From the NCBI RefSeq assembly GCF_023806635.1, contig NZ_JAMTDQ010000041.1, forward strand, positions 1 through 64,000: a stretch of DNA of 64,000 bases. Direction: 5' to 3'. The stretch is from Accumulibacter sp. (lineage in GTDB: Bacteria > Pseudomonadota > Gammaproteobacteria > Burkholderiales > Rhodocyclaceae). The position numbers and the translations under genes were made by a program. Every line of letters begins with the position of its first letter. Position 1 is the first letter of the stretch. A model generated the notes under the pieces. The model saw only the letters and a program-made list of their open reading frames with translations. It ran no database searches and was not told the DNA's origin. Positions 1 through 64,000 of the stretch are shown here, piece after piece.

Positions 1-1686
1 ACGCTGGCGATCATCGCCGCCGGCTCGATGGCCGGCGTGCCGCTGCTCAACGGCTTCCTGAGCAAGGAGATGTTCTTTGCCGAGGCGGTCAGTTACAGCG
101 AGCCGATCAGCTGGGCGCTGCCGCTGCTGGCGACGGTGGCGGGCATGCTCGCCGTCGCCTACTCGGCGCGTTTCGTGCATGACGTCTTCTTCAACGGCGA
201 ACCGGTCGAGCTGCCGCGACAGCCGCACGAGCCACCACGCTGGATGCGCGCCCCGATCGAACTGCTGGTGCTGCTCTGCCTGCTGGTCGGCGTCGTACCG
301 GCGTGGACGGTGGCGCCGCTGCTCGATGCGGCAGCGGGCGCGACGCTGCAGGGCCCGCTGCCGGACTTCCACCTGGCGCTCTGGCACGGCTTCAACAAGC
401 CCCTGCTGATGAGCCTGCTGGCACTCGCCGGCGGCGTCCTGATCTATGCCCTGCGGCGGCCGCTTTTCGCCTGGCAGGAGCAGTTGCCAGCAGTGCACCC
501 GCGCACCGCGTTCGAGCGTTTCTACCGCTTGCTTGCGCTCACCGCCCGGCGCTGCATCTTCCTGCTCGACAACGGCTCGCTGCAACGCTACAGCGCGCTG
601 CTGTTCACCTTCGTCGTCGTGCTCGCGACCTGGGCCCATCTCTCCGGGCCACCCGGCGGCGGCATCAGCGTACCGGCGCTGGTCGCCGACGAGGCAGCAG
701 TCGCCGCGCTCTGCGTCCTGCTTCTGGGCAGCGTGGGCGCAACGGCGCTCTACCGCGAGCGGCTGCTGGCAGTCATCCTGGTCAGTCTCGTCGGCCTGGC
801 GGTGACCCTCACCTTCATCCGCCTGTCGGCGCCGGACCTCGCGCTGACCCAGCTCGCGGTCGAGATGGGGACGATCATCCTGATGCTGCTCGTGCTCTAC
901 TACCTGCCGCCGCGCAGCGCACCGAAGAGCAGCGCCGCGCGCCTGTCGCGCGACCTGCTGCTGGCGCTGTTCGCCGGCGGCGGCATGGCCCTGCTGACCT
1001 TGTTGATGCTCAGTGCGCCGGTCGCCTCGATCGCCGGCTTCTATCTGCAGGAGTCGGTTCCCGGTGGCGGCGGCGCCAACGTGGTGAATGTCATCCTCGT
1101 CGATTTCCGCGGCTTCGACACCCTCGGCGAGATCACTGTCCTGGCGATGGTCGCCCTCGCCTCGCAGGCGCTGCTCGAACGCCTGACACTGCGCTCGCCG
1201 GCGCGCGACGCGGACGGTCGCCGCTGGGACAGGGACGTCCATCCGCTGTTTCTCGCCATGCTGACGCGGCCCTTGCTGCCGCTGGCGCTGACCGTCTCGG
1301 TATACATCTTCCTGCGCGGCCACAACGTCCCCGGGGGCGGCTTCGTCGCCGGCCTGATCACCAGCGTCGCACTGGTCATGCAGTATCTCGCCAACGGCAT
1401 CGACTTCGCGCAGCCGCGCCTGCCAGCGAGACCAGCACCGCTGCTGGCGGTGGGCCTGTTGCTGGCAGCCGGCATCGGTGTCGCCAGCTGGCCTTTCGGC
1501 CGTCCCTTCCTGACCAGTGCGCACGGGCACGTGCAACTGCCGCTGCTCGGCGACATCGAACTGGCGACGGCGATGGTCTTCGACCTCGGCGTCTACGTCG
1601 TCGTCGTCACCGTCGTCGTCACCATTCTCGCGGGACTCGGCCGCCTGTCGCTGCGCGCCCGCTCCGGCGGCGAGGGGCCGGCCTGA
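1..1686 (+). CDS. mnhA: Na+/H+ antiporter subunit A with fused MnhB domain (5' partial)
   Basis: Large subunit of a multisubunit cation/proton antiporter (Mrp/Mnh), an inner-membrane complex exporting Na+ in exchange for protons. The reading frame is already open at base 1, so the N-terminal part lies outside the window; the ATG at base 28 is internal. The visible 561 codons begin inside the proton-translocating domain (GVPLLNGFLSKE is a Complex I ND5-like motif), pass through many hydrophobic helices, and end in an MnhB-like domain (HGHVQLPLLGDIELATAMVF), so subunits A and B are fused as in many proteobacteria. Its stop overlaps the start of mnhC by one base (TGATG), which indicates translational coupling. 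Family assignment is secure from sequence and gene order; the ion transported is inferred. Confidence 0.95.
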   Translation, partial: TLAIIAAGSMAGVPLLNGFLSKEMFFAEAVSYSEPISWALPLLATVAGMLAVAYSARFVHDVFFNGEPVELPRQPHEPPRWMRAPIELLVLLCLLVGVVPAWTVAPLLDAAAGATLQGPLPDFHLALWHGFNKPLLMSLLALAGGVLIYALRRPLFAWQEQLPAVHPRTAFERFYRLLALTARRCIFLLDNGSLQRYSALLFTFVVVLATWAHLSGPPGGGISVPALVADEAAVAALCVLLLGSVGATALYRERLLAVILVSLVGLAVTLTFIRLSAPDLALTQLAVEMGTIILMLLVLYYLPPRSAPKSSAARLSRDLLLALFAGGGMALLTLLMLSAPVASIAGFYLQESVPGGGGANVVNVILVDFRGFDTLGEITVLAMVALASQALLERLTLRSPARDADGRRWDRDVHPLFLAMLTRPLLPLALTVSVYIFLRGHNVPGGGFVAGLITSVALVMQYLANGIDFAQPRLPARPAPLLAVGLLLAAGIGVASWPFGRPFLTSAHGHVQLPLLGDIELATAMVFDLGVYVVVVTVVVTILAGLGRLSLRARSGGEGPA

Positions 1687-2012
1687 TGGAAGCGCTGCTG
1701 GCAAGCGCGATCGGCGTCCTGACCGCCTGCGGCGTGTTTCTCATCCTGCGCGCCCGGACGTTCCCGGTGCTGCTCGGCCTGACGCTGCTCTCCTATGCCG
1801 TCAACCTCTTCCTCTTCGCCAGCGGTCGCCTGCACCTGGATGCGCCACCGCTGATCCGTGCCGGCGCCACCTATACCGACCCGCTGCCGCAGGCACTGGT
1901 GCTGACGGCGATCGTCATCGGCTTCGGCATGACCGGCTACCTGGCGATGCTCGCGCTGCGCGCGCTGGCGGAAGCCGGCGACGACCGCGTGGATCCCGGC
2001 AAGGATTCGTGA
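1686..2012 (+). CDS. mnhC: Na+/H+ antiporter subunit C
   Basis: Small membrane subunit (108 residues) of the Mrp antiporter, homologous to NuoK of Complex I. Three hydrophobic segments are visible, and the stretch LTAIVIGFGMTGYLAML is typical of the NuoK/MnhC family. The start was chosen because the ATG overlaps the mnhA stop by one base and no other in-frame start gives the family length. The stop again overlaps the following ATG by one base. It is the second gene of the antiporter operon running to base 4609. Confidence 0.95.
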   Translation: MEALLASAIGVLTACGVFLILRARTFPVLLGLTLLSYAVNLFLFASGRLHLDAPPLIRAGATYTDPLPQALVLTAIVIGFGMTGYLAMLALRALAEAGDDRVDPGKDS

Positions 2013-3502
2013 TGCACGCCCACCTGCCGATCCTGCCGATCCTCATCCCATTTGCCGCCGCCCTGCTGCAGATGGCCTGCTCCCGCCTGCCGTGGCAGCG
2101 CGCCGTCGGATTCGCTGCCACCGTCCTGATGCTGCTGGTCTGCGGCTGGCTGACACAGCTCAGCGATGATGGCCAGGTGCGCGTGTACGCGCTTGGCGAC
2201 TGGCCTGCTCCCTTCGGCATCGTCCTCGTCGTCGACCGGCTGGCGGCGATGATGAGCCTGCTCTGCGCCGTCCTCGGGCTGGCGACCCTGCTCTACGCGA
2301 GCGCCGGATTCGACGAACGCGGACAGCACTTCCACCCCCTCTTCCAGTTGCAGCTCGTCGGCCTGTGCGGTGCCTTCCTGACCGGCGACCTGTTCAACCT
2401 CTTCGTCTTCTTCGAGGTCATGCTGCTCGCCTCGTATACGCTGCTGGCACACGGGGGCGGCCTGGCGAGGACGCGTGCCGGCATCGCCTACGTCGTCCTC
2501 AACCTCATCGGCTCGGCGCTCTTCCTGATTGCCCTCGGGCTGCTCTACGGCACGCTCGGCACCCTCAACCTCGCCGACATGGCGAGCCGGCTGCTCGGGC
2601 AGCAACATGACCCCGCGCTGGCGCGGGTCGCCTTTGCGCTGCTGATCGCCGTCTTCGCCCTGAAGGCCGGCTTGCTGCCGCTGTCGTTCTGGCTGCAACC
2701 GACCTACAGTGCTGCCGGAGCACCGGTCGCCGCGCTGTTTGCAATCATGACGAAGGTCGGCATCGTCGCCATCCTGCGCGTGCAGGCGGTGGCGCTGGCA
2801 CCGGCGATCCCCGATCTCCTCTCCGGCTGGCTGACGCCGCTGGCGCTGGCAACGGTCGGCTTCGCCGCGCTCGGCACCCTGGTCGCCGACCGCCTGCGGG
2901 CGCTGGCAGCCTGGCTGGTCCTGCTGTCGGCGGGCAGCCTGCTGCTGACACCGGTGCATGCGAGCCCACAGGTGGTCACGGCGGCGATCTACTACCTGCT
3001 GCAGTCGACGCTGACCGGCGCTGCCTTGTTCCTCGTCGCCGGGCTCATCGCCAGCCAGCGCGCCGACTGTGGCGATTACTTCCGTGCCGGCCCGCCGGTC
3101 GCCAGCTGGATCCGCATCGCCTTCCTCGTCGTCGCCGCCAGCGCTGCCGGCCTGCCGCCGTTCGCCGGCTTCGTCGGCAAGCTGATGCTGCTGACGACCC
3201 TGCGCCAGACGCCGGCCGGAACCGCCATCTGGATCGTTCTCCTTGGCGCCGGTTTCCTGGTCATGGCGGCACTCGCGCGCCAGGGCTGCATCCTGCTCTG
3301 GAAGCCGCAGGCGCTGCGCGTTGCCGCCACACCGGCACCGGCGATCGGCTGGCAACGGGCGCTGGCGACGCTGCTTCTGGTCGCCGCGGCGCCGCTTCTG
3401 GCGATCTTCGCGGGCCCCCTGAGTGCCTACGCACAGCGCACGGCCAGCCAGCTGCACGCGCCGGGTGCGTACGTCGCCGGCGTCCTCGGGGCGCAGCGAT
3501 GA
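2012..3502 (+). CDS. mnhD: Na+/H+ antiporter subunit D
   Basis: Membrane subunit of 496 residues related to NuoL/M/N, one of the proton-translocating subunits of the Mrp complex. The sequence is almost entirely hydrophobic helices and carries the family features FNLFVFFEVMLLASY (conserved glutamate in a membrane helix) and KAGLLPLSFWLQPTYSAAGA (conserved lysine of the translocation path). It starts at an ATG overlapping the mnhC stop and overlaps mnhE by four bases (ATGA). Its place between C and E is the standard Mrp order. Confidence 0.95.
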   Translation: MHAHLPILPILIPFAAALLQMACSRLPWQRAVGFAATVLMLLVCGWLTQLSDDGQVRVYALGDWPAPFGIVLVVDRLAAMMSLLCAVLGLATLLYASAGFDERGQHFHPLFQLQLVGLCGAFLTGDLFNLFVFFEVMLLASYTLLAHGGGLARTRAGIAYVVLNLIGSALFLIALGLLYGTLGTLNLADMASRLLGQQHDPALARVAFALLIAVFALKAGLLPLSFWLQPTYSAAGAPVAALFAIMTKVGIVAILRVQAVALAPAIPDLLSGWLTPLALATVGFAALGTLVADRLRALAAWLVLLSAGSLLLTPVHASPQVVTAAIYYLLQSTLTGAALFLVAGLIASQRADCGDYFRAGPPVASWIRIAFLVVAASAAGLPPFAGFVGKLMLLTTLRQTPAGTAIWIVLLGAGFLVMAALARQGCILLWKPQALRVAATPAPAIGWQRALATLLLVAAAPLLAIFAGPLSAYAQRTASQLHAPGAYVAGVLGAQR

Positions 3503-3993
3503 TGAGGCGCCGCCTGCTGCCACGACCGCTGCTCTCGTTCAGCGTCTTCGTCGTCTGGGCGCTGATCACCAATGCGGCGTCGCTCGCGCTGCTCGTCCTC
3601 GGCGCCCTGCTGGCGCTCGTCGTGCCGCGACTGACGGCGCCCTTCTGGCCGCAACCGCCACGCCTCGTCCGTCCACTGTCGGCCTTGCGCTTTCTCGCCG
3701 TTTTCGCCTTCGACATCGTCACCGCCAACTGGCGCGTCGCACGGCAGGTCGTCGGCCCGCTGCATCGGCTGTCGCCAGCCCTCGTCGAAGTGCCGCTCGA
3801 GCTGCGTGATCCCTTCGTCGCGACGCTGCTCGCCAGCGTCGTCTCGCTGACACCGGGCACGGTCGCCATCGACGTCGATCGGCGAAACTGGATCCTGCTC
3901 GTCCATGCCCTCGATGCCCCCGACCCACGGGCACTCATAGCCGAGATCAAGCAGCGCTACGAGCAACCACTGCGGGAGATCTTCGCATGCTGA
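3499..3993 (+). CDS. mnhE: Na+/H+ antiporter subunit E
   Basis: A 164-residue MnhE subunit, needed for assembly or activity of the Mrp complex. Two N-terminal membrane segments are followed by a cytoplasmic part containing LLASVVSLTPGTVAIDVD, the most recognisable MnhE block (T-P-G-T). The start overlaps the mnhD stop (ATGA), and the end overlaps mnhF by seven bases. Length is normal for the family. Confidence 0.93.
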   Translation: MMRRRLLPRPLLSFSVFVVWALITNAASLALLVLGALLALVVPRLTAPFWPQPPRLVRPLSALRFLAVFAFDIVTANWRVARQVVGPLHRLSPALVEVPLELRDPFVATLLASVVSLTPGTVAIDVDRRNWILLVHALDAPDPRALIAEIKQRYEQPLREIFAC

Positions 3994-4256
3994 ACGCGGC
4001 CCTCGAAATCGCCTTCGTGCTCATCGCCGTCGCCCAGGCGCTCAACCTCTACCGCCTGCTGCGCGGACCCGACCTCTGCGATCGCATCCTGGCGCTCGAC
4101 ACGATCGGCATCAACGCGATCGCCATGCTCGTCCTGTTCGGCATCCGCAGTGCCAGCACCGCCTACTTCGAGGTCGCGCTGTTGCTGGCGCTGCTCGGCT
4201 TCGTCGGCACCATCGCGTTGTGCAAGTTCCTCTTGCGCGGCGACATCATCGAATGA
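3987..4256 (+). CDS. mnhF: Na+/H+ antiporter subunit F
   Basis: Small hydrophobic subunit (89 residues) with three predicted membrane helices. The stretch RLLRGPDLCDRILALDT matches the MnhF family signature R-G-P-x2-x-D-R-x2-A-x-D. It overlaps mnhE upstream and mnhG downstream (ATGA), so the whole set is one tightly packed transcript. Confidence 0.93.
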   Translation: MLNAALEIAFVLIAVAQALNLYRLLRGPDLCDRILALDTIGINAIAMLVLFGIRSASTAYFEVALLLALLGFVGTIALCKFLLRGDIIE

Positions 4257-4609
4257 ACCCGACCAGCGAAGCGAGCGTCGCCGCGCTGATCGTGCTCGGT
4301 GCGCTCTTCGTCCTTCTCGGCTCGGTCGGCCTGGCGCGCCTGCCCGACTTCCTGACCCGCCTGCACGGACCAACCAAGGCGACCACTCTCGGAGTTGGCG
4401 CGATCCTGCTTGCCTCGGCGATCTTCTTCTCCAGTGGCGGGTCGGCGGCAATCAGCCTGCACGAACTGGCGATCCTCCTCTTCCTCTTCATCACCGCGCC
4501 GATCACCGCCCACCTGCTGGCGAAGGCGGCGCTGCACCGACAGGCGGGGACGAGCGACGAGGTCAACGCCGAAACACGCGCCGACGACGGGCACCAGGCA
4601 CCGGACTGA
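4253..4609 (+). CDS. mnhG: Na+/H+ antiporter subunit G
   Basis: Last antiporter subunit, 118 residues. Three hydrophobic helices and the family motif GLARLPDFLTRLHGPTKATT (R-x-P-D-x3-R-x-H, then K-x-T-T-LG) identify MnhG. The start is the ATG overlapping the mnhF stop by four bases. The tail after about residue 95 is hydrophilic and variable. No strong intrinsic terminator was seen downstream; a promoter-like element for the next gene begins about 45 bases later. Confidence 0.93.
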   Translation: MNPTSEASVAALIVLGALFVLLGSVGLARLPDFLTRLHGPTKATTLGVGAILLASAIFFSSGGSAAISLHELAILLFLFITAPITAHLLAKAALHRQAGTSDEVNAETRADDGHQAPD

Positions 4610-4653
4610 GCGACTGCCGGTCGCCGGCAAAGGCGGCTCAGGCCGGCGAATGC

Positions 4654-4659
4654 TAGAAT
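4654..4659 (+). promoter_or_regulatory. Putative extended -10 element (TGC TAGAAT) upstream of the CBS-domain gene
   Basis: TAGAAT preceded by TGC forms an extended -10 hexamer 92 bases before the start at 4752. The same TGnTAGAAT pattern occurs before typA (7314) and thrH (41713). No good -35 is visible, which fits extended -10 promoters. Transcription start not known. Confidence 0.45.
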
Positions 4660-4751
4660 CCGGCTGCGGGCACAGGCCGCACCCGGGACACGCCACCGAC
4701 ACGGCAGGCGACGCGGGGAAACAACAAACGAACAACAAGGAGCAGCCCGCG

Positions 4752-6200
4752 ATGTCCGAGGAAGGCCAGTTCTTTCGCCCGGTGAAGGACTTCTGTCAGC
4801 GCCAGGTCGTCACCTGCGCACCCGACGACCGGCTCGTCGATGTCGTCGGAGTCATGCGGGAAAAGAACATATCGAGCGTCGTCGTCCTCGATAACCGCTT
4901 GCCGCACGGCATCATGACCGACCGCGATCTGCGCAACAAGGTGGTTGCCGCCGGCCTGGATCCAACGACGCTCAGTGTGCGCGCGATCATGAACAGCCCG
5001 CTGTCGGTGATCCGGGAAAGCGATCTGCTCTACGAGGCCCTCTACCGCATGTCACGCCAGCGCATCCACCGTCTGGCTGTGGTCGATGGCAAGGGCAAGC
5101 TGTCGGGCATCATCACCGACAGCGACATCATCAGGCTGCAGGCGAACACGCCGCACCAACTCGTCCTCGACATCGAGCGCGCGACCAGCCTCGAGGACCT
5201 GCGCAGCGTCTTCGAGCGCATCCAGGGACTGGTCCTGCACATCAGCGACGGCGGCGCCGGAACGCGCAGCGTCCGCGACCTGGTGCGCATGATCGCTCAT
5301 CTCAACGACCAGGTCCTGCTGCGACTGATCGCCCTGCTGCGCCAGGACCGCTTCGCCGACCTGCCGGCACGCTTTGCCCTCGTCGTCCTTGGCAGCGAGG
5401 GTCGCGGCGAGCAGACGCTGCTCACCGACCAGGACAATGCGATCGTCTATGGCGACGAGCTCGGCGCCGATGAAATCGGCCGCATCGAGGACTTCGCGCA
5501 GCACCTGATCGAATCGCTGACCGCCATCGGCATCCCGCCGTGCCCCGGCGGCATCATGGCGAGCAACAAGGAATGGCGGCGCAGCCTCGGCAAGTGGCGC
5601 GATCAGCTCGCCCGCTGGTTGCAGGCACCAACACCGAAACATGTCCTGAGCTGCGGCACCTTCGTCGATATCCGGACGATCTTCGGCGATCCCTCGTTCG
5701 AGCAGGAACTCAAGGATCAGCTCTACACGCACGTCCGGCGCGACAAGCTGTTCCTGATGCGAATGGTCGAGAATACGCTGCGCTTCGCGCCGCCGATCGG
5801 CTGGTTCGGCCGCATCAAGGCCGAGAGCGAGGGCGCGCATTCCGGCATGCTCGAGATCAAGAAGGCCGGCATCTTCGCCATCTCGGAAGGCGTCAAGGCG
5901 CTGGCGATCCAGGCCGGCAAGCTCGAAGGCAGCACGCACCAGCGGCTCGACATGCTGGTCAGGGACAAGGTGGTCAACCGCAAGATGGCGGCCACCATTT
6001 CCGAAAGCTTCGACTTCCTGGTCCTGATGCGCCTGCGCGCGCAGGTCGAAGCCGTGCGTGAGGGACGGCAGCCGGACAACTACGTCGTGCTCGAACGACT
6101 CAACACGATGGAACTCGGCCGCCTGCAGCTGGCGCTCAAGGGGGTCGAGAACTTCCAGGCGTTCATAAAGGGCCACTTCGCCCTGCATTTGCTGCGCTGA
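4752..6200 (+). CDS. CBS-domain protein with DUF294 nucleotidyltransferase domain
   Basis: A 482-residue cytoplasmic protein. Residues about 15-130 hold two CBS repeats (typical ends HGIMTDRDL and SGIITDSDI), which in this family bind adenine nucleotides. Near residue 214 comes GSEGRGEQTLLTDQDN, the metal and nucleotide-binding motif of the DUF294/GlnD-like nucleotidyltransferase fold with both aspartates present; the C-terminal third is the helical DUF294_C domain. Relatives are described only as predicted signal-transduction nucleotidyltransferases; the substrate is unknown. The start at 4752 has an AAGGAG ribosome site 9-14 bases upstream. No cyclic-nucleotide-binding domain precedes the CBS pair, unlike many relatives. 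Confidence 0.88.
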   Translation: MSEEGQFFRPVKDFCQRQVVTCAPDDRLVDVVGVMREKNISSVVVLDNRLPHGIMTDRDLRNKVVAAGLDPTTLSVRAIMNSPLSVIRESDLLYEALYRMSRQRIHRLAVVDGKGKLSGIITDSDIIRLQANTPHQLVLDIERATSLEDLRSVFERIQGLVLHISDGGAGTRSVRDLVRMIAHLNDQVLLRLIALLRQDRFADLPARFALVVLGSEGRGEQTLLTDQDNAIVYGDELGADEIGRIEDFAQHLIESLTAIGIPPCPGGIMASNKEWRRSLGKWRDQLARWLQAPTPKHVLSCGTFVDIRTIFGDPSFEQELKDQLYTHVRRDKLFLMRMVENTLRFAPPIGWFGRIKAESEGAHSGMLEIKKAGIFAISEGVKALAIQAGKLEGSTHQRLDMLVRDKVVNRKMAATISESFDFLVLMRLRAQVEAVREGRQPDNYVVLERLNTMELGRLQLALKGVENFQAFIKGHFALHLLR

Positions 6201-6223
6201 CCTGCAGCGATGATACCGCTCGC

Positions 6224-6499
6224 TCAGAAGATGCCGGCGTCGGCATCGTCCTCCTTCTTGACACCCGGCTTGCGTCCACGCGCGGGCGTCGGCGGATCGC
6301 AGGAAAGGCGACAGCTGATTCCTTCGATCTTGCGGCCCTCGATGAAGCGGGTGACCCGGCAGCAGATCACGTCTCCCGAAGCGGCAAGCTGGGCGATCTG
6401 CTCGCGCAGTTCGGCAAGCGGAATGCGCAACGCCTCCGCCATATCGACGTCGAGCTGCTCGGCATGGGCTCGCAGGTAAGCAACAATCGTTTCGGTCAT
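6224..6499 (-). CDS. Small winged-helix-like hypothetical protein
   Basis: A 91-residue protein. Residues 1-62 look like a winged helix: helix, turn and helix around LDVDMAEALRIPLAELREQI followed by a beta hairpin (DVICCRVTRFIEGRKIEGIS). The C-terminal 25 residues are basic then acidic (RGRKPGVKKEDDADAG) and probably disordered. A role in DNA binding is possible but not shown. It is convergent with the CBS-domain gene, 23 bases away. The ATG at 6499 was preferred over longer in-frame extensions because the fold begins there. Confidence 0.65.
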   Translation of the reverse strand: MTETIVAYLRAHAEQLDVDMAEALRIPLAELREQIAQLAASGDVICCRVTRFIEGRKIEGISCRLSCDPPTPARGRKPGVKKEDDADAGIF

Positions 6500-6867
6500 C
6501 AGACACCCCCAAGAAAACGCACCTGCCGATGCGGGAAGGCTGCAGTTTGCGCCAGCGACGCCGTTCTGGCAATTCCTGCCGCGGGCACCGGCATCGCCCT
6601 GCAGCTTATCCGCAGCACGACTCTGCCAAGCCCGACGATGGAGCGGGCCAAGAGCTGCCGGATGCCCACACTCGATGGCCACTGCCAACGGCACGCCCGA
6701 GACGTCCACCGGGGCGGCCGCAGCGCGCCAACGAACGACATGAGGCGCACTGCGAGGGCTGGATTCTAGCGATTGCGCGGCGGCTGTCAATTGCGATGCT
6801 GCGCTGCGACAAGAGACGGCTGCCAGCGCTACAATCATGCTTCGTCAGCAAACCGGGAGCTCGCGGC
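6500..6867. other. Intergenic region between divergent genes (368 bp)
   Basis: No convincing coding sequence. It must hold the promoters of the leftward small protein and the rightward truncated hemoglobin. A TACAAT hexamer at about 6830-6835, 33 bases before the hemoglobin start, is a possible -10 box, but no well-spaced -35 accompanies it. Confidence 0.4.
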
Positions 6868-7266
6868 ATGCAGGAACAGACCCTCTACCTCCTGCTTGGC
6901 GGCGAGACAACCGTCGCCAGGCTTTGCGACCGCTTTTACGAGCTGATGGCGCAGGTACCACAGTTCGCCACGATTCGCGCACTGCATCCAGACGACCTGC
7001 AGTCGTCCCGCGACAAGCTGTTCATGTTCCTCTCCGGCTGGCTGGGCGGGCCCGACCTCTATGTGCAGCAGATCGGCCACCCGATGCTGCGCCGCCGACA
7101 CATGCCCTTTGCCATCGGCGAGGAAGAGCGCGACCAATGGGTGGCCTGCATGCTGCTGGCCATGGAGTCGATCGGCATCGAGGAGAGCCTGCGGGAAAAG
7201 CTGCTGGCGGCATTCTTCAATACGGCTGACTTCATGCGCAACCAGCCGGGCACCGTGCAACGGTAG
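6868..7266 (+). CDS. Truncated hemoglobin, group II-like
   Basis: A 132-residue 2-on-2 globin, expected to bind haem and O2 or NO in the cytoplasm. Visible features are the helix B motif DRFYELM with Tyr24 at the likely B10 position, the proximal His78 in HPMLRRRHMPF, and Trp91, the likely G8 tryptophan of group II proteins. Length and spacing are normal. The ATG at 6868 was chosen because everything upstream in frame lacks globin character. It is followed by typA, but a separate promoter-like element lies between them. Confidence 0.88.
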   Translation: MQEQTLYLLLGGETTVARLCDRFYELMAQVPQFATIRALHPDDLQSSRDKLFMFLSGWLGGPDLYVQQIGHPMLRRRHMPFAIGEEERDQWVACMLLAMESIGIEESLREKLLAAFFNTADFMRNQPGTVQR

Positions 7267-7313
7267 CCGGCGCCGCTGCCTCCATCCGCTGCAGCCGGGC
7301 GGGGCGGCCGTGC

Positions 7314-7319
7314 TAGAAT
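7314..7319 (+). promoter_or_regulatory. Putative extended -10 element upstream of typA
   Basis: TGC followed by TAGAAT, 31 bases before the typA start, giving a short leader. It matches the pattern before the CBS-domain gene and thrH. No good -35. Confidence 0.45.
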
Positions 7320-7349
7320 GTCGGCCCTTCTCCAGAGGCCTCAGCCGAC

Positions 7350-9191
<1,842 letters not shown>

Positions 9192-9240
9192 CGGCGGCCG
9201 AGGTTGCCGCTGACCGGCCGCGCGAGCGGCAGGAGAACGA

Positions 9241-10869
9241 ATGAACGCAAACCGACCCGCTGGCCTGATGCGCGGCAGCGACTACCGCGACTCCCTGCGC
9301 CGTTACCGGCCGACGGTCTATCTCGACGGCCACCGGATCGAATCGGTAGCCGACAGTCACGAGCTGCAGCCCGGCATCAACGCTCTCGCCGTCAGCTACG
9401 ACTTCGCCCACGATCCGCGGCAGGCGCCGCTGATGACCGCACGGCAGACGAGCCGCGGGCGCACGGTGAATCGCATGCTGCACATCGACGAGTCGGCCGC
9501 CGACCTGCTGAACAAGATCGAGGCCGTGCGCCTGCTGTGCCAGGAGACCGGCTGCGCGCAACGCTACCTGGCACACGACGCGCTCAACGCGATCCACCAG
9601 CTCTGCGCGCGGGTCGACGCCGCAGTCGGCGACAACGAGCGGCGGGCACGCTTTGCCGCGTACCTCGAGCACGTCCAGGACGGCGACCTGGCGCTCGGGA
9701 TCGCGATGACCGACGCCAAGGGCGACCGTTCGCAGCGACCACACCAGCAGGCAAGCCGCAACAGCTACGTGCACATCGTCGAGCGCCTCGCCACCGGCGT
9801 CGTCATTTCGGGCGCCAAGGCGATCGTCACCGGGGCGCCATACATGCACGAAATCCTCGTCATGCCAAGCCGCCACATGGGTCCGGCCGACGCCGATTTC
9901 GCCATCTGCTGTGCACTGCCCGTCGATGCAGCGGGCCTGACGATGATCGCCCGCCCGGCCGGACGGCCCGGTGAGAAGCTCGAACATGGTGCCGCTCCGT
10001 TCTCGCGCCGGTACGGTCAATCGACCGCCGTCCTCGTCTTCGACCGCGTCTTCGTCCCCTGGGACAGGGTATTCCTCGCCGGCGAGTGGGAGCATTCGGC
10101 CTCGCTGACCTACGCCTATGCCACACACCATCGACACAGTTGCATCGCTGCCCGCGCCGGCTTTGGCGATCTCCTGATCGGCGCCGGCGCGCTGATGTGC
10201 GAGGCGAACGGCTTCGATCCGGGGACGAAGGCGAGTCTGCGCGAACCGATGGTCGAGCTGATCAAGATCACCGAGGGCTTCTTTGCCTGCGGCGTCGCGG
10301 CCAGCGTCTATGGCGCTGCCGACTTGCACAGCGGCAGCTTCATGCCCGATCCGGTCTTCGCCAACATCGGCAAGCTGCTGCTGGCGACCCAGATCTACGA
10401 CATGCACCGGCTGGCGCACGAGGTCTCCGGCGGCCTGATCGTCGCCCTGCCCGGCCCTGACGAAGACCACAATCCGGCGACGGCGGCAACGCTGGCCGAA
10501 GTCCTGCGTGCCAGTCCCGACGTTCCATACGACAGGCGGATCGAAGTCGCGCGCTTCATCGAAGACCTGACGGCGTCGTACCAGGGTGGCTGGTATTCGG
10601 TCATCAGCCTGCACGGCGGCGGCTCGCCGGCGGCGATGAAACAGGAGATCTGGCGCAACTACCCGCTCGGCAGCAAGGTCGAGCTGGTCGAGCGGCTGCT
10701 CGAGCGCGGTGTCCTGCACGACGAATCGCGTCCGATCACGCGCAACAGGCAACCAGGACGCTGCTGCGCTGCCGGCTGCTCGCTCCCCGGGCAGGCGATG
10801 ATGGTACCCCTGCCGGCGACTGCCGGTGGCCGCCCGATTGCCGCTGCGGAGGAGCCAGCCGACGAGTAG
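9241..10869 (+). CDS. 4-hydroxyphenylacetate 3-hydroxylase / 4-hydroxybutyryl-CoA dehydratase family protein
   Basis: A 542-residue flavoprotein of the HpaB/AbfD superfamily. Conserved blocks include AMTDAKGDRS, FVPWDRVFL, and the C-terminal HGGGSPAAMKQEIWRNYPL. Compared from memory with clostridial 4-hydroxybutyryl-CoA dehydratase, the four [4Fe-4S] ligands are only half kept: Cys105 matches C99 and His297 matches H292, but Tyr109 replaces C103 and Ala304 replaces C299. The dehydratase cluster is therefore unlikely, and a monooxygenase-like or unknown reaction is more plausible; HpaB enzymes carry a tyrosine at the Tyr109 position. The last 50 residues contain a short cysteine cluster (CCAAGC) and look unique. 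It begins 49 bases after typA with an AGGAG ribosome site. No flavin reductase partner is adjacent. Confidence 0.8.
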   Translation: MNANRPAGLMRGSDYRDSLRRYRPTVYLDGHRIESVADSHELQPGINALAVSYDFAHDPRQAPLMTARQTSRGRTVNRMLHIDESAADLLNKIEAVRLLCQETGCAQRYLAHDALNAIHQLCARVDAAVGDNERRARFAAYLEHVQDGDLALGIAMTDAKGDRSQRPHQQASRNSYVHIVERLATGVVISGAKAIVTGAPYMHEILVMPSRHMGPADADFAICCALPVDAAGLTMIARPAGRPGEKLEHGAAPFSRRYGQSTAVLVFDRVFVPWDRVFLAGEWEHSASLTYAYATHHRHSCIAARAGFGDLLIGAGALMCEANGFDPGTKASLREPMVELIKITEGFFACGVAASVYGAADLHSGSFMPDPVFANIGKLLLATQIYDMHRLAHEVSGGLIVALPGPDEDHNPATAATLAEVLRASPDVPYDRRIEVARFIEDLTASYQGGWYSVISLHGGGSPAAMKQEIWRNYPLGSKVELVERLLERGVLHDESRPITRNRQPGRCCAAGCSLPGQAMMVPLPATAGGRPIAAAEEPADE

Positions 10870-11013
10870 GCGAGCCCGGCCACGTCAGCAGCAGGACGAC
10901 CATGTTCGCGAGGTGGTAACATGCGAGCCGCGCCAGGTCAGTGCGGCGCCGCCGGCTGCACGACCCAGAGCCAACGGGAGCCGGTGCCGACATCAGCAAG
11001 GGAGGAGAGAACG

Positions 11014-11910
11014 ATGCACAAGGCACACAGGCTGCTGCTTCTGGCAGCACCGGCGCTGTTCGCCGTCACTTCGGCGGTGGCGAAGGAGGGGCCGGATCAG
11101 TACCCCAACGGCTCCGAGAACTTCATGGCCGGCGCCCTGCCACCACCGGGAAACTACTTCATCAACTACCTCGGCTACTACGAGGGCGACTACCGCGACA
11201 ACAAGGGCAACAAGGTCCCCGGCCTGAGCGTCAGTGCCACCTTCGATGCCCTGCGCTTCATCCACGTCACCGGCAACAAGATCCTGGGCGGCGACTGGGC
11301 GGTGCATGCCATCGTACCGGTCGCCTACCAGCGCCTGCACACGCCGATTCCCGGCATCGGCAGCGGCAGCACCTTTGGCCTCGGCGACATCGTCATCGAC
11401 CCGATCATCATTGGCTGGCACTTCCCGCCCGACTGGCACCTGACGGTCGGCCTCGACATCTATCTGCCGACCGGCAAGTACGACGCCAATGATCCGACCC
11501 AGAGCATCGGCGCCAATTACTACAGCTTCGAACCGATCGTCGCTTTCACCTACCTCAACCAGAGCGGCTTCGAAGTGTCGGCGAAACTGATGTACAACAT
11601 CAAGACGAAGAACAACGACACCGACTACCACTCGGGCCAGGAATTCCACATGGATTACCTGGTTGGCCAGCACTTCGGCCCCTGGGGAGTCGGCCTCGCC
11701 GGTTATTACCTGACACAGACCACCGACGACGAGCTCGCTGGCCGCAAGGTTCCTCCCGACGGCCGTCGCGGCAAGGTCTTTGCCTACGGACCCGCGGTCC
11801 AGTATAACCACAAGGGAACGAGCTTCATCGCCAGCTGGAACCACGAAGTCGGCGTCGACAACCGCTTCCAGGGCAACAAGTTCTTTCTCAAACTCGTCAC
11901 CGGCTTCTAG
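11014..11910 (+). CDS. SphA/MetA-type outer-membrane protein (phenol degradation meta-like)
   Basis: A 298-residue exported protein. A signal peptide covers about residues 1-24 (AAPALFAVTSAVA then KE). The rest alternates short hydrophobic and polar strands rich in Tyr, Gly and Asn and ends in aromatic residues (KFFLKLVTGF), as expected for an outer-membrane beta barrel. It resembles the Phenol_MetA_deg/SphA family, whose members sit near aromatic-catabolism genes; here the neighbour is an HpaB-like enzyme. The function is suspected hydrophobic-compound uptake but not proven. The start has a GGAGGAGA ribosome site about seven bases upstream. The gene is convergent with the DUF3301 gene. Confidence 0.75.
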   Translation: MHKAHRLLLLAAPALFAVTSAVAKEGPDQYPNGSENFMAGALPPPGNYFINYLGYYEGDYRDNKGNKVPGLSVSATFDALRFIHVTGNKILGGDWAVHAIVPVAYQRLHTPIPGIGSGSTFGLGDIVIDPIIIGWHFPPDWHLTVGLDIYLPTGKYDANDPTQSIGANYYSFEPIVAFTYLNQSGFEVSAKLMYNIKTKNNDTDYHSGQEFHMDYLVGQHFGPWGVGLAGYYLTQTTDDELAGRKVPPDGRRGKVFAYGPAVQYNHKGTSFIASWNHEVGVDNRFQGNKFFLKLVTGF

Positions 11911-11939
11911 GAAACCTGCGGCGATCGGCCGGCGATCGT

Positions 11940-12308
11940 CTACCCGTCATCGGCTGCCTGGCGACCGCCGACAACGCGCAGCCGCCCCCCGGCGCCGGTT
12001 GCGGGTGGCATCAGCCGCAGCAGCAGCACCTCGTCGCCGAGCAGGGCGAGCTGCGCAACACGACGATTGTCGCCCGTATCGCTGTACTCGAAGTCGTAGG
12101 TCCGTCGCAGGCGGAGCCGTCCGTCGTCGTCGCGCTGCAGGCGCAGATGCGCCAGCGCCACCGTATCATCGAGCAGCAACAGGCCATCGGCAGCGCAGGC
12201 GGCACGTGCCGCGCGCATCGCCGCCGCCCGCGCCTGGAAGCCGTCGAACCAGAGCCAGCCGGCGAGCAGCAGAACGCCCAGGCCGCAGATCTCCAGCCAG
12301 GGCATCAT
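11940..12308 (-). CDS. DUF3301 family membrane protein
   Basis: A 122-residue protein with one N-terminal membrane helix (LEICGLGVLLLAGWLWF) followed by a basic-alanine stretch and a cytoplasmic beta-rich part (RRTYDFEYSDTGDNRR), the DUF3301 pattern. The family has no known function. Two adjacent ATG codons (12308 and 12305) are possible starts. It is last in the leftward run headed by the acyl-transfer genes, 76 bases after the GAF gene. Confidence 0.7.
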   Translation of the reverse strand: MMPWLEICGLGVLLLAGWLWFDGFQARAAAMRAARAACAADGLLLLDDTVALAHLRLQRDDDGRLRLRRTYDFEYSDTGDNRRVAQLALLGDEVLLLRLMPPATGAGGRLRVVGGRQAADDG

Positions 12309-12384
12309 CGACTCTGCGGGCGAGGCAGGCACAAGGCGGACGGCGCCCGGAGCCTGCCCGACGACGGACGCCGCAGCGGCCGCA

Positions 12385-13170
12385 TCAGGCAGGCGGCCGC
12401 GCAGCGCCGCCTGCCTCCGGCCCCTCCCGGTCCAGCCGCCGGCTGTGGCGAACGAGGCTGCCACTCAGTTGCTCGATGATCTCCGAAGCCGCGTTGACGA
12501 TCTGCCGCGGCCCGAGACCGACACGATTCATCTCCTTGTAAAACGAGCGCGCGATGATGCGTGCCACCTGGTCCGGGTTTGGCAGTGGGCTCGCCAACGC
12601 CTGTCCGATATCCTTCTCTGCCAGGTCCAGGAGCGCCAACTGGGCAAAACGGGAGTTCAACAGACCCTGCAACTGGCGGATCTGGATGGCCTTGCCGACC
12701 AGCAGCGCGACGACTTCGAGCAGGTGCAGGTCATCCGTGCCGAAAGCACGTCCGGTGCGATGCGCGCTGACGTTGAGAACGCCGATGACCGAGCCGGCAT
12801 GGCGAACTGGTACGCAGAGCAGGCTCTTGCGCGGGTCGTCCGCCCGCCGCGCGCAGCTCGCGAACTCGGAGCGGTCGATGTCGGTGACGAGCAGCGCTTC
12901 GCCACTGGCGGCGACGCGGCCGGCGATGCCTTCGCCGGCCCGGACATCCTCGAGGTAAGCACGCTCGGGGAGCGGACCGAAGCTGGCACAAACACGCCAG
13001 CGAAGCTGCAACTGCTCGTCCTCGCTGCGCAGCATCAACGAACAACGCTCGCTGTCGAGTATCCGCGCGGTCGTTTCGGCCAGCCGCTGCAGGCTGTCCT
13101 CGCCACCGGCCTCCTCGAGCAAGCCGGCAAACTGCTTCAGTCGAAGCAGAAGGTTCTCTGTTGCAGCCAT
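12385..13170 (-). CDS. GAF-domain protein
   Basis: A 261-residue cytoplasmic protein. Residues about 20-165 form a GAF domain: LAETTARILDSERCSLML, then GEGIAGRVAASGEALLVTDI and SLLCVPVRHAGSVIGVLNV, followed by a helical linker typical after GAF domains. The last 95 residues are helical and charged, with no known catalytic domain visible, so it may be a sensory or adaptor protein binding a small ligand. It lies 70 bases downstream of the exosortase-associated acyltransferase gene on the same strand, suggesting a shared transcript. The ligand and output are unknown. Confidence 0.78.
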   Translation of the reverse strand: MAATENLLLRLKQFAGLLEEAGGEDSLQRLAETTARILDSERCSLMLRSEDEQLQLRWRVCASFGPLPERAYLEDVRAGEGIAGRVAASGEALLVTDIDRSEFASCARRADDPRKSLLCVPVRHAGSVIGVLNVSAHRTGRAFGTDDLHLLEVVALLVGKAIQIRQLQGLLNSRFAQLALLDLAEKDIGQALASPLPNPDQVARIIARSFYKEMNRVGLGPRQIVNAASEIIEQLSGSLVRHSRRLDREGPEAGGAARPPA

Positions 13171-13240
13171 CCACGTACCATTTCGCGAGTGCCGCCGCGA
13201 CAAGCGGTGGCAGATCCATGCAGCGTCAGTGCCGAAAGGC

Positions 13241-14014
13241 TCATCGCTGCGGGTCGGGGCCGCCGGCAGCTGCAGCGCGGTAGCCGGCTTCGATTTCTTC
13301 GCCAACGACGTCGAAGATGCCACGCAGCCGCGGACTGAGGTTGGCGATCACCTGCGCCACGTCCATCATCGCCGGAACACGCAGGCCTCGGTGCTCGGCT
13401 GCTGCACCGATCTGCCGGTTGCCGATGCCCAAGTGATCGAGATGTCGGGACAGACGCGGCTCAACGAGAAGGAAGAGCGTATCCAGTCGATGGCGCTCGG
13501 CAAGGACGAATACCGCCATGTAGAGACCAACGAGCAGATAGGGAAAGCGCGGCTGCTCGGCGGTACCGAAGCTGGAAGCGAGCAGTGTGCCGGGCGAACC
13601 TTCCTCGCCTCGCCGCCGTCGGTAGTCACGCACAATGGCCAGGCGGGATACCTCGGCCGTCCGATCGCGTCTGCCGGCGAGCCGATCCATCAGCACACGG
13701 TCCAGCGTATCGCCACAGGTCAACTCGAATGGCAGGCGCTGACTGGCATCGTCCCCGCGGCCGAGAACCAGGCGCACGCAGCCGGCAAGCCGGCCGGACT
13801 GCCGGCTGCGGGCAAGGCAATGCAGCGAGTGCGCGTCGTAGTCATCCGTCTCGAGCGCATCGCTCCGCCGCTCCTCCCAGCCGAGATCCTCGCAATAGAC
13901 CTGATGCCGCAGGCGAAAGGTCTGCTCCTGCTGTTCCCTGCTCAGCGCCGGCAGCATCTCGAAATACTTGCTGAAACCGGCGCCGGTATCGAAGGGGTCG
14001 GGAAGACCGCTCAT
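13241..14014 (-). CDS. PEP-CTERM/exosortase system-associated acyltransferase
   Basis: A 257-residue member of the acyltransferase family that co-occurs with exosortases, structurally related to autoinducer synthases. Diagnostic blocks: TFRLRHQVYCEDLGW near the N-terminus, YDAHSLHCLARSRQSGRLAG, and AEVSRLAIVRDYRRRR. The true substrate is unknown; by family logic it would transfer an acyl group to an amino acid-like acceptor or to an exported protein or polymer. Two PEP-CTERM proteins are encoded about 5 kb away, but no exosortase is in the window. It is the second gene of a leftward four-gene run. Confidence 0.85.
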   Translation of the reverse strand: MSGLPDPFDTGAGFSKYFEMLPALSREQQEQTFRLRHQVYCEDLGWEERRSDALETDDYDAHSLHCLARSRQSGRLAGCVRLVLGRGDDASQRLPFELTCGDTLDRVLMDRLAGRRDRTAEVSRLAIVRDYRRRRGEEGSPGTLLASSFGTAEQPRFPYLLVGLYMAVFVLAERHRLDTLFLLVEPRLSRHLDHLGIGNRQIGAAAEHRGLRVPAMMDVAQVIANLSPRLRGIFDVVGEEIEAGYRAAAAGGPDPQR

Positions 14015-14123
14015 CGCCGATCGCCGCCGCCGAGAACGAAGAACCGCCTCGCCCCGTGAAGCAATCGCCACGCGGCAAGCCGGCGAACGGCCGTCAGGGA
14101 GCACTTGTTGCCATCATAGCGGC

Positions 14124-14990
14124 TCACGGCCGTCCTGCCCGTTGCTGTGGCGGCGCCTCTCCCGGCAGCAACCTGTCCGAAAGCGCCTCCTGATCATCAC
14201 CGACCAGAAAATACCGGTAGAGGCTCCTGCCGGCAGCCGGATCGTTCTTCCTGCCGCCGTAGAGTTCGATCTGCCGCGCCGCCACCTCATAGTCGAGACG
14301 CAGCAGCACCGCTGGCGCGTTGACCCGTGGGCAGTGCCGCTGCTCGCCAATACAGACGAAGTTGGCTCGACTCACGTAGTAGTCGACATGTCGCGGGTTC
14401 ACCTCGATGATCGCATCGGTGAAGCCCTCTGCTCTGGCACAGGTGTAGAAGACATTCATCAGTGCGGCGACGACCTTTCGCGAATCCACGAAGCCACGAT
14501 CGATCGCCAGCCTGCTGTACTCGACCAGCCGCCGTCCCTCCCTTCGCAGTCGATCCAACTCGGCGGGATAGAGCTCATCCGCCAGCAGTCCGCCGGGGCC
14601 ATCGAAACGCAGGGTCGCCGTACCGACCGGCAAGCCATCATTTCCGTAGACCAGACCGGTGATCGTCAGCGCTCCCTCCTTACGGGCCAATGTCGCATCA
14701 CCGCTCAGCTTGTAGCCTCGCCAGCCGTACATCTTCTCGACCAACACGGTCGCTGACCGGCGACGTTCCGGACTGCTGCCCGCCAGCCGCAACTTGAAAC
14801 GCTCACGCTCCACCCGGGAAACGTGATCAGCCGCCAGCGACGGGCGCTCGAACGACATCGGCCGCGTCCGGTCCATGACCGAAAACTCCATGACCGTCTT
14901 CTGGATGTCGCTGGGCATGGGACCAGTGCTCGCGGGCGCCATCTGGCGTCCGATTCCCAACGTCTCACCCAGTCGTCGAATCCACTTCAC
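14124..14990 (-). CDS. FeeM-like N-acyl amino acid synthase / GNAT-type acyltransferase
   Basis: A 288-residue protein. Residues about 60-230 match the N-acyl amino acid synthase FeeM fold: RFKLRLAGS at the start, then VEYSRLAIDRGF, the long helix, and DAIIEVNPRHVDYYVSRANF (the H-x2-YY element). The GTG at 14990 is favoured over an upstream ATG at 15053 because GGAGGAGG sits nine bases before it. FeeM-type enzymes join acyl groups from acyl carrier protein to amino acids. Together with the next gene it gives two acyl-transfer enzymes of the same broad fold side by side, heading a probable operon. Confidence 0.78.
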   Translation of the reverse strand: MKWIRRLGETLGIGRQMAPASTGPMPSDIQKTVMEFSVMDRTRPMSFERPSLAADHVSRVERERFKLRLAGSSPERRRSATVLVEKMYGWRGYKLSGDATLARKEGALTITGLVYGNDGLPVGTATLRFDGPGGLLADELYPAELDRLRREGRRLVEYSRLAIDRGFVDSRKVVAALMNVFYTCARAEGFTDAIIEVNPRHVDYYVSRANFVCIGEQRHCPRVNAPAVLLRLDYEVAARQIELYGGRKNDPAAGRSLYRYFLVGDDQEALSDRLLPGEAPPQQRAGRP

Positions 14991-15240
14991 GCGTTGCTGC
15001 CTCCTCCGGTCACGGAGATCGGATGCTCGCCCGGCGCAGTCTCTCGCAGCCACACCGCTCCGGGCACCCGAGGCTCGCGGTTCTCAGGCCATGTCAAGAG
15101 AGGCACCGATCCGCCCAGATGCAAGATGGATTGCCACCGGCAGCAGCTCCGCACCGCAGCTTGGTCACGACGCCCACCCGTTTCGGCAAACTCTCGCACA
15201 AAAGCCGCTCGCAGGCAAGACTCCCTCGAAGAAGGCAGCC
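14991..15240. other. Intergenic region upstream of the FeeM-like gene (250 bp)
   Basis: No supported gene. It contains the ribosome site of the leftward FeeM-like gene at its left edge and presumably that operon's promoter. The right edge meets the first copy of a diverged direct repeat. Confidence 0.4.
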
Positions 15241-15336
15241 CTGACGCATGACCCTGCCGAATCGGTCCGGTTTGCCGGGAGCCCCGCTTTTTGCCGCTGA
15301 GGCGGTCAGATCGCAGGGGGCTGGCGGCGAGAGGGT
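15241..15336 (+). repeat. Diverged direct repeat, copy 1
   Basis: About 96 bases that align without gaps, at roughly three-quarters identity by eye, to 19019-19114 in the same orientation. Both begin CTGACGCATGACC and share TTTGCCGG, GCGGTCAGAT and GGGGGCTGG. Copy 1 overlaps the stop end of a transposase remnant, so the repeat probably represents the end of an old insertion element present twice. Confidence 0.6.
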
Positions 15337-15524
15337 ACGGGATGTACGGGGAGGCGCGGGAAGAGCCTCTTGAGCCGCTCGCTCAAACGCTCGAAGCCAC
15401 GCAGCTCGCAATCCTGTTTCTGCGCTTCGGTATCGCCCAGCGCGTGTTCGGGGAACTCGCTGAGCAAGGGGATGACCAGGCCGTTGTGGAAGACGAGGCT
15501 GGCATGTCCGCACGCGCCGAACGT
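15306..15524 (-). pseudogene. Transposase fragment (DDE-type, remnant)
   Basis: Leftward reading gives GLVIPLLSEFPEHALGDTEA followed by KQDCELRGFERLSERLKRLF, then a stop at 15306-15308. This resembles the central part of transposases with a K-Q-D-C-E-x2-A-F-x-R-L signature. There is no start and nothing of the rest of the catalytic domain, so it is a decayed piece. It overlaps the end of another remnant in a different frame. Confidence 0.6.
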
Positions 15525-15725
15525 GTGGGAAGATCAGGAAGCGGCTGTTGTTGAGCACCCGCGGCAGGTTCTGGCGCCGGGCCTGGGCCCTCCAGCCGAT
15601 CCACACGTCGCGCTCGGCCACCGCCCGCGCCGCCCCGGACAACAGGGCGCAGCCGACGAGCTGGGCTCCCTGCCAATCGGCAAGTTCGGCGCCGATGCGA
15701 TCTTTCAGGTGATCAGCCAACCTCA
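15517..15725 (-). pseudogene. DUF4338/DruA-like fragment (remnant)
   Basis: Leftward reading gives AERDVWIGWRAQARRQNLPR followed by VLNNSRFLIFPHVR, which matches the core of the DUF4338 family (DruA-type, also found joined to transposases): I-G-W, R-x2-N-L-x-R-V, N-x-R-F-L-I-x-P-x-V. The open frame around it is long, but the sequence beyond this block shows no similarity and the downstream transposase piece is in another frame. I read it as a broken element, not a working anti-phage gene. Confidence 0.6.
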
Positions 15726-16162
15726 TGAGCGCGGCTCCATCGCCTTGACGACGAATCGAGCCTGCAAGTCCTGGCCGGAGATCTTCAACAATGACAGCTC
15801 GCTGAACTCTGCTTTCCTCGATCGCCTCCTCCATCACGCCGAAACCGTGGTCATCGAGGGGCCAAGCTACGGGATGGGTGAGCCGCTCGAGCACTCGGCC
15901 CGCCAGCGCCCTCGCCAGCCGGCCTACAGGCTTCCGCGCCCCCACCCGGCACGGCCTGCCTGGGCACCGCACCGGCGCGCGCTCTGACCGGCGCGATCCC
16001 GGAAGGAAAGGAGCCCGGCAGCCGATCAGGCCGAATGCGGGCCCGGCAGTGGCGACTGACGGCTCCGCATCCATCGCCGCATCACACCGGGCGTAACGGG
16101 TACCGGCGCCAACTGCAGCGCATTCATCCGCCGGAGCGGGGACCGGTCCACTAGCGCGTGGC
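15726..16162. other. Region between element remnants and permease gene (437 bp)
   Basis: No intact gene. A leftward piece near 15735-15840 reads EFSELSLLKISGQDLQARFV before a stop and may be more of the decayed insertion element. The remainder up to the permease stop at 16163 has nothing I recognise. Confidence 0.35.
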
Positions 16163-17374
16163 TCAATGATTCTCGCGCAAAGCGCAGGCGATCGAGGTCC
16201 TCGCCACACGGCGGGCCGGCAACAACGCGGCCACGATCGTCGCCCCGGCGCCGACGGTACATGCCATGACAATCACCGAAGGCAGGACACGTACCTGTGC
16301 CGTATACCCGATAGTCGAGCTGGGAAGCGGCGGCATCGGAATGCCTATGGTCGAAATGAGCGTCGCCAGACCGACGCCGACGACAGCTCCAAGCAGAGCG
16401 CCAAGCAGACCGAGAAGCAGGTTTTCGAGAAGGATCAAGCGAAAGATCTCGCCGCCACGGCTGCCCGTTGCCATCAGTGTGCCAAACTCGCCGATCCGCT
16501 CGAAGACGCTCATGTTCACCGTGTTGACGACGCTCAGAAACACCATCACAAGAATGATGCCCTGCAGGACGCCGAACTGCTGGCGATACATGTCGACGGC
16601 CTTCTGATAGAAGTCGTTCAGCTCGGGCCAGGTCTTCACGTCGTAGCCGTCAGTGCGCAGTCGTTCATCCAGCCGGCGCGCGACCACGTCCGTGTCGGCC
16701 GTTCTGCGCAGCGATAGGACGATTCCGGTAACCCCCTTCACCGACAGCAACTCCTGCGCCGCCGCCAACGACATCCTGATGCCGCGCTCATCATACTCCC
16801 TCGAAAAACTCTGGAAAACCCCGACCACCTCAAACTCGATACTGTTCAGCGCGCCTTCGGGAGTATTCAGGAGAACGGTCGCGAAGTCGCCTGGTCGCAG
16901 CTTGAGCGCATCGGAAACACCCTGACCGATCAGGAGTCCATAGGGGTCAGCCGCCCCCAGTTGCCTGCCGGCAGAGATCGTCAGGAGGCTTCCGAGTCTG
17001 GCTTCCCGTTCCGGCTCGACGCCGTCACCGACGACCGCAAGGTTGCTCCGCCCGTTGCTTAGAAGCGCCGAGAAGTTCATTCGACCCATCACGTCATCCA
17101 CAGCCTGATCCTCGACTATCTCCCGCCGCAGCCGAGGGTGGTCGTCGATCAGGTACTTCTCGGGACTTCGTGCGCCCTGCTCATAGAAGCCCTTGCGGAA
17201 GATCTGGATATGCCCTGACTGCGAGTGGATGGTCGTTTCGGCGAGCTGCCAAAGTACGTCTTCGACAAAACCGCCCGCCAGAATCAGTGCTGAAACGCCA
17301 AATCCTATCGCTGCCAGGGTCATCGCGCTGCGCAGCTTGTGCCGCAGGATGTTGCGCAGAGCCAACTTGTACAT
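16163..17374 (-). CDS. ABC transporter permease, FtsX/MacB type (second of pair)
   Basis: A 403-residue inner-membrane protein with the MacB/FtsX layout: one N-terminal membrane helix (residues about 18-40), a large periplasmic domain to about residue 265, then three C-terminal helices including LLGLLGALLGAVVGVGLATL. The motif SVFERIGEFGTLMATG is the usual cytoplasmic loop contacting the ATPase. Such permeases move lipoproteins, peptides or lipids out of the membrane using an ATP-binding partner. The partner is absent here; only a second permease lies upstream (109 bases). The ATG has GGGAGA about nine bases before it. Confidence 0.88.
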   Translation of the reverse strand: MYKLALRNILRHKLRSAMTLAAIGFGVSALILAGGFVEDVLWQLAETTIHSQSGHIQIFRKGFYEQGARSPEKYLIDDHPRLRREIVEDQAVDDVMGRMNFSALLSNGRSNLAVVGDGVEPEREARLGSLLTISAGRQLGAADPYGLLIGQGVSDALKLRPGDFATVLLNTPEGALNSIEFEVVGVFQSFSREYDERGIRMSLAAAQELLSVKGVTGIVLSLRRTADTDVVARRLDERLRTDGYDVKTWPELNDFYQKAVDMYRQQFGVLQGIILVMVFLSVVNTVNMSVFERIGEFGTLMATGSRGGEIFRLILLENLLLGLLGALLGAVVGVGLATLISTIGIPMPPLPSSTIGYTAQVRVLPSVIVMACTVGAGATIVAALLPARRVARTSIACALRENH

Positions 17375-17482
17375 GTTCAGATCTCCCTCGTCCCCTGCGC
17401 GCGACGAGCAACCGCCTGAACCGCATAGAGTGGCCCCTCGCGCCCCCGGAGTACGCGCGTGCGAGGGCACGCAGCGGCACGG

Positions 17483-18712
17483 TCAGCGGTTGTAGCGCAG
17501 CGCATCGACGATCACCATCCGCGACGCCTTCCAAGCCGGGTAGATGCTGGCGACCAGTGTCGTCCCGAGGGCCAGCTCCATGGCGCCGGAAATGAGGCGC
17601 CAGCTGACCAGGATCTCCCCCTTGTAGCCCTGGGTCATCCCTGGTGGCGGCGGCATCGGGATACCGATCGTCGACACGATGTGCGCCAAAGCGACGCCGA
17701 CGGACACGCCGACACCTCCTCCAATGACCCCCAGACAAAGGCCTTCAACGACGAACTGGCGCATCACCGCATCGCGGGTCATGCCGAGCGCCATTGAGGT
17801 GCCGATCTCCCCGGTACGTTCCAGGACACTCATGATCAGGGTGTTGGAAATGCTCAGCACGATGATGACCGCAATGATCAGCTTGACCATCAACACCTGC
17901 CTCGAGAACAACTCGACCGTCTTGTTGTAGAAGTCGGCCAGCTCATGCCAGGGGGTGACGTCGAACGCCTCGCCGGAAAGGCGCTGGCCCAGCTCGTGGG
18001 AGACGCCATCGACGCTCTCCGTCCGGTCCAGCAGAGCCACCCAAACGTGCGACCCTTCGGTCCGCAGCAACTGGCGTGCCAGTGCAATCGGCACGCGCAG
18101 GGCCGTATCGTCATAGGACTTGGTAACGGTGACAAAGACTCCACGAACGTAGCCCTCGACAGCATTGATGCCGCCCGCTGCGGTACTGGTCAACAGCACG
18201 ACCTTGTCACCGACTTTCACACCGAGGCTGGCAGCCAGCCCTAGCCCGAGAATCACTCCCTTGTCGTCGTCGGCGGCGAGATTCCTGCCGCGTACCACCG
18301 TCAGCGCCCGGCTGACCAGAGCCTCCTGCTCGGAGTCGACTCCTTCTCCGAGAAAGGAAATGCTCGCGTCGCCGTGGCTGATCAGGCCGCCAAAAACAAG
18401 GCGCGGAGCAATCGCCCTGACCTGGGGCAAGGACTTCAGGATCTCCAGCTCCAGAGCATCCTTAGGCAAGAGGTAGGAGAACGGGTCGGCATGCCCGGCA
18501 AGCTTGTACCCGGGTCGGGTCACCTGAACATGGCCAAGGCGCGACTCGATCGTGCTCTCGCGCATGGCCCAAAATATCCAGTCGATGAAGCCGCCAGCGA
18601 GAATCAGTGCAATGATGCCAAAGCTTACCGCAGACAGAGCAATCAAGGCGCGCCGTCGCTGCCTGACGACATTTCTCCAAGCAACCTGGAAGACCAGAAC
18701 GATGGTCCGCAC
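17483..18712 (-). CDS. ABC transporter permease, FtsX/MacB type (first of pair)
   Basis: A 409-residue permease with the same design as its downstream neighbour: helix at about residues 20-45, periplasmic domain, then three C-terminal helices. SVLERTGEIGTSMALG is the ATPase-contact loop; both proteins share VSTIGIPMPP, so they are diverged paralogues that probably form a heterodimer. The GTG at 18712 is chosen because hydrophobic similarity starts there and GGAAGG lies about eleven bases upstream. No ATP-binding gene is found on either side, so the ATPase must be encoded elsewhere or has been lost. Confidence 0.87.
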   Translation of the reverse strand: MRTIVLVFQVAWRNVVRQRRRALIALSAVSFGIIALILAGGFIDWIFWAMRESTIESRLGHVQVTRPGYKLAGHADPFSYLLPKDALELEILKSLPQVRAIAPRLVFGGLISHGDASISFLGEGVDSEQEALVSRALTVVRGRNLAADDDKGVILGLGLAASLGVKVGDKVVLLTSTAAGGINAVEGYVRGVFVTVTKSYDDTALRVPIALARQLLRTEGSHVWVALLDRTESVDGVSHELGQRLSGEAFDVTPWHELADFYNKTVELFSRQVLMVKLIIAVIIVLSISNTLIMSVLERTGEIGTSMALGMTRDAVMRQFVVEGLCLGVIGGGVGVSVGVALAHIVSTIGIPMPPPPGMTQGYKGEILVSWRLISGAMELALGTTLVASIYPAWKASRMVIVDALRYNR

Positions 18713-19018
18713 TGGCTCAGGCCTTCCCGGCGATGAGCGCCTGCAGATCGACACGCAGTGGCCGCGTGCAAGCGGACACAAGATAGGTTAGCCAGGGTCG
18801 GGACCCGGTCAGCGGGAGCAGGCAAGCTGTCTGTAAGCGCATGGTCGGCAGGGGGGTAGTGTCCTTACGGGCACTGCGCGCCCAATGCAGAGAACCGCAC
18901 GAAAGAAGGCTCGACGCGATGCCAAGCAAGGACAACGGCGACTGTCGCACAAAGATCGTCCTAATTCAAGGGCTCGTCAAGCTCGTCAAGCGCCGCAGCG
19001 CTGACGGCGCTGACGGCG
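18713..19018. other. Upstream region of the permease pair with 9-bp tandem repeats
   Basis: No supported gene. A leftward open stretch ending at 18717 reads PLRVDLQALIAGKA just before the permease start, but matches nothing I know. Two short tandem repeats sit at the right end: GCTCGTCAA twice (18972-18989) and GCGCTGACG three times (18998-19024). Confidence 0.4.
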
Positions 19019-19024
19019 CTGACG
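18998..19024 (+). repeat. Tandem 9-mer (3 copies)
   Basis: GCGCTGACG three times in a row, running into direct repeat copy 2. A 9-mer GCTCGTCAA is doubled just before at 18972-18989. Too short and unspaced to be a CRISPR. Confidence 0.8.
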
Positions 19025-19114
19025 CATGACCTTGCCGAGTCGGAGCTGTTTGCCGGAACCCTCCACTTTCGCCGCTGGCGCGGTCAGATTGCCGGGGGCT
19101 GGTGGCAAGAGAGC
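19019..19114 (+). repeat. Diverged direct repeat, copy 2
   Basis: Partner of 15241-15336, same orientation, 3.8 kb apart. Read leftward, it ends in the same residues before a stop (QPPAI) as the transposase fragment at copy 1, supporting a common insertion-element origin. The two permease genes lie between the copies. Confidence 0.6.
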
Positions 19115-19445
19115 GCTGGCTGGGCGGGTGGTATGCGGTCCGTGCAGAGGGTGTCGATAGGCAACGGGCGCTCCGGTCTGATCGCTGGACGATCGCTTCC
19201 CGGCCCCGGGGAACGCCTCGGCGCGCCCGCGCGATGCGCTTCGCCAACGTTTTCACCGTCGTCTCCACAGGCCAGCCCGAGCACCGGCCGGAGCCCTGCT
19301 CCCGCCATCGACCACGTGTTGCATCGCCCCCTTCCGAAGCTCCGGCGGGTCACTCCGATTCATTCTCTTCATGTCCAACCTTCACAAGGTCAAGATAAGA
19401 GAACTCTTGGCGTCCATTTCCTGGTACCAGCTCATCTGTCCTGGG

Positions 19446-19463
19446 TGTCAGATTCTTTTACAC
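19446..19463 (+). promoter_or_regulatory. Shared 18-bp upstream element, copy 1 (candidate activator site)
   Basis: TGTCAGATTCTTTTACAC, identical at 15 of 18 positions to the element at 20834-20851 before the second PEP-CTERM gene. It is partly palindromic (TGT at one end, ACA at the other). It lies 85 bases upstream of a sigma-54 promoter, as expected for an enhancer-binding-protein site such as that of PrsR. The regulator is inferred. Confidence 0.55.
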
Positions 19464-19548
19464 CTGCGTCGCCTGCAGCGGGACGAGCGCCCCGCCGGAA
19501 AGCTGATTATTCCATAAAACCATTGCCCTACAATTTTCCGACCATATC

Positions 19549-19564
19549 TGGCCTGTTTCTTGCT
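19549..19564 (+). promoter_or_regulatory. Sigma-54 (-24/-12) promoter of PEP-CTERM gene 1
   Basis: TGGCCTGTTTCTTGCT fits the RpoN consensus TGGCAC-N5-TTGCT, with the required GG-N10-GC spacing. The start codon follows about 50 bases later with an AGGAGA ribosome site. RpoN with PrsK/PrsR control is known for PEP-CTERM genes in related bacteria. Confidence 0.8.
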
Positions 19565-19613
19565 TCGTCGATAACGCATACTTATCGATGCGACCACCTC
19601 AGGAGAAATTTCA

Positions 19614-20639
19614 ATGAAGGCTTCCAGAATCAAACTGCTCTCCGCAGCCGTGGCTGTGGGATTGGCGCCGGCGGTCGTGCACGCAGCGCCGGTGAAGGTC
19701 AACTTCTACAACGATGGCGTCACGGCTGCCGGCGTTGCCCAGTTCGACTGGGCGCCAGCGAACGTGATGGCGCAAGGCGGCAACCAGGCTTTCGCCAACT
19801 GGCTCAACTCCGGTGGCGCTTGCCCGAACAACGGATGTGACTTCACGGTCTACGCCCAGGGCCGCCTGCGCGGCCTTGCCAACAGCGCCAACGCCGCCAT
19901 CCCGACGCCCGGACTGGATGTCGGGTACGAGGTGACCTTCATGATGGCGTTCCAGGAGCGCGTCACCACTGGTATCTCGGCTGGTGGCAACAACGTCGCT
20001 CTCTTCAGCTTCCTGCCGGGCGGCACCAACTACTTCAAGATGTATTACGACACCCTCGGTGGTGGCACGGTGAAGTCGAACGACCTCGCGGGTACCGGCT
20101 TCCATGATGGCGATCTCGTCTTCGACGGAACCGTGGCGCCACAGGGCGCCTTCGTCTCGAACTTCGCGACCACTGCGAACATCACGCCGATTGGCGGCGC
20201 CAATTCGACCACGCCTCCGGCGTGGGGTGCCCAGACGACGGTCAACGGTGCTGGCGCGAGTTCAGCGCTCAACCTTGCGGCCACCGGCGGGCAGACGACT
20301 CCCGAAGGCGATGCCTTCTTCCCGAACTTCCAGATCACCTCGTTCCTGATGGACAACATCAGCCAGAATCTGCCCTTCACCACTGTCGACCCGGCACTGC
20401 AGTTCGATGACGTGATGAACAATGCCATCTTCGCCACCCCGGCGCAGATCGGCCTGTTGAACGGCGGCACGAGTTTCGACCCCCTCAGCGGCCAGTGGCG
20501 CGTCTCCGGCCCGTCGATCATCTTCCAGACGGACCCGAACGGCCCGATCAATGGCCGCGACCTTCCCGAGCCGGCCTCAATCCTGCTCCTCGGCATGGGT
20601 CTGGCAGCTCTGCGGGCGAACCGCAAGCGCGAGTCCTGA
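19614..20639 (+). CDS. PEP-CTERM sorting domain protein, paralogue 1
   Basis: A 341-residue exported protein. A signal peptide covers residues 1-24 (SAAVAVGLAPAVVHA then AP). The C-terminus LPEPASILLLGMGLAALRAN with a basic tail is a classic PEP-CTERM sorting signal: Pro-Glu-Pro, membrane helix, Arg/Lys end. Exosortase would cleave it and release or anchor the protein at the outer surface. The middle is rich in Asn, Gly, Thr and Phe, with a close cysteine pair (CPNNGC) and no enzyme motif. It is a tandem duplicate of the next gene. Transcription is very likely from the sigma-54 promoter just upstream. A matrix or floc-related role is plausible but unproven. Confidence 0.92.
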   Translation: MKASRIKLLSAAVAVGLAPAVVHAAPVKVNFYNDGVTAAGVAQFDWAPANVMAQGGNQAFANWLNSGGACPNNGCDFTVYAQGRLRGLANSANAAIPTPGLDVGYEVTFMMAFQERVTTGISAGGNNVALFSFLPGGTNYFKMYYDTLGGGTVKSNDLAGTGFHDGDLVFDGTVAPQGAFVSNFATTANITPIGGANSTTPPAWGAQTTVNGAGASSALNLAATGGQTTPEGDAFFPNFQITSFLMDNISQNLPFTTVDPALQFDDVMNNAIFATPAQIGLLNGGTSFDPLSGQWRVSGPSIIFQTDPNGPINGRDLPEPASILLLGMGLAALRANRKRES

Positions 20640-20658
20640 GCCGCCGTACGCAACGCGG

Positions 20659-20686
20659 CTGGCGACGCCCCACGGGGCGTCGCCAG
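20659..20686 (+). terminator. Perfect 13-bp inverted repeat after PEP-CTERM gene 1
   Basis: CTGGCGACGCCCC and its exact complement separated by two bases, 19 bases after the stop codon. There is no T-run, so it may act as a Rho-assisted or attenuating hairpin or as an mRNA 3' stabiliser. Confidence 0.5.
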
Positions 20687-20833
20687 AGATGCGGGCACGG
20701 CCGCCGTCCTCGTTTCCCCTCCCACCTTCGGAAGCGTGGCCGAAGACCGGGCGTCACCGCTGTGTTGCTGGCGCGGCAGTGATCCAGTCGGGCTCGCGGC
20801 TGCCGATTGAGCCTGCGGTCACCCCACGGAAAG

Positions 20834-20851
20834 TGTCGGAATTTTTTACAC
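20834..20851 (+). promoter_or_regulatory. Shared 18-bp upstream element, copy 2 (candidate activator site)
   Basis: TGTCGGAATTTTTTACAC, 97 bases before the sigma-54 promoter of the second PEP-CTERM gene. Relative to copy 1 the spacing differs by 12 bases, close to one helical turn, so a bound activator would face the polymerase in the same way. Confidence 0.55.
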
Positions 20852-20948
20852 GCGCCCCTGAGGACGCCCTGCCGGGTTCCCTAGAGAAGCCCGAAAAATA
20901 GTTTTTCTTGCCGTTAAATCAAATTGTTGTTGAATTCATGCCGAGATG

Positions 20949-20964
20949 TGGCCCGATCCTTGCT
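20949..20964 (+). promoter_or_regulatory. Sigma-54 (-24/-12) promoter of PEP-CTERM gene 2
   Basis: TGGCCCGATCCTTGCT matches TGGCAC-N5-TTGCT with correct GG-N10-GC spacing, 51 bases before the start codon. Same arrangement as the first paralogue. Confidence 0.8.
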
Positions 20965-21015
20965 AGATGGGACTGCGCACGCGACAGCTGCGACAATCAT
21001 TGGGAGAAAATCGTC

Positions 21016-22038
21016 ATGACTGTTTCCAAGGTAAAACTTCTTTCCGCAGCGGTCGCTGTGGGCCTGTTGCCGGCGGCCGCGCAGGCCGCGCCGGTGAACG
21101 TAAACTTCTACAACGATGGTGTCTCGGCCACCGGCGTTGCCCAGTTCGACTGGGCTCCGTCGAACGTGATGGCTCAGGGCGGCAACCAGGCTTTCGCCAA
21201 CTGGGTCAACTCCGGTGGCGCCTGCCCGGCCAACAGCTGCGACTTCACGGTCTACGCCCAGGGCCGCCTGCGCGGCCTCGCCAATAGCGCCAACGGCGCG
21301 ATTGCGACACCAGGGCTCGACTCGGCTTACGAAGTCACCTTCGTGACCGCTTTCCAGGAGCGCATCACGACCGCGGTCTCCGCGGGCGGTGCCAACGTCG
21401 CGCTGTTGAGCTTCCTGCCAGGGGGCACGAACTACTTCAAGATGTACTATGACACCTTGGGTGGTGGCACCGTGCAGTCGAACGACCTGGCGGGCACGGG
21501 CTTCCATGATGGAGACAAGGTGTTCGACGGCACCGTCGGCCCGCAGGGTGGCTTCATCTCCAGTTTTTCCACCACTGGCTTGGTCGCTCCGATCGGCGGT
21601 GCGAACGCGACGACGCCTCCGGCGTGGGCCGGTCAGACCTCCGTCACGGGTGCCGGTGCCAGTTCCGCCCTCAACCTCGCGGTTACCGGCGGGCAGACGA
21701 CACCCGAAGGTGATGCTTTCTTCCCGAATTTCCTGATCACCTCGTTCCTGCTCGACAACATCAGCCAGAACCTGCCCTTCACGACCGTTGATCCGGCACT
21801 GCAGTTCGACGACGTCATGAACAACGTCGTTTATGCCACCCCGGCTCAGATCGGTCCAGTGAATGGCGGTTCGTCCTTCATTCCCGGCGTTGGCCTCGTC
21901 GCTTCCGGTCCGTCGATCATCTTCCAGACCGATCCGAATGGCCCGATCGATGGCCGCAGTCTTCCCGAACCGGGCTCGCTGCTGCTCCTCGGCATGGGCC
22001 TCGCGGCCCTTCGCGCGGGCAAGAGCAGAAAGGCCTGA
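21016..22038 (+). CDS. PEP-CTERM sorting domain protein, paralogue 2
   Basis: A 340-residue exported protein nearly co-linear with the preceding paralogue: same signal peptide type (SAAVAVGLLPAAAQA then AP), same cysteine pair (CPANSC), and the shared blocks FLPGGTNYFKMYYDTLGGGT and NISQNLPFTTVDPALQFDD. It ends LPEPGSLLLLGMGLAALRAG plus a basic tail, the PEP-CTERM signal. The ATG at 21016, after GGGAGAAAATCGTC, begins the signal peptide; a longer in-frame extension to 20908 would run through the promoter and is rejected. It has its own sigma-54 promoter and a strong terminator, so the two copies are separate transcription units kept under the same control. Confidence 0.92.
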   Translation: MTVSKVKLLSAAVAVGLLPAAAQAAPVNVNFYNDGVSATGVAQFDWAPSNVMAQGGNQAFANWVNSGGACPANSCDFTVYAQGRLRGLANSANGAIATPGLDSAYEVTFVTAFQERITTAVSAGGANVALLSFLPGGTNYFKMYYDTLGGGTVQSNDLAGTGFHDGDKVFDGTVGPQGGFISSFSTTGLVAPIGGANATTPPAWAGQTSVTGAGASSALNLAVTGGQTTPEGDAFFPNFLITSFLLDNISQNLPFTTVDPALQFDDVMNNVVYATPAQIGPVNGGSSFIPGVGLVASGPSIIFQTDPNGPIDGRSLPEPGSLLLLGMGLAALRAGKSRKA

Positions 22039-22067
22039 CAGCGCGATGGCGTTGCTGCCAAGCAAGG

Positions 22068-22096
22068 CGGGGGCCATCAGGCCCCCGTTTTTTTTT
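22068..22096 (+). terminator. Intrinsic terminator after PEP-CTERM gene 2
   Basis: An 8-bp perfect stem (CGGGGGCC / GGCCCCCG) with loop ATCA, followed by nine T residues, 30 bases after the stop codon. Textbook Rho-independent terminator. Confidence 0.95.
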
Positions 22097-22246
22097 CGCC
22101 AAGCGGCACCGACTGCCCGCTGCTGATGTCCTGCCTGCGCTGCTGCCACTGGCGGCCGGCAATCGGATCGGTGATAATGCGCCGGGCTCTTGGGCGGCGG
22201 GACCGAGCGGACATCGGGAAGTCGTCGCGCAGCGGGGAGGGACGGC

Positions 22247-23386
22247 ATGCGGATATTGATCACCGGCGGTGCAGGATTCATCGGCTCGCACACGGCCGCA
22301 GTTCTGGTACGGCGCGGTCACGCGGTGCGGATACTGGATTGCCTCGACCCGCAGATTCACGGCCCAGGGGCTGCGTTCCCCGCGCACTTGCGCGACTTGG
22401 GTATCGAACTCCTGCATGGTGACGTGAGCTGTCTCGATACGGTGTCTACCGCCCTGCATGGGGTCGACGCCGTTTATCACCTTGCCGCCTTGACCGGCGT
22501 CGGTCAGAGCATGTACGACATGCGCAGCTACGTGGCAACGAACAATGGGGGTACTGCGACGCTGATTGAGGCGATCATCCGGACGGGAGCCCGGCTCAGG
22601 CGCCTCGTGGTCGCATCGTCGCGCGCCGTGTATGGCGAGGGGACGCATCGCTGCCGCGAACACGGTCTGCAACTGGCTCCGCCAAGAACCAGGAGTGATC
22701 TGGAGAACGGCTTGTTCGACGTGCGCTGTCCGCTGTGCGGTCAGCCGATGCATTCCGTGGCGACCGCAGAGGAGCGGGTGCTGATGCCGGTTTCCCTGTA
22801 CGCGTGGACCAAGAGACATCAGGAGGACTACGGACAGTACGCCGCCCAGGTCTTCGGTCTGCCAGTCACCATCCTGCGCTACTTCAACGTCTTTGGTTCG
22901 CGGCAATCATTGACCAATCCGTACACGGGAATCGTTTCGATCTTCTACAACCGGCTGGCGCTGGGGCTGCCGATATCGCTTTATGAACATGGCCAGCCTG
23001 GTCGGGACTTCGTTCATGTCTCCGATGTGGCGCGGGCCAATTGGCTCGCACTTGAAGCGGATGTAGAGCCGGGAACGGCGATCAACATCGGCACCGGCAG
23101 CGAATGCCGGGTTGTCGATGTGGCGCAAGCACTGGCCAAAGCCTGCGGCACGACGGCAACGCTCCTCGATACGGCTGAGTTCCGGGTTGGCGACATTCAC
23201 TCATGTTTCGCTGACCTCGAACGAGCCACCACGCTTCTCGGCTACGTACCGCAGGTCGATCTGGACGCTGGGATGCAGGAGTTCGTCGCTTGGGCAAGGC
23301 TGCAGACTGGCAGCGATGGCTACGACAGGACGGTGGCCGAACTTGCCCGCTTTGGCCTCTTTGGCAAGCCCGGCAAGGAGTCATGA
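22247..23386 (+). CDS. NAD-dependent sugar epimerase, dTDP-L-rhamnose 4-epimerase-like
   Basis: A 379-residue short-chain dehydrogenase/reductase. The NAD-binding motif GGAGFIGS is at residues 7-14 and the catalytic YAWTK (Y-x3-K) in the middle. Between the active-site serine region and YAWTK is an insertion with HRCREHG and VRCPLCGQPM. This cysteine-containing insert is characteristic of the dTDP-L-rhamnose 4-epimerase (WbiB-like) branch rather than plain UDP-glucose 4-epimerases. It would supply an unusual 6-deoxyhexose for surface glycans. It overlaps the following glycosyltransferase by four bases (ATGA), so the two act together. A GGGGAGGGA ribosome site lies just upstream. Confidence 0.82.
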   Translation: MRILITGGAGFIGSHTAAVLVRRGHAVRILDCLDPQIHGPGAAFPAHLRDLGIELLHGDVSCLDTVSTALHGVDAVYHLAALTGVGQSMYDMRSYVATNNGGTATLIEAIIRTGARLRRLVVASSRAVYGEGTHRCREHGLQLAPPRTRSDLENGLFDVRCPLCGQPMHSVATAEERVLMPVSLYAWTKRHQEDYGQYAAQVFGLPVTILRYFNVFGSRQSLTNPYTGIVSIFYNRLALGLPISLYEHGQPGRDFVHVSDVARANWLALEADVEPGTAINIGTGSECRVVDVAQALAKACGTTATLLDTAEFRVGDIHSCFADLERATTLLGYVPQVDLDAGMQEFVAWARLQTGSDGYDRTVAELARFGLFGKPGKES

Positions 23387-24609
23387 CCTCGCTCTCCGGA
23401 CGCCGTCGGCGCGTCCTTTTCTTTTCCGAAACCGTATCGCTGGCCCATCTGGCGCGTCCTCTGGTGCTCGCCCAGGCTCTCGATCCGCAGCTTTACGAGG
23501 TGCAGTTTGCCGCCGGCGAGTCGTTCGCGTTCGCCTTGGCTGGCACCGGCTTTGCCTGTCATCCGATCGAGAGCATGAGCCCAGGGGAATTCATGCAGAG
23601 ACTGGCGCGTGGCGCCCCGCTGTTCGAACGAAGCCGGCTGGAGCGCTATGTCGCCGAGGATCTGCGAATCATCGAAAAGAATCAACCGGACCTGATCGTC
23701 GGCGACTTTCGCGTCTCGCTGGCCGTCAGTGCGCGACTGGCGGGAAAGACTTATGTGACCATCAGCAACGCGCACTGGAGCCCCTACGCCAGTCATCCGG
23801 GATTCCCCTTGCCGGAACACATCTCTGCACGCCTGCTCGGCGTCAGGCTGGCCAGCACCCTGTTCAGGAAGCTGCAGCCGATCATCTTTGCCCGGCATGC
23901 GCGCCCGCTGAACGCCGTGCGCGAGAAGCACGGTCTGCCTGCGGTAGCCGATCTTCGGCAGGTCTATACCGATGGCGATCATACCTGGTATGCCGACATC
24001 CCAACCCTTGCGCCGACTGTCGGGCTGCCGCCGACACACGCATATCTGGGACCGATCATCTGGTCGCCCGAAATCGATCCGCCGCCTTGGTGGCATGAGT
24101 TGCGGTGCGATCGGCCGCTGGTGTACCTGAACGTCGGCTCGACCGGGCAGCTCGACGTCCTGCCGGTCGCGATGCAGGCACTGCAGGAAATGCAACTCGG
24201 CGTGATGGTGGCAACCGCCGGGCGCAAGGTGCAGCTGCCTACCGGCAACGGTGCGTGGGTTGCCGACTACCTGCCGGGCACCCTTGCTGCGGCGCGATCC
24301 GCCCTGATGATCTGCAACGGCGGCAGTGCATCAGTTTACCAGGCTCTCGATCAGGGCTGCCCCGTCATCGGGATTCCGTCGAACATGGACCAGTATCTGA
24401 CGATGCAGCAGGTCGAGCACGCTGGTTGCGGCATCAGCCTGCGCTCCGGAACGGTGACCGCTGCGGCGATCAGGGCCAGCGTCGCACGCATCCTCGGCGA
24501 AGCGGTCTGGCGGGCACGAGCGACCGCCGCCGCCACGGAGATTCGCCAGTTCGACGCCCGTATGCGTTTTCGCAGTCTGGTGTCCGATCTGCTGCGCAGC
24601 GGGTCCTGA
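23383..24609 (+). CDS. Family 1 glycosyltransferase (UGT/MGT-like)
   Basis: A 408-residue cytoplasmic GT-B enzyme. The N-terminal half has a Rossmann start (RRRVLFFSETVSLAHLARPL), and the C-terminal half carries PLVYLNVGSTG and the nucleotide-sugar-binding region MICNGGSASVYQALDQGCPV followed by MDQYLTMQQVE, matching the H/N-G-G-x3-x2-E/QAL and D-Q motifs of family 1 enzymes. These often glycosylate lipids or natural products rather than long polysaccharides. Its translational coupling to a rhamnose epimerase suggests transfer of that sugar; the acceptor is unknown. No intrinsic terminator is visible in the 118 bases to the next, convergent, gene. Confidence 0.85.
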   Translation: MTSLSGRRRRVLFFSETVSLAHLARPLVLAQALDPQLYEVQFAAGESFAFALAGTGFACHPIESMSPGEFMQRLARGAPLFERSRLERYVAEDLRIIEKNQPDLIVGDFRVSLAVSARLAGKTYVTISNAHWSPYASHPGFPLPEHISARLLGVRLASTLFRKLQPIIFARHARPLNAVREKHGLPAVADLRQVYTDGDHTWYADIPTLAPTVGLPPTHAYLGPIIWSPEIDPPPWWHELRCDRPLVYLNVGSTGQLDVLPVAMQALQEMQLGVMVATAGRKVQLPTGNGAWVADYLPGTLAAARSALMICNGGSASVYQALDQGCPVIGIPSNMDQYLTMQQVEHAGCGISLRSGTVTAAAIRASVARILGEAVWRARATAAATEIRQFDARMRFRSLVSDLLRSGS

Positions 24610-24727
24610 ACTGGAGGTGTGCGGAACCCGTGAAGAAATCTGCGCGAGTGGGGCGCGTTGCCGGGGCAGATGGGGCAGGACGAGGCCCGATCATGCCTGG
24701 CGCGCAGTCGATCTCGGCAGCGCGGCG

Positions 24728-25801
24728 CTAGCCGGCTCGGACCAGAAGTTTGTCCAGCGGCAGCCGCAGCGAGCGCGCCCTGGCAGCCGAGCCAAAGCCA
24801 AGTCGGCCCATGAAGATCGCTCGTCCTGCGTGCTCCACGCCAATCGTCTCCTGCAGCCGGGCGGTGAGTTGCACGGCCTGGCCCCACAATGCAGGCGCCA
24901 CCGAGAATCGCACACCGGCGCGAACATAGGCGGCAAACACCAGCGGCGTGTAGGCGGGTTGAAGCTGCAGGCCGTGATGTGTGGCCGTAAGCCAGAATCG
25001 CTGGACTTTCCGGCCGCCTGCAACGAAATGCTCGACAGCCTGCGGCTCGTCCCGGGCCACGATGACGAAATGCGCAGCGCAGGCCAGTGCCGGAATCAGG
25101 TCAAGCTGAATCCGGGGCGCCAGCGTGCCCGCCATGAAGCGATTCAGAAAGTCGACTCGCCCCCAACTCTGCATGGCCCATCTCATTGCCCGCGTCGTGA
25201 CCGGGTCGAGGCCGAGCGCCTGGTCGGGAATGCGGTCTTCGGAGAACCGCGCGCCCCATTCGATGATGTCGCGGTGCACCGGGTACGCCTCCGGCATCGT
25301 CAGCCTGATCTGCGCATTGGCAAACAGCAGTCGGGCCATTCGCAGACGATCCGCGAAGCATTCCAGCCACAAGACGCTGTGATCCGGCCCGACGGCAGCC
25401 TCGAGCGCCGATTTCTGTTCGGCTCGCAATGGCCTGGTGCTCAGTGGGCGACGCTGGACGCTGCGCACCCGGATCGAATCCATCAACGGGTCGGCGCGGA
25501 CCCCGGCGCCCGCCTGCAAATGGACGTCGAACGTGGGCCGCGTGTCGGGCAGGTGCATGCGTCTTTGCACCGAGACCACGAATCCGGAGCCACTGGCGGC
25601 GATGGTGATGGTTTCGAGGAGAGCGCCGAGCGATACCTGACTGGCGCGTCCAGAAAAATCATAGACGCAATGATCACGGGTGTCGAAACCATGGATCACG
25701 GCATGCTCTGGCCCCACCAGCTCAAAGCGCCAAGGCTGGGTATTGTCGCCGCTGGGCGCCCAGCGCGCGAAATCGAGGATATCGGCGAGTGCGCCCATCA
25801 A
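24728..25801 (-). CDS. Nitroreductase-family protein (Acg/MoeY-like)
   Basis: A 357-residue flavin-fold protein. The N-terminal ILDFARWAPSGDNTQPWRFE (A-P-S-x2-N-x-Q-P-W) is the nitroreductase FMN-binding signature, and the remaining fold is the long two-lobed type seen in Acg and in the C-terminal half of actinobacterial MoeY. The actual substrate is unknown; some relatives store FMN or act with E1-like enzymes. It is 153 bases downstream of a ThiF-type gene on the same strand. In MoeY the two activities are fused in one chain, which strengthens the idea that they work together here. Confidence 0.8.
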   Translation of the reverse strand: MMGALADILDFARWAPSGDNTQPWRFELVGPEHAVIHGFDTRDHCVYDFSGRASQVSLGALLETITIAASGSGFVVSVQRRMHLPDTRPTFDVHLQAGAGVRADPLMDSIRVRSVQRRPLSTRPLRAEQKSALEAAVGPDHSVLWLECFADRLRMARLLFANAQIRLTMPEAYPVHRDIIEWGARFSEDRIPDQALGLDPVTTRAMRWAMQSWGRVDFLNRFMAGTLAPRIQLDLIPALACAAHFVIVARDEPQAVEHFVAGGRKVQRFWLTATHHGLQLQPAYTPLVFAAYVRAGVRFSVAPALWGQAVQLTARLQETIGVEHAGRAIFMGRLGFGSAARARSLRLPLDKLLVRAG

Positions 25802-25890
25802 CAGCCCCTCAGAGGTAGTGAATCAATCCACTGCGCGAGCGATCCGCGGCGTTGCTCAGTCGCTCACGCCTCGTCTATCGATCTGACATG

Positions 25891-25952
25891 TCCCGTCGTT
25901 CGCTCGCTCGCGCCTTGCATCCCGGCCTGCTCGCGACGACTTCTTCACGAGC
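25891..25952 (-). repeat. Dispersed repeat, copy 1 (after the E1-like gene)
   Basis: About 62 bases closely similar to 60291-60352, with 16 identical core bases (GGCCTGCTCGCGACGA) and one single-base gap. It lies immediately after the stop of the leftward E1-like gene. Probably a repeated 3' element of this genome; function unknown. Confidence 0.55.
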
Positions 25953-25954
25953 CC

Positions 25955-26812
25955 TCAACCCGAACGCCGCCGCCCAAGAGCGATCATCAACCGCAGGATC
26001 GGGTTGGCGTTGCCGCCCGGGCGCCAAGTAGTGACCGCCCTGTTGCGATAGGCGTCGAAATGCACGCCCCGTGGGGCGGCAATGATCTTCCCGCGACCGA
26101 GCAGGATCTTCAGCGCCTCGCTCGCCGCGACGCCGGCGCAGAGCGAACAGCCCATCGGCGTCGAAGGGCCCCGACGCCCCTTGAAGTCGATGGTGCTCGG
26201 ATCGACGAGATAGCTCTGCTGCAAGCGTGCCGGAGCCAGTCCGACAAAGAACCGCAGCCCCATTTCCTCTTCCGAGCAACCGTTCCAGCGGAAGTACTGT
26301 TCGAAGGTCATCCCTCCGGGCATGAAGTTGAGCAGGGCAGCTCCCATGCCGAGTGGCGCCACCGTGATCGCCGGCAGGCCGTGTCGGGCACAGCCGTCGA
26401 AAACGGCCTTGCGTGCGGCAAAGGCGTAGAAGTCGAGACCGTCCACGTAAACGTCAACGCCGCGCAGGAACTCGTCGACGTTGTCATCGTGAACCCCCTG
26501 ATCGAAAGTCTCAAACTCGATTTCGGGATTGATGTCGTGCGCCAGCGCAATCAGCACATCCACCTTGCGTCTGCCCAGGGTGCTCATCGTCGCGCCGGCC
26601 TGCCGATTGAAGTTGGCCAGATCGAAGCGGTCGAAGTCAGCAACATGGAAACGCCCAACCCCCAGGCGAGCCAGTGTCAGCAGATGTGATCCGCCGACCC
26701 CTCCGAGGCCGGCGATGGCGACACGCTTGCCGCGCAGGAGTTGCTGCTCGGCACGCGTCAGCCAGCCAATATTTCGTGAGAAAGCCTCTTCGTAGTCGAA
26801 TTCCTTGCTCAC
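25955..26812 (-). CDS. ThiF/MoeB-family E1-like adenylyltransferase
   Basis: A 285-residue E1-like enzyme. The nucleotide motif GLGGVG is at residues 35-40 and DFDRFDLANFNRQ at 59-71, giving the conserved Asp, Asn, Arg and Gln of ATP binding and adenylation. Only one CxxC (Cys222-Cys225) is seen, so the usual four-cysteine zinc site looks incomplete. Enzymes of this kind adenylate the C-terminus of a ubiquitin-like or peptide substrate. No such substrate is encoded nearby; the nearest ubiquitin-like domain in the window is in the Mut7-C protein near 55.9 kb. The GTG at 26812 is chosen; a frame extension further upstream has no similarity. Confidence 0.83.
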   Translation of the reverse strand: MSKEFDYEEAFSRNIGWLTRAEQQLLRGKRVAIAGLGGVGGSHLLTLARLGVGRFHVADFDRFDLANFNRQAGATMSTLGRRKVDVLIALAHDINPEIEFETFDQGVHDDNVDEFLRGVDVYVDGLDFYAFAARKAVFDGCARHGLPAITVAPLGMGAALLNFMPGGMTFEQYFRWNGCSEEEMGLRFFVGLAPARLQQSYLVDPSTIDFKGRRGPSTPMGCSLCAGVAASEALKILLGRGKIIAAPRGVHFDAYRNRAVTTWRPGGNANPILRLMIALGRRRSG

Positions 26813-26999
26813 TGCCTGAGCGGCCCCTCTTTCCCCGGGAAGAGCCGGCACTCTAGCACCATTGACCGAGGATGAAAACCAGGAAGCCGGCCGCCCCGGC
26901 CGCCGTGCACCACCGGCGGTCGAAACATGCGGCAAACGACCCGAACACAGGGTACCATTGCCTCGCCCCCGCCACTGACCCAGCGAAGAGGATCGCGTA

Positions 27000-27554
27000 A
27001 TGATCGTAACCCCCACCGGCATCGCAGACGTGCTGCTCATCGAACCCAGGGTGTTCGCCGACCAGCGCGGGCACTTTTTCGAGAGCTTCAACGCACGCGC
27101 CTTCGCCGAGGCTACGGGCCTCGCCGTCGAGTTCGTGCAGGACAATCAATCGCTGTCGACGCGCGGCGTGCTGCGTGGGCTGCATTACCAGCTTCCTCCG
27201 AAAGCGCAGGGCAAGCTGGTTCGGGTCGTGCACGGGGCCGTCTTCGACGTCACAGTCGACCTGCGCCACGGATCGGCGACCTTTGGCCGCTGGGAAGGGC
27301 ATCGGCTGAGCGCAGAAAACAGGAAACAGCTCTGGATTCCAGCGGGCCTGGCGCACGGTTTCCTGGTGCTGTCGGAGACCGCCGAGTTCCTCTACAAGAC
27401 GACCGACTACTACTCGCCGGAGCACGAACGAGCCCTGCTCTGGAACGATCCGCAGCTCGGCATCGAATGGCCGCTGCAGGGCAATCCGGTCGTCGCCGCC
27501 AAGGATGCCGCAGCACCGCCGCTGAGCGGAGCAGAGCCTTTCCCGTCTGGCTGA
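27000..27554 (+). CDS. rfbC: dTDP-4-dehydrorhamnose 3,5-epimerase
   Basis: A 184-residue cupin-fold RmlC. It converts dTDP-4-keto-6-deoxyglucose to dTDP-4-keto-L-rhamnose. Clear family blocks: FFESFNARAF, GVLRGLHYQLPPKAQGKLVR (active-site His), VDLRHGSATFG, the catalytic Tyr region FLYKTTDYYSPEHE, and AKDAAAPPL at the end. The start follows an AGAGGA ribosome site. It stands alone here; rmlA, B and D are not in the window, yet a likely dTDP-L-rhamnose 4-epimerase lies 3.6 kb upstream, so the two may serve one glycan. Confidence 0.93.
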   Translation: MIVTPTGIADVLLIEPRVFADQRGHFFESFNARAFAEATGLAVEFVQDNQSLSTRGVLRGLHYQLPPKAQGKLVRVVHGAVFDVTVDLRHGSATFGRWEGHRLSAENRKQLWIPAGLAHGFLVLSETAEFLYKTTDYYSPEHERALLWNDPQLGIEWPLQGNPVVAAKDAAAPPLSGAEPFPSG

Positions 27555-27608
27555 GCGCTGCTCTCGCCAGCAGCCCGACGGCGACGTAGCGGCCGGCCCG
27601 CTCTCCGG

Positions 27609-29099
27609 TCAATGCACGGTGCACACCATGCACGGATCGAACGAACGGACGACATGCTGCACGAGCAGGAGCAGCTCTTCGCCGTCGGCCACCTCCAGGC
27701 CCGACAGCGCCTGCTCGAGTGGCCCGGGAACACCGGCGGCGTCGCGCGGCGAGAAGTTCCAGGTTGTCGGGGCGACGATCTGGTAGCTGGCGATGCGACC
27801 CTTCTCGATGCGCAGCCAGTGGCCGAGCCCGCCGCGTGCGGCTTCGACCAGCCCGGCGCCGCTGGCCCCGTCGGGAATCGCCGCGTGCGCACAGAAGGCT
27901 TGGCCAGGTGCCAGGGCATGCACCCAGCGCTCCATCGCCGGCACCACCAGCGCCAGTTCCAGCAGGCGCGCGCAGACCCGTGCCAGGACGCTGCCACCGC
28001 TGGCCGCGACCAGAGCCCGCAGCAGCGGCTGCCCGGCGACCAGCTGGCGGGCAAGCGCACCCGTTTCGGCAACCCCTCCTTCGTAACGTGGCGCCTTGCA
28101 CCAGGTGTAGGCCGCCGGCTTCTCGGCGAACTCGCCCATGAGCGGTCGCGTCTCGCCGCTTGCCGGATGCAGCGCCTGCTCGCCGAACAGCCAGGAATGC
28201 GCGACGTCCTCGCTGATCGACCGGGCGACGAGCGGCCGCCAGCCACCGTGCCAGATGCCACGGCTGAAGAGATGACCCGCGGCGGCGTCCGCGGTGCCGG
28301 CAGAGGTCGCGGCGGCATCGACCGTGGCATAGGCACCATAGCTCAGGAAGCAGTCGCTCGCCCGTCCGACCGCGCCGAGGCCGAGATCGGCAGCGATCTC
28401 GACGAAACGCGCGAAGTCCGCCGACCTGCCGCTTGCCCAGGCCGCGAGCGCGTCCCCCGACTCGATGGCGCTGACGTTCTCCAGCGTATCGCCGAAGACG
28501 ACCCGGCTCAGGAAGCCACGAAAGTCGCGCAGCACGGCGAGCAGACGGACCTTCTCGGTAGCCGTGACGGCCCGCGTCGTGCCCCCCGGCTGCAGCGCCA
28601 GACTGTGCGGCCACTTGCCTGCGAGGTGGCCCATCAGACGCAGCAGATCGGCGCGTGCCGGCAGAACTTCACGCAGAGCCTCGCCGACCGTCGCCTTGAA
28701 GCGTTGCTCGGCCTGCCGGTGCCACGGACGACCGCGATACGCTGCGCGCGCAAAGTCCGGCATGAAGAACAGATAGAAGTGTGTCAGGTGATCGGCCAAG
28801 TTCTCGCAGGCCAGGATCAGGTTGCTCGCCAGGCGACCATTTGCCGGCATCTCCAGTCCCGCGGCGTCGGCGAGGGCTGCCGCTGCGGCAGCCGACTGCG
28901 AGACCGAGCAGATGCCACAGATGCGCGGCACGATGACCAGCGCGTCGAGCGGGTGCCTGCCGATCAGGATGTGCTCGAAGCCACGGTAGAGCGAGGAGCT
29001 GACACGTGCGGCAACGACGCGACCGGCTTCCACATCGAGCGTGACTTCGAGGTCACCCTCGACACGATTGAAGGGCCCGATCGTCAGACGCCGGCTCAT
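27609..29099 (-). CDS. hoxC: Regulatory [NiFe]-hydrogenase large subunit (HoxC/HupV type)
   Basis: A 496-residue nickel-binding subunit of the H2-sensing group 2b kind. Metal ligands are complete: Cys61 and Cys64 in RICGICSVSQ and Cys490 and Cys493 in DPCMVCTVH. The protein ends exactly at the His after the second pair, so there is no C-terminal extension to be cleaved by an endopeptidase; this, and Gln in place of the usual His in the first motif, are hallmarks of the sensor hydrogenases HoxC and HupV. In those systems the small subunit HoxB and kinase HoxJ are encoded alongside. Here the upstream gene is an ankyrin protein and the downstream gene is rfbC, so the subunit is alone in this window. 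Confidence 0.9.
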   Translation of the reverse strand: MSRRLTIGPFNRVEGDLEVTLDVEAGRVVAARVSSSLYRGFEHILIGRHPLDALVIVPRICGICSVSQSAAAAAALADAAGLEMPANGRLASNLILACENLADHLTHFYLFFMPDFARAAYRGRPWHRQAEQRFKATVGEALREVLPARADLLRLMGHLAGKWPHSLALQPGGTTRAVTATEKVRLLAVLRDFRGFLSRVVFGDTLENVSAIESGDALAAWASGRSADFARFVEIAADLGLGAVGRASDCFLSYGAYATVDAAATSAGTADAAAGHLFSRGIWHGGWRPLVARSISEDVAHSWLFGEQALHPASGETRPLMGEFAEKPAAYTWCKAPRYEGGVAETGALARQLVAGQPLLRALVAASGGSVLARVCARLLELALVVPAMERWVHALAPGQAFCAHAAIPDGASGAGLVEAARGGLGHWLRIEKGRIASYQIVAPTTWNFSPRDAAGVPGPLEQALSGLEVADGEELLLLVQHVVRSFDPCMVCTVH

Positions 29100-29120
29100 C
29101 CGTGATCCCTGATTCCTCCC

Positions 29121-29141
29121 CGCGACCGCAGCGCGGTCGCG
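29121..29141 (-). repeat. Inverted repeat in the hoxC leader
   Basis: CGCGACCGC and GCGGTCGCG around a three-base loop, 22-42 bases upstream of the hoxC start. It may be an operator or a leader hairpin. A TATAGT -10-like box lies a little further upstream on the same strand (about 29173-29178). Confidence 0.45.
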
Positions 29142-29299
29142 CAGTCGACAGCTTCACAACCTCGGAGGCCCAACTATAGCAGACGACGCGCAAGGCGACC
29201 CCGTGCTGCCTTGGCCCCCGACCGCACCCCGCACGACCGCGGCCGTTCGCATGCTCGGTGCCCGGACAGCGCCACGACCTGCCGCTCGCGCCACGCGTC

Positions 29300-30046
29300 T
29301 CAGGCAAAGGGCAGCGACAAGCCGTCGGGAAGGCGCTGCGCGCCAGCAGGACGGTCCTCGCGGCGCCGCCCGGCCACGGCGCCGTGGCGCCCGGCCCGCT
29401 GCGGCGTCCGCCCGGCTTCCGCCCGCTGACGCAGTTCGGCCAGCCGCAGGGCGCCGCGCTCCCGCAGCAGGCGCAGGTGGTCGGGCCTCCGCTTGCCGTG
29501 GCTGAGGGCGAGGCGATCGACGTGCTCGAGCCAGTCCTCTTCGCTTTGGCTGTCGTTCGGACCGGCCTGCCCGGGCAAGCGGCCGCCCCACACCTCGTAG
29601 CAGTAGGCAAACCTGGCCCAGTCGTAAAGCGACTGCTCGCAACGACGGTCGGCACCGGCTGGCGGCGAACCGCGACCGGCACCGGCGAGGATGCGCAGCA
29701 TGGCGTTGGGGTCGGCGCCAGCGTCGAGCAGAATGCGCAGCAGACCGCTGTCCATGTTCATCGAGGCCTGGAACAGCGGGCTGGCACCATCGCGGCCAAC
29801 CGCACCCGGATCGGCGCCGAGCTGCAACAGCTCGCTGATCGCCTGATAGCGCCGCAAGACCGGACACGGCTCAAGGGCGGTGATCACGTGCTGCAGAATG
29901 GTGTCGCCCAGTTGATCGTAGCCGTTGAGGTCGAGGCCGCCGGCCACCTGTGCCCGCATCGCCGCCGTGTCACCCGCACAGGCGCTGGCGACGAAGGCGG
30001 CCAACGGATCCCGAAGATCAGGCAGCTCGTGTCTGCAATGTTCCAT
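29300..30046 (-). CDS. Ankyrin-repeat protein
   Basis: A 248-residue protein with ankyrin-like repeats in the first 130 residues: LQLGADPGAVGRDGASPLFQ and LLDAGADPNAM show the L-x2-G-A-D-P/x-N pattern. The C-terminal part is rich in Arg, Ala and Glu with no recognisable domain and reads like low-complexity sequence, so the end is less certain. Ankyrin repeats mediate protein binding; the partner is unknown. The ATG at 30046 has AAGGGG upstream. It lies 200 bases upstream of hoxC on the same strand but has no known hydrogenase role. Confidence 0.65.
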   Translation of the reverse strand: MEHCRHELPDLRDPLAAFVASACAGDTAAMRAQVAGGLDLNGYDQLGDTILQHVITALEPCPVLRRYQAISELLQLGADPGAVGRDGASPLFQASMNMDSGLLRILLDAGADPNAMLRILAGAGRGSPPAGADRRCEQSLYDWARFAYCYEVWGGRLPGQAGPNDSQSEEDWLEHVDRLALSHGKRRPDHLRLLRERGALRLAELRQRAEAGRTPQRAGRHGAVAGRRREDRPAGAQRLPDGLSLPFA

Positions 30047-30376
30047 CTGCAACCCCTTTCCCGCTCAGTCGCCAGCTGCCCCCGTCCGGCAGCACGCGCA
30101 CCCCGCTCGACGCGAGCCAGCAGCCGCGTCACCCCCAGCCGCTGCCCGCCGGACCGACCCGCACACCGACCGTACATGCGGCAGCGGCTGCAGGTCCGTC
30201 CAGTCGAGCATGGGCGACGATACGCTTCGCGCACCCGCCACTGCAGCCGCGCTGGCGTCGCCGCAAGTCTGTGAACTCATTTTCCCGCCGGACGACAAGG
30301 GTCGACGGTGACGAAAGTCACGGAAGACCTGACGAGACGGTCGCCGCCCGCGCTCGACACCGCTGTGCGGCGAGGT
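30047..30376. other. Intergenic region (330 bp)
   Basis: No supported gene. GC-rich. It holds the promoter region of the leftward ankyrin gene and the end of the leftward GGDEF/EAL gene. No clear terminator or repeat seen. Confidence 0.4.
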
Positions 30377-32230
30377 TCAGCCGCCTCTTCCGGACTGTGC
30401 CAGGCGCCTGCCGATGGGTACGACATGCGGGCCGAGCCGGCGCAGCGAGGACTCGAAGCACCCGGGCGGCAACGGCTGGCTGAACAGATGGCCCTGCGCC
30501 TGCTGGCACCCGCTACGCTGCAGAAATGCTCTTTGCGCTTCGTTCTCGACGCCCACGGCAACCGTCTGCAGGCCGATCGCATGCGCCATGCCGACCGTTG
30601 CGGCGACGACTGTCGCGGCGTCCGCGTCGGTTACCACACCGGCAACCAACGAACGATCGATCTTCATCCGGTGCACGCGCAGGCGCCTGAGGCAAGCGAG
30701 CGAAGAACGGCCGCTGCCGAATCCGTCGACCGACAGCAGCACCCCCAGCGCGCGCAGGCTGTCGACCGTTGCCAGTGCCGCGGATGGCTGACCCATCAGC
30801 ACGTGCTCCCTGATCTCCAGTTCCAGAAAGCGCGGCGACAAGTCCTCCTGGGCAAGAATCCGCCCCACCAGATCGGCGAGGCCGGCCTGCCGGAACTCGA
30901 CCGCCGAAAGGTTGACGGTCACGCGCAGCGGCGGCAAACGCAGCTGCCGCCAGAGCCGCACTTGCCGGACCGCGGCTCGCAGCACCCATTCCTCGAGATC
31001 GAGGATGAGGCCGCAGCCCTCGGCAATGGTGATCAGCTCGGCCGCGGGCACCACCCCGAGGACGGGATGTTGCCAGCGCAGCAGCGCCTCGGCTGCGTGG
31101 AGGCGCTTGTCGGCGAGGCCAACCTGCGGCTGGTAGTACAGGCACAGCTGGCCGTTGTCGAGCGCCGAGCGCAGATCGTTCTCGATCATGGCGGCCCGCG
31201 CCGCACGTCGCTGCATCTCGGTCGTAAAGAAGCAATAGTGGTGCGGCCCGCCCTGCTTGGCGCGGTACATCGCTGCGTCCGCGCACAGCGACAGGCTGGC
31301 GAAGCTCTCTCCGTCCGCCGGATACATCGCGATCCCCAGCGACATCGTGCACAGGAGTTCATGTCGCCCGATGCGATGGGGCGGTGTCGCCGTCTCGAGC
31401 AGCTTGGCCGCCACATGCGCGGCGCCATCGGCATCGGTGTTCGGCAGGACGACGATGAACTCGTCACCACCGAGCCGCGCGACCGTATCGCCATCGCGCA
31501 TGGCGCCCTGCAGGCGCTTCGCCACCTGTACCAGGAGCGCATCGCCCACGCGGTGCCCGAGGACGTCGTTGATGCTCTTGAAGCGGTCGAGATCGATGAA
31601 CATCAGGGCCAGCGACTCGCGGCCGCGATGAGCACGGGCGAGGTCATGCCTGACCCGTTCTTCCAGCAGGCTGCGGTTGGCCAGCCCGGTCAGCGGATCT
31701 CGGTGCGCCAGGTGCAGCATCCTCGCCTGCGTCTCCTTGTGCCGCGTGATGTCGACGAAGCTCGCGACATAGTGCATCTGCATGCCGTCGCCATCGACGC
31801 GGCTGATCGTCAGCCATTGCGGATACGCGCTGCCGTCGCTGCGCCGGCTCCAGACCTCGCCTTGCCAGTAAGCGCGCGCTGCCATTGATGACCGGATACG
31901 GCGGTGAATGCCGGCATCGTCCGTTGGCGAGAACAGGAAACCTGCGTCGCGGCCAAGCGATTCCACGGCACCATAGCCGGTAATCCTGATGAAGGACTGG
32001 TTGATACGGACGATCCGCCAGCCCGCGTCGATGATGGCGATGCCCCTGACGGTGTCGGCGGAGAGCCAGCCGGCAACATCGAAGTCGGCCTTCGCCGGCA
32101 CCTGCCGGCCACACTGCGGCGACCTCTCATGGCGGCCCCCTGCCGCGCCCAGAGGCGCAGCCATCGCGAGTCCTTCGACCGCGGTCGCGGAGCACGACTC
32201 GTTCCTGCATGCCTCAGAGCTGTTGCTCAT
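30377..32230 (-). CDS. PAS-GGDEF-EAL c-di-GMP protein with altered EAL site
   Basis: A 617-residue protein: PAS domain (about residues 55-170), GGDEF domain with intact ARLGGDEF, then an EAL domain. EALLRW, VNLSA and KIDRSL are kept, but the metal-binding DDFGTG motif is DGFGSG, replacing an aspartate normally needed for c-di-GMP hydrolysis. It is therefore probably a diguanylate cyclase, or a c-di-GMP-binding protein with a dead phosphodiesterase domain. No membrane segment. Its PAS, GGDEF and EAL regions are strikingly similar to the last three domains of the 1286-residue protein 3 kb away. It is divergent from the histidine kinase gene with 205 bases between. The ATG at 32230 has an AAGGTGGG ribosome site. 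Confidence 0.88.
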   Translation of the reverse strand: MSNSSEACRNESCSATAVEGLAMAAPLGAAGGRHERSPQCGRQVPAKADFDVAGWLSADTVRGIAIIDAGWRIVRINQSFIRITGYGAVESLGRDAGFLFSPTDDAGIHRRIRSSMAARAYWQGEVWSRRSDGSAYPQWLTISRVDGDGMQMHYVASFVDITRHKETQARMLHLAHRDPLTGLANRSLLEERVRHDLARAHRGRESLALMFIDLDRFKSINDVLGHRVGDALLVQVAKRLQGAMRDGDTVARLGGDEFIVVLPNTDADGAAHVAAKLLETATPPHRIGRHELLCTMSLGIAMYPADGESFASLSLCADAAMYRAKQGGPHHYCFFTTEMQRRAARAAMIENDLRSALDNGQLCLYYQPQVGLADKRLHAAEALLRWQHPVLGVVPAAELITIAEGCGLILDLEEWVLRAAVRQVRLWRQLRLPPLRVTVNLSAVEFRQAGLADLVGRILAQEDLSPRFLELEIREHVLMGQPSAALATVDSLRALGVLLSVDGFGSGRSSLACLRRLRVHRMKIDRSLVAGVVTDADAATVVAATVGMAHAIGLQTVAVGVENEAQRAFLQRSGCQQAQGHLFSQPLPPGCFESSLRRLGPHVVPIGRRLAQSGRGG

Positions 32231-32435
32231 CCACCCACCTTCACCTCGCACAGGTTGTCCAGTCGGCGCACGAACCGCCACCACTCGTCGTGCATCCTGT
32301 ACCGTCAGAGGTGCCGCCTCAAGGGGCACGAGTCCCGGGCAAGGCGGGAAAGATTCCCGGCCGCCGGCACGAAGAGCGGCGGCCCGGTCGCACAGGCAGC
32401 TCGATATCGCGCGGCTTCTCGGCAATAATGCCGCC

Positions 32436-34253
32436 ATGATGAGAACGACGAAGCCCGCCAGCCCGCTCGCCGACGGTCATGCCGACTCGATCGCCGTGCT
32501 CGACGAGCGCGGGGTCATCCTCAGCGTCAATCAGGCGTGGCGGGACTTTGCCCATGGCAGCGGCGCCAGCGCCGAGCTGGCTGACGGTCGCGGCATCGAC
32601 TACCTCGCCGCCGTGCGACGGGCGGCGGTCGACGACGTCCTGGCCGCTGCCGCACTGCGGGGTCTGGAAGAGGTGCTGGCCGGGCGACAGACCTGGTTCG
32701 CCCTGCAGTATCCGTGTGACGCACCCGGCGGCGAACGCTGGTGCGAATGCCGCGTGGAACCCTTGCCGGCGCCACGCCGCGGAGCAGCGGTCCGTCATCG
32801 TGCGCTCGACCGACGCGAGCGTACCGAGACCGCCGTCGACAACCACCAGCGCCCGCAGCCCGACTTGGCGACGGTTCTGAACAGTCTGCCGTCGATGATC
32901 GGCTACTGGGACTGCGGGCTGCGCAACCGCTTCGCGAACCACGCCTACCGCGACTGGTTCGGTATCGACCCGGCGACGATTCCGGGCAAGCACATCCGGG
33001 AAGTGATCGGTGACGAACGATACCGCCTCAATGCGCCCTATATCGAGGCGGTGCTGTGCGGCAGTGCGCAACAGTTCGAACGTGCCATCCCGTCGCCCGA
33101 TGGCCGCGCGCTGCGCCACTCCCTGGCGCGGTACATCCCCGATGTGGTCGATGGCCAAGTGCAGGGCTTCTTCGTGGAGGTCACCGACGTCACGCCGATC
33201 AAGGCCGGCGAACAGGCCCTGCAGCGCGCCCAGGAGGTGGGCCGCCTCGGCAGCTACACGGCCGACCTCGCTTCCGGGCAATGGCTTGGCAGCCCGATGC
33301 TCGAGCGAATCCTCGGGGTCGGCCCGGAGCACGAGCATACGACCGACGCCTGGCTGCAGATGGTGCATGCCGACGATCGCCAGAAGGTTGTCGACCACGT
33401 CCGACGGACAGTCCGCGACAGGGGCGTCTTCGACTGCGAGTACCGGATCATTCGCCCGCGTGACGGAGCCATCCGCTGGCTGCACGGCCTCGGCGAACTC
33501 GAGTGCGCGGCGGATGGCCAGCCGCGGCGCATGATCGGCACGGTACAGGACATCACCGAGCGGAACCACTCAGAGAAGGCCACGCAGGCCCTCCTCGACG
33601 AAAATACGCGCCTGGTGCGACGATTGATCGCGCTGCAGGAACGTGAGCGCGCCGACCTCGCCCGCGAGTTGCACGATGAACTGTCGCAGCACCTGACGGC
33701 AATTCGTGCCTTTGCCGGCGCGCTGCGGCGCAACGAGCGCTGCGACCCCGAAGCGATCCGGCGCAGCGCCGTGGCAATCGACGGTTCGGCACATGCCATC
33801 TACGAGGTGTCGCACCGACTGATGGAGGGCCTGCATCCGAGTCTTCTCGACTCGCCCGGAATCGCCGAGGCACTGGGCACCCTTATCGACAACTGGGGAC
33901 AGCAGCACCCGGAAATCGAGTGGCAGGCTTCCCTGCCGCCGAACCTCGTCTGCGAAGGAAAGCAGGTCCGGGTGACACTCTATCGCATCGTCCAGGAGTG
34001 CCTGAGCAACATCGCCCGCCATGCTGCGGCCCACCGCGTACGACTGATCCTGGGCAACAGGTGGTCGGCAGAGGGCGAGTTGCTGCGCCTGGTGGTCCGC
34101 GACGATGGCACAGGCATGGAGATGGATGCGGCACACGCCGGCTTCGGTCTGCTCGGAATGCGCGAACGCGTCCTGTCTCTCGGCGGTACACTGCAGGTCA
34201 GCAGCCGCAAGGGCTGCGGCACCCGGATACGGGTGATCGTCCCCAACGTCTGA
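32436..34253 (+). CDS. PAS-domain histidine kinase, NarX/HisKA_3 type
   Basis: A 605-residue cytoplasmic sensor kinase. Three PAS-like regions (about residues 10-130, 145-260 and 265-385) precede a HisKA_3 dimerisation domain whose phospho-accepting His413 lies in ARELHDELSQHL. An ATPase domain follows, with the N-box IVQECLSNIARHA and G-boxes DDGTGM and GFGLLGMRERV. Without a membrane helix it senses a cytoplasmic signal. The natural partner is the NarL-type regulator encoded 0.5 kb downstream on the opposite strand. Both first codons (32436, 32439) are ATG. Confidence 0.9.
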   Translation: MMRTTKPASPLADGHADSIAVLDERGVILSVNQAWRDFAHGSGASAELADGRGIDYLAAVRRAAVDDVLAAAALRGLEEVLAGRQTWFALQYPCDAPGGERWCECRVEPLPAPRRGAAVRHRALDRRERTETAVDNHQRPQPDLATVLNSLPSMIGYWDCGLRNRFANHAYRDWFGIDPATIPGKHIREVIGDERYRLNAPYIEAVLCGSAQQFERAIPSPDGRALRHSLARYIPDVVDGQVQGFFVEVTDVTPIKAGEQALQRAQEVGRLGSYTADLASGQWLGSPMLERILGVGPEHEHTTDAWLQMVHADDRQKVVDHVRRTVRDRGVFDCEYRIIRPRDGAIRWLHGLGELECAADGQPRRMIGTVQDITERNHSEKATQALLDENTRLVRRLIALQERERADLARELHDELSQHLTAIRAFAGALRRNERCDPEAIRRSAVAIDGSAHAIYEVSHRLMEGLHPSLLDSPGIAEALGTLIDNWGQQHPEIEWQASLPPNLVCEGKQVRVTLYRIVQECLSNIARHAAAHRVRLILGNRWSAEGELLRLVVRDDGTGMEMDAAHAGFGLLGMRERVLSLGGTLQVSSRKGCGTRIRVIVPNV

Positions 34254-34381
34254 GGGCATCCTGCCGACGGCGTCGCAAGCGTGCGTCCGACGAGTCCCCG
34301 CACGAGGCTCGTCTGGGGCGCGCTGCGCGCTGCACACGGCAGCCGGCGCGTCACCGCAGCCCGGCTGCGGACGAGCGGCCC
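34254..34381. other. Short intergenic stretch after the kinase gene
   Basis: GC-rich sequence between the kinase stop and a small leftward reading frame. No clear terminator hairpin with T-run seen. Together with the small frame, 34254-34725 is 472 bases lacking a well-supported gene. Confidence 0.35.
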
Positions 34382-34558
34382 TCAGCAGGGCGGAACGGCA
34401 TCTTCGGGAACCGCCTGCCTGATCTTCACGGCGATGTGCTCGGCGCTGGCGAGGTCTCCTCGCTCGTAGAAACTGGCGAACAGGTCGAAGAGCAGATCGA
34501 TCATCGACTGTCCCGGTCGAAGGGAAGCTGTCCTGGCGGCAGCCGGCAGCGAGCGCAT
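34382..34558 (-). CDS. Possible small protein or truncated TPR-type N-terminus
   Basis: A 58-codon leftward reading frame. Its second half, LLFDLFASFYERGDLASAEH followed by IAVKIRQAVPEDAV, looks like a helical-repeat (TPR-like) N-terminus, as in proteins that continue into many repeats, but here it stops. ATG codons at 34558 and 34504 are possible starts and neither has a good ribosome site. It could be a small protein, the stub of a deleted gene, or chance. It lies downstream of the response-regulator gene on the same strand. Confidence 0.35.
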   Translation of the reverse strand: MRSLPAAARTASLRPGQSMIDLLFDLFASFYERGDLASAEHIAVKIRQAVPEDAVPPC

Positions 34559-34725
34559 CGCGGTGACTTCATGCACCGATTCTGCCGCGGCGCGGCCCCG
34601 ACGGCCAGCGACGAGACTCCCGATCGGTACGGGAAAATTTCCCTGTCGTCTCGGCGCAGGGGGCTGCCGGCACGAGCAGGCGCTGCCGCGGCGACCATCG
34701 CGCGCGAAGGGTCGCGGGACCTCCG

Positions 34726-35406
34726 TCAGGGTTCCACCAACCCCTGCCGGATCGCCAGGCGCGCCATTTCCGCCAGGCTCGCGACGCCCAGCTTGAGCTT
34801 GATCTGGGTGACATGGTTGCTCACCGTCTTGCTGCTCAGGTGCAGGATGCGCGCGCATTCGGCCTGTGAGTGACCCTCGCTGAGCAGCCTGAAGACCTGG
34901 AACTCACGTTGCGTCAGCGTGCCGAAGGGCGCGGACTCCGGCGAACGCTGCCGCTGGATGAGGGTCGGCACCATGTCGGGACTGACGAAGGGTTGACCCT
35001 TCGCCACCGTGCGGATGCCCAGCAACAGGCTATCGACGTCGCTTCCCTTGGTGACAAAACCCAACGCGCCTGCCTCGAAGGCCCGATCGAGCAGCACACG
35101 CGAGTCATGCACGCTGTACACGAGGATCGCCACCTGCGGATCCACGCTCCGGATGCGTCGAATGGCCTCGATTCCACCGAAGCCTGCCATGCTCAGATCC
35201 ATGACGACGACGTCGGGGCGCAGCGCCCGGTACTCACCGTAAGCCGCCTCGCCGCTGGCCACGTCGAGCAGCACCCGCAGGCCGGCGTCGGATTCGATGA
35301 GGCTGCGCAATCCGGCCCGCAGCGCCGGATGGTCGTCCACGACCATCACCGACAGCACGCGGCCGGGCGTGGCCTGGGAAGGACCTCCGTCACCCTTGGC
35401 CGTCAT
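34726..35406 (-). CDS. NarL/LuxR-family response regulator
   Basis: A 226-residue two-component regulator. The receiver domain has the acidic pair VVDDH near residue 24, the phospho-accepting Asp70 (VVVMDLSM), Ser at the switch position and Lys in FVTKGSD. A linker leads to a LuxR-type helix-turn-helix at about residues 158-220 (LTQREFQVFRLLSEGHSQAE, then SSKTVSNHVTQIKLKL). The ATG at 35406 overlaps the stop of the upstream sensor/cyclase gene by four bases and has GGAGGGG just before it, so the two are co-translated. Likely phosphorylated by the NarX-like kinase nearby. Confidence 0.93.
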   Translation of the reverse strand: MTAKGDGGPSQATPGRVLSVMVVDDHPALRAGLRSLIESDAGLRVLLDVASGEAAYGEYRALRPDVVVMDLSMAGFGGIEAIRRIRSVDPQVAILVYSVHDSRVLLDRAFEAGALGFVTKGSDVDSLLLGIRTVAKGQPFVSPDMVPTLIQRQRSPESAPFGTLTQREFQVFRLLSEGHSQAECARILHLSSKTVSNHVTQIKLKLGVASLAEMARLAIRQGLVEP

Positions 35407-38400
35407 TCGCCCCTCCATGTCGCGCCGGCGGGCCGGGTGGCCCACGCCGCGAAGCGAGCGGCGGGCAGCGGTTGGCTGAACAGGTGGCCCTGTGCCTGAT
35501 CGCAACCCTTCGCCCGCAGGAACGCCAGTTGCGCCTCGCTCTCGACACCCTCGGCGATGGTCTGCAGGCCCAGGTTGTGCGCCAGACTGATCGTCGCCGC
35601 GACGATCGCTTCGTCATCGGGGTCGGAAGCCAGATCGGCGACGAACGAGCGGTCGATCTTCAGCTTGTGCACCGGGAAGCGCTTGAGATAGCTCATCGAC
35701 GAGTAACCGGTTCCGAAATCGTCGATCGACATCCGCACGCCCAGCGCACGCAACTGGTCCATGGTGACGATCGCTGCCAACGGCTGGTCCATCGCCACGC
35801 TCTCGGTAAGCTCGAGTTCGAGGAAGTGCGCCGGCAGCCCCTCGTTGTCGAGAATCCGTGCCACCAGGGCGGGCAGGCCCGCCTGGCGGAATTGCATTGC
35901 CGACAGATTGACCGCCACACCCAGCTCCGGCAGTCCGCTCCCATGCCAGATCCGCATCTGCCGCACCGCCATCCGCAGCACCCACTCGCCAATCGAAAGG
36001 ATCAGCCCGCAGTCCTCTGCGATCGGGATGAACTCGGCCGGCGAGACCATCCCCAGCTCGGGATGCTGCCAGCGCAGCAGCGCCTCGGCGCCGAGCAGAC
36101 GGCCATCGTCGAGCGCGAACTGTGGCTGGAAATGCAGACTCAGCTGGCCGAGCTCGACCGCCCGCCGAAGTTCGTTCTCGATCTGCAGGGTGCGCGCCGA
36201 ACGCTGCTGCATTTCGACCGTGAAGAAGCAGTAGTCATTGCGGCCGACCTGCTTGGCGCGATACATCGCCGTATCGGCGCACATCGACAGGCTCTCGAAA
36301 CTGTCGCCATCTGCCGGGTACATCGCAATACCCGCCGAGATCGTGCAACTCAGCTCGTGCTGCCCGACGCGATAGGCCGGTGCCGTCACCTCGAGCAACT
36401 TGCTCGCCACATGCGCCGCTCCATCGGCATCGGTGTTCGCCAGGACGACGATGAACTCGTCGCCGCCGAGCCGGGCCACCGTATCGTCATCGCGCACGGC
36501 CCTCCGCAGGCGCCGGGCCACCTGCACGAGCAGTTCGTCACCGACCTGGTGCCCGAGCGAGTCGTTGACGTTCTTGAAGCGGTCGAGATCGAGGAACATC
36601 AGCGCCAGCGGCTCCCGGGCACGATGCGCACGGGCGAGGTCATGCCGCACCCGCTCGGCAAGCAGACTGCGATTGGGCAGGCCGGTCAGCGCATCGTAAT
36701 GGGCCAGCCGCTGGATGCTCGCTTCCGCCTCCTTGTGCCGGGTAAGGTCGATGAAGCTGCCGAGATAGTGCGTGGTCACCCCTTCGCTCTCGACACGGCT
36801 GATCGACAGCCACTCGGGATAGACGCTGCCATCCTTGCGCCGGTTCCAGATCTCGCCCTGCCACGATCCCTCGCTTTCGATCGCCTCCCACATGCCGCGG
36901 AAGAAGGCGGCATCGTGCCGCCCCGAGGCGAGCATGCCCGGGTTGCGACCGAGCACCTCGGCAGCACTGTAGCCGGTGATGTGGGTGAACGCCCGGTTGA
37001 CCATCACCATGCGGCAGGAGGCATCGGTGATGGCGATCCCCTCGCCTCCCCGCTCGAACACCTGGGCGGCGAGATTGAGCTCCGCCGCTGCCCGCTTCTG
37101 CTCGCTGACGTCGACGACCGTCCCGAGGTAGCCTTTGAGCTGCCCGCCGTCGTCACGCATGACGGTCACCGCCAGGCGCACGCTGATGCGGCGACCGTCC
37201 TTGCGGATGCAGGACATCTCGCGCTCGTCGGCCTCGCCGCTGACCCGTGCCCGGACGACCAGCGCATCGAAACCGGCCTCGACGTCGATGCCGAGCGTCG
37301 CCCGCAGCGCCACTGCCACCGCCCTGACTTCGTCGGGATCATGCCACAGCATCGGCGTCGCGCGGCCGAGCACTTCGTCCGCGCGGTAGCCGAAGATGAC
37401 TTCGGCGCCGGGGTTGAAAAGCGTGATCAGGCCATCTGGGTCGGTCGCCACGATGCCGCAGGCGGCGCTGGCGAGAACCAGAGCCTGCTGCGCTTCGCTC
37501 TCGCGCAGGGCGACCTCGACGCGCTGCCGCTCGGCGAGCAGGGCGGCGTTCTCGAGCGCGACGGCCGCGCTCGCCGCCAATCCCTGCAACACGCCCACAT
37601 CCTCGGCATCGAAACCACCCGGCTTGTCGTGAATCTCGAAGCAGCCGAGCAGCTCACCGTCACGCCCGATGATCGGGATGTCCAGCAGGTTGGCGAAACC
37701 GATCGCCCGCCGGATCTCCGGAATGACCCAGGGATCGTTCGCGGCATCGTTGCTGAGGTGGAAGCAACGCGTCTGCAGCACCCGTCCCGGCACGCCGTGG
37801 CCGGCAGCGAAGCGATAGTCGACCGGCAGCCACTCGCCGGCGCGGCAATACTCGCGGAACACCATCTGGTCTTCCTGCAGGCGTGCCGCGGCGCCGCCAC
37901 CGGCACCGACCAGTTTGAGCGCCGCGACGACGAGCTGGCGCAGGATCACCGCCAGGTCGAGGCGGCGGTTGATCTCCTGGCTGACACGCGACATCAGCTC
38001 GAGCTGCTCACTGCGTCGCAGCAGCGCGGCCTCGGCCCGCTTGCGCTCGCTGACGTCGCGCACGAGGACGACGAAACGCGGCTCACGACCGCCCGCCTGC
38101 GCCTTGCGCGCCACCGACAGCTCGAACCAGAACCGTCCTTGCGGCAGATCGAGCGCGAGCAGGCGGCCCGCCGAGTAGCCGCTGGCCTGCGCCTCGCGCA
38201 GGGCAGCGAGACAGGTGGCGGCGGCAGCGGGCTCGAGGACGTCCGACACCCGTCGGCCGACCAGGTCGGTCGAGCGAGCAGGCAACAGCCCGGCGCGCAG
38301 CGTATGGGCTTCATGGCAGATGCCATCGAGTCCAAGCTCGAACATCGGATCGGGAACGGCGTTCAGCGTCGCCGCCAGCTTGGCCGTGCGCTGGCGAACG

Positions 38401-39263
38401 ACGCGTCGCAGGGTGAACACCCAGACCAGGAGCGCGGCGCCGACCAGCGAACCGACAAGCAGGGCGTAGGCGAGATGGCGGGTGCGCGGCGAGGCGAACA
38501 GGGGCGTGCCCATCCACTTCGCCCGCAAACGCCGCTCTTCAGCCGGGGAGATGGCGGCAAAGCCACGTTGCAGCAATGCCAGGCTGGCAGCGTCCCCCTT
38601 GTGTACGGCCCGGTGGAAGTCGCCGGCGTACAGGGTGAATGCCCTGTTGAAGAGTTCCTCGGCATTCTTGCGGTAGAGCAGGTAGTTGGCCGGCGGCTCG
38701 TCGAGGCAGAAGACGCGTACCTTGCCGTCGATCGCCGCCTGCACCAGCGCCTCGTAGCTGGCAAAGGGCTGGACAGCGTCGATGCCGGCAGCCGCGAGGT
38801 GCTCGACACAGGCATCACCGGCCTTCACCCCAACCATGAACCCGCGCAGCGTGCTGGTATCGACGATGCCGCCGATGCTGCCATGCGTATGGATCGCCAC
38901 CGGGATCGTTTCGTAGGGCGGCGAGAAATCGAGGCTGCGCTCACGTTCCGGCGTCCTGAAGGCGGTGTCGAGGACATCGCCCTGGCGCTCCGCCATGCGC
39001 CGCTGCGCCGTTTCCCAGTCGCTGGCCTGCAACTCGACGCGGACGCCGGTCCTCTCCTCCCACAGGCGCCAGAGATCGACGAGGTAACCGGTGAGCGTGC
39101 CGCCGGCATCACGGAAGACATAGGGTGGATAGTTGTCGTCGATCAACACGCGCAGCGCCGCGCGCGGCTGCGGATCGGTCCCGTCGTTCGCGAGCGCGGG
39201 GCAGGCGGCGGCGCACGCCGCGAAGAGCAGACCAAGGAGCCAGCAGGTGCGCAGGAAACTCAT
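35403..39263 (-). CDS. Periplasmic-binding-domain multi-PAS GGDEF-EAL protein
   Basis: A 1286-residue membrane signalling protein. Order of parts: signal peptide (residues 1-26), SBP_bac_3 solute-binding domain (about 35-260, beginning LRVLIDDNYPPYVFRD), membrane helix (about 270-290), PAS, GAF (about 440-600), two more PAS domains, GGDEF (ARLGGDEF intact) and EAL (EALLRW, LELTES, DDFGTG, KIDRSF all intact). It should sense an amino-acid-like ligand outside the inner membrane and adjust c-di-GMP inside, with both synthesis and breakdown sites complete. Its last domains are the paralogue of the 30377-32230 protein. It is translationally coupled to the response regulator downstream. Confidence 0.93.
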   Translation of the reverse strand: MSFLRTCWLLGLLFAACAAACPALANDGTDPQPRAALRVLIDDNYPPYVFRDAGGTLTGYLVDLWRLWEERTGVRVELQASDWETAQRRMAERQGDVLDTAFRTPERERSLDFSPPYETIPVAIHTHGSIGGIVDTSTLRGFMVGVKAGDACVEHLAAAGIDAVQPFASYEALVQAAIDGKVRVFCLDEPPANYLLYRKNAEELFNRAFTLYAGDFHRAVHKGDAASLALLQRGFAAISPAEERRLRAKWMGTPLFASPRTRHLAYALLVGSLVGAALLVWVFTLRRVVRQRTAKLAATLNAVPDPMFELGLDGICHEAHTLRAGLLPARSTDLVGRRVSDVLEPAAAATCLAALREAQASGYSAGRLLALDLPQGRFWFELSVARKAQAGGREPRFVVLVRDVSERKRAEAALLRRSEQLELMSRVSQEINRRLDLAVILRQLVVAALKLVGAGGGAAARLQEDQMVFREYCRAGEWLPVDYRFAAGHGVPGRVLQTRCFHLSNDAANDPWVIPEIRRAIGFANLLDIPIIGRDGELLGCFEIHDKPGGFDAEDVGVLQGLAASAAVALENAALLAERQRVEVALRESEAQQALVLASAACGIVATDPDGLITLFNPGAEVIFGYRADEVLGRATPMLWHDPDEVRAVAVALRATLGIDVEAGFDALVVRARVSGEADEREMSCIRKDGRRISVRLAVTVMRDDGGQLKGYLGTVVDVSEQKRAAAELNLAAQVFERGGEGIAITDASCRMVMVNRAFTHITGYSAAEVLGRNPGMLASGRHDAAFFRGMWEAIESEGSWQGEIWNRRKDGSVYPEWLSISRVESEGVTTHYLGSFIDLTRHKEAEASIQRLAHYDALTGLPNRSLLAERVRHDLARAHRAREPLALMFLDLDRFKNVNDSLGHQVGDELLVQVARRLRRAVRDDDTVARLGGDEFIVVLANTDADGAAHVASKLLEVTAPAYRVGQHELSCTISAGIAMYPADGDSFESLSMCADTAMYRAKQVGRNDYCFFTVEMQQRSARTLQIENELRRAVELGQLSLHFQPQFALDDGRLLGAEALLRWQHPELGMVSPAEFIPIAEDCGLILSIGEWVLRMAVRQMRIWHGSGLPELGVAVNLSAMQFRQAGLPALVARILDNEGLPAHFLELELTESVAMDQPLAAIVTMDQLRALGVRMSIDDFGTGYSSMSYLKRFPVHKLKIDRSFVADLASDPDDEAIVAATISLAHNLGLQTIAEGVESEAQLAFLRAKGCDQAQGHLFSQPLPAARFAAWATRPAGATWRGE

Positions 39264-39387
39264 CAAGCAGTCTCGTCCTGTGCCAGATGTTCGACGCCCA
39301 ATGATAGACGACCGGCCATTCCGACGACAGGGGCAAGCCACCCTCCGGGATGAGCCACTGTGCCGACGCCGGCACGGGCGCCGCCGG

Positions 39388-40851
39388 TCAAAGTCCGAGT
39401 TGATGCCACATTTCGTCGACGCGCCGCTTCACTGTGGCGTCCATGACGATCGGCCGGCCCCACTCGCGAGTGGTTTCGCCCGGCCACTTGTTGGTGGCGT
39501 CGATCCCCATCTTGCTGCCGAGACCGGCGACCGGGCTGGCGAAGTCGAGATAGTCGATCGGCGTGTTCTCGGCGACCAGCGTGTCGCGTGCCGCATCGAC
39601 GCGGGTCGTCATCGCCCAGATGACTTCCTTCCAGTCGCGGACGTCGACGTCCTCATCGACGACGATGATGAACTTGGTGTACATGAACTGGCGCAGGAAG
39701 CTCCAGATGCCGAACATGACGCGTTTGGCGTGCCCCGGATACTGCTTGCGCAGGCTCACCGCCGCCAGGCGGTAGGAGCAGCCCTCGGGCGGCAGGTAGA
39801 AGTCGACGATCTCCGGGAACTGCTTCTGCAAGAGCGGCACGAAGACCTCGTTCAGCGCGACGCCGAGCATCGCCGGCTCGTCGGGCGGCTTGCCGGTGTA
39901 GGTGCTGTGGTAGATCGGCTGCCGCCGCATGCCCAAGCGCTCGACGGTAAACACCGGGAAGCGTGCCTGCTCGTTGTAGTAGCCGGTATGGTCACCGTAG
40001 GGACCTTCGAGCGCGCTTTCCTGCGGGTCGATGAAGCCCTCGAGAACGATCTCGGCGGCGGCAGGCACCTGCAGGTCCGATCCCAGGCATTGCACCACTT
40101 CCGTCCTGCTGCCGCGCAGCAGGCCGGCGAACTGATACTCGGAGAGGCTGTCGGGAACCGGCGTCACGGCGGCAAGAATCGTCGCCGGGTCGGCGCCGAG
40201 GGCGACCGCGACCGGGAACCGCTGGCCTGGATGCTGCAGGCAATGCTCGCGGAAGTCGAGCGCGCCACCGCGATGCGCCAGCCAGCGCATGATCAGCTTG
40301 TTCGGCCCGAGGACCTGCTGGCGATAGATGCCGAGGTTCTGGCGTGTCTTGTGCGGCCCGCGCGTCACCGTCAATCCCCAGGTGATCAGCGGTGCCGCAT
40401 CGCCCGGCCAGCACCACTGGATCGGCAGACGGGCCAGATCCACGTCGCGACCCTCGTAGACGACCTCCCGGCACGGCGCCGAGGAGCGCAGGCGCGGCGC
40501 CATGTTGAGCACCTGGCGCAGGACCGGCAGCTTGTCCCAGGCGTCCCGGAGGCCCCGTGGCGGCTCCGGCTCCTTGAGGTAGGCGAGCAGCTTGCCGACC
40601 TCGCGCAGCGCCTGCACGGACTCCTGCCCCATCCCCAGGGCGACGCGGCGCGGCGTGCCGAACAGGTTGGCCAGTACCGGCATGTCGTGGCCGGTCGGCT
40701 GCTCGAAGAGCAGCGCCGGCCCACCGGCCCGCAGCACGCGATCGCAGATCTCGGTCATCTCGAACCGCGGGTCGACGGCAACGGCGATCCGCCGAAGCTC
40801 GCCCATCGTTTCCAGTTGCGCGATGAAATCGCGCAGGTCGTGATACTTCAT
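39388..40851 (-). CDS. ubiD: 4-hydroxy-3-polyprenylbenzoate decarboxylase UbiD
   Basis: A 487-residue prenyl-FMN-dependent decarboxylase of ubiquinone synthesis. Family blocks present: [14 protein letters not shown] at the start, [57 protein letters not shown] with catalytic acidic and arginine residues around it, and [14 protein letters not shown] near the end. Length matches the proteobacterial enzyme. The ATG at 40851 is used; an in-frame TTG two codons earlier is less likely. The prenyl-FMN maker UbiX is not in the window. Confidence 0.95.
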
Positions 40852-40953
40852 CGGCAACAGATCCGTGCGTCATTCGACCGCCGATTATAGCCGCCGCAGC
40901 CGCCGGCCAGCCGTTCGTCATGGTTCGGCCAAAGGCGGCAGCCGGTCACTGAC

Positions 40954-41550
40954 TCAGTGGCCGCCTCCCGCCGCCGGCTTGCCATCCTCGCGCGCAGCCT
41001 TCCTGGCCACCCGTTCGGCGTCGTCGCGCGCCCGCTTCTCCTGTTTCGCCTGTCTGCGCGCCTGCTCTGCGGCAGCCTTCTGCCGGCCCTCGGCCGCCTG
41101 CCGCTGCTTCTCTGCCAGTTTGCGCTCGCGCGCCGCGACCTTCTCCGCCTGCTCGGCGCGATGGCGCTCGCCGTCCTGCAGTTGCTCGGCTTCCCGTCGC
41201 GGCTGCTCGGCGTGTCGCAGCGCTTCCTTGTCGGCGACTTCCTGCCGCCGCGCCGCACGTTCGAAGTCGCGCGCCGGCTGGTCGATGGCGCGCGACTCGA
41301 TGATGGTCGCGGTACGGCGTTTCTTCGCCTCATCGAGACAATCATTGACGAGGAAACGCGAGTAGCAGCGATCCTGCTCGGCCTTGTAGTCGCGCTCCGC
41401 CTGGTCGCGCATGGCCTTGGCCCGCTGTCTCTGCTGCTGCGCCTCCGCGAGCGTCTGCGGCAGCGGCGCAGCGGCCTCCGGCGGCTCGGCGGCGGCGGCC
41501 ACGGGCAGCACGAGCGAGAGCAACAGCAATGAAGCGACACCGACCTGCAT
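40954..41550 (-). CDS. Exported coiled-coil protein of unknown function
   Basis: A 198-residue protein with a signal peptide (residues 1-20, SLLLLSLVLPVAAAAE) and then an almost wholly helical, charged region rich in Arg, Glu, Ala, Lys and Gln. Two cysteines (DRCYSRFLVNDCLDE) could form a disulfide in the periplasm, and a Gly-Gly-Gly-His end follows. Short proteins with this RCYxxFxVNxCL pattern are common in betaproteobacteria, but no function is known to me. The ATG has a near-perfect AGGAGGAAGG ribosome site. Confidence 0.72.
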   Translation of the reverse strand: MQVGVASLLLLSLVLPVAAAAEPPEAAAPLPQTLAEAQQQRQRAKAMRDQAERDYKAEQDRCYSRFLVNDCLDEAKKRRTATIIESRAIDQPARDFERAARRQEVADKEALRHAEQPRREAEQLQDGERHRAEQAEKVAARERKLAEKQRQAAEGRQKAAAEQARRQAKQEKRARDDAERVARKAAREDGKPAAGGGH

Positions 41551-41712
41551 CCTTCCTCCTCCTTCGAACGCGCGCCCAGACACCGGCAAGGGCTGCCGGC
41601 CGACGCACGCCGCCACTATAAACCGAGACGCGGGTGCACGAGTGCTGCGACGCCAGACGCCTGCCGACGACGGCGGTCAGGCGTGGCGAAGGCCCACCAT
41701 CGGCGGATTTGG

Positions 41713-41718
41713 TAGAAT
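41713..41718 (+). promoter_or_regulatory. Putative extended -10 element upstream of thrH
   Basis: TGG followed by TAGAAT, 40 bases before the GTG start. Same pattern as before typA and the CBS-domain gene. Confidence 0.45.
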
Positions 41719-41757
41719 CGCGCCTTCACGCCATCCGTGGTCCGCTGGGAGCCTGCC

Positions 41758-42381
41758 GTGCAAATCGTCTGCCTCGATCTCGAAGGCGTACTCGTCCCCG
41801 AAATATGGATCGAGTTCGCCACCCGCACCGGCATTCCGGAACTGCGTCGAACGACGCGCGACGAACCGGACTACGACAAGCTGATGAAGTACCGTCTCGC
41901 CCTCCTCGCCGAACACCGGCTGGGCCTGCCCGACATCCAGCAGGTCATCGCCGCCATGGGTCCGTTCGACGGCGCGCGGGCCTTCGTCGACGGGCTGCGC
42001 GAGGACTACCAGCTGATCATCCTCTCCGACACCTTCTATGAATTCGCCCACCCGCTGATGCGGCAACTGGGCTGGCCCACCCTTTTCTGCCACAGCCTCG
42101 AAGCCGGTGCCGACGGCATGCTGGTCCGTTACCATCTGCGCATGCCCGACCAGAAGCGAGAGGCGGTACGGCGACTGAAGGAACTGCGTTTCACCGTCGT
42201 CGCCGCGGGCGACTCCTACAACGATACGGCGATGCTCGCCGAGGCGCACGCCGGCATTCTCTTTCATCCGCCCGAGAACGTCATCCGCGAGTTCCCGCAG
42301 TTCCCCGTCACACGCTCGTTCAGCGAACTGCGGCAGGCGATCGACACGGCTTTCAGCGCCTGCAGCAGCCGGCGGGACTGA
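41758..42381 (+). CDS. thrH: Phosphoserine phosphatase / homoserine phosphotransferase ThrH
   Basis: A 207-residue HAD-family enzyme that can dephosphorylate phosphoserine and transfer the phosphate to homoserine. Motif I is DLEGVLVPE, the D-x-E variant typical of ThrH rather than D-x-D of SerB. Motif II is LSDTFYEF, then KREAVRRLK, and motif IV is AAGDSYNDTAML. The GTG at 41758 is chosen: GGGAG is seven bases upstream, and the family's N-terminus (MQIVCLDLEG) starts exactly there. Confidence 0.9.
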   Translation: MQIVCLDLEGVLVPEIWIEFATRTGIPELRRTTRDEPDYDKLMKYRLALLAEHRLGLPDIQQVIAAMGPFDGARAFVDGLREDYQLIILSDTFYEFAHPLMRQLGWPTLFCHSLEAGADGMLVRYHLRMPDQKREAVRRLKELRFTVVAAGDSYNDTAMLAEAHAGILFHPPENVIREFPQFPVTRSFSELRQAIDTAFSACSSRRD

Positions 42382-42387
42382 CCGGCG

Positions 42388-43260
42388 ATGCACGCAAGGC
42401 GTTTCTATACCCTCTCCGGCTCGTGCCCCGACCAGGTCGGCATCATCGCCCGCGTTTCCGGCTTCATCGCCCAGCACGCGGGCTGGATCCTCGAATCCAG
42501 CTACCACGCCGACGACGGCAGCGGCGACGGTGACGGCCGCTACTTCATGCGCATGGAGGTGAAAGCCGATTCTCTGCCCTTTCACCTGGCCGAGTTCCGC
42601 GAGCGCTTCCGGCCGCTCGCCGAGGAACTGGCGATGGACTGGAAGATCAGCGATTCCGCCGTCAAGCGGCGGGTCGTGCTGATGGTCAGCAAGCAGGAGC
42701 ACTGCCTGTACGACCTGCTCTCGCGCTGGCAGTCACGCGAGCTCGACATCGAGATTCCCTGCGTCATCTCGAATCACGACCGCTTCAAGGCCTTGGTCGA
42801 ATGGCACGGCATCCCCTTCCACTGCGTGCCGGTGAACGCCGACAACCGGCAGGCGGCGAATGCCGAGATCCGCCGCATCTACGATGAGGTGCGCGGCGAC
42901 ACGATGGTCCTGGCCCGCTACATGCAGATCCTGCCGGCCGATTTCTGCGACAGTTATCCGGGACAGATCATCAACATCCATCACTCGTTCCTGCCCAGCT
43001 TCGTCGGCGCCCGTCCCTACCACCAGGCTTACCAGAGGGGCGTCAAGCTGATCGGCGCCACCTGCCATTACGTCACCCGCGACCTTGACCAGGGCCCGAT
43101 CATCGAGCAGGACGTCATTCGTATCGACCACTCGGATTCGGTGGAGGACATGGTGCGCTACGGCAAGGACATCGAGAAGGCCGTGCTGGCACGCGGGTTG
43201 CGCTACCACCTCGAGGACCGCGTGCTGGTACACGCCAACAAGACCGTGATCTTCCGTTGA
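42388..43260 (+). CDS. purU: Formyltetrahydrofolate deformylase
   Basis: A 290-residue enzyme releasing formate and tetrahydrofolate from 10-formyl-THF. The N-terminal ACT domain (LSGSCPDQVGIIARVSGFIA) is followed by the formyltransferase fold, with the signature region INIHHSFLPSFVGARPYHQA, and later HYVTRDLDQGPIIEQDV with the catalytic aspartate. Length is normal. It begins only six bases after the thrH stop, so the two one-carbon/serine-linked genes are probably cotranscribed. Confidence 0.95.
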   Translation: MHARRFYTLSGSCPDQVGIIARVSGFIAQHAGWILESSYHADDGSGDGDGRYFMRMEVKADSLPFHLAEFRERFRPLAEELAMDWKISDSAVKRRVVLMVSKQEHCLYDLLSRWQSRELDIEIPCVISNHDRFKALVEWHGIPFHCVPVNADNRQAANAEIRRIYDEVRGDTMVLARYMQILPADFCDSYPGQIINIHHSFLPSFVGARPYHQAYQRGVKLIGATCHYVTRDLDQGPIIEQDVIRIDHSDSVEDMVRYGKDIEKAVLARGLRYHLEDRVLVHANKTVIFR

Positions 43261-43309
43261 AACCAACCATTGGTAGAGCCCTCCCGCCGGCCGGCGGGCG
43301 CTGCGCAGG

Positions 43310-45259
43310 ATGATCGCGCTCCGCAACCTGGGCCTGCGCCGCGGCAGCAAGGTCCTGCTCGACAACGCCTCGGTGATGATCAACGCCGGCGAGCGCGTCG
43401 GCCTCGTCGGCCGCAACGGCGCCGGCAAGTCGAGCCTCTTTGCGCTCCTCGACGGCAGCCTGCACGAGGACAGCGGCGAGTTCTCGCTCCCCGCCGGCTG
43501 GCGCCTGGCGCAGGTGGCGCAGGAGATGCCGGCGACCCGGGAGAGCGCCACCGACTTCGTCATCGCCGGCGACAGCCGACTGCTGGCCGCGCGGCAGGAC
43601 GTTCGCCGGGCCGAAGCGGCAGGCGACGGCGATCGCCTGGCGCACGCCTACATGGCTTTGCACGACGCTGGCGAGAACGAAGCGCAGGCGCGTGCGCAGG
43701 CGCTGATTCTCGGACTGGGTTTCCGGGCGAGCGAAGTCGAGCAGCCGGTCGACAGCTTCTCGGGCGGCTGGCGGATGCGCCTGCAACTGGCGCGCGCCCT
43801 GATGTGTCCGTCAGACCTCCTGTTGCTCGACGAACCGACCAACCACCTCGATCTCGATGCCCTGGTCTGGCTCGAGAGCTGGCTCAGGCGCTACGCAGGC
43901 ACGATGCTGGTGATCAGCCACGATCGCGACTTCCTCGATGCGGTCACCAGCGTCACGCTGCACCTGGAGAATGCCAGGCTGACCCGCTACGGGGGCAACT
44001 ACAGCGCCTTCGAGGAAACCCGGGCACAGCAGATCGACTTGCAGCAGAACGCCTACCTCAAGCAGCAGGAACGGATCGCTCACCTGCAGAGCTTCATCGC
44101 GCGCTTCAAGGCGAAGGCGACGAAGGCCCGGCAGGCGCAGAGCCGGGTGAAGGCACTGGAAAGAATGGAGCGTCTCGCCCCGGTGCTGACCAGCGCCGAC
44201 TTCGCTTTCGAATTCGGCGAGCCGGCCAGCCTGCCGAACCCGATGCTGGTGATGAGCCATGCCAGCTTCGGCTACCCACCGCCGGCCGGAGCAGCTGCCG
44301 GTACGCCGGCGAACATCGTTGTCGCCGAGGTCAATCGTTCGGTCATGGCCGGCCAACGGATCGGCATTCTCGGAGCCAACGGACAGGGCAAGTCGACTCT
44401 GGTGAAGACCATCGCCGGCGTCCTCGCGTGTGCCGGCGGCAGCATCGGTGCGGGCCGGGGGCTCAACATCGGCTACTTCGCGCAGCAGGAACTGGACGTG
44501 CTGCGCCCTGGAGAGACGCCGCTGCAGCACATGCTTCGCCTGGCCAGGGAGAAGCAGGCGACCGACCGCAGTGGGCGCGAGCAGGATCTGCGGACTTTTC
44601 TGGGCAGCTTCAACTTTGCCGGCGAAATCGTCAGTCAGCCGGTTGGCACGCTCAGCGGCGGCGAGAAGGCGCGGCTGCTGCTGTGCATGATCGTCTGGCA
44701 GCGACCCAACCTGCTGCTGCTCGACGAACCCACCAACCACCTCGATCTGGCCACCCGTGAAGCACTGGCCGTCGCCCTCAACGAGTTCGAAGGGACCGTG
44801 ATGCTCGTCAGCCATGATCGCTCGCTGCTGCGCTCGGTCTGCGACGAGTTCTGGCTCGTCGCGCGCGGCGCCGTCGGCGACTTCGCCGGCGACCTCGAAG
44901 ACTACCAGCACTACCTGCTCGAGGAGGCGAAGAAACGGCGGGACAGCCTCAGGGAACTCGCCAGAACTGCGCGCGATCGGGCCGGCCGCGAGTTGCCGGC
45001 CACCAAGCCGGGAAAAATGGCGGCCAACGATCTGCGTGCCCTGCGACGCGAACTGGAACGGGTCGAGCAGCGGATGCTCGCCCTGCAGGACGAACAGCGT
45101 TCGCTGGAGGCGGGCCTGTGCCTGCCCGCAGGTGCCGCGGAGCTGGCGGAACTCGGCCAACGGTTGAACCAGCTCAGCGCTGAACTGTCACCGCTTGAGG
45201 ACCGCTGGCTCAGCCTCAGCGAGCGCATCGAGACGGTTGACCGCGCACGGTCATCGTGA
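43310..45259 (+). CDS. ABC-F family ATP-binding protein (YheS-like)
   Basis: A 649-residue soluble protein with two ATP-binding cassettes and no membrane domain. The first cassette has Walker A GRNGAGKSS, signature FSGGWRMR and Walker B LLLLDEPTNHLD. The second has GANGQGKST, LSGGEKAR and LLLLDEPTNHLD. A charged inter-domain linker (the P-site tRNA interaction motif region) lies between, and a C-terminal coiled coil ends the protein. Such proteins act on the ribosome to relieve stalled or difficult translation. Length and linker suit the YheS branch rather than Uup or EttA, though the branch call is by appearance only. Confidence 0.9.
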   Translation: MIALRNLGLRRGSKVLLDNASVMINAGERVGLVGRNGAGKSSLFALLDGSLHEDSGEFSLPAGWRLAQVAQEMPATRESATDFVIAGDSRLLAARQDVRRAEAAGDGDRLAHAYMALHDAGENEAQARAQALILGLGFRASEVEQPVDSFSGGWRMRLQLARALMCPSDLLLLDEPTNHLDLDALVWLESWLRRYAGTMLVISHDRDFLDAVTSVTLHLENARLTRYGGNYSAFEETRAQQIDLQQNAYLKQQERIAHLQSFIARFKAKATKARQAQSRVKALERMERLAPVLTSADFAFEFGEPASLPNPMLVMSHASFGYPPPAGAAAGTPANIVVAEVNRSVMAGQRIGILGANGQGKSTLVKTIAGVLACAGGSIGAGRGLNIGYFAQQELDVLRPGETPLQHMLRLAREKQATDRSGREQDLRTFLGSFNFAGEIVSQPVGTLSGGEKARLLLCMIVWQRPNLLLLDEPTNHLDLATREALAVALNEFEGTVMLVSHDRSLLRSVCDEFWLVARGAVGDFAGDLEDYQHYLLEEAKKRRDSLRELARTARDRAGRELPATKPGKMAANDLRALRRELERVEQRMLALQDEQRSLEAGLCLPAGAAELAELGQRLNQLSAELSPLEDRWLSLSERIETVDRARSS

Positions 45260-45296
45260 CGCACAGTCGGGGATTCCACTTTGAATGGAGCAGGCA

Positions 45297-45710
45297 ATGA
45301 GTTTTGAGTTGGCCCAATGGTCGGCGAAGATCGAGGTGGGCTTGCCGACGATCGATTCGCAACATCGACAGTTGTTCGACCTGGCCGCAACCTTCACAGG
45401 TGACGGCGACCAGATCAGGATCCTGAAATCGCTGGTCATGCTGACCGACTACGTCAAGGTCCACTTCCGCGAAGAGGAGGAGATGATGGCCGCCTGCAAT
45501 TATCCGGAGCTGGAGGCGCATCGGAGGCTGCACGGCGAGTTTCGCCGCATGCTCTTCGATCTGCTCGAGAACGCCAAGCAGATGACGCTCGACGAGATCG
45601 CCGATGAGGTCAAGTACCTGATCAACGGCTGGTTCTACAACCACATCCTGGTCGCCGACTTCCAGTACGCACCCAGCGTCAAGGCCGCCCTCCAGGACCA
45701 GGGCGGCTGA
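45297..45710 (+). CDS. Bacteriohemerythrin
   Basis: A 137-residue non-haem di-iron O2-binding protein. All seven iron ligands are visible: His23, His56, Glu60, His75, His79, His116 and Asp121, in the standard H, H-x3-E, H-x3-H, H-x4-D spacing. The ATG at 45297 is preferred over 45285 because GGAG sits six bases before it and the family normally begins just ahead of the WSAKIEVG block. It probably carries or senses oxygen, fitting a cell exposed to oxic/anoxic cycling; the truncated hemoglobin earlier in the window points the same way. Confidence 0.92.
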   Translation: MSFELAQWSAKIEVGLPTIDSQHRQLFDLAATFTGDGDQIRILKSLVMLTDYVKVHFREEEEMMAACNYPELEAHRRLHGEFRRMLFDLLENAKQMTLDEIADEVKYLINGWFYNHILVADFQYAPSVKAALQDQGG

Positions 45711-45719
45711 CCCGGTCAA

Positions 45720-45769
45720 CGCGGTGAGGGTGGGGCTACCGGCGGCCTCTTGATCCGTGCCTCACCGCG
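45720..45769 (+). repeat. 10-bp inverted repeat after bacteriohemerythrin
   Basis: CGCGGTGAGG and CCTCACCGCG separated by 30 bases, starting ten bases after the hemerythrin stop. No T-run; could be a weak terminator or an operator for the cyclase gene that starts at 45916. Confidence 0.45.
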
Positions 45770-45915
45770 CGCGGCCGGCAGCGGGCCCGGCATGTCATCG
45801 CCGAGGTTTCGCCAATGTCGTCGGAGCCGAAGCGAAGGAGGGCAAGTGCCGCCACAGCATGCCTCGCCGGCCACCCATCGCCTGCTTCGCACCCTGCCGC
45901 TGAGGACATGCGTCG

Positions 45916-47673
45916 ATGAAGCTGCTGCAATACCTGTCACTACGCCAGATGCTGACGCTGCCGTATGTGCTCCTGGTCCTGCTGCTGGCAGCGACGATCA
46001 GCGCCCTCTCCTACGCCGCCGGCCGGGTCGCTGTCGATACCCTTTCAAAGCAGTTGCTTTCGGAGATGGTGTTTCGCATCGCGCAGGCCGTCGAACACCA
46101 CGTCTCCGGCTCGAGCGCCGTCCTCGATACCGCTTTTCCAGCCGACGTCGCTGCCCCTGACGACATCGCCGACGACCTCGCCAACCTGCGGACGCGTTTC
46201 TGGCTGGCCACCTCGGTGCATCGTCAGCCCAACAACTACGCCTACTACGGCGATCGCAACGGCCAGTTCTTCGGCCTCTGGCGACATTCCGCGAGCGACG
46301 CCGAACTGCGCCTGCGAACGAGCGGCGATGGCCCAAGAACGATCCATCGCTTCACCGGCATCAGCGGCGAGCTGCGCGACCCGGTGCGCGAGACGCGCAT
46401 TTTCGAACCACGCGAGCGGCCCTGGTTCAAGTCGGGCCAGCAGGCGCTGCTGCACACATGGACCCCGGTTTACATCGATTTCAAGACCGGGGAACTCGTC
46501 GCGACCCGTGCCCGCCGGGTCAACAACGCGCACGGCGAGTTCCAGGGCGTGGTCGCCACCGACCTCTCGCTGCAGCATGTCAACGACCTCCTGCGCTCGC
46601 TCAAGCTGAGCGCGAACGGCATCGCCTACGTCGTCGAGACCGATGGCAACCTGATCGGCACCTCGCGGGGTCCGCACCTGCGGCAGGACGCGAGCGGCAG
46701 CAATGTGCGGCTCAACGCCCGCGACAGCGACGATCCACTGATCGTCGCCGCGCAGCGCGCGATCGAAAGGCTGGTGCGTGATGCCGGCGAGGGTGTGCAG
46801 CCGCGCACCGTGGTCTTCGAGACTGCCGCAGGACAGCAGGTCGAGGCAGCATACGCCCGCATCCGTGACGCCGCCGGTCTCGACTGGATCATCGTCACGG
46901 CCGTGCCACGTTCCGATTTCCTTGCCGAGGTGACGAGGAACTTCGAACGTACCGTCATCGTTGCCCTGTTCGCCTCACTGCTGACCATCGTCATCGGCCT
47001 CATGGTTCTCTCGGTCGTTGCCCACGACCTCAAGCAGTTGGCACTGGCGGCACGGCGGGTCGGCGACGGTGATCTCAATGCTGCCTTCGACGTCGCCCGC
47101 AGCGACGAGATCGGTGATCTGGCGAAGAGCTTCCGGCTCATGCAGACGAAACTGCTCAGCGACCGCCTGACCGGCCTGGCCAACCGCGAGGCCTTCATGC
47201 GCCGGGTGGCCGAACGGCTGGCGCGGCAACTGGAGCGGCCCGAACCACGCCCCTTCGCCATCCTGTTCGTCGACCTCAATGACTTCAAGCACATCAACGA
47301 CCGCTTCGGTCACGACGTCGGCGACCGGGTGCTGCAGGAAATGGCGCAGCGGATGCGCGCCGGGCTGCGCAGTCGCGATCTCGTGGGACGCTATGCCGGC
47401 GACGAGTTCGTCGTCATGCTCGATGCCGTACACAGTCGCGACGACGCCGAAGGCGCCCGCGCCCACATCGAGGCAATGCTCGGCGCGCCGTTGCTGGCAG
47501 TCGGTCCGACGGCGGCCGCGCCCGGCACCGGGGCATCGGTCGGACTGGCGATGTATCCCGAGGATGGCAGCGACGTCGAATCGCTCGTCCAGCACGCGGA
47601 CGCCGACATGTATCGCCGCAAGCAGTCCCGGCAGCAACGGCCTGCGATTCCCGCCATGCCTGCGCCACCTTGA
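45916..47673 (+). CDS. Cache-HAMP-GGDEF diguanylate cyclase
   Basis: A 585-residue membrane protein. Membrane helix at about residues 14-38, a large periplasmic Cache-type sensor (to about residue 340, with YAYYGDRNGQFFGLWR and GVVATDLSLQHVNDLL), a second helix at about 347-370, a HAMP linker and a C-terminal GGDEF domain (about 415-575). The active-site motif reads YAGDEF; Ala for the first Gly is a common functional variant. It should sense a small ligand in the periplasm and make c-di-GMP. No EAL domain. It is the third c-di-GMP protein in the window. Confidence 0.9.
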   Translation: MKLLQYLSLRQMLTLPYVLLVLLLAATISALSYAAGRVAVDTLSKQLLSEMVFRIAQAVEHHVSGSSAVLDTAFPADVAAPDDIADDLANLRTRFWLATSVHRQPNNYAYYGDRNGQFFGLWRHSASDAELRLRTSGDGPRTIHRFTGISGELRDPVRETRIFEPRERPWFKSGQQALLHTWTPVYIDFKTGELVATRARRVNNAHGEFQGVVATDLSLQHVNDLLRSLKLSANGIAYVVETDGNLIGTSRGPHLRQDASGSNVRLNARDSDDPLIVAAQRAIERLVRDAGEGVQPRTVVFETAAGQQVEAAYARIRDAAGLDWIIVTAVPRSDFLAEVTRNFERTVIVALFASLLTIVIGLMVLSVVAHDLKQLALAARRVGDGDLNAAFDVARSDEIGDLAKSFRLMQTKLLSDRLTGLANREAFMRRVAERLARQLERPEPRPFAILFVDLNDFKHINDRFGHDVGDRVLQEMAQRMRAGLRSRDLVGRYAGDEFVVMLDAVHSRDDAEGARAHIEAMLGAPLLAVGPTAAAPGTGASVGLAMYPEDGSDVESLVQHADADMYRRKQSRQQRPAIPAMPAPP

Positions 47674-47764
47674 TCGCCTGGCTGCCCGCGAGCGACCATC
47701 CCGGCCCGGAAGGGCGCGGCGAGGCCCACCGACCAGTCCGCCGACCGCCGGCTGGATCTGCGCC

Positions 47765-47794
47765 TTGACCGGACGCGCCTGTTGAATCTATAGT
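47765..47794 (+). promoter_or_regulatory. Sigma-70 promoter of zapB-zapA
   Basis: TTGACC (47765-47770) and TATAGT (47789-47794) with an 18-base spacer, a near-consensus pair. The zapB ATG begins only eight bases after the -10 box, so transcription should start at or next to the start codon. Confidence 0.7.
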
Positions 47795-47801
47795 CCGGCC
47801 C

Positions 47802-48002
47802 ATGCTGAATGAACTCACCGCACTCGAGAGCAAGGTGACCGAGGTGATCGCCCTCTGCCGCAGCCTGCGCAGCGAGAACGAACGGCTGCGCGAGCAGCTC
47901 ACCGTCGCGGAAAGCGACAGGAACAGTCTCGCCGAGCGAATGGCGGCCGCCACTGCCCGCCTTGAGCGGCTTGCCGGGCAACTGCCCGAAGGCAAGAGCT
48001 GA
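47802..48002 (+). CDS. zapB: ZapB-like cell division coiled-coil protein
   Basis: A 66-residue, wholly coiled-coil protein (ALESKVTEVIALCRSLRSEN then heptads to the end), the small partner usually found just before zapA and thought to link to the Z-ring. No Shine-Dalgarno sequence precedes the ATG, and the promoter -10 lies immediately upstream, suggesting leaderless translation. It is 13 bases from zapA. Confidence 0.78.
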   Translation: MLNELTALESKVTEVIALCRSLRSENERLREQLTVAESDRNSLAERMAAATARLERLAGQLPEGKS

Positions 48003-48015
48003 AAGGCCCGAAACG

Positions 48016-48348
48016 ATGCCCAACGACACCAGTTTTCTCGACATCACCCTGCTCGGCAAGGAGTACCGGGTGGCTTGCCCGCCCGAACAGCGAGGCGCAC
48101 TGCTCGACGCCGCCGGCTACGTCGACGGCAAGATGCGCGACATCGCCGAGAAGACGCGGAACAACATCGCCGAGAGAATCGCCGTCATGGCGGCCCTCAA
48201 CATCGCCCACGAGCACCTCGGTCTTGATCAGGGAATCGTTGCGCAACATCAGAAAATTGAATCCGAAATAGGTCTGGACATGGAAGCGCTTAGGCGTAGA
48301 ATTTCCGCCATGGAAGCCGAACTCGACGCGGTTCTGAAGTCGCAGTGA
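48016..48348 (+). CDS. zapA: Cell division protein ZapA
   Basis: A 110-residue ZapA that binds and bundles FtsZ. The N-terminal domain has LDITLLGKEYRVACPPEQ and an AAGYVDGKMRDI block, followed by the helix IAVMAALNIAHEHL and a C-terminal coiled coil. Length is usual. Location directly before 6S RNA is the standard proteobacterial arrangement and supports both calls. Confidence 0.95.
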   Translation: MPNDTSFLDITLLGKEYRVACPPEQRGALLDAAGYVDGKMRDIAEKTRNNIAERIAVMAALNIAHEHLGLDQGIVAQHQKIESEIGLDMEALRRRISAMEAELDAVLKSQ

Positions 48349-48373
48349 GTGCCGGTTCTGGCCTCCAGCAGGG

Positions 48374-48553
48374 TTCCCTGCGGTGTTCGTCAAGGTCATA
48401 GATTCCTTGAACCAATGCAAATTGGCATTGGTCGCAGACCATGGAAACCGCTGTTGTGTGCGCCCCAAAATGTCGGGCGTGCCTGATGCGGAAGGGAAGT
48501 GACCTAACTGAACCGAGGTTCAGGATGCCGGCCTGACGGCACTCGCGGGGACA
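48374..48553 (+). ncRNA. ssrS: 6S RNA
   Basis: About 180 bases that regulate RNA polymerase by mimicking an open promoter. The ends pair (TCCCTGCGGTG near the start with CACTCGCGGGGA at the end), and the centre has the typical betaproteobacterial elements CATAGATTCCTTGAACCAATG, GTGTGCGCCCC, GCGTGCCTGATGCGGAAGGG and AACTGAACC. It follows zapA by about 25 bases, the classical position. Exact ends are estimated. The 5-formyl-THF cyclo-ligase gene usual on its other side is absent. Confidence 0.93.
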
Positions 48554-48564
48554 ACATTCGACAG

Positions 48565-48595
48565 CGCGGAACCATCGGTTCCGCGTTTTTTTTTT
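48565..48595 (+). terminator. Intrinsic terminator of 6S RNA
   Basis: A 9-bp stem (CGCGGAACC / GGTTCCGCG) with a three-base loop and ten T residues, just after the 6S RNA sequence. Confidence 0.95.
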
Positions 48596-48756
48596 GCGCC
48601 GCGCCTGCCGGCAACGAAGTCTGTGCTGACATGATCGTCGGACCATCGCCGCGCCGCCACGACTGGGCCAGCTTCTTCGCCGCGCTGCAGTGGCGCCCGG
48701 AGAGGCGCCAGGTTCATCGATGGCAAGACGCGCCACGCGCCTGCGCGCGCGGTCGC
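48596..48756. other. Intergenic stretch between 6S terminator and hydrolase gene
   Basis: About 160 bases between the 6S terminator and the stop of the leftward hydrolase gene. No gene or repeat seen. Confidence 0.4.
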
Positions 48757-49692
48757 TCAGCCCTGTCCGGCGAGCAGGAAGTCCTGGACGATCCGGACCT
48801 GCAACTCGTCGAGGAACATCGGCGCATGTCCGACCCCCGCGACCTCGACCAGTTGGGCGCGCGGCCCGCGCGTCGTCATCTCGGCTGCCGTGTCGTGCAG
48901 CAGGATGTCCGACTGCGCACCGCGCAGCACCAGGGTCGGGCAGCCGATGGCATCGTACATCGGCCACAGGTTGATGTCCTTGGCCTCGAGATAGGCCTTC
49001 TGGTAGGGCTGCGCAATCGCCCGGTCGTAGTTCATCTCGAGGCTGCCATCGGGCTTGCGTCGCGTTCCGACGACCGCCATGTAACGCCACTGCGCATCGG
49101 TGAGGTTGCCGAAAGGCGCGCAGACGACCCGCACGTAGGCCTCGGCGGCGGCAAGGTCGGGAAAATCGGGTGCCTTGCCGAGGTACTCGCCAATCCGTTG
49201 CAGCGCATCCATCGCGATCACCGGACCGACGTCGTTGAGCACCATGCGCCTGATCGGCGATCCCGGCAGGCTCGACAGGAACATACCAATGAGACCGCCC
49301 ATCGACGTCCCCAGCCAGTGCACGGTATCGACCTCGAGGCGAGCGATCAGGGTCATGATGTCGTTGGCGTAAACCGGCAGCGCATAGTCATCGGCAAAGG
49401 GCAGCCGATCGCTGCGCCCGCGACCGACGATGTCGGGACAGACGACGCGGTAGTCACCGGCCAGCGCGTTCGCCAGGACATCGAAATCGCGCCCGTTGCG
49501 CGTCAGGCCGTGGACGCAGATGAGGACGCGCGGATTGGTGGCATCGCCCCATTCGCTGTAGCTCATGCGGTGCAGACCGTGCGGACCGAGGCACTGCACC
49601 GTCCCCTCGCGCATCTCGTTGACGACCCCGGCCCCCTGCCCGGGCCGTGGACTGACCAGCAGTTCGCCGAATTCCTTGAGTATTGCCATCAT
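48757..49692 (-). CDS. Alpha/beta-fold hydrolase
   Basis: A 311-residue hydrolase. VCVHGLTRNGRDFDVLA-type start of the core (here LICVHGLTRNGRDF), nucleophile elbow GTSMGG, and GVGHAP with the catalytic His near the end give a complete Ser-Asp-His triad fold. The substrate is unknown; esters or polyhydroxybutyrate oligomers are possible for this branch. The start is uncertain: adjacent ATGs at 49692 and 49689 give 26 extra residues, whereas the ATG at 49614 (MREGTVQC) may be the true beginning seen in relatives. Confidence 0.85.
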   Translation of the reverse strand: MMAILKEFGELLVSPRPGQGAGVVNEMREGTVQCLGPHGLHRMSYSEWGDATNPRVLICVHGLTRNGRDFDVLANALAGDYRVVCPDIVGRGRSDRLPFADDYALPVYANDIMTLIARLEVDTVHWLGTSMGGLIGMFLSSLPGSPIRRMVLNDVGPVIAMDALQRIGEYLGKAPDFPDLAAAEAYVRVVCAPFGNLTDAQWRYMAVVGTRRKPDGSLEMNYDRAIAQPYQKAYLEAKDINLWPMYDAIGCPTLVLRGAQSDILLHDTAAEMTTRGPRAQLVEVAGVGHAPMFLDELQVRIVQDFLLAGQG

Positions 49693-49829
49693 CGCACCCC
49701 GACGTCGTTGAGAAAGCCAGCTTCGCTGACGAGAGTATCCTCGCATCCGGTGAACGAAGTCAATCGCCGCTCGCGGGCAGCGCGCAGGCGGCTGCGTCCG
49801 CTTCCCCGCAGCCGCCTGAAGGCCCGCTC

Positions 49830-50441
49830 TCAGGCGCGCTTGCGACCGGTGATCATCGCTCGCACGAGGTTCTCGCGATGCAGCACGCTCTCCCAGACGA
49901 CGCCGAGAAGATGCCCGGCGATCAGCAGCAGGGTCACGTCGGTGGCGACCTCGTGCGTCTCCTTGATGCCGTCGATGAGCGCCTCACTGCTGTCGACGAA
50001 GAAGGCAGCCAACGGTCCCAGTCCCTTGTCGGCCGCGTACAGCGCCAGACCGCTGAGAACGGTGGTCAGCAGGCCGAGCAGCATGGCGACGATCATCGCG
50101 CCACCAGCCGGATTGTGGCCAAGGTAGCGCCGGGCGCGCAGCGTCAGCACATCGCGCAGGTAGCCGAGGACGATGCGCGGACTGAAGACGAAGTCGCCGA
50201 AGCGCGCGTGACGGGGACCGACGAAGCCCCACAGCAGGCGCCACAGCAGGAGGCCGGCGATGGTGTAGCCGGCCCAGACATGCAGCGCCTGCATCAGTTC
50301 GCCGTCGAAGCGGTCGGCGAACGATTCGAAGCACTCGCCCTCGGAAAACCAGGCGAGACAGAAGGCGGTCAGCAGGGTCCAATGGAAGAGCCGCAACAGA
50401 GGATCCCAGACGGGAACACTGTCGGCATCGTTGACGGTCAT
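49830..50441 (-). CDS. Cytochrome b561-type membrane protein
   Basis: A 203-residue, four-helix inner-membrane b-type cytochrome. Haem-ligand histidines are visible in LRLFHWTLL, LHVWAGY and the last helices (THEVATDVTLLLIAGHL). The stretch WRLLWGFVGPRHARFGDFV is characteristic of the Ni,Fe-hydrogenase/cytochrome b561 family. It would pass electrons to or from the quinone pool; the partner may be the PepSY protein upstream, as such pairs are common. It lies 81 bases downstream of that gene, same strand. Confidence 0.88.
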   Translation of the reverse strand: MTVNDADSVPVWDPLLRLFHWTLLTAFCLAWFSEGECFESFADRFDGELMQALHVWAGYTIAGLLLWRLLWGFVGPRHARFGDFVFSPRIVLGYLRDVLTLRARRYLGHNPAGGAMIVAMLLGLLTTVLSGLALYAADKGLGPLAAFFVDSSEALIDGIKETHEVATDVTLLLIAGHLLGVVWESVLHRENLVRAMITGRKRA

Positions 50442-50522
50442 GGGGATCCTCCGGCAGCGCTTCCCTGCCCCGCGATGGACAGGGAAGCCGGTGCCTGCCG
50501 CGATTGGCAGGCGGAGCGGGAA

Positions 50523-50852
50523 TTACTTGCTCTCCTCCGAGACCAGCGCACCGGTCTTGATCTCGTAGTGCACTTCCCACTTCTTGCCGTCGGTGCCGTT
50601 GATCTTCACTTCCCAGGTCTGCTTGCCCTTCTTGCTGTCCTGGTAGGCCTTGGTGACTTCACCCGGATGCGCCTTGAGGGCCATCTCGACGGCCTGCTCC
50701 TTGGTGATTTCACGAGCCGGAGCGGCAGCCGCCGGCGTGGCTGGTGCGGCTGCAGCAGCGGCGGGCTTGCTGTCGTAGGCGAGCGTGCTGCCGCTGAAGG
50801 CGGCAGCAAGGATCAGGAGGGCGGCGGAGCAGTATGCGGCAGGCTTGTTCAT
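50523..50852 (-). CDS. PepSY-domain exported protein
   Basis: A 109-residue protein: signal peptide (residues 1-25, LAAAFSGSTLA then YD), an Ala/Pro linker, and a PepSY domain (ITKEQAVEMALKAHPGEVTK, then a W-E-V-x-I-x2-DG-type strand pair). PepSY domains bind or inhibit periplasmic peptides or proteins and often accompany cytochrome b561. Same strand and probable operon with the downstream cytochrome. Confidence 0.85.
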   Translation of the reverse strand: MNKPAAYCSAALLILAAAFSGSTLAYDSKPAAAAAAPATPAAAAPAREITKEQAVEMALKAHPGEVTKAYQDSKKGKQTWEVKINGTDGKKWEVHYEIKTGALVSEESK

Positions 50853-51075
50853 TCTTTGGGTCTCACGGTCAGGTTGAAGAGGGGGAAAATCGCGACTCGC
50901 CGTGCTGCCCGCATCGCGGGCCGCCACCGCAAGCACGGGTGCGACTTTACGGCGACTTCCTTAAACCGGGCTTAGGACTTGCCGCAACCGCGCGTCGCCG
51001 GGCCTCGCTCCTGCCCCCCGGCGTCGTTCCCCAACCACCGGCGTGCTCGCCGCCTCCTGCCGCAGCCGATGCTGC

Positions 51076-51384
51076 TCAGCGCGGCACCCCGCAAGCGGCG
51101 CGGGCACGCAGATCGTCGAGTTCCTCGAGCAGGTCGGCCATCAACGCCGCGAGCTCGGGCACCGCGTCGAAGTCCCGCTCGAGCTGCCGCATGCGTCTTG
51201 CGCGGCGCAGGCTGGTACTCGAGAAGCACCAGACGCCGGCAACGCTCTCGGCGTGCGGAAACAGTCCGTCCTCGATATGGCGCAGCAGCCACTGCGGGTC
51301 GACGGTGCAGGCGGCGGCCACCTGCTCGAGCGTCAGCCAGCTGTTCTCCATCAGGCTGCCGACGAGGATCTCGTCTTCACGCAT
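51076..51384 (-). CDS. cbpM: Chaperone modulatory protein CbpM
   Basis: A 102-residue protein of the CbpM family, which binds the J-domain of CbpA and restrains it. The helix-turn-helix-like MerR fold is seen in WLTLEQVAAACTVDPQWLLR and GLFPHAE. It starts three bases after the cbpA stop, the usual pairing. Confidence 0.87.
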   Translation of the reverse strand: MREDEILVGSLMENSWLTLEQVAAACTVDPQWLLRHIEDGLFPHAESVAGVWCFSSTSLRRARRMRQLERDFDAVPELAALMADLLEELDDLRARAACGVPR

Positions 51385-51387
51385 GGC

Positions 51388-52350
51388 TCACCCCCTCTCT
51401 TCCGGGCGCGGGTCGAAAGCCAGTTCACGCGCCATCCGTTCATAGAATTGCCTCGCCTGCGGCGTCGTCGCCGGCGGCACCACGACCTCGATGTCGAGCA
51501 GCAGGTCGCCCGCCGCCCCGCCCTGTGCCGCCGGAATTCCCTTGCCCCGCACGCGCAGCTGGCGGCCGCTCTGCGCCCCCTCCGGAATCCGCAGCCTGAC
51601 GCTGCCGCCCGGCAGATCGACGCTGATGACCGCGCCCAGCGCGGCTTCCCACGGCGCCACCGGCAACCGCAGGTGAAGGTCGCGGCCATGCGCGCGCAGC
51701 CGCGGATGCGGCCGGAACTGCACCTCGAGCAGCAGGTCGCCGGCGGTGGCACCGCCGAGCCCCGGCGCACCCTGACCCGCCAGGCGGATCACCTGCCCGG
51801 CGTGCACCCCCTGCGGAATCTTCACGTTCAGCGTTCGCTCGACCAGCGTCAGCCGCCCCTGTGCGTCGCTGCGCGGCGCGCGCAGGCTGACCTGGCGGGT
51901 GGCACCGGTGAACGCGTCTTCGATGTCGAGCAGCACCTTGGCGTGATGATCCTCGCCCCGCGCCGCGAAACGGCCGCGCTGCGCACCGCCGAAACCCTGC
52001 CGCGAAGCCATGCCGCCGAACAGCTCGGCGAAGAAATCGGAGAAGTCCGCCGCCTCGCCGGGCGAAAAGCCGCGGCCGGAGAACTCGAAACCGGCATCCC
52101 AGTCGGGTGGCGGCCGGAATTCCTGCCCCGGCTGGTAACCGCGGCCCAGCTGGTCGTAGGCGGCGCGCTTCTCGGGATCGGCGAGCACCGCGTTGGCCTC
52201 GTTGAGTTCCTTCATGCGTGCCTCGGCATCCGCCTCCTTCGAGACGTCCGGGTGATACTTGCGCGCCAGCTTGCGGAAGGCCTTCTTGACGTCCTCCGCC
52301 GTCGCGTCACGCGGCACGCCCAGAATCCGGTAGTAGTCCTTGAATTCCAT
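51388..52350 (-). CDS. cbpA: DnaJ-family co-chaperone CbpA
   Basis: A 320-residue J-domain protein. The J-domain (residues 1-65) holds the HPD motif in KYHPDVSKEA; a Gly/Phe-rich linker (about 75-125) and two C-terminal substrate-binding domains follow. The zinc finger of true DnaJ is missing, which defines CbpA. It stimulates DnaK. The ATG follows a GAGGATGG ribosome site. It is divergent from the two small heat-shock genes across a 155-base region, making a compact proteostasis locus with cbpM. Confidence 0.93.
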   Translation of the reverse strand: MEFKDYYRILGVPRDATAEDVKKAFRKLARKYHPDVSKEADAEARMKELNEANAVLADPEKRAAYDQLGRGYQPGQEFRPPPDWDAGFEFSGRGFSPGEAADFSDFFAELFGGMASRQGFGGAQRGRFAARGEDHHAKVLLDIEDAFTGATRQVSLRAPRSDAQGRLTLVERTLNVKIPQGVHAGQVIRLAGQGAPGLGGATAGDLLLEVQFRPHPRLRAHGRDLHLRLPVAPWEAALGAVISVDLPGGSVRLRIPEGAQSGRQLRVRGKGIPAAQGGAAGDLLLDIEVVVPPATTPQARQFYERMARELAFDPRPEERG

Positions 52351-52505
52351 GCACCATCCTCGAGTCGAACAGCGGCACGGGCCGCAACCCCATAGATAGT
52401 CGCCTTTGTCGTGGAAATCAAGATATTGAACTTTCCCCTGCCGCCCCCAACTTGGTCCACAAGCGCCACTCCCGGCGCTCCCGACCAACCGATGGAGGAT
52501 TCATC

Positions 52506-52940
52506 ATGATCTATCGCTCGCTTTTTCCCCGTGACGTCCTGTCCGAACTGGACCGTCTGCAACGTGAACTGCAGCAGACCTTCCATTTCTCGCCAAGCAT
52601 CCGTGGCATCGCCCGTGGCGGCTTCCCGGCGATGAACGTCGGCGGCACGCCGCAATCCGTCGAGATCTACGCCTTCGCCCCGGGAATCGACCCGGCGACA
52701 CTCGAGGTGCAGATCGAGAAGGGCGTGCTCACCGTCGCCGGCGAACGCAAACTGCCGACGGCCGCAGAAGCCGCGACCGTACACATCGACGAGCGCTTCG
52801 CCGGCCGCTTCCGGCGCGTCGTGACGCTGCCCGACGACATCGACGCCAATGCCGTCGACGCCCGCTATCGCGATGGCGTCCTGCGCATCAGCATCGCCCG
52901 CAAGCAGTCGGCCCAGCCTCGCCGCATCACCATTCAGTAA
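52506..52940 (+). CDS. Small heat-shock protein Hsp20 (first)
   Basis: A 144-residue alpha-crystallin-type holdase. The crystallin domain (about 45-135) has EIYAFAPGIDPATLEVQIEK, GERKLP and the end motif DGVLRISIARK. The N-terminus (IYRSLFPRDVLSELDRLQRE) is the usual oligomerisation arm. The start follows ATGGAGGATTC with GGAGG about six bases upstream. It probably shares a transcript with the next gene 12 bases later. Confidence 0.93.
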   Translation: MIYRSLFPRDVLSELDRLQRELQQTFHFSPSIRGIARGGFPAMNVGGTPQSVEIYAFAPGIDPATLEVQIEKGVLTVAGERKLPTAAEAATVHIDERFAGRFRRVVTLPDDIDANAVDARYRDGVLRISIARKQSAQPRRITIQ

Positions 52941-52952
52941 GGAGGAACGAAC

Positions 52953-53327
52953 ATGTCAGACACCACTCCCGTCAAGAAGCAGTCGGTCGCGGATGATGCC
53001 GCATTGCTGCCACCGGTGGACGTCATCGAGGACGCCTCTGGAATCACCCTCTATGCCGACCTGCCGGGCGTTCCGAAGGACAAGCTGCACCTGCAGGTCG
53101 AGGCCGACACGCTGACCATCGAGGGCGAGATCGACCTCGAAATGCCCGGCGGCATGGAGGCCAGCCATGCCGAGGTCAGCCTGCCGCGGTACCGGCGCGT
53201 CTTCACGCTGTCGAAGGAACTCGACGCCGGCAAGGTGGCGGCCGAATTCAACCAGGGCGTGCTCAAGTTGTCGATCCCGAAAGCCGAGCACGCGCAACCG
53301 CGCAAGGTCGAGGTCCGCATCGCGTAG
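52953..53327 (+). CDS. Small heat-shock protein Hsp20 (second)
   Basis: A 124-residue alpha-crystallin protein shorter than its neighbour. Crystallin blocks: DASGITLYADLPGVPKDKLH, LTIEGEIDL, and FNQGVLKLSIPKAEH. The start has AGGAGGAACG just upstream. Two different Hsp20 proteins in one transcript likely form mixed oligomers. Confidence 0.93.
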   Translation: MSDTTPVKKQSVADDAALLPPVDVIEDASGITLYADLPGVPKDKLHLQVEADTLTIEGEIDLEMPGGMEASHAEVSLPRYRRVFTLSKELDAGKVAAEFNQGVLKLSIPKAEHAQPRKVEVRIA

Positions 53328-53517
53328 GCAGCCGACCCGCGGGCGGCGCCCCAGGCAGTTGGACGCTGCCCGCGTGGAGCGTCGGCGTCGCAGCACGCGA
53401 CCGGCTGCGACGCCGAGTGAACGCACCGGACTGGTGGCGCCGGCCGGCGCGCTGTGCAGCCACCGCCCCACTGCGGCCCGGCTCTGATAACAAAAGAAAT
53501 TATCCCCACCAGAAGCA

Positions 53518-54989
<1,472 letters not shown>

Positions 54990-55013
54990 GCGGCTCCCGG
55001 ACGACAGAAGACA

Positions 55014-55041
55014 AAGGCACCGCCACGGCGGTGCCTTTTTT
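55014..55041 (+). terminator. Intrinsic terminator of eno
   Basis: An 11-bp stem (AAGGCACCGCC / GGCGGTGCCTT) with two-base loop ending in a run of T residues, 24 bases after the stop codon. Confidence 0.93.
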
Positions 55042-55183
55042 CCTTGGGCTCACGAGGCCTCAGGCAAGCAATCCGCCGCTTCCCTCCACCCGCCACGCGA
55101 CCGACGCCGCTCGACCCGCGTCGGCCGAGCGACGATCCTTCGCCACGCCACCCGACCCGCCACGACCGCCCGCATCCCCTGCA

Positions 55184-55729
55184 TCAGAGCAACTCGGTAT
55201 CGTCATGCGCGTACGCAGGCGAGCAGCAGCACAGCAGCACCAGCGGACCGCTAATCGATGCGCTGACGCGATGCGGGGTGCGCGGCGCGATGCAAATGGT
55301 GTCGCCGGGGCCGATCGCGAACGACTCGGCGCCAAGAACCATCTCCCCCTCGCCGGCGGTGACGTGGTAAATCTCCTCGCTCAGCAGATGCCGGTGCAAC
55401 AGGGTGGTCGCGCCGGCGGCAACGGTGGCTTCGGCCAGGCTCTGCCGGCGGTTGCCGTGAATGGCCGGATGCATCAGCTCGCGGATCAGCGAGCGATCGG
55501 CGGTGCGGTAAGGATCGACGCTCGCGTACGGCTGACGCAGCGGCCGGGCGAGAAAGGCATTCTCGACCTCCTCGACCGCCAGGCGGCCCACATCGGGCAG
55601 ATTGTGCAGCTGGCCGCAGCGAAGGGAGGCAACGACTTCATCGACGGTCGTCAGGCCGTAACGCAGCAGGAGCCTGCGGACGCGCGGGCTGATCTGTTCG
55701 AAAGGCTCACTGGCAGCTCTTTTTTTCAT
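55184..55729 (-). CDS. Cupin protein with N-terminal RpoA-CTD-like helix-hairpin-helix
   Basis: A 181-residue protein. Residues about 10-62 (RRLLLRYGLTTVDEVVASLR then LHNLPDVGRLAVEEVENAFL) have the shape of the alpha-CTD/helix-hairpin-helix fold: a helix, 'GLTTVDEL', and 'I/LPxxGRxxxEEV'. Residues about 85-165 form a cupin barrel with metal ligands in LHRHLLSEEIYHVTAGEGEM (H-x-H-x5-E) and PHRVSA. The metal and substrate are unknown; cysteines (LLCCCS) sit near the end. It could bind nucleic acid or protein through the HhH and a small ligand through the cupin. Convergent with eno. Confidence 0.75.
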   Translation of the reverse strand: MKKRAASEPFEQISPRVRRLLLRYGLTTVDEVVASLRCGQLHNLPDVGRLAVEEVENAFLARPLRQPYASVDPYRTADRSLIRELMHPAIHGNRRQSLAEATVAAGATTLLHRHLLSEEIYHVTAGEGEMVLGAESFAIGPGDTICIAPRTPHRVSASISGPLVLLCCCSPAYAHDDTELL

Positions 55730-55864
55730 GTCTGGATCCCGGTTGCGGAGAGGTTGCAGGATGCGGCCAAGATACCTCAAATCCGCGCCGCCGACACCGC
55801 GTGACCGGCCTCGATGATGCGATGCGACGTGACGCGGCGGTACCGCTATACTGTTTGCCTCGTG

Positions 55865-56695
55865 GTGAACCTGCGCTTCTACGCCGAACTGAATGATTTC
55901 CTCGCCGCCGATCGCCGGCAGCGGGATTGCGCGCTGGCGTGCGCCGCCGACGTGCCGGTCCGGCAGCTGATCGAATCCTGCGGCGTGCCGCATACCGAGG
56001 TGGCGCTGATCCTGGTGAATGGCGACCCGGTCGGCTTCGACCGGCGGCTGTGCGCCGACGACCGGGTCGCCGTGTATCCGGCCTTCCTTGCTCTCGGTCT
56101 GCGCCCGCCGCTGCCCGCCGCCCGTTTCGTTGCCGACGCGCATCTCGGCGCACTCGCGCGGCTGATGCGCCTGGCGGGCTTCGACACGGTCTACGGCAAC
56201 CGGCTGGCCGACGCCGAGATCGAGCGCCTCGCCGAGGCCGAGGGCCGGGTGGTGCTGACGCGCGACCGCGACCTGCTGAAGCGGCGCGCGATCGCCCATG
56301 GCTGCCATGTCCATGCGCAGCAGCCCGACCTGCAGTTGCGCGAGACCGTCGCCCGTCTCGACCTTGCCCGCAGCGCGCAGCCCTTTTCCCGTTGCCTGGT
56401 CTGCAATGCTGGGCTGCTGCCGGTCGCCAGCGAACTGGTTCGTCACACGCTGCCCGAGCGCGTCCGTGACCGAATGGATGTCTTTCACCGCTGCCCCGGC
56501 TGCCAGCGAGTCTACTGGCAGGGCAGCCACTGGCGCCGCATGCGCGAGCGGCTGCAGCGCGCACTGGCTGGAGTTGGCGCGGCTACCGCGGCGGCGGCGC
56601 CGGCAGCGGCTCAGCCGGCGACTGCGAGTGCGAGCTGCAGCGGCACCTTCGACGACGCCTGTGGCACTTCGCGAACGACTCGCGGCACGAGGTAG
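55865..56695 (+). CDS. Mut7-C RNase-like protein with ubiquitin-like N-terminus
   Basis: A 276-residue protein. The N-terminal 80 residues are a ThiS/ubiquitin-like (Mut7-C_ub) domain (NLRFYAELNDFLAADRR, ALILVNGDPVGFDRRL). Residues about 90-235 are the Mut7-C PIN-like RNase domain: LGALARLMRLAGFDTVY, RVVLTRDRDLLKR, then a zinc ribbon with CLVCN and CPGCQRVYW. The family is predicted to degrade RNA or DNA; substrate unknown. The start is uncertain: GTG codons at 55862/55865 begin the domain, and ATGs lie at 55814. The last 85 bases overlap epmB on the other strand, encoding an Ala-rich tail. Confidence 0.78.
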   Translation: MNLRFYAELNDFLAADRRQRDCALACAADVPVRQLIESCGVPHTEVALILVNGDPVGFDRRLCADDRVAVYPAFLALGLRPPLPAARFVADAHLGALARLMRLAGFDTVYGNRLADAEIERLAEAEGRVVLTRDRDLLKRRAIAHGCHVHAQQPDLQLRETVARLDLARSAQPFSRCLVCNAGLLPVASELVRHTLPERVRDRMDVFHRCPGCQRVYWQGSHWRRMRERLQRALAGVGAATAAAAPAAAQPATASASCSGTFDDACGTSRTTRGTR

Positions 56696-57645
56696 CCGGG
56701 CAGGCGCGCGAGCAGGCCGGCGTACAGCTCGTGGCAACGTTCAGCGGGCACGGCAAAATGCCCGGCGCCGGCCACACGGTCGAGCAGGTGCAGGTAATAG
56801 GGCAGCACGCCGATGGCGAACAGGCGCTCGGAGAGCGCGCACAGCGCGTCGAGCCGGTCATTGACCCCGGCCAGCAGCACCGACTGGTTGAGCAGCGTTA
56901 CGCCTGCGCGGCGCAGCGGCGCGAGCGCGGCGGCGACCTGTTCGTCGAGTTCCTGCGCGTGGTTGGCATGGATGACAAGGCTCGCCGGCAGTGGGCAGTC
57001 GCCGAGCAGCCGCACCAGTCGCGACGTCACGCGCGCCGGGATCAGCACCGGCAGCCGGCTGTGCAGGCGCAGCCGGCGAAGCTGCGGGATGGCGGCGAGG
57101 CGCCCGATCAGCCACTGCAGTTGCCGGTCGGGTAGCGACAGCGGATCGCCGCCGGAGAGGATCACCTCGCTGATCGAGTGATCGCCGGCGATGCACGCGA
57201 AGACCTGCTCCCACTCGGCGCGCGCCGGCCGCACCGCGGCGTAGGGAAAGTGGCGGCGAAAGCAGTAGCGACAGTGGATCGGGCAATGGCCGCTGACGAT
57301 CAGCAGCACGCGCCCGTGGAACTTGTGCAGCAGCGCCGGTTGGCGAACCGCCTGCGCCTCGGCCAGTGGATCGCAGGAGAAACCCGGCAGCGGCAGGCGC
57401 TCGGCGCGCAATGGCAGCACCTGGCGCAGCAGCGGATCGTCGGCGCGGCCCGGCTGCATGCGGGCGACGAAGGCGCGCGGGACGCGCAGGGCGAAAGCCT
57501 GCGCGTCGTCGATGTCGACATCGCGCCGCGCCAGGCCGAGAACGGCGAGCAGTTCGTCGACATCACCGATGACGGTCCGCATCGCCCGTTGCCAGGGTTC
57601 TCCGACGTCCGTCCCCTGCCCATCGGCCGGGCTTCGCGCTATCAT
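56611..57645 (-). CDS. epmB: EF-P beta-lysylation protein EpmB (lysine 2,3-aminomutase)
   Basis: A 344-residue radical SAM enzyme turning lysine into beta-lysine for elongation factor P. The iron-sulfur motif C-x3-C-x2-C is Cys121, Cys125, Cys128 (HCPIHCRYC), followed by [20 protein letters not shown], the lysine-aminomutase signature. The ATG at 57645 has AAGGG five bases upstream; other ATGs at 57657 and 57675 are possible. It is divergent from efp, with 41 bases between starts, so the enzyme and its target share a control region. Confidence 0.93.
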
Positions 57646-57686
57646 GGCGCCCTTCATCGATGTTGACCGTCTCATCAGGAAATCCA

Positions 57687-58256
57687 ATGGCGACCTATTC
57701 TACCAACGAATTCAAATCCGGCCTGAAGGTGATGCTCGAGGGCGATCCCTGCACCATCCTCGAAAACGAGTTCGTCAAGCCGGGCAAGGGGCAGGCCTTC
57801 AACCGCGTCAAGCTGCGCAACCTGAAGACCAACCGCGTCTGGGAAAAGACCTTCAAGTCCGGCGACTCGATCGAGGGTGCCGACGTCATCGACCGCGACA
57901 TGCAGTACCTCTACAACGACGGCGAGTTCTTCCATTTCATGGAACCGGAGAACTTCGAACAGCACCAGGCGAGCAGCGCCACCGTCGGCGATGCGGCGCT
58001 CTGGCTGAGGGAGCAGGACACCTGCACGGTGACCCTGTACAACGGCGCGCCGCTCGCCGTCAGCCCGCCGAACTTCGTCGAGCTCGAGATCGTCCAGACC
58101 GAACCCGGAATCCGCGGCGACACCGCCACCGGCGGCACCAAGCCGGCCCGCCTGTCGACCGGCGCCACGGTCAAGGTACCGCTGTTCGTCAACGAGGGCG
58201 AGATCATCCGGTGCGACACGCGCTCGGGCGAGTACGTCTCGCGCGTCAAGTCCTGA
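57687..58256 (+). CDS. efp: Elongation factor P
   Basis: A 189-residue factor that rescues ribosomes stalled at polyproline. Three beta-barrel domains; the modified lysine is Lys34 in [10 protein letters not shown], exactly at the usual position. Lysine there (not arginine) predicts EpmA/EpmB beta-lysylation, and both enzymes flank this gene. C-terminal domain ends [21 protein letters not shown] precedes the start. Confidence 0.97.
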
Positions 58257-58362
58257 TCGCCGCCGGCCGCAAGGCGACTGCGGGCGGCCGCGCGCAGCGG
58301 CAACGGCGCCGCGGCCGCCGGCTCGCCGCCGCTGCCTGCGGGCAGCCCGCGGCGGCCGCCTG

Positions 58363-59313
58363 ATGCCAGCCCGGACCGCCTGGCAGGCGAGCGCGCCGCT
58401 CGCCAACCTGCGGCGGCGGGGGGAGATTGTCGCCCGCATCCGTGCGTACTTCGCGGCGCAGGGGCTGCTCGAGGTCGACACGCCGCAGCTCTGCCCGGCG
58501 ACGGTCACCGATCCGCATCTCGAAAGCATCGAGGTCGCCGGCTACGGGTATCTGCAGACCTCGCCCGAATACGCGATGAAGCGCCTGCTGGCCAGTGGCA
58601 GCGGCTCGATCTGGCAGATCGCGCACGTCTTTCGCGGCAACGAGATCGGCCGCCGGCACAACCCCGAGTTCAGCATGCTCGAATGGTATCGCGTCGGCTT
58701 CACGCCGGAGCAGTTGATGGCCGAGGTCGCCAGCGTCGCCCGCCTGGCGCTCGGCGAGGTGCGCTGCGCCAGCCACCGCTACCGCGACCTCTTCCACCGC
58801 CACCTCGGTCTCGACCCGCTCCGCTGCAGCACCGCGGCGCTGCGCCAGGCGGCCCGCGAGCACGGCGAGCTTGCCTTCGACGATGCCGACCGCGACACCT
58901 GGCTCGAGCTGTTGATGAGCCAGGCGATCGAACCGCATCTCGGGCGCGACGAACTCTGCTTCGTCATCGATTATCCGCCGTCGCAGGCGGCGCTCGCCCG
59001 CCTGCGCAACGATATCGACGGCCAGCCGGTGGCATCGCGTTTCGAGCTGTATTTTCGCGGCATCGAACTCGCCAACGGCTACCACGAGCTGCTCGACGCC
59101 GGCGAACAGCGCGCCCGCTTCGCCGCCGACCTGCAGCGGCGCAGCGAACTGGGGCTGCCGGCGGTGCCGATCGACGAGGACTTCCTCGCCGCCATCGGCA
59201 GTGGCCTGCCCGAGTGCAGCGGCGTCGCCCTTGGCCTCGACCGCCTGCTCATGCTCGCGCTCGGCGCCGACTCGCTGCAGGAAGTGATGGCTTTCCCTTT
59301 CGGCCGCAACTGA
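58363..59313 (+). CDS. epmA: EF-P--(R)-beta-lysine ligase EpmA
   Basis: A 316-residue class II lysyl-tRNA-synthetase-like enzyme without the anticodon-binding domain; it ligates beta-lysine to Lys34 of EF-P. Visible class II blocks: RGEIVARIRAYFAAQGLLEV, IWQIAHVFRGNE with the motif 2 arginine, EFSMLEWYR, and motif 3 GVALGLDRLLML. Length is normal for EpmA (about 320). It follows efp by 106 bases, completing the modification set. Confidence 0.95.
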   Translation: MPARTAWQASAPLANLRRRGEIVARIRAYFAAQGLLEVDTPQLCPATVTDPHLESIEVAGYGYLQTSPEYAMKRLLASGSGSIWQIAHVFRGNEIGRRHNPEFSMLEWYRVGFTPEQLMAEVASVARLALGEVRCASHRYRDLFHRHLGLDPLRCSTAALRQAAREHGELAFDDADRDTWLELLMSQAIEPHLGRDELCFVIDYPPSQAALARLRNDIDGQPVASRFELYFRGIELANGYHELLDAGEQRARFAADLQRRSELGLPAVPIDEDFLAAIGSGLPECSGVALGLDRLLMLALGADSLQEVMAFPFGRN

Positions 59314-59352
59314 ACATCGTCGGACGCCGCCAGCCGCCGCCGCCAGCGATGC

Positions 59353-60204
59353 TCACTTCGCCGGCTCCGCAGCCCCCGCAGCAGCGGCTTCGGCGCTCTC
59401 CTCGGCCTCGATCTCGGCGACCAGCAGCATCTTCTCCAGCACCTGGCGATAGGGCGCCGGCGAAACGTTGATCCCGCCCTGGAACGGGTGGTCGCTGACG
59501 GCGATGAAGTAGAGCACGAGGGCGATCGGCGCCGCCACCAGCAGGGTCACCGTCGCATGCATGACGAAGCTGTCGACGCGCAGCAGGAAACACGACGAGA
59601 TGGCGATCGCCCCGAGCAGGATGACGACGATCCACAGTTCCGCCGGCAGCGCCGTGTCGCGCACCGCCTGCAGTCGCTGCCAGTGCGCCTGCAGGAGCTG
59701 ATTGTACGAGCGCAGCACCTGTACCTGGACGATCTTCTGCCCCTCCGTCTCCGGCTCGAAGGAGACGATCGCCTGCTGCGCCTTCTCGATGATGCGCAAG
59801 GTATCGCGCGGCAGCTCGCCTTTCTGGTGCATCGGCCACTCGACGTTGATGACGTAGCGGGTATAGGCGATCAGCGCCCGCCGCCCCTGTTGCCGGACCG
59901 CCGGCGGATGACCGCCGAGATCGTGGTAGAGGACGGCGATCGCTGCCGCCTCGCGGCTGACGTCGCTGCCGGCATCGACCAGGTTGCCCCAGACCGCCAC
60001 GGCCGTCAGGCCGGCCGCCACCGCGTAGACGCCGATCAGCGCCGACAGCAGGCCGGCGATGGTGCCGTTGTCGAAGTGCTCGTGCAGCCGCGAGGAGCGC
60101 ACGCGCGGCGCCACCAGCGCGACGCCGGTGATCGACAGCAGCGTGACGACGCCGACGACGAAGGCGGCCAGCTCGAGCGATCCGAGTTCATGAAACCAGT
60201 TCAT
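59353..60204 (-). CDS. DUF4239 (bestrophin-like) membrane protein
   Basis: A 283-residue membrane protein with two N-terminal helices (about residues 11-33 and 47-70), a central soluble helical part (about 75-185) and two C-terminal helices (about 190-235), the DUF4239 layout. Ala/Glu-rich tail. Relatives are unstudied; some are called bestrophin-like. Last gene of the leftward series, 91 bases downstream of the phosphoesterase gene. Confidence 0.75.
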   Translation of the reverse strand: MNWFHELGSLELAAFVVGVVTLLSITGVALVAPRVRSSRLHEHFDNGTIAGLLSALIGVYAVAAGLTAVAVWGNLVDAGSDVSREAAAIAVLYHDLGGHPPAVRQQGRRALIAYTRYVINVEWPMHQKGELPRDTLRIIEKAQQAIVSFEPETEGQKIVQVQVLRSYNQLLQAHWQRLQAVRDTALPAELWIVVILLGAIAISSCFLLRVDSFVMHATVTLLVAAPIALVLYFIAVSDHPFQGGINVSPAPYRQVLEKMLLVAEIEAEESAEAAAAGAAEPAK

Positions 60205-60290
60205 CGGCGCAATACCTCAAGAAACGTATCCTGTGCTGCTTTCCGGTGGCTGTGGCAGCCACCACGGGCACGCAGGCAGGCGGGACCGAG

Positions 60291-60352
60291 GCGCGTCACT
60301 CGCTCACTCGCACCCTGGCATCGCGGCCTGCTCGCGACGATCTGCGCACGAC
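60291..60352 (-). repeat. Dispersed repeat, copy 2 (inside the 3' end of the phosphoesterase gene)
   Basis: Similar to 25891-25952 over about 62 bases with one single-base gap. Here it codes for the last residues of the phosphoesterase (RSSRAGRDARVRVSE), so the repeat seems to have been inserted at or recruited into the gene end. Confidence 0.55.
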
Positions 60353-61816
60353 CTGGCTGGCATCTTCGTCTTCCAGCCCGTTGATGATCGAACTCACCGC
60401 GTCGACCGGGTAGACCAGCGGCAAGAGCACGCCCTCCACCCGGGTGAACACCGCGACATGCTCGGGATGGGCGCTGAACAGAACGTGATGGTTGGTGATG
60501 CCGTCGACGTTGAGCCAGAGGGTGCCCTCGCGATCCATTGGCGTGTGGCCGACGATGAACGGCGTGTGCTTGTCGAGCTGCAGCGAGCGACGCAGGCGCT
60601 TGACGTCGCTGCGGCCATAGCCCTGCGGCCGGTTCGGACGCCGCAGGCGGTTGTTGATCAACTCGAGAATCAGCGCCGGGTGACGGTGCACGTTGACCAG
60701 CATCGGCAGGCTGACCGCAGCCTTGGGCGCTGCCGCGTGACAGGCGACGAAGTCGTCGGAAGAAACGACGTAGGGCAGCTGGCGATAGAACTCCTCCATG
60801 GCGCGCAGGTAGACGGTCCCGCGCTGGTCACCGAGTTCCTTGGCCCACAGCAGCCCCTGCGGGATGCCGTCCTTGGCGATGTCCTCGGAGAACGAGTCGT
60901 GGTTGCCGCGCAGGTAGAAGACCTGTCGCGGAAAGTGCAGCTTGAGGCGGAAGATCAGGTCCATCAGCAGCATCGAGCTCTGCATCTCGCGCAACTGTCC
61001 GTCCACTTCGCTATGCACCGCGTCGCCCAGGATGATCAGCGCGGCACTGCCTTCCTCGATCGCGTCGAGGAAGGCATTCTGGCTCAGCACGGTGAGGAGG
61101 TTGTCGACCTGCCCGTGCATGTCGGCGACGAGGATCGGCGTCACCGATCGGGGCAGCAGCACGAGGCCGCCTGGCGTTCCGAGATCGTTCCTCGGACGGT
61201 AGGGGTCCTGCCGCATCAGCCCGTTCACCTCCTGGATCAGCGCCAGGGCATCGGCCGCCGGCATCAGGCCGATCGGCCCGCCAAGGATCTGGCGCAGGCG
61301 CCGGAAACGGCTGCCGCGCGCGGCGGTCACATCGGCCACCGCCGGACCGATCGCTGTGCCGGCGTCGCTCAGGTTGCGGAAGACGAGGGCATCGCGGCTG
61401 TGGATGACGACCAGATGCTCGTCGTCGACAGCCTCCGGATAGTCGAAGACGGCGTGTTGCAGCGCATCGGCCGAGCCCAGCGATACCCAGGACTTGGGTG
61501 TCAGCCGGAGAAAGCCGCCGATCCTGCCGGGATGCGCGCTCGGATCGACGATGACGAAGTTGCCGTTTCGCACCGCCCTGCCGCGCTCGTCGAGGCGGAC
61601 CTCCGGGTAGAGATGCAGGCGCTTGTCGTTCATTCCGAGGTTGATCTCGATCGGCCCACTGTCGAGCGGCAGGCGTACCTTGCTGCTGCCAAGCCGATAG
61701 GTATCGCCGATCCTGAGATTATGACCCCAGCCGAAACCCAGCCAGGCAGCGATCGCCTTCAAGCGCAGCCAGAGACCGTGCAGCGTCAGCGGTCGACGTG
61801 TGGCAATCGTGTTCAC
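60296..61816 (-). CDS. Metallophosphoesterase with extra N-terminal domain
   Basis: A 506-residue cytoplasmic calcineurin-like phosphatase. Metal-site motifs are complete: DMHG (near residue 232), ILGDAVHSEVDG, RGNHDSF (Gly304-Asp307), a later His (VACHAAAP) and GHTPMDREG. Residues about 35-160 form a beta-rich domain (FHA-like in spacing, uncertain). It would dephosphorylate a protein or nucleotide; substrate unknown. It overlaps the P-loop gene by four bases. The C-terminus is encoded by a dispersed repeat, so the last 18 residues may be recent. Confidence 0.85.
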   Translation of the reverse strand: MNTIATRRPLTLHGLWLRLKAIAAWLGFGWGHNLRIGDTYRLGSSKVRLPLDSGPIEINLGMNDKRLHLYPEVRLDERGRAVRNGNFVIVDPSAHPGRIGGFLRLTPKSWVSLGSADALQHAVFDYPEAVDDEHLVVIHSRDALVFRNLSDAGTAIGPAVADVTAARGSRFRRLRQILGGPIGLMPAADALALIQEVNGLMRQDPYRPRNDLGTPGGLVLLPRSVTPILVADMHGQVDNLLTVLSQNAFLDAIEEGSAALIILGDAVHSEVDGQLREMQSSMLLMDLIFRLKLHFPRQVFYLRGNHDSFSEDIAKDGIPQGLLWAKELGDQRGTVYLRAMEEFYRQLPYVVSSDDFVACHAAAPKAAVSLPMLVNVHRHPALILELINNRLRRPNRPQGYGRSDVKRLRRSLQLDKHTPFIVGHTPMDREGTLWLNVDGITNHHVLFSAHPEHVAVFTRVEGVLLPLVYPVDAVSSIINGLEDEDASQVVRRSSRAGRDARVRVSE

Positions 61817-62502
61817 GGCGCAGTCGCCGGATCGACCAGGCGCAGGGGCGGGTTCTCGATCCCCTCGCGGATGTAGACCTGGAACCCCTGGGCATGCATG
61901 AACGCCGCGAGCCGCCAGAATATCTCGCGTTGCGCCTCACAGATGGCGAGACTGAGCTGCGCGTCCACCGGATGCGTGCTGTGCCGCGCGCGGATCTGGC
62001 GCCTCTCGAAGACCAGACCGGCGGGCGGCAGGAGGAACTCGAAGACGTAACGCCGATACCAGTCGACCGTGAAGAGGAAACGCTTGCGCGGCGGCAGCAT
62101 GATGCGGCCGGAGTCCACCACCGGCAAGGGGTCACGATCGAGCAATTGCGGGTCGAAAACCGAAACCGCCTCGCCGATGCCGACGAATGGCAGGCCGATG
62201 TGGATCTCGCGCGGGCGCACCGCCAGGATGTCCGAACGCCACCAGTGTTTCCGACCGAGGTCAACATAGCCCTCCTCGGACCAGCCGCCAAGGCGCGTGA
62301 TCAGCGTGCTCTTGCCGGCTCCCGGCGGTCCGGTGACGAGGATCTGACTAAAGCGGATCGCCGCGGGAAAACTGATCCCCTTGAAGATCTGCAGCGACTC
62401 GATCGGCTCGGTACGCCCGGGCACGATCGCCGGGCCCCGATCACTGGCCGGCCCGGCGTCCGCCGCAGACTCTTTCGCGTGCCGTTCGCCGACCTCAGCC
62501 AA
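61813..62502 (-). CDS. P-loop ATP-binding protein
   Basis: A 229-residue protein with Walker A GPPGAGKST at about residues 58-66, and VDWYRRYVFEFLLPP and ERREIRARHSTHPVDAQLSL-type blocks (here ERRQIRARHSTHPVDAQLSL) later in the chain. It resembles a small kinase or AAA-like ATPase but belongs to no family I can name. The start overlaps the pit stop by eight bases and its end overlaps the phosphoesterase, so the three proteins are made together and probably act in one process, perhaps phosphate or polyphosphate handling (inferred). Confidence 0.75.
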   Translation of the reverse strand: MAEVGERHAKESAADAGPASDRGPAIVPGRTEPIESLQIFKGISFPAAIRFSQILVTGPPGAGKSTLITRLGGWSEEGYVDLGRKHWWRSDILAVRPREIHIGLPFVGIGEAVSVFDPQLLDRDPLPVVDSGRIMLPPRKRFLFTVDWYRRYVFEFLLPPAGLVFERRQIRARHSTHPVDAQLSLAICEAQREIFWRLAAFMHAQGFQVYIREGIENPPLRLVDPATAP

Positions 62503-63757
62503 AGATGGTCCTCAGGATGTGAAAGGCGATCGCAGCCAGGATGGCAGCTACGGGAACGGTGATGAACCAGGACAGGACGATGCCGCCGATCACCCGCAGG
62601 TCGATTGCGCCAATGCCACGGGCGATGCCGACGCCCATCACGGCGCCCACCGCGATGTGTGTCGTCGATACAGGCAGCCCCATTCCGGACGCCGCGACCG
62701 TCACGAACGAAGCGGCAATCGTCGCCGAGTAACCGCGCGTCGGCGTCAGCTCGGTGATCCCGCGACCGATCGTCGCCATGATCTTGTAGCCATGGGTCGC
62801 CAGGCCGAAGACGATGCCGACCCCGCCGATGAAGAGCATGAACGGCGTCACCGCCGACTTCGACGATACTGCCTGGGTTTCGATGATCTGCACGACCGCT
62901 GCCAGGGGACCGATGCCGTTGGCGACATCGTTCGAGCCGTGGGCGAAGGCCATCGCCGCGCCGGTGAACACCATCAGCGGGACGAACAGTCTCTCGACGC
63001 TGGCGAAGTGGAACTCGCGATCCTCCCTCTCTTCCAGCCTGATCCGGTTCATCATCAGCCGCGCCACGATCGCCAGAACGATGCCGATCAGGGCCGAAAG
63101 AAGCTGGCCTTCGAAGTCGCTCAAAAAGATGTTCACATGCTTGAGTCCCGTGCTGATCGTCACCAGTGACACGATCCAGCCGACGAGGAAAGCATACATC
63201 GGCGCCCACCTGCGCGCCTGCGCGATGGGATTCTCGTTGTTGAAGATCAGTTTGCGAATGCTCAAGGTCAAGGACCAGGCAACGACCGCGCCCAGCAGCG
63301 GTGAAATGAACCAGCTGGCGACGATCTCGGTCATCTTGTCCCACTTGACGGCACCGAAGCCCAGTGCGGCCACGCCGACGCCGCACACCGCGCCGATGAT
63401 CGAGTGCGTCGCCGACACCGGCCAGCCCAGCATCGTCGCGATCATCAGCCAGATTCCGGCGGCGAGCAGCGCGCCGATCATCCCGAATACCAAGAGCTGC
63501 GGTGCCGGTTCGAAGAGAGTGTCAGCGAGGATTCCCTTGGCGATCGTCGCCGTCACCGCGCCACCGGCGAGGTAGGCACCGGCCAGCTCCATGACCGCGG
63601 CCAGGATCAGCGCCTGCCTGACGCTGATTGCTCCCGAACCGACCGCAGTTCCCATGGTGTTGGCGACATCGTTGGCGCCAATGCTCCAACACAGGAACAG
63701 GCCAAAGGAAAATGCCAGGACATAGAAGATCGTTGAATGCTGCCCGATGATGTCCAT
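62495..63757 (-). CDS. pit: Inorganic phosphate transporter, PiT family
   Basis: A 420-residue, roughly ten-helix low-affinity phosphate/metal-phosphate symporter. Both signature repeats are present: FCLCWSIGANDVANTMGTAV-like in the N-half (LFLCWSIGANDVANTMGTAV) and AFAHGSNDVANGIGPLAAVV in the C-half, each with the key Asn-Asp, and GWPVSATHSIIGAV plus GLPVSTTHIAVGAV. In Accumulibacter-type organisms Pit exports or imports phosphate with protons during polyphosphate cycling. DUF47 lies upstream as its usual partner. Confidence 0.95.
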   Translation of the reverse strand: MDIIGQHSTIFYVLAFSFGLFLCWSIGANDVANTMGTAVGSGAISVRQALILAAVMELAGAYLAGGAVTATIAKGILADTLFEPAPQLLVFGMIGALLAAGIWLMIATMLGWPVSATHSIIGAVCGVGVAALGFGAVKWDKMTEIVASWFISPLLGAVVAWSLTLSIRKLIFNNENPIAQARRWAPMYAFLVGWIVSLVTISTGLKHVNIFLSDFEGQLLSALIGIVLAIVARLMMNRIRLEEREDREFHFASVERLFVPLMVFTGAAMAFAHGSNDVANGIGPLAAVVQIIETQAVSSKSAVTPFMLFIGGVGIVFGLATHGYKIMATIGRGITELTPTRGYSATIAASFVTVAASGMGLPVSTTHIAVGAVMGVGIARGIGAIDLRVIGGIVLSWFITVPVAAILAAIAFHILRTIFG

Positions 63758-63871
63758 CGTATGAGACCTTTACCGATAGATCCGCAGGACGGCAACACGC
63801 GGCAATGCCTGCGGCCGGACGACGGGACCCGACCCTCTCTGCATCGTCGTATCGGCGAACGGCTGCACCGG

Positions 63872-64000
63872 TCAGCGGGCAATCAGCAGCCGCAGGCGGT
63901 CGCCGACCTTCTCCGCGCCGTCGGCCAGGTTCCCCAGCCACTGGATCAATTGATACCAGAACATCACCGAAACCGGCTTGATGTCGTCCTCCCGAGCGAA
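63872..64000 (-). CDS. DUF47 family Pit accessory protein (partial)
   Basis: The last 42 codons of a leftward gene cut by the window end (DIKPVSVMFWYQLIQWLGNL then ADGAEKVGDRLRLLIAR). This is the C-terminal end of the DUF47/PhoU-like protein found directly upstream of pit in many bacteria and thought to control it. Its 5' part is outside the window. It is 114 bases ahead of pit. Confidence 0.85.
   Translation of the reverse strand, partial: FAREDDIKPVSVMFWYQLIQWLGNLADGAEKVGDRLRLLIAR

Follow-up and report, generated by a model that had tools for sequence, protein, structure and literature searches.

Tandem PEP-CTERM genes of an Accumulibacter with predicted PrsR/RpoN promoters, helically phased spacers and, in many relatives, IHF-like sites

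Two tandem genes for PEP-CTERM proteins lie on the plus strand of a 64 kb stretch of an Accumulibacter genome, hereafter the window, and each is preceded by the same pair of short elements. Does each gene have a sigma-54 promoter of its own, with an upstream activator site held in helical phase, or are the elements alike merely because the genes are copies of one another? Gene 1 (19614..20639) encodes 341 amino acids and gene 2 (21016..22038) 340, with 80% amino-acid identity between the two proteins. That a PEP-CTERM gene follows both promoters was confirmed by PF07589 (22.8 bits for gene 1, cut-off 20.7; 21.4 bits for gene 2) and by TIGR02595 (19.6 bits, cut-off 16; 16.9 bits for gene 2), with all four scores above cut-off.

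Upstream of gene 1, the 18-mer TGTCAGATTCTTTTACAC (19446..19463, plus strand) precedes a sigma-54 -24/-12 box, TGGCCTGTTTCTTGCT (19549..19564, plus strand). The corresponding elements of gene 2, also on the plus strand, are TGTCGGAATTTTTTACAC (20834..20851) and TGGCCCGATCCTTGCT (20949..20964). The 18-mers are identical at 15 of 18 positions, and the gaps from the end of the 18-mer to the start of the box are 85 for gene 1 and 97 for gene 2, as claimed in a preliminary description of this DNA. The GG-N10-GC spacing given there is exact in both boxes; the box itself, written as TGGC-N5-TTGC, has the form TGGC-N7-TTGC. The unusual part of these promoters is the 18-mer, whereas the sigma-54 box alone is weak evidence. 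A merged 18-mer pattern with up to three mismatches matches the window only at these two places (mean in shuffles, 0.03), while TGGC-N7-TTGCW has five exact matches in the window, and 50 with up to one mismatch against 28.6 in shuffles.

No sigma-70-like promoter was found between 19000 and 22300 by simple consensus scan. A strong 12-bp hairpin without a T run (20659..20686, plus strand; z -3.36), absent from the output of the terminator scan, stands 3' of gene 1 and may mark the boundary between the transcription units of the two genes. The one terminator-like stem with a T run that the scan did find lies 3' of gene 2 (22064..22091, plus strand), and it is weak evidence, because shuffles of the region average 3.0 such stems. 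Hairpin and stem together fit two separate transcription units, short of proof.

The promoter type has been described before. Haft et al. (2006; PMC1569441) reported that 99 of 167 proteobacterial PEP-CTERM genes are preceded by a 17-nt motif 1 ending in TTTACA and a sigma-54 motif 2, with a spacer of mean 62.8, SD 10.6 and range 32-92. They also named PrsK, PrsR and PrsT, and put PrsR forward as the binder of motif 1. Compared with this description in words, the sequences at 19446-19462 and 20834-20850 are both 17-nt motifs of this kind, and the -24 GG/-12 GC box, the PEP-CTERM gene downstream and the presence of PrsK, PrsR and PrsT in the genome are likewise the same. Because both motifs were described in 2006, the window adds new members to a class that is already in the literature. 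The gap of gene 1 falls inside the published range; that of gene 2 lies just outside, beyond the maximum of 92, but within a cluster of gaps at 93-97 in relatives. What the activator recognises is probably the 17-nt inverted repeat TGTCRG-N5-TTTACA. NtrC sites have a 6-5-6 half-site geometry, and motif 1 is alike.

One promoter of this type has a mapped start. For pepA of Aquincola tertiaricarbonis, the parts of PMC9850573 available to us report a mapped -24/-12 start, dependence on RpoN1 and a predicted enhancer upstream. The likeness to the window is an RpoN-type PEP-CTERM promoter with a predicted enhancer sequence upstream. The proteins differ: those of the window score 38.3 and 43.3 bits with the PepA family model NF033554, below its curated cut-off of 80, and are therefore not PepA by this model. 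A contig search, which reaches close relatives only and may omit records near this genome, confirmed no relative of the gene 1 protein, and neither protein had a relative at E 1e-20 among 27 other genomes of the genus.

If the 18-mer is an activator site, it should recur near other PEP-CTERM genes of the genome (4.47 Mb, 119 contigs), as the preliminary description had pointed out. It does so, and it stands beside sigma-54 boxes at those genes as well. TIGR02595 returned 38 PEP-CTERM candidates, 35 of them above cut-off; two of the 38, both below cut-off, were left out of the upstream fetch. Motif 1, with up to two mismatches, was found upstream of 19 of the 35 genes, in one case via the gene in front and in two cases with no good box behind it. 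The other 16 had no motif 1 in the upstream DNA examined. TGTCGG-N5-TTTACAC with up to two mismatches occurs 62 times in the genome against 33 times for a reversed control, so that many single matches at this stringency are due to chance; TGTCNG-N5-TTTACAC gave seven matches, and its reversed control none. A second copy of motif 1 upstream (within 150 nt, up to three mismatches) was present at only two of 29 loci and is therefore not general. An inverted, degenerate copy just before the box of gene 1, spotted by eye, has about five mismatches and was dropped.

Scanning 39 loci of the genome, 33 fetched for PEP-CTERM genes and six added after good boxes had been noticed, yielded 21 promoters with a good box: 15 at PEP-CTERM loci, and six before genes without a visible PEP-CTERM tail, a fraction that is not an unbiased share, because those six loci were added after their boxes had been seen. 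The six combinations of motif 1 and box with no PEP-CTERM tail seen are C20:25382 (gap 51), C22:17864 (62), C28:6802 (63), C29:7046 (84), C30:7038 (63) and C51:8896 (72); the reading frame at C22:17864 continues past the fetched DNA. Their genes are candidate members of a wider PrsR regulon, which may extend to genes that lack a PEP-CTERM tail.

The genome encodes the proteins that such promoters would use. PrsR (TIGR02915, 728 bits), PrsK (TIGR02916, 852 bits) and PrsT (TIGR02917, 895 bits) all score above cut-off and form one cluster together with the sugar transferase EpsB. There is one RpoN and one IHF-alpha above cut-off. Aligned over 452 residues, the PrsR protein has 100% identity to its Candidatus Accumulibacter adjunctus counterpart, and it has 97% to the one of Ca. 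A. conexus, so that the organism, judged by this one protein, is probably a Ca. Accumulibacter.

The link between the motif pair and PrsR extends across the family. We surveyed 395 genomes for motif 1 followed by the box at a gap of 30-90 and for a PrsR above cut-off, and took the counts from the full per-genome table of matches. The pair was present in 207 genomes and PrsR in 203; 190 had both, 17 the pair only, 13 PrsR only and 175 neither, which leaves 30 discordant genomes (Fisher p 7e-74, with related genomes treated as independent). A reversed-pattern control gave ten matches over all 395 genomes. Ten of the 17 genomes with the pair only hold a single pair, and seven are less than 90% complete. 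Downstream of 148 fetched pairs, a simple and heuristic C-terminus pattern classified 110 proteins as PEP-CTERM-like and 31 as not, with seven undecided.

Three genomes, G036, G261 and G393, are real exceptions to this link. They are at least 99% complete and carry five, three and three motif pairs, respectively, with no PrsR above cut-off.

The 12-base difference between the gaps of gene 1 and gene 2 had been read as close to one helical turn, as expected if an activator must face the polymerase in the same way at both promoters. The two promoters are not independent evidence for this, because the genes are tandem paralogues. A broader sample came from 45 genomes of genera other than that of the window, chosen for having a pair in the family survey. 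A pair search with gaps of 40-100 found 181 pairs, and the spacing lattice was computed on the 150 listed, from 28 genera. The gaps cluster at 50-53, 59-64, 71-74, 82-85 and 93-97, that is, near 51, 62, 73, 84 and 95, and just five of the 150 (47, 57, 69, 76 and 87) fall between clusters. A period of 11.05 bp fits best (10.9-11.25 in a bootstrap over genera), closer to 11 than to 10.5, with an R of 0.78 against a maximum of 0.35 in 1000 jittered sets. Pairs without a PEP-CTERM gene downstream also follow the lattice (R 0.71, n=31).

In the genome of the window, 19 of 21 gaps are no more than 2 bp away from this lattice (9.5 expected, p 2e-5). The gaps of 85 and 97 are 1.0 and 2.0 bp off a lattice centre, and their difference is about one whole turn. 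A long-gap search in 28 species of the genus, with one match in the reversed control, gave 121 gaps, all listed and used. With shared ancestry uncorrected, 101 of the 107 gaps up to 100 are within 2.1 bp of the lattice; among the 14 gaps above 100, nine are within this distance and five are off. Three of these 14, all of which were counted, are at 134, and for two of them the stretch of 80 letters that was inspected breaks off at the start of a nearer TGGC, so that their boxes may be second, chance boxes. The helical-turn argument is thus backed by gaps from 28 other genera as well as from the own genus, and the lattice points to activator and polymerase sites that stay on one face of the helix, often with a probable DNA-bending site between them.

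Natural helical phasing is already known from another sigma-54 system. In the Vibrio qrr enhancers, which use LuxO and sigma-54, the loops of 61 natural enhancers fall into length classes spaced by about 11 bp, according to the parts of PMC4740811 available to us, which also name a class of IHF-assisted sigma-54 enhancers. The qrr enhancers have tandem LuxO sites and loops of about 80-120 bp, whereas PEP-CTERM promoters have mostly one motif 1, gaps of 50-97 bp and IHF-like sites. For PEP-CTERM promoters, we found no earlier report of helical phasing in the literature as far as it was accessible in full or in part. In the main text of PMC1569441, a term search found no mention of IHF, and the word 'helical' solely in the title of a reference.

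The spacer between motif 1 and the box appears to hold a further element in many of the promoters. An exact match to the IHF consensus, WATCAANNNNTTR, is found in the spacer of gene 2, where AATCAAATTGTTG (20917..20929, plus strand) starts 65 after motif 1 and ends 19 before the box. The best IHF-like site in the spacer of gene 1 has two mismatches and is out of register. To compare the family, 148 of the 150 spacers were fetched (two from G150, similar to promoters of G067, were omitted), and one redundant spacer was dropped, which left 147. The exact consensus occurs in 21 of these (dinucleotide shuffles, mean 1.0, maximum 5), and a site with up to one mismatch in 79 (shuffles 16.3, maximum 24). 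The enrichment is weak in the genome of the window itself, with four of 21 spacers at up to one mismatch (permuted consensus strings, mean 1.03, maximum 5) and 17 of 21 at up to two (mean 8.17, maximum 16). IHF cannot be general, because gene 1 has no convincing site and 68 of the 147 family spacers have no site with up to one mismatch.

The IHF-like sites also have preferred positions, recorded for the best site on each strand of each spacer at up to one mismatch. Of the 48 minus-strand sites, 25 begin 29-31 bases after motif 1 and nine at 39-42, and 33 have their end 17-20 bases before the box. Of the 47 plus-strand sites, 15 begin 42-43 bases after motif 1 and five at 53, and 21 have their end 5-8 bases before the box. 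At a period of 11.05 bp, the minus-strand sites are in register with both neighbours (R 0.68 and 0.69), and the register of the plus-strand sites is loose (R 0.53 and 0.43). In IHF-assisted sigma-54 enhancers of the NtrC/NifA type, an activator site, an IHF site and a -24/-12 box are combined. The promoters studied here differ in that an exact IHF site is present in gene 2 only and not in gene 1, and in that the IHF-like sites across the family come in alternative placements with opposite orientation. In the available part of one of three papers that name both PEP-CTERM and integration host factor, the two are unconnected.

The two placements, observed among the family promoters L097-L244, have starts about 12 bp apart. 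They might produce the same bend direction.

How else could these patterns have arisen? The promoters of the window could be alike merely through tandem duplication, with motif and spacing functionless, as the tandem order of the genes and the identity of their proteins would allow. We regard this as very improbable. The spacers of the two genes have diverged so far that their alignment is unconvincing (local score 17, shuffled mean 13.2, equalled in 35 of 500 shuffles), and only 95 of 167 fourfold sites (57%) are identical, yet motif 1 (15 of 18 letters), the box (13 of 16) and the Shine-Dalgarno region are still alike, and the gap has changed by about one helical turn. Moreover, other PEP-CTERM genes of the genome are preceded by these elements too, which also occur in 28 further genera, and the genome-wide recurrence speaks against duplication as the full explanation. 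The lattice, in turn, could have been created by the search pattern or by common descent. The choice of boxes in the genome of the window did favour gaps near 62 on ties, promoters are common to related genomes, and the long-gap set of the genus is uncorrected for kinship. We nevertheless give this reading next to no credence: the pair-search pattern permits every gap in its range, and the reversed pattern found nothing in the 45 genomes where the true one found 181 pairs. Furthermore, 147 of the 148 spacers pass a crude redundancy test, and a sample of one pair per genus keeps a mean R of 0.83 (never below 0.66 in 1000 draws), where the null reaches 0.56 at most.

The identity of the bound proteins leaves somewhat more room for alternatives. 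The conserved spacer sites could be another bending or AT-rich element (HU, H-NS or an intrinsic bend), given that the second half of the spacer is AT-rich in general and that 68 of the 147 promoters have no site with up to one mismatch. We consider this rather unlikely. Although the best of 300 permuted strings, which nearly copies the IHF consensus itself, reached 64 of the 147 spacers against 79, none of the 300 attained either IHF count, and the permuted strings averaged only 0.79 spacers at the exact level, with a maximum of 10. Among 39 occurrences of WATCAA in the spacers, TTR follows exactly four bases on in 23, against at most four at any other offset from 0 to 12, which is the two-part signature of IHF, and the register of the 48 minus-strand sites with both neighbours also argues for IHF. 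It is unlikely, too, that a sigma-54 activator other than PrsR binds motif 1 in this genome or in some of its relatives. Several further enhancer-binding proteins are encoded in the genome, where the PrsR model has eight additional strong matches below cut-off (289-346 bits), and 17 of the 395 genomes, G036, G261 and G393 among them, have the pair but no PrsR above cut-off. Against this stand the co-occurrence of pair and PrsR, even if its p-value counts kin genomes as independent, and the control of PEP-CTERM genes by PrsK-PrsR that is reported for Zoogloea resiniphila, according to the summary in PMC9012009.

The explanation that we prefer, and consider highly probable as a whole, is that gene 1 and gene 2 each have their own PrsR/RpoN promoter, one sigma-54 promoter of the known PEP-CTERM-box type per gene, with IHF taking part in many such promoters and the phase kept by selection. 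The sequences themselves show the elements and how these go together with PEP-CTERM genes and PrsR; they also show the lattice, and the enrichment and preferred positions of the IHF-consensus sites. From this we infer binding by PrsR and IHF, the need for phase and the signal. PrsR, an NtrC-type response regulator working with the kinase PrsK, would occupy motif 1 as a dimer, with TGTCRG-N5-TTTACA as its site. Between motif 1 and the -24/-12 box, the DNA would then bend or loop, with IHF helping in many promoters, and the AAA+ ring of PrsR would remodel the waiting RpoN polymerase at the box. Because the loop is just 50-97 bp long, PrsR and the polymerase, and the bend where present, would have to hold one rotational setting, and the spacer length would evolve by whole helical turns of about 11 bp. 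No binding test of PrsR was found in the available parts of PMC1569441, PMC9850573 and PMC9012009.

We also lean, with less confidence, towards a broader reading of the same data. PrsR-controlled promoters would be rigid enhancers of three parts: the activator site, the IHF bend and the sigma-54 box would all sit on one helical lattice of 11.05 bp, with spans from 50 to about 97 bp and mostly a single activator site. IHF would then act as a third, hidden regulator both of PEP-CTERM display and of floc formation, and a period longer than 10.5 would reflect the underwinding of the looped DNA in living cells.

Candidatus Accumulibacter is a main agent of biological phosphorus removal. The flocs that let activated sludge settle are reported to require PEP-CTERM proteins (PMC9012009). 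The promoter type was proposed in 2006 and has one member with a mapped start; the spacing rule and the IHF prediction make that proposal sharply testable. They also provide a better filter for finding the regulon, perhaps including genes without a PEP-CTERM tail.

Two further observations concern other genes of the window. A PEP-CTERM/exosortase system-associated acyltransferase (13241-14104, minus strand; TIGR03694, 239 bits, cut-off 112) lies about 5.5 kb from the gene pair. Three separate genes, all on the minus strand (14124-15053, 24728-25801 and 25955-27145), each match parts of PRK14851/PRK14852, which are large fused hypothetical proteins, so that the fused system seems to be split here. 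The gene at 24728-25801 is FMN oxidoreductase-like, the one at 25955-27145 is ThiF/E1-like, and the product of 14124-15053 is presumably acyltransferase-like.
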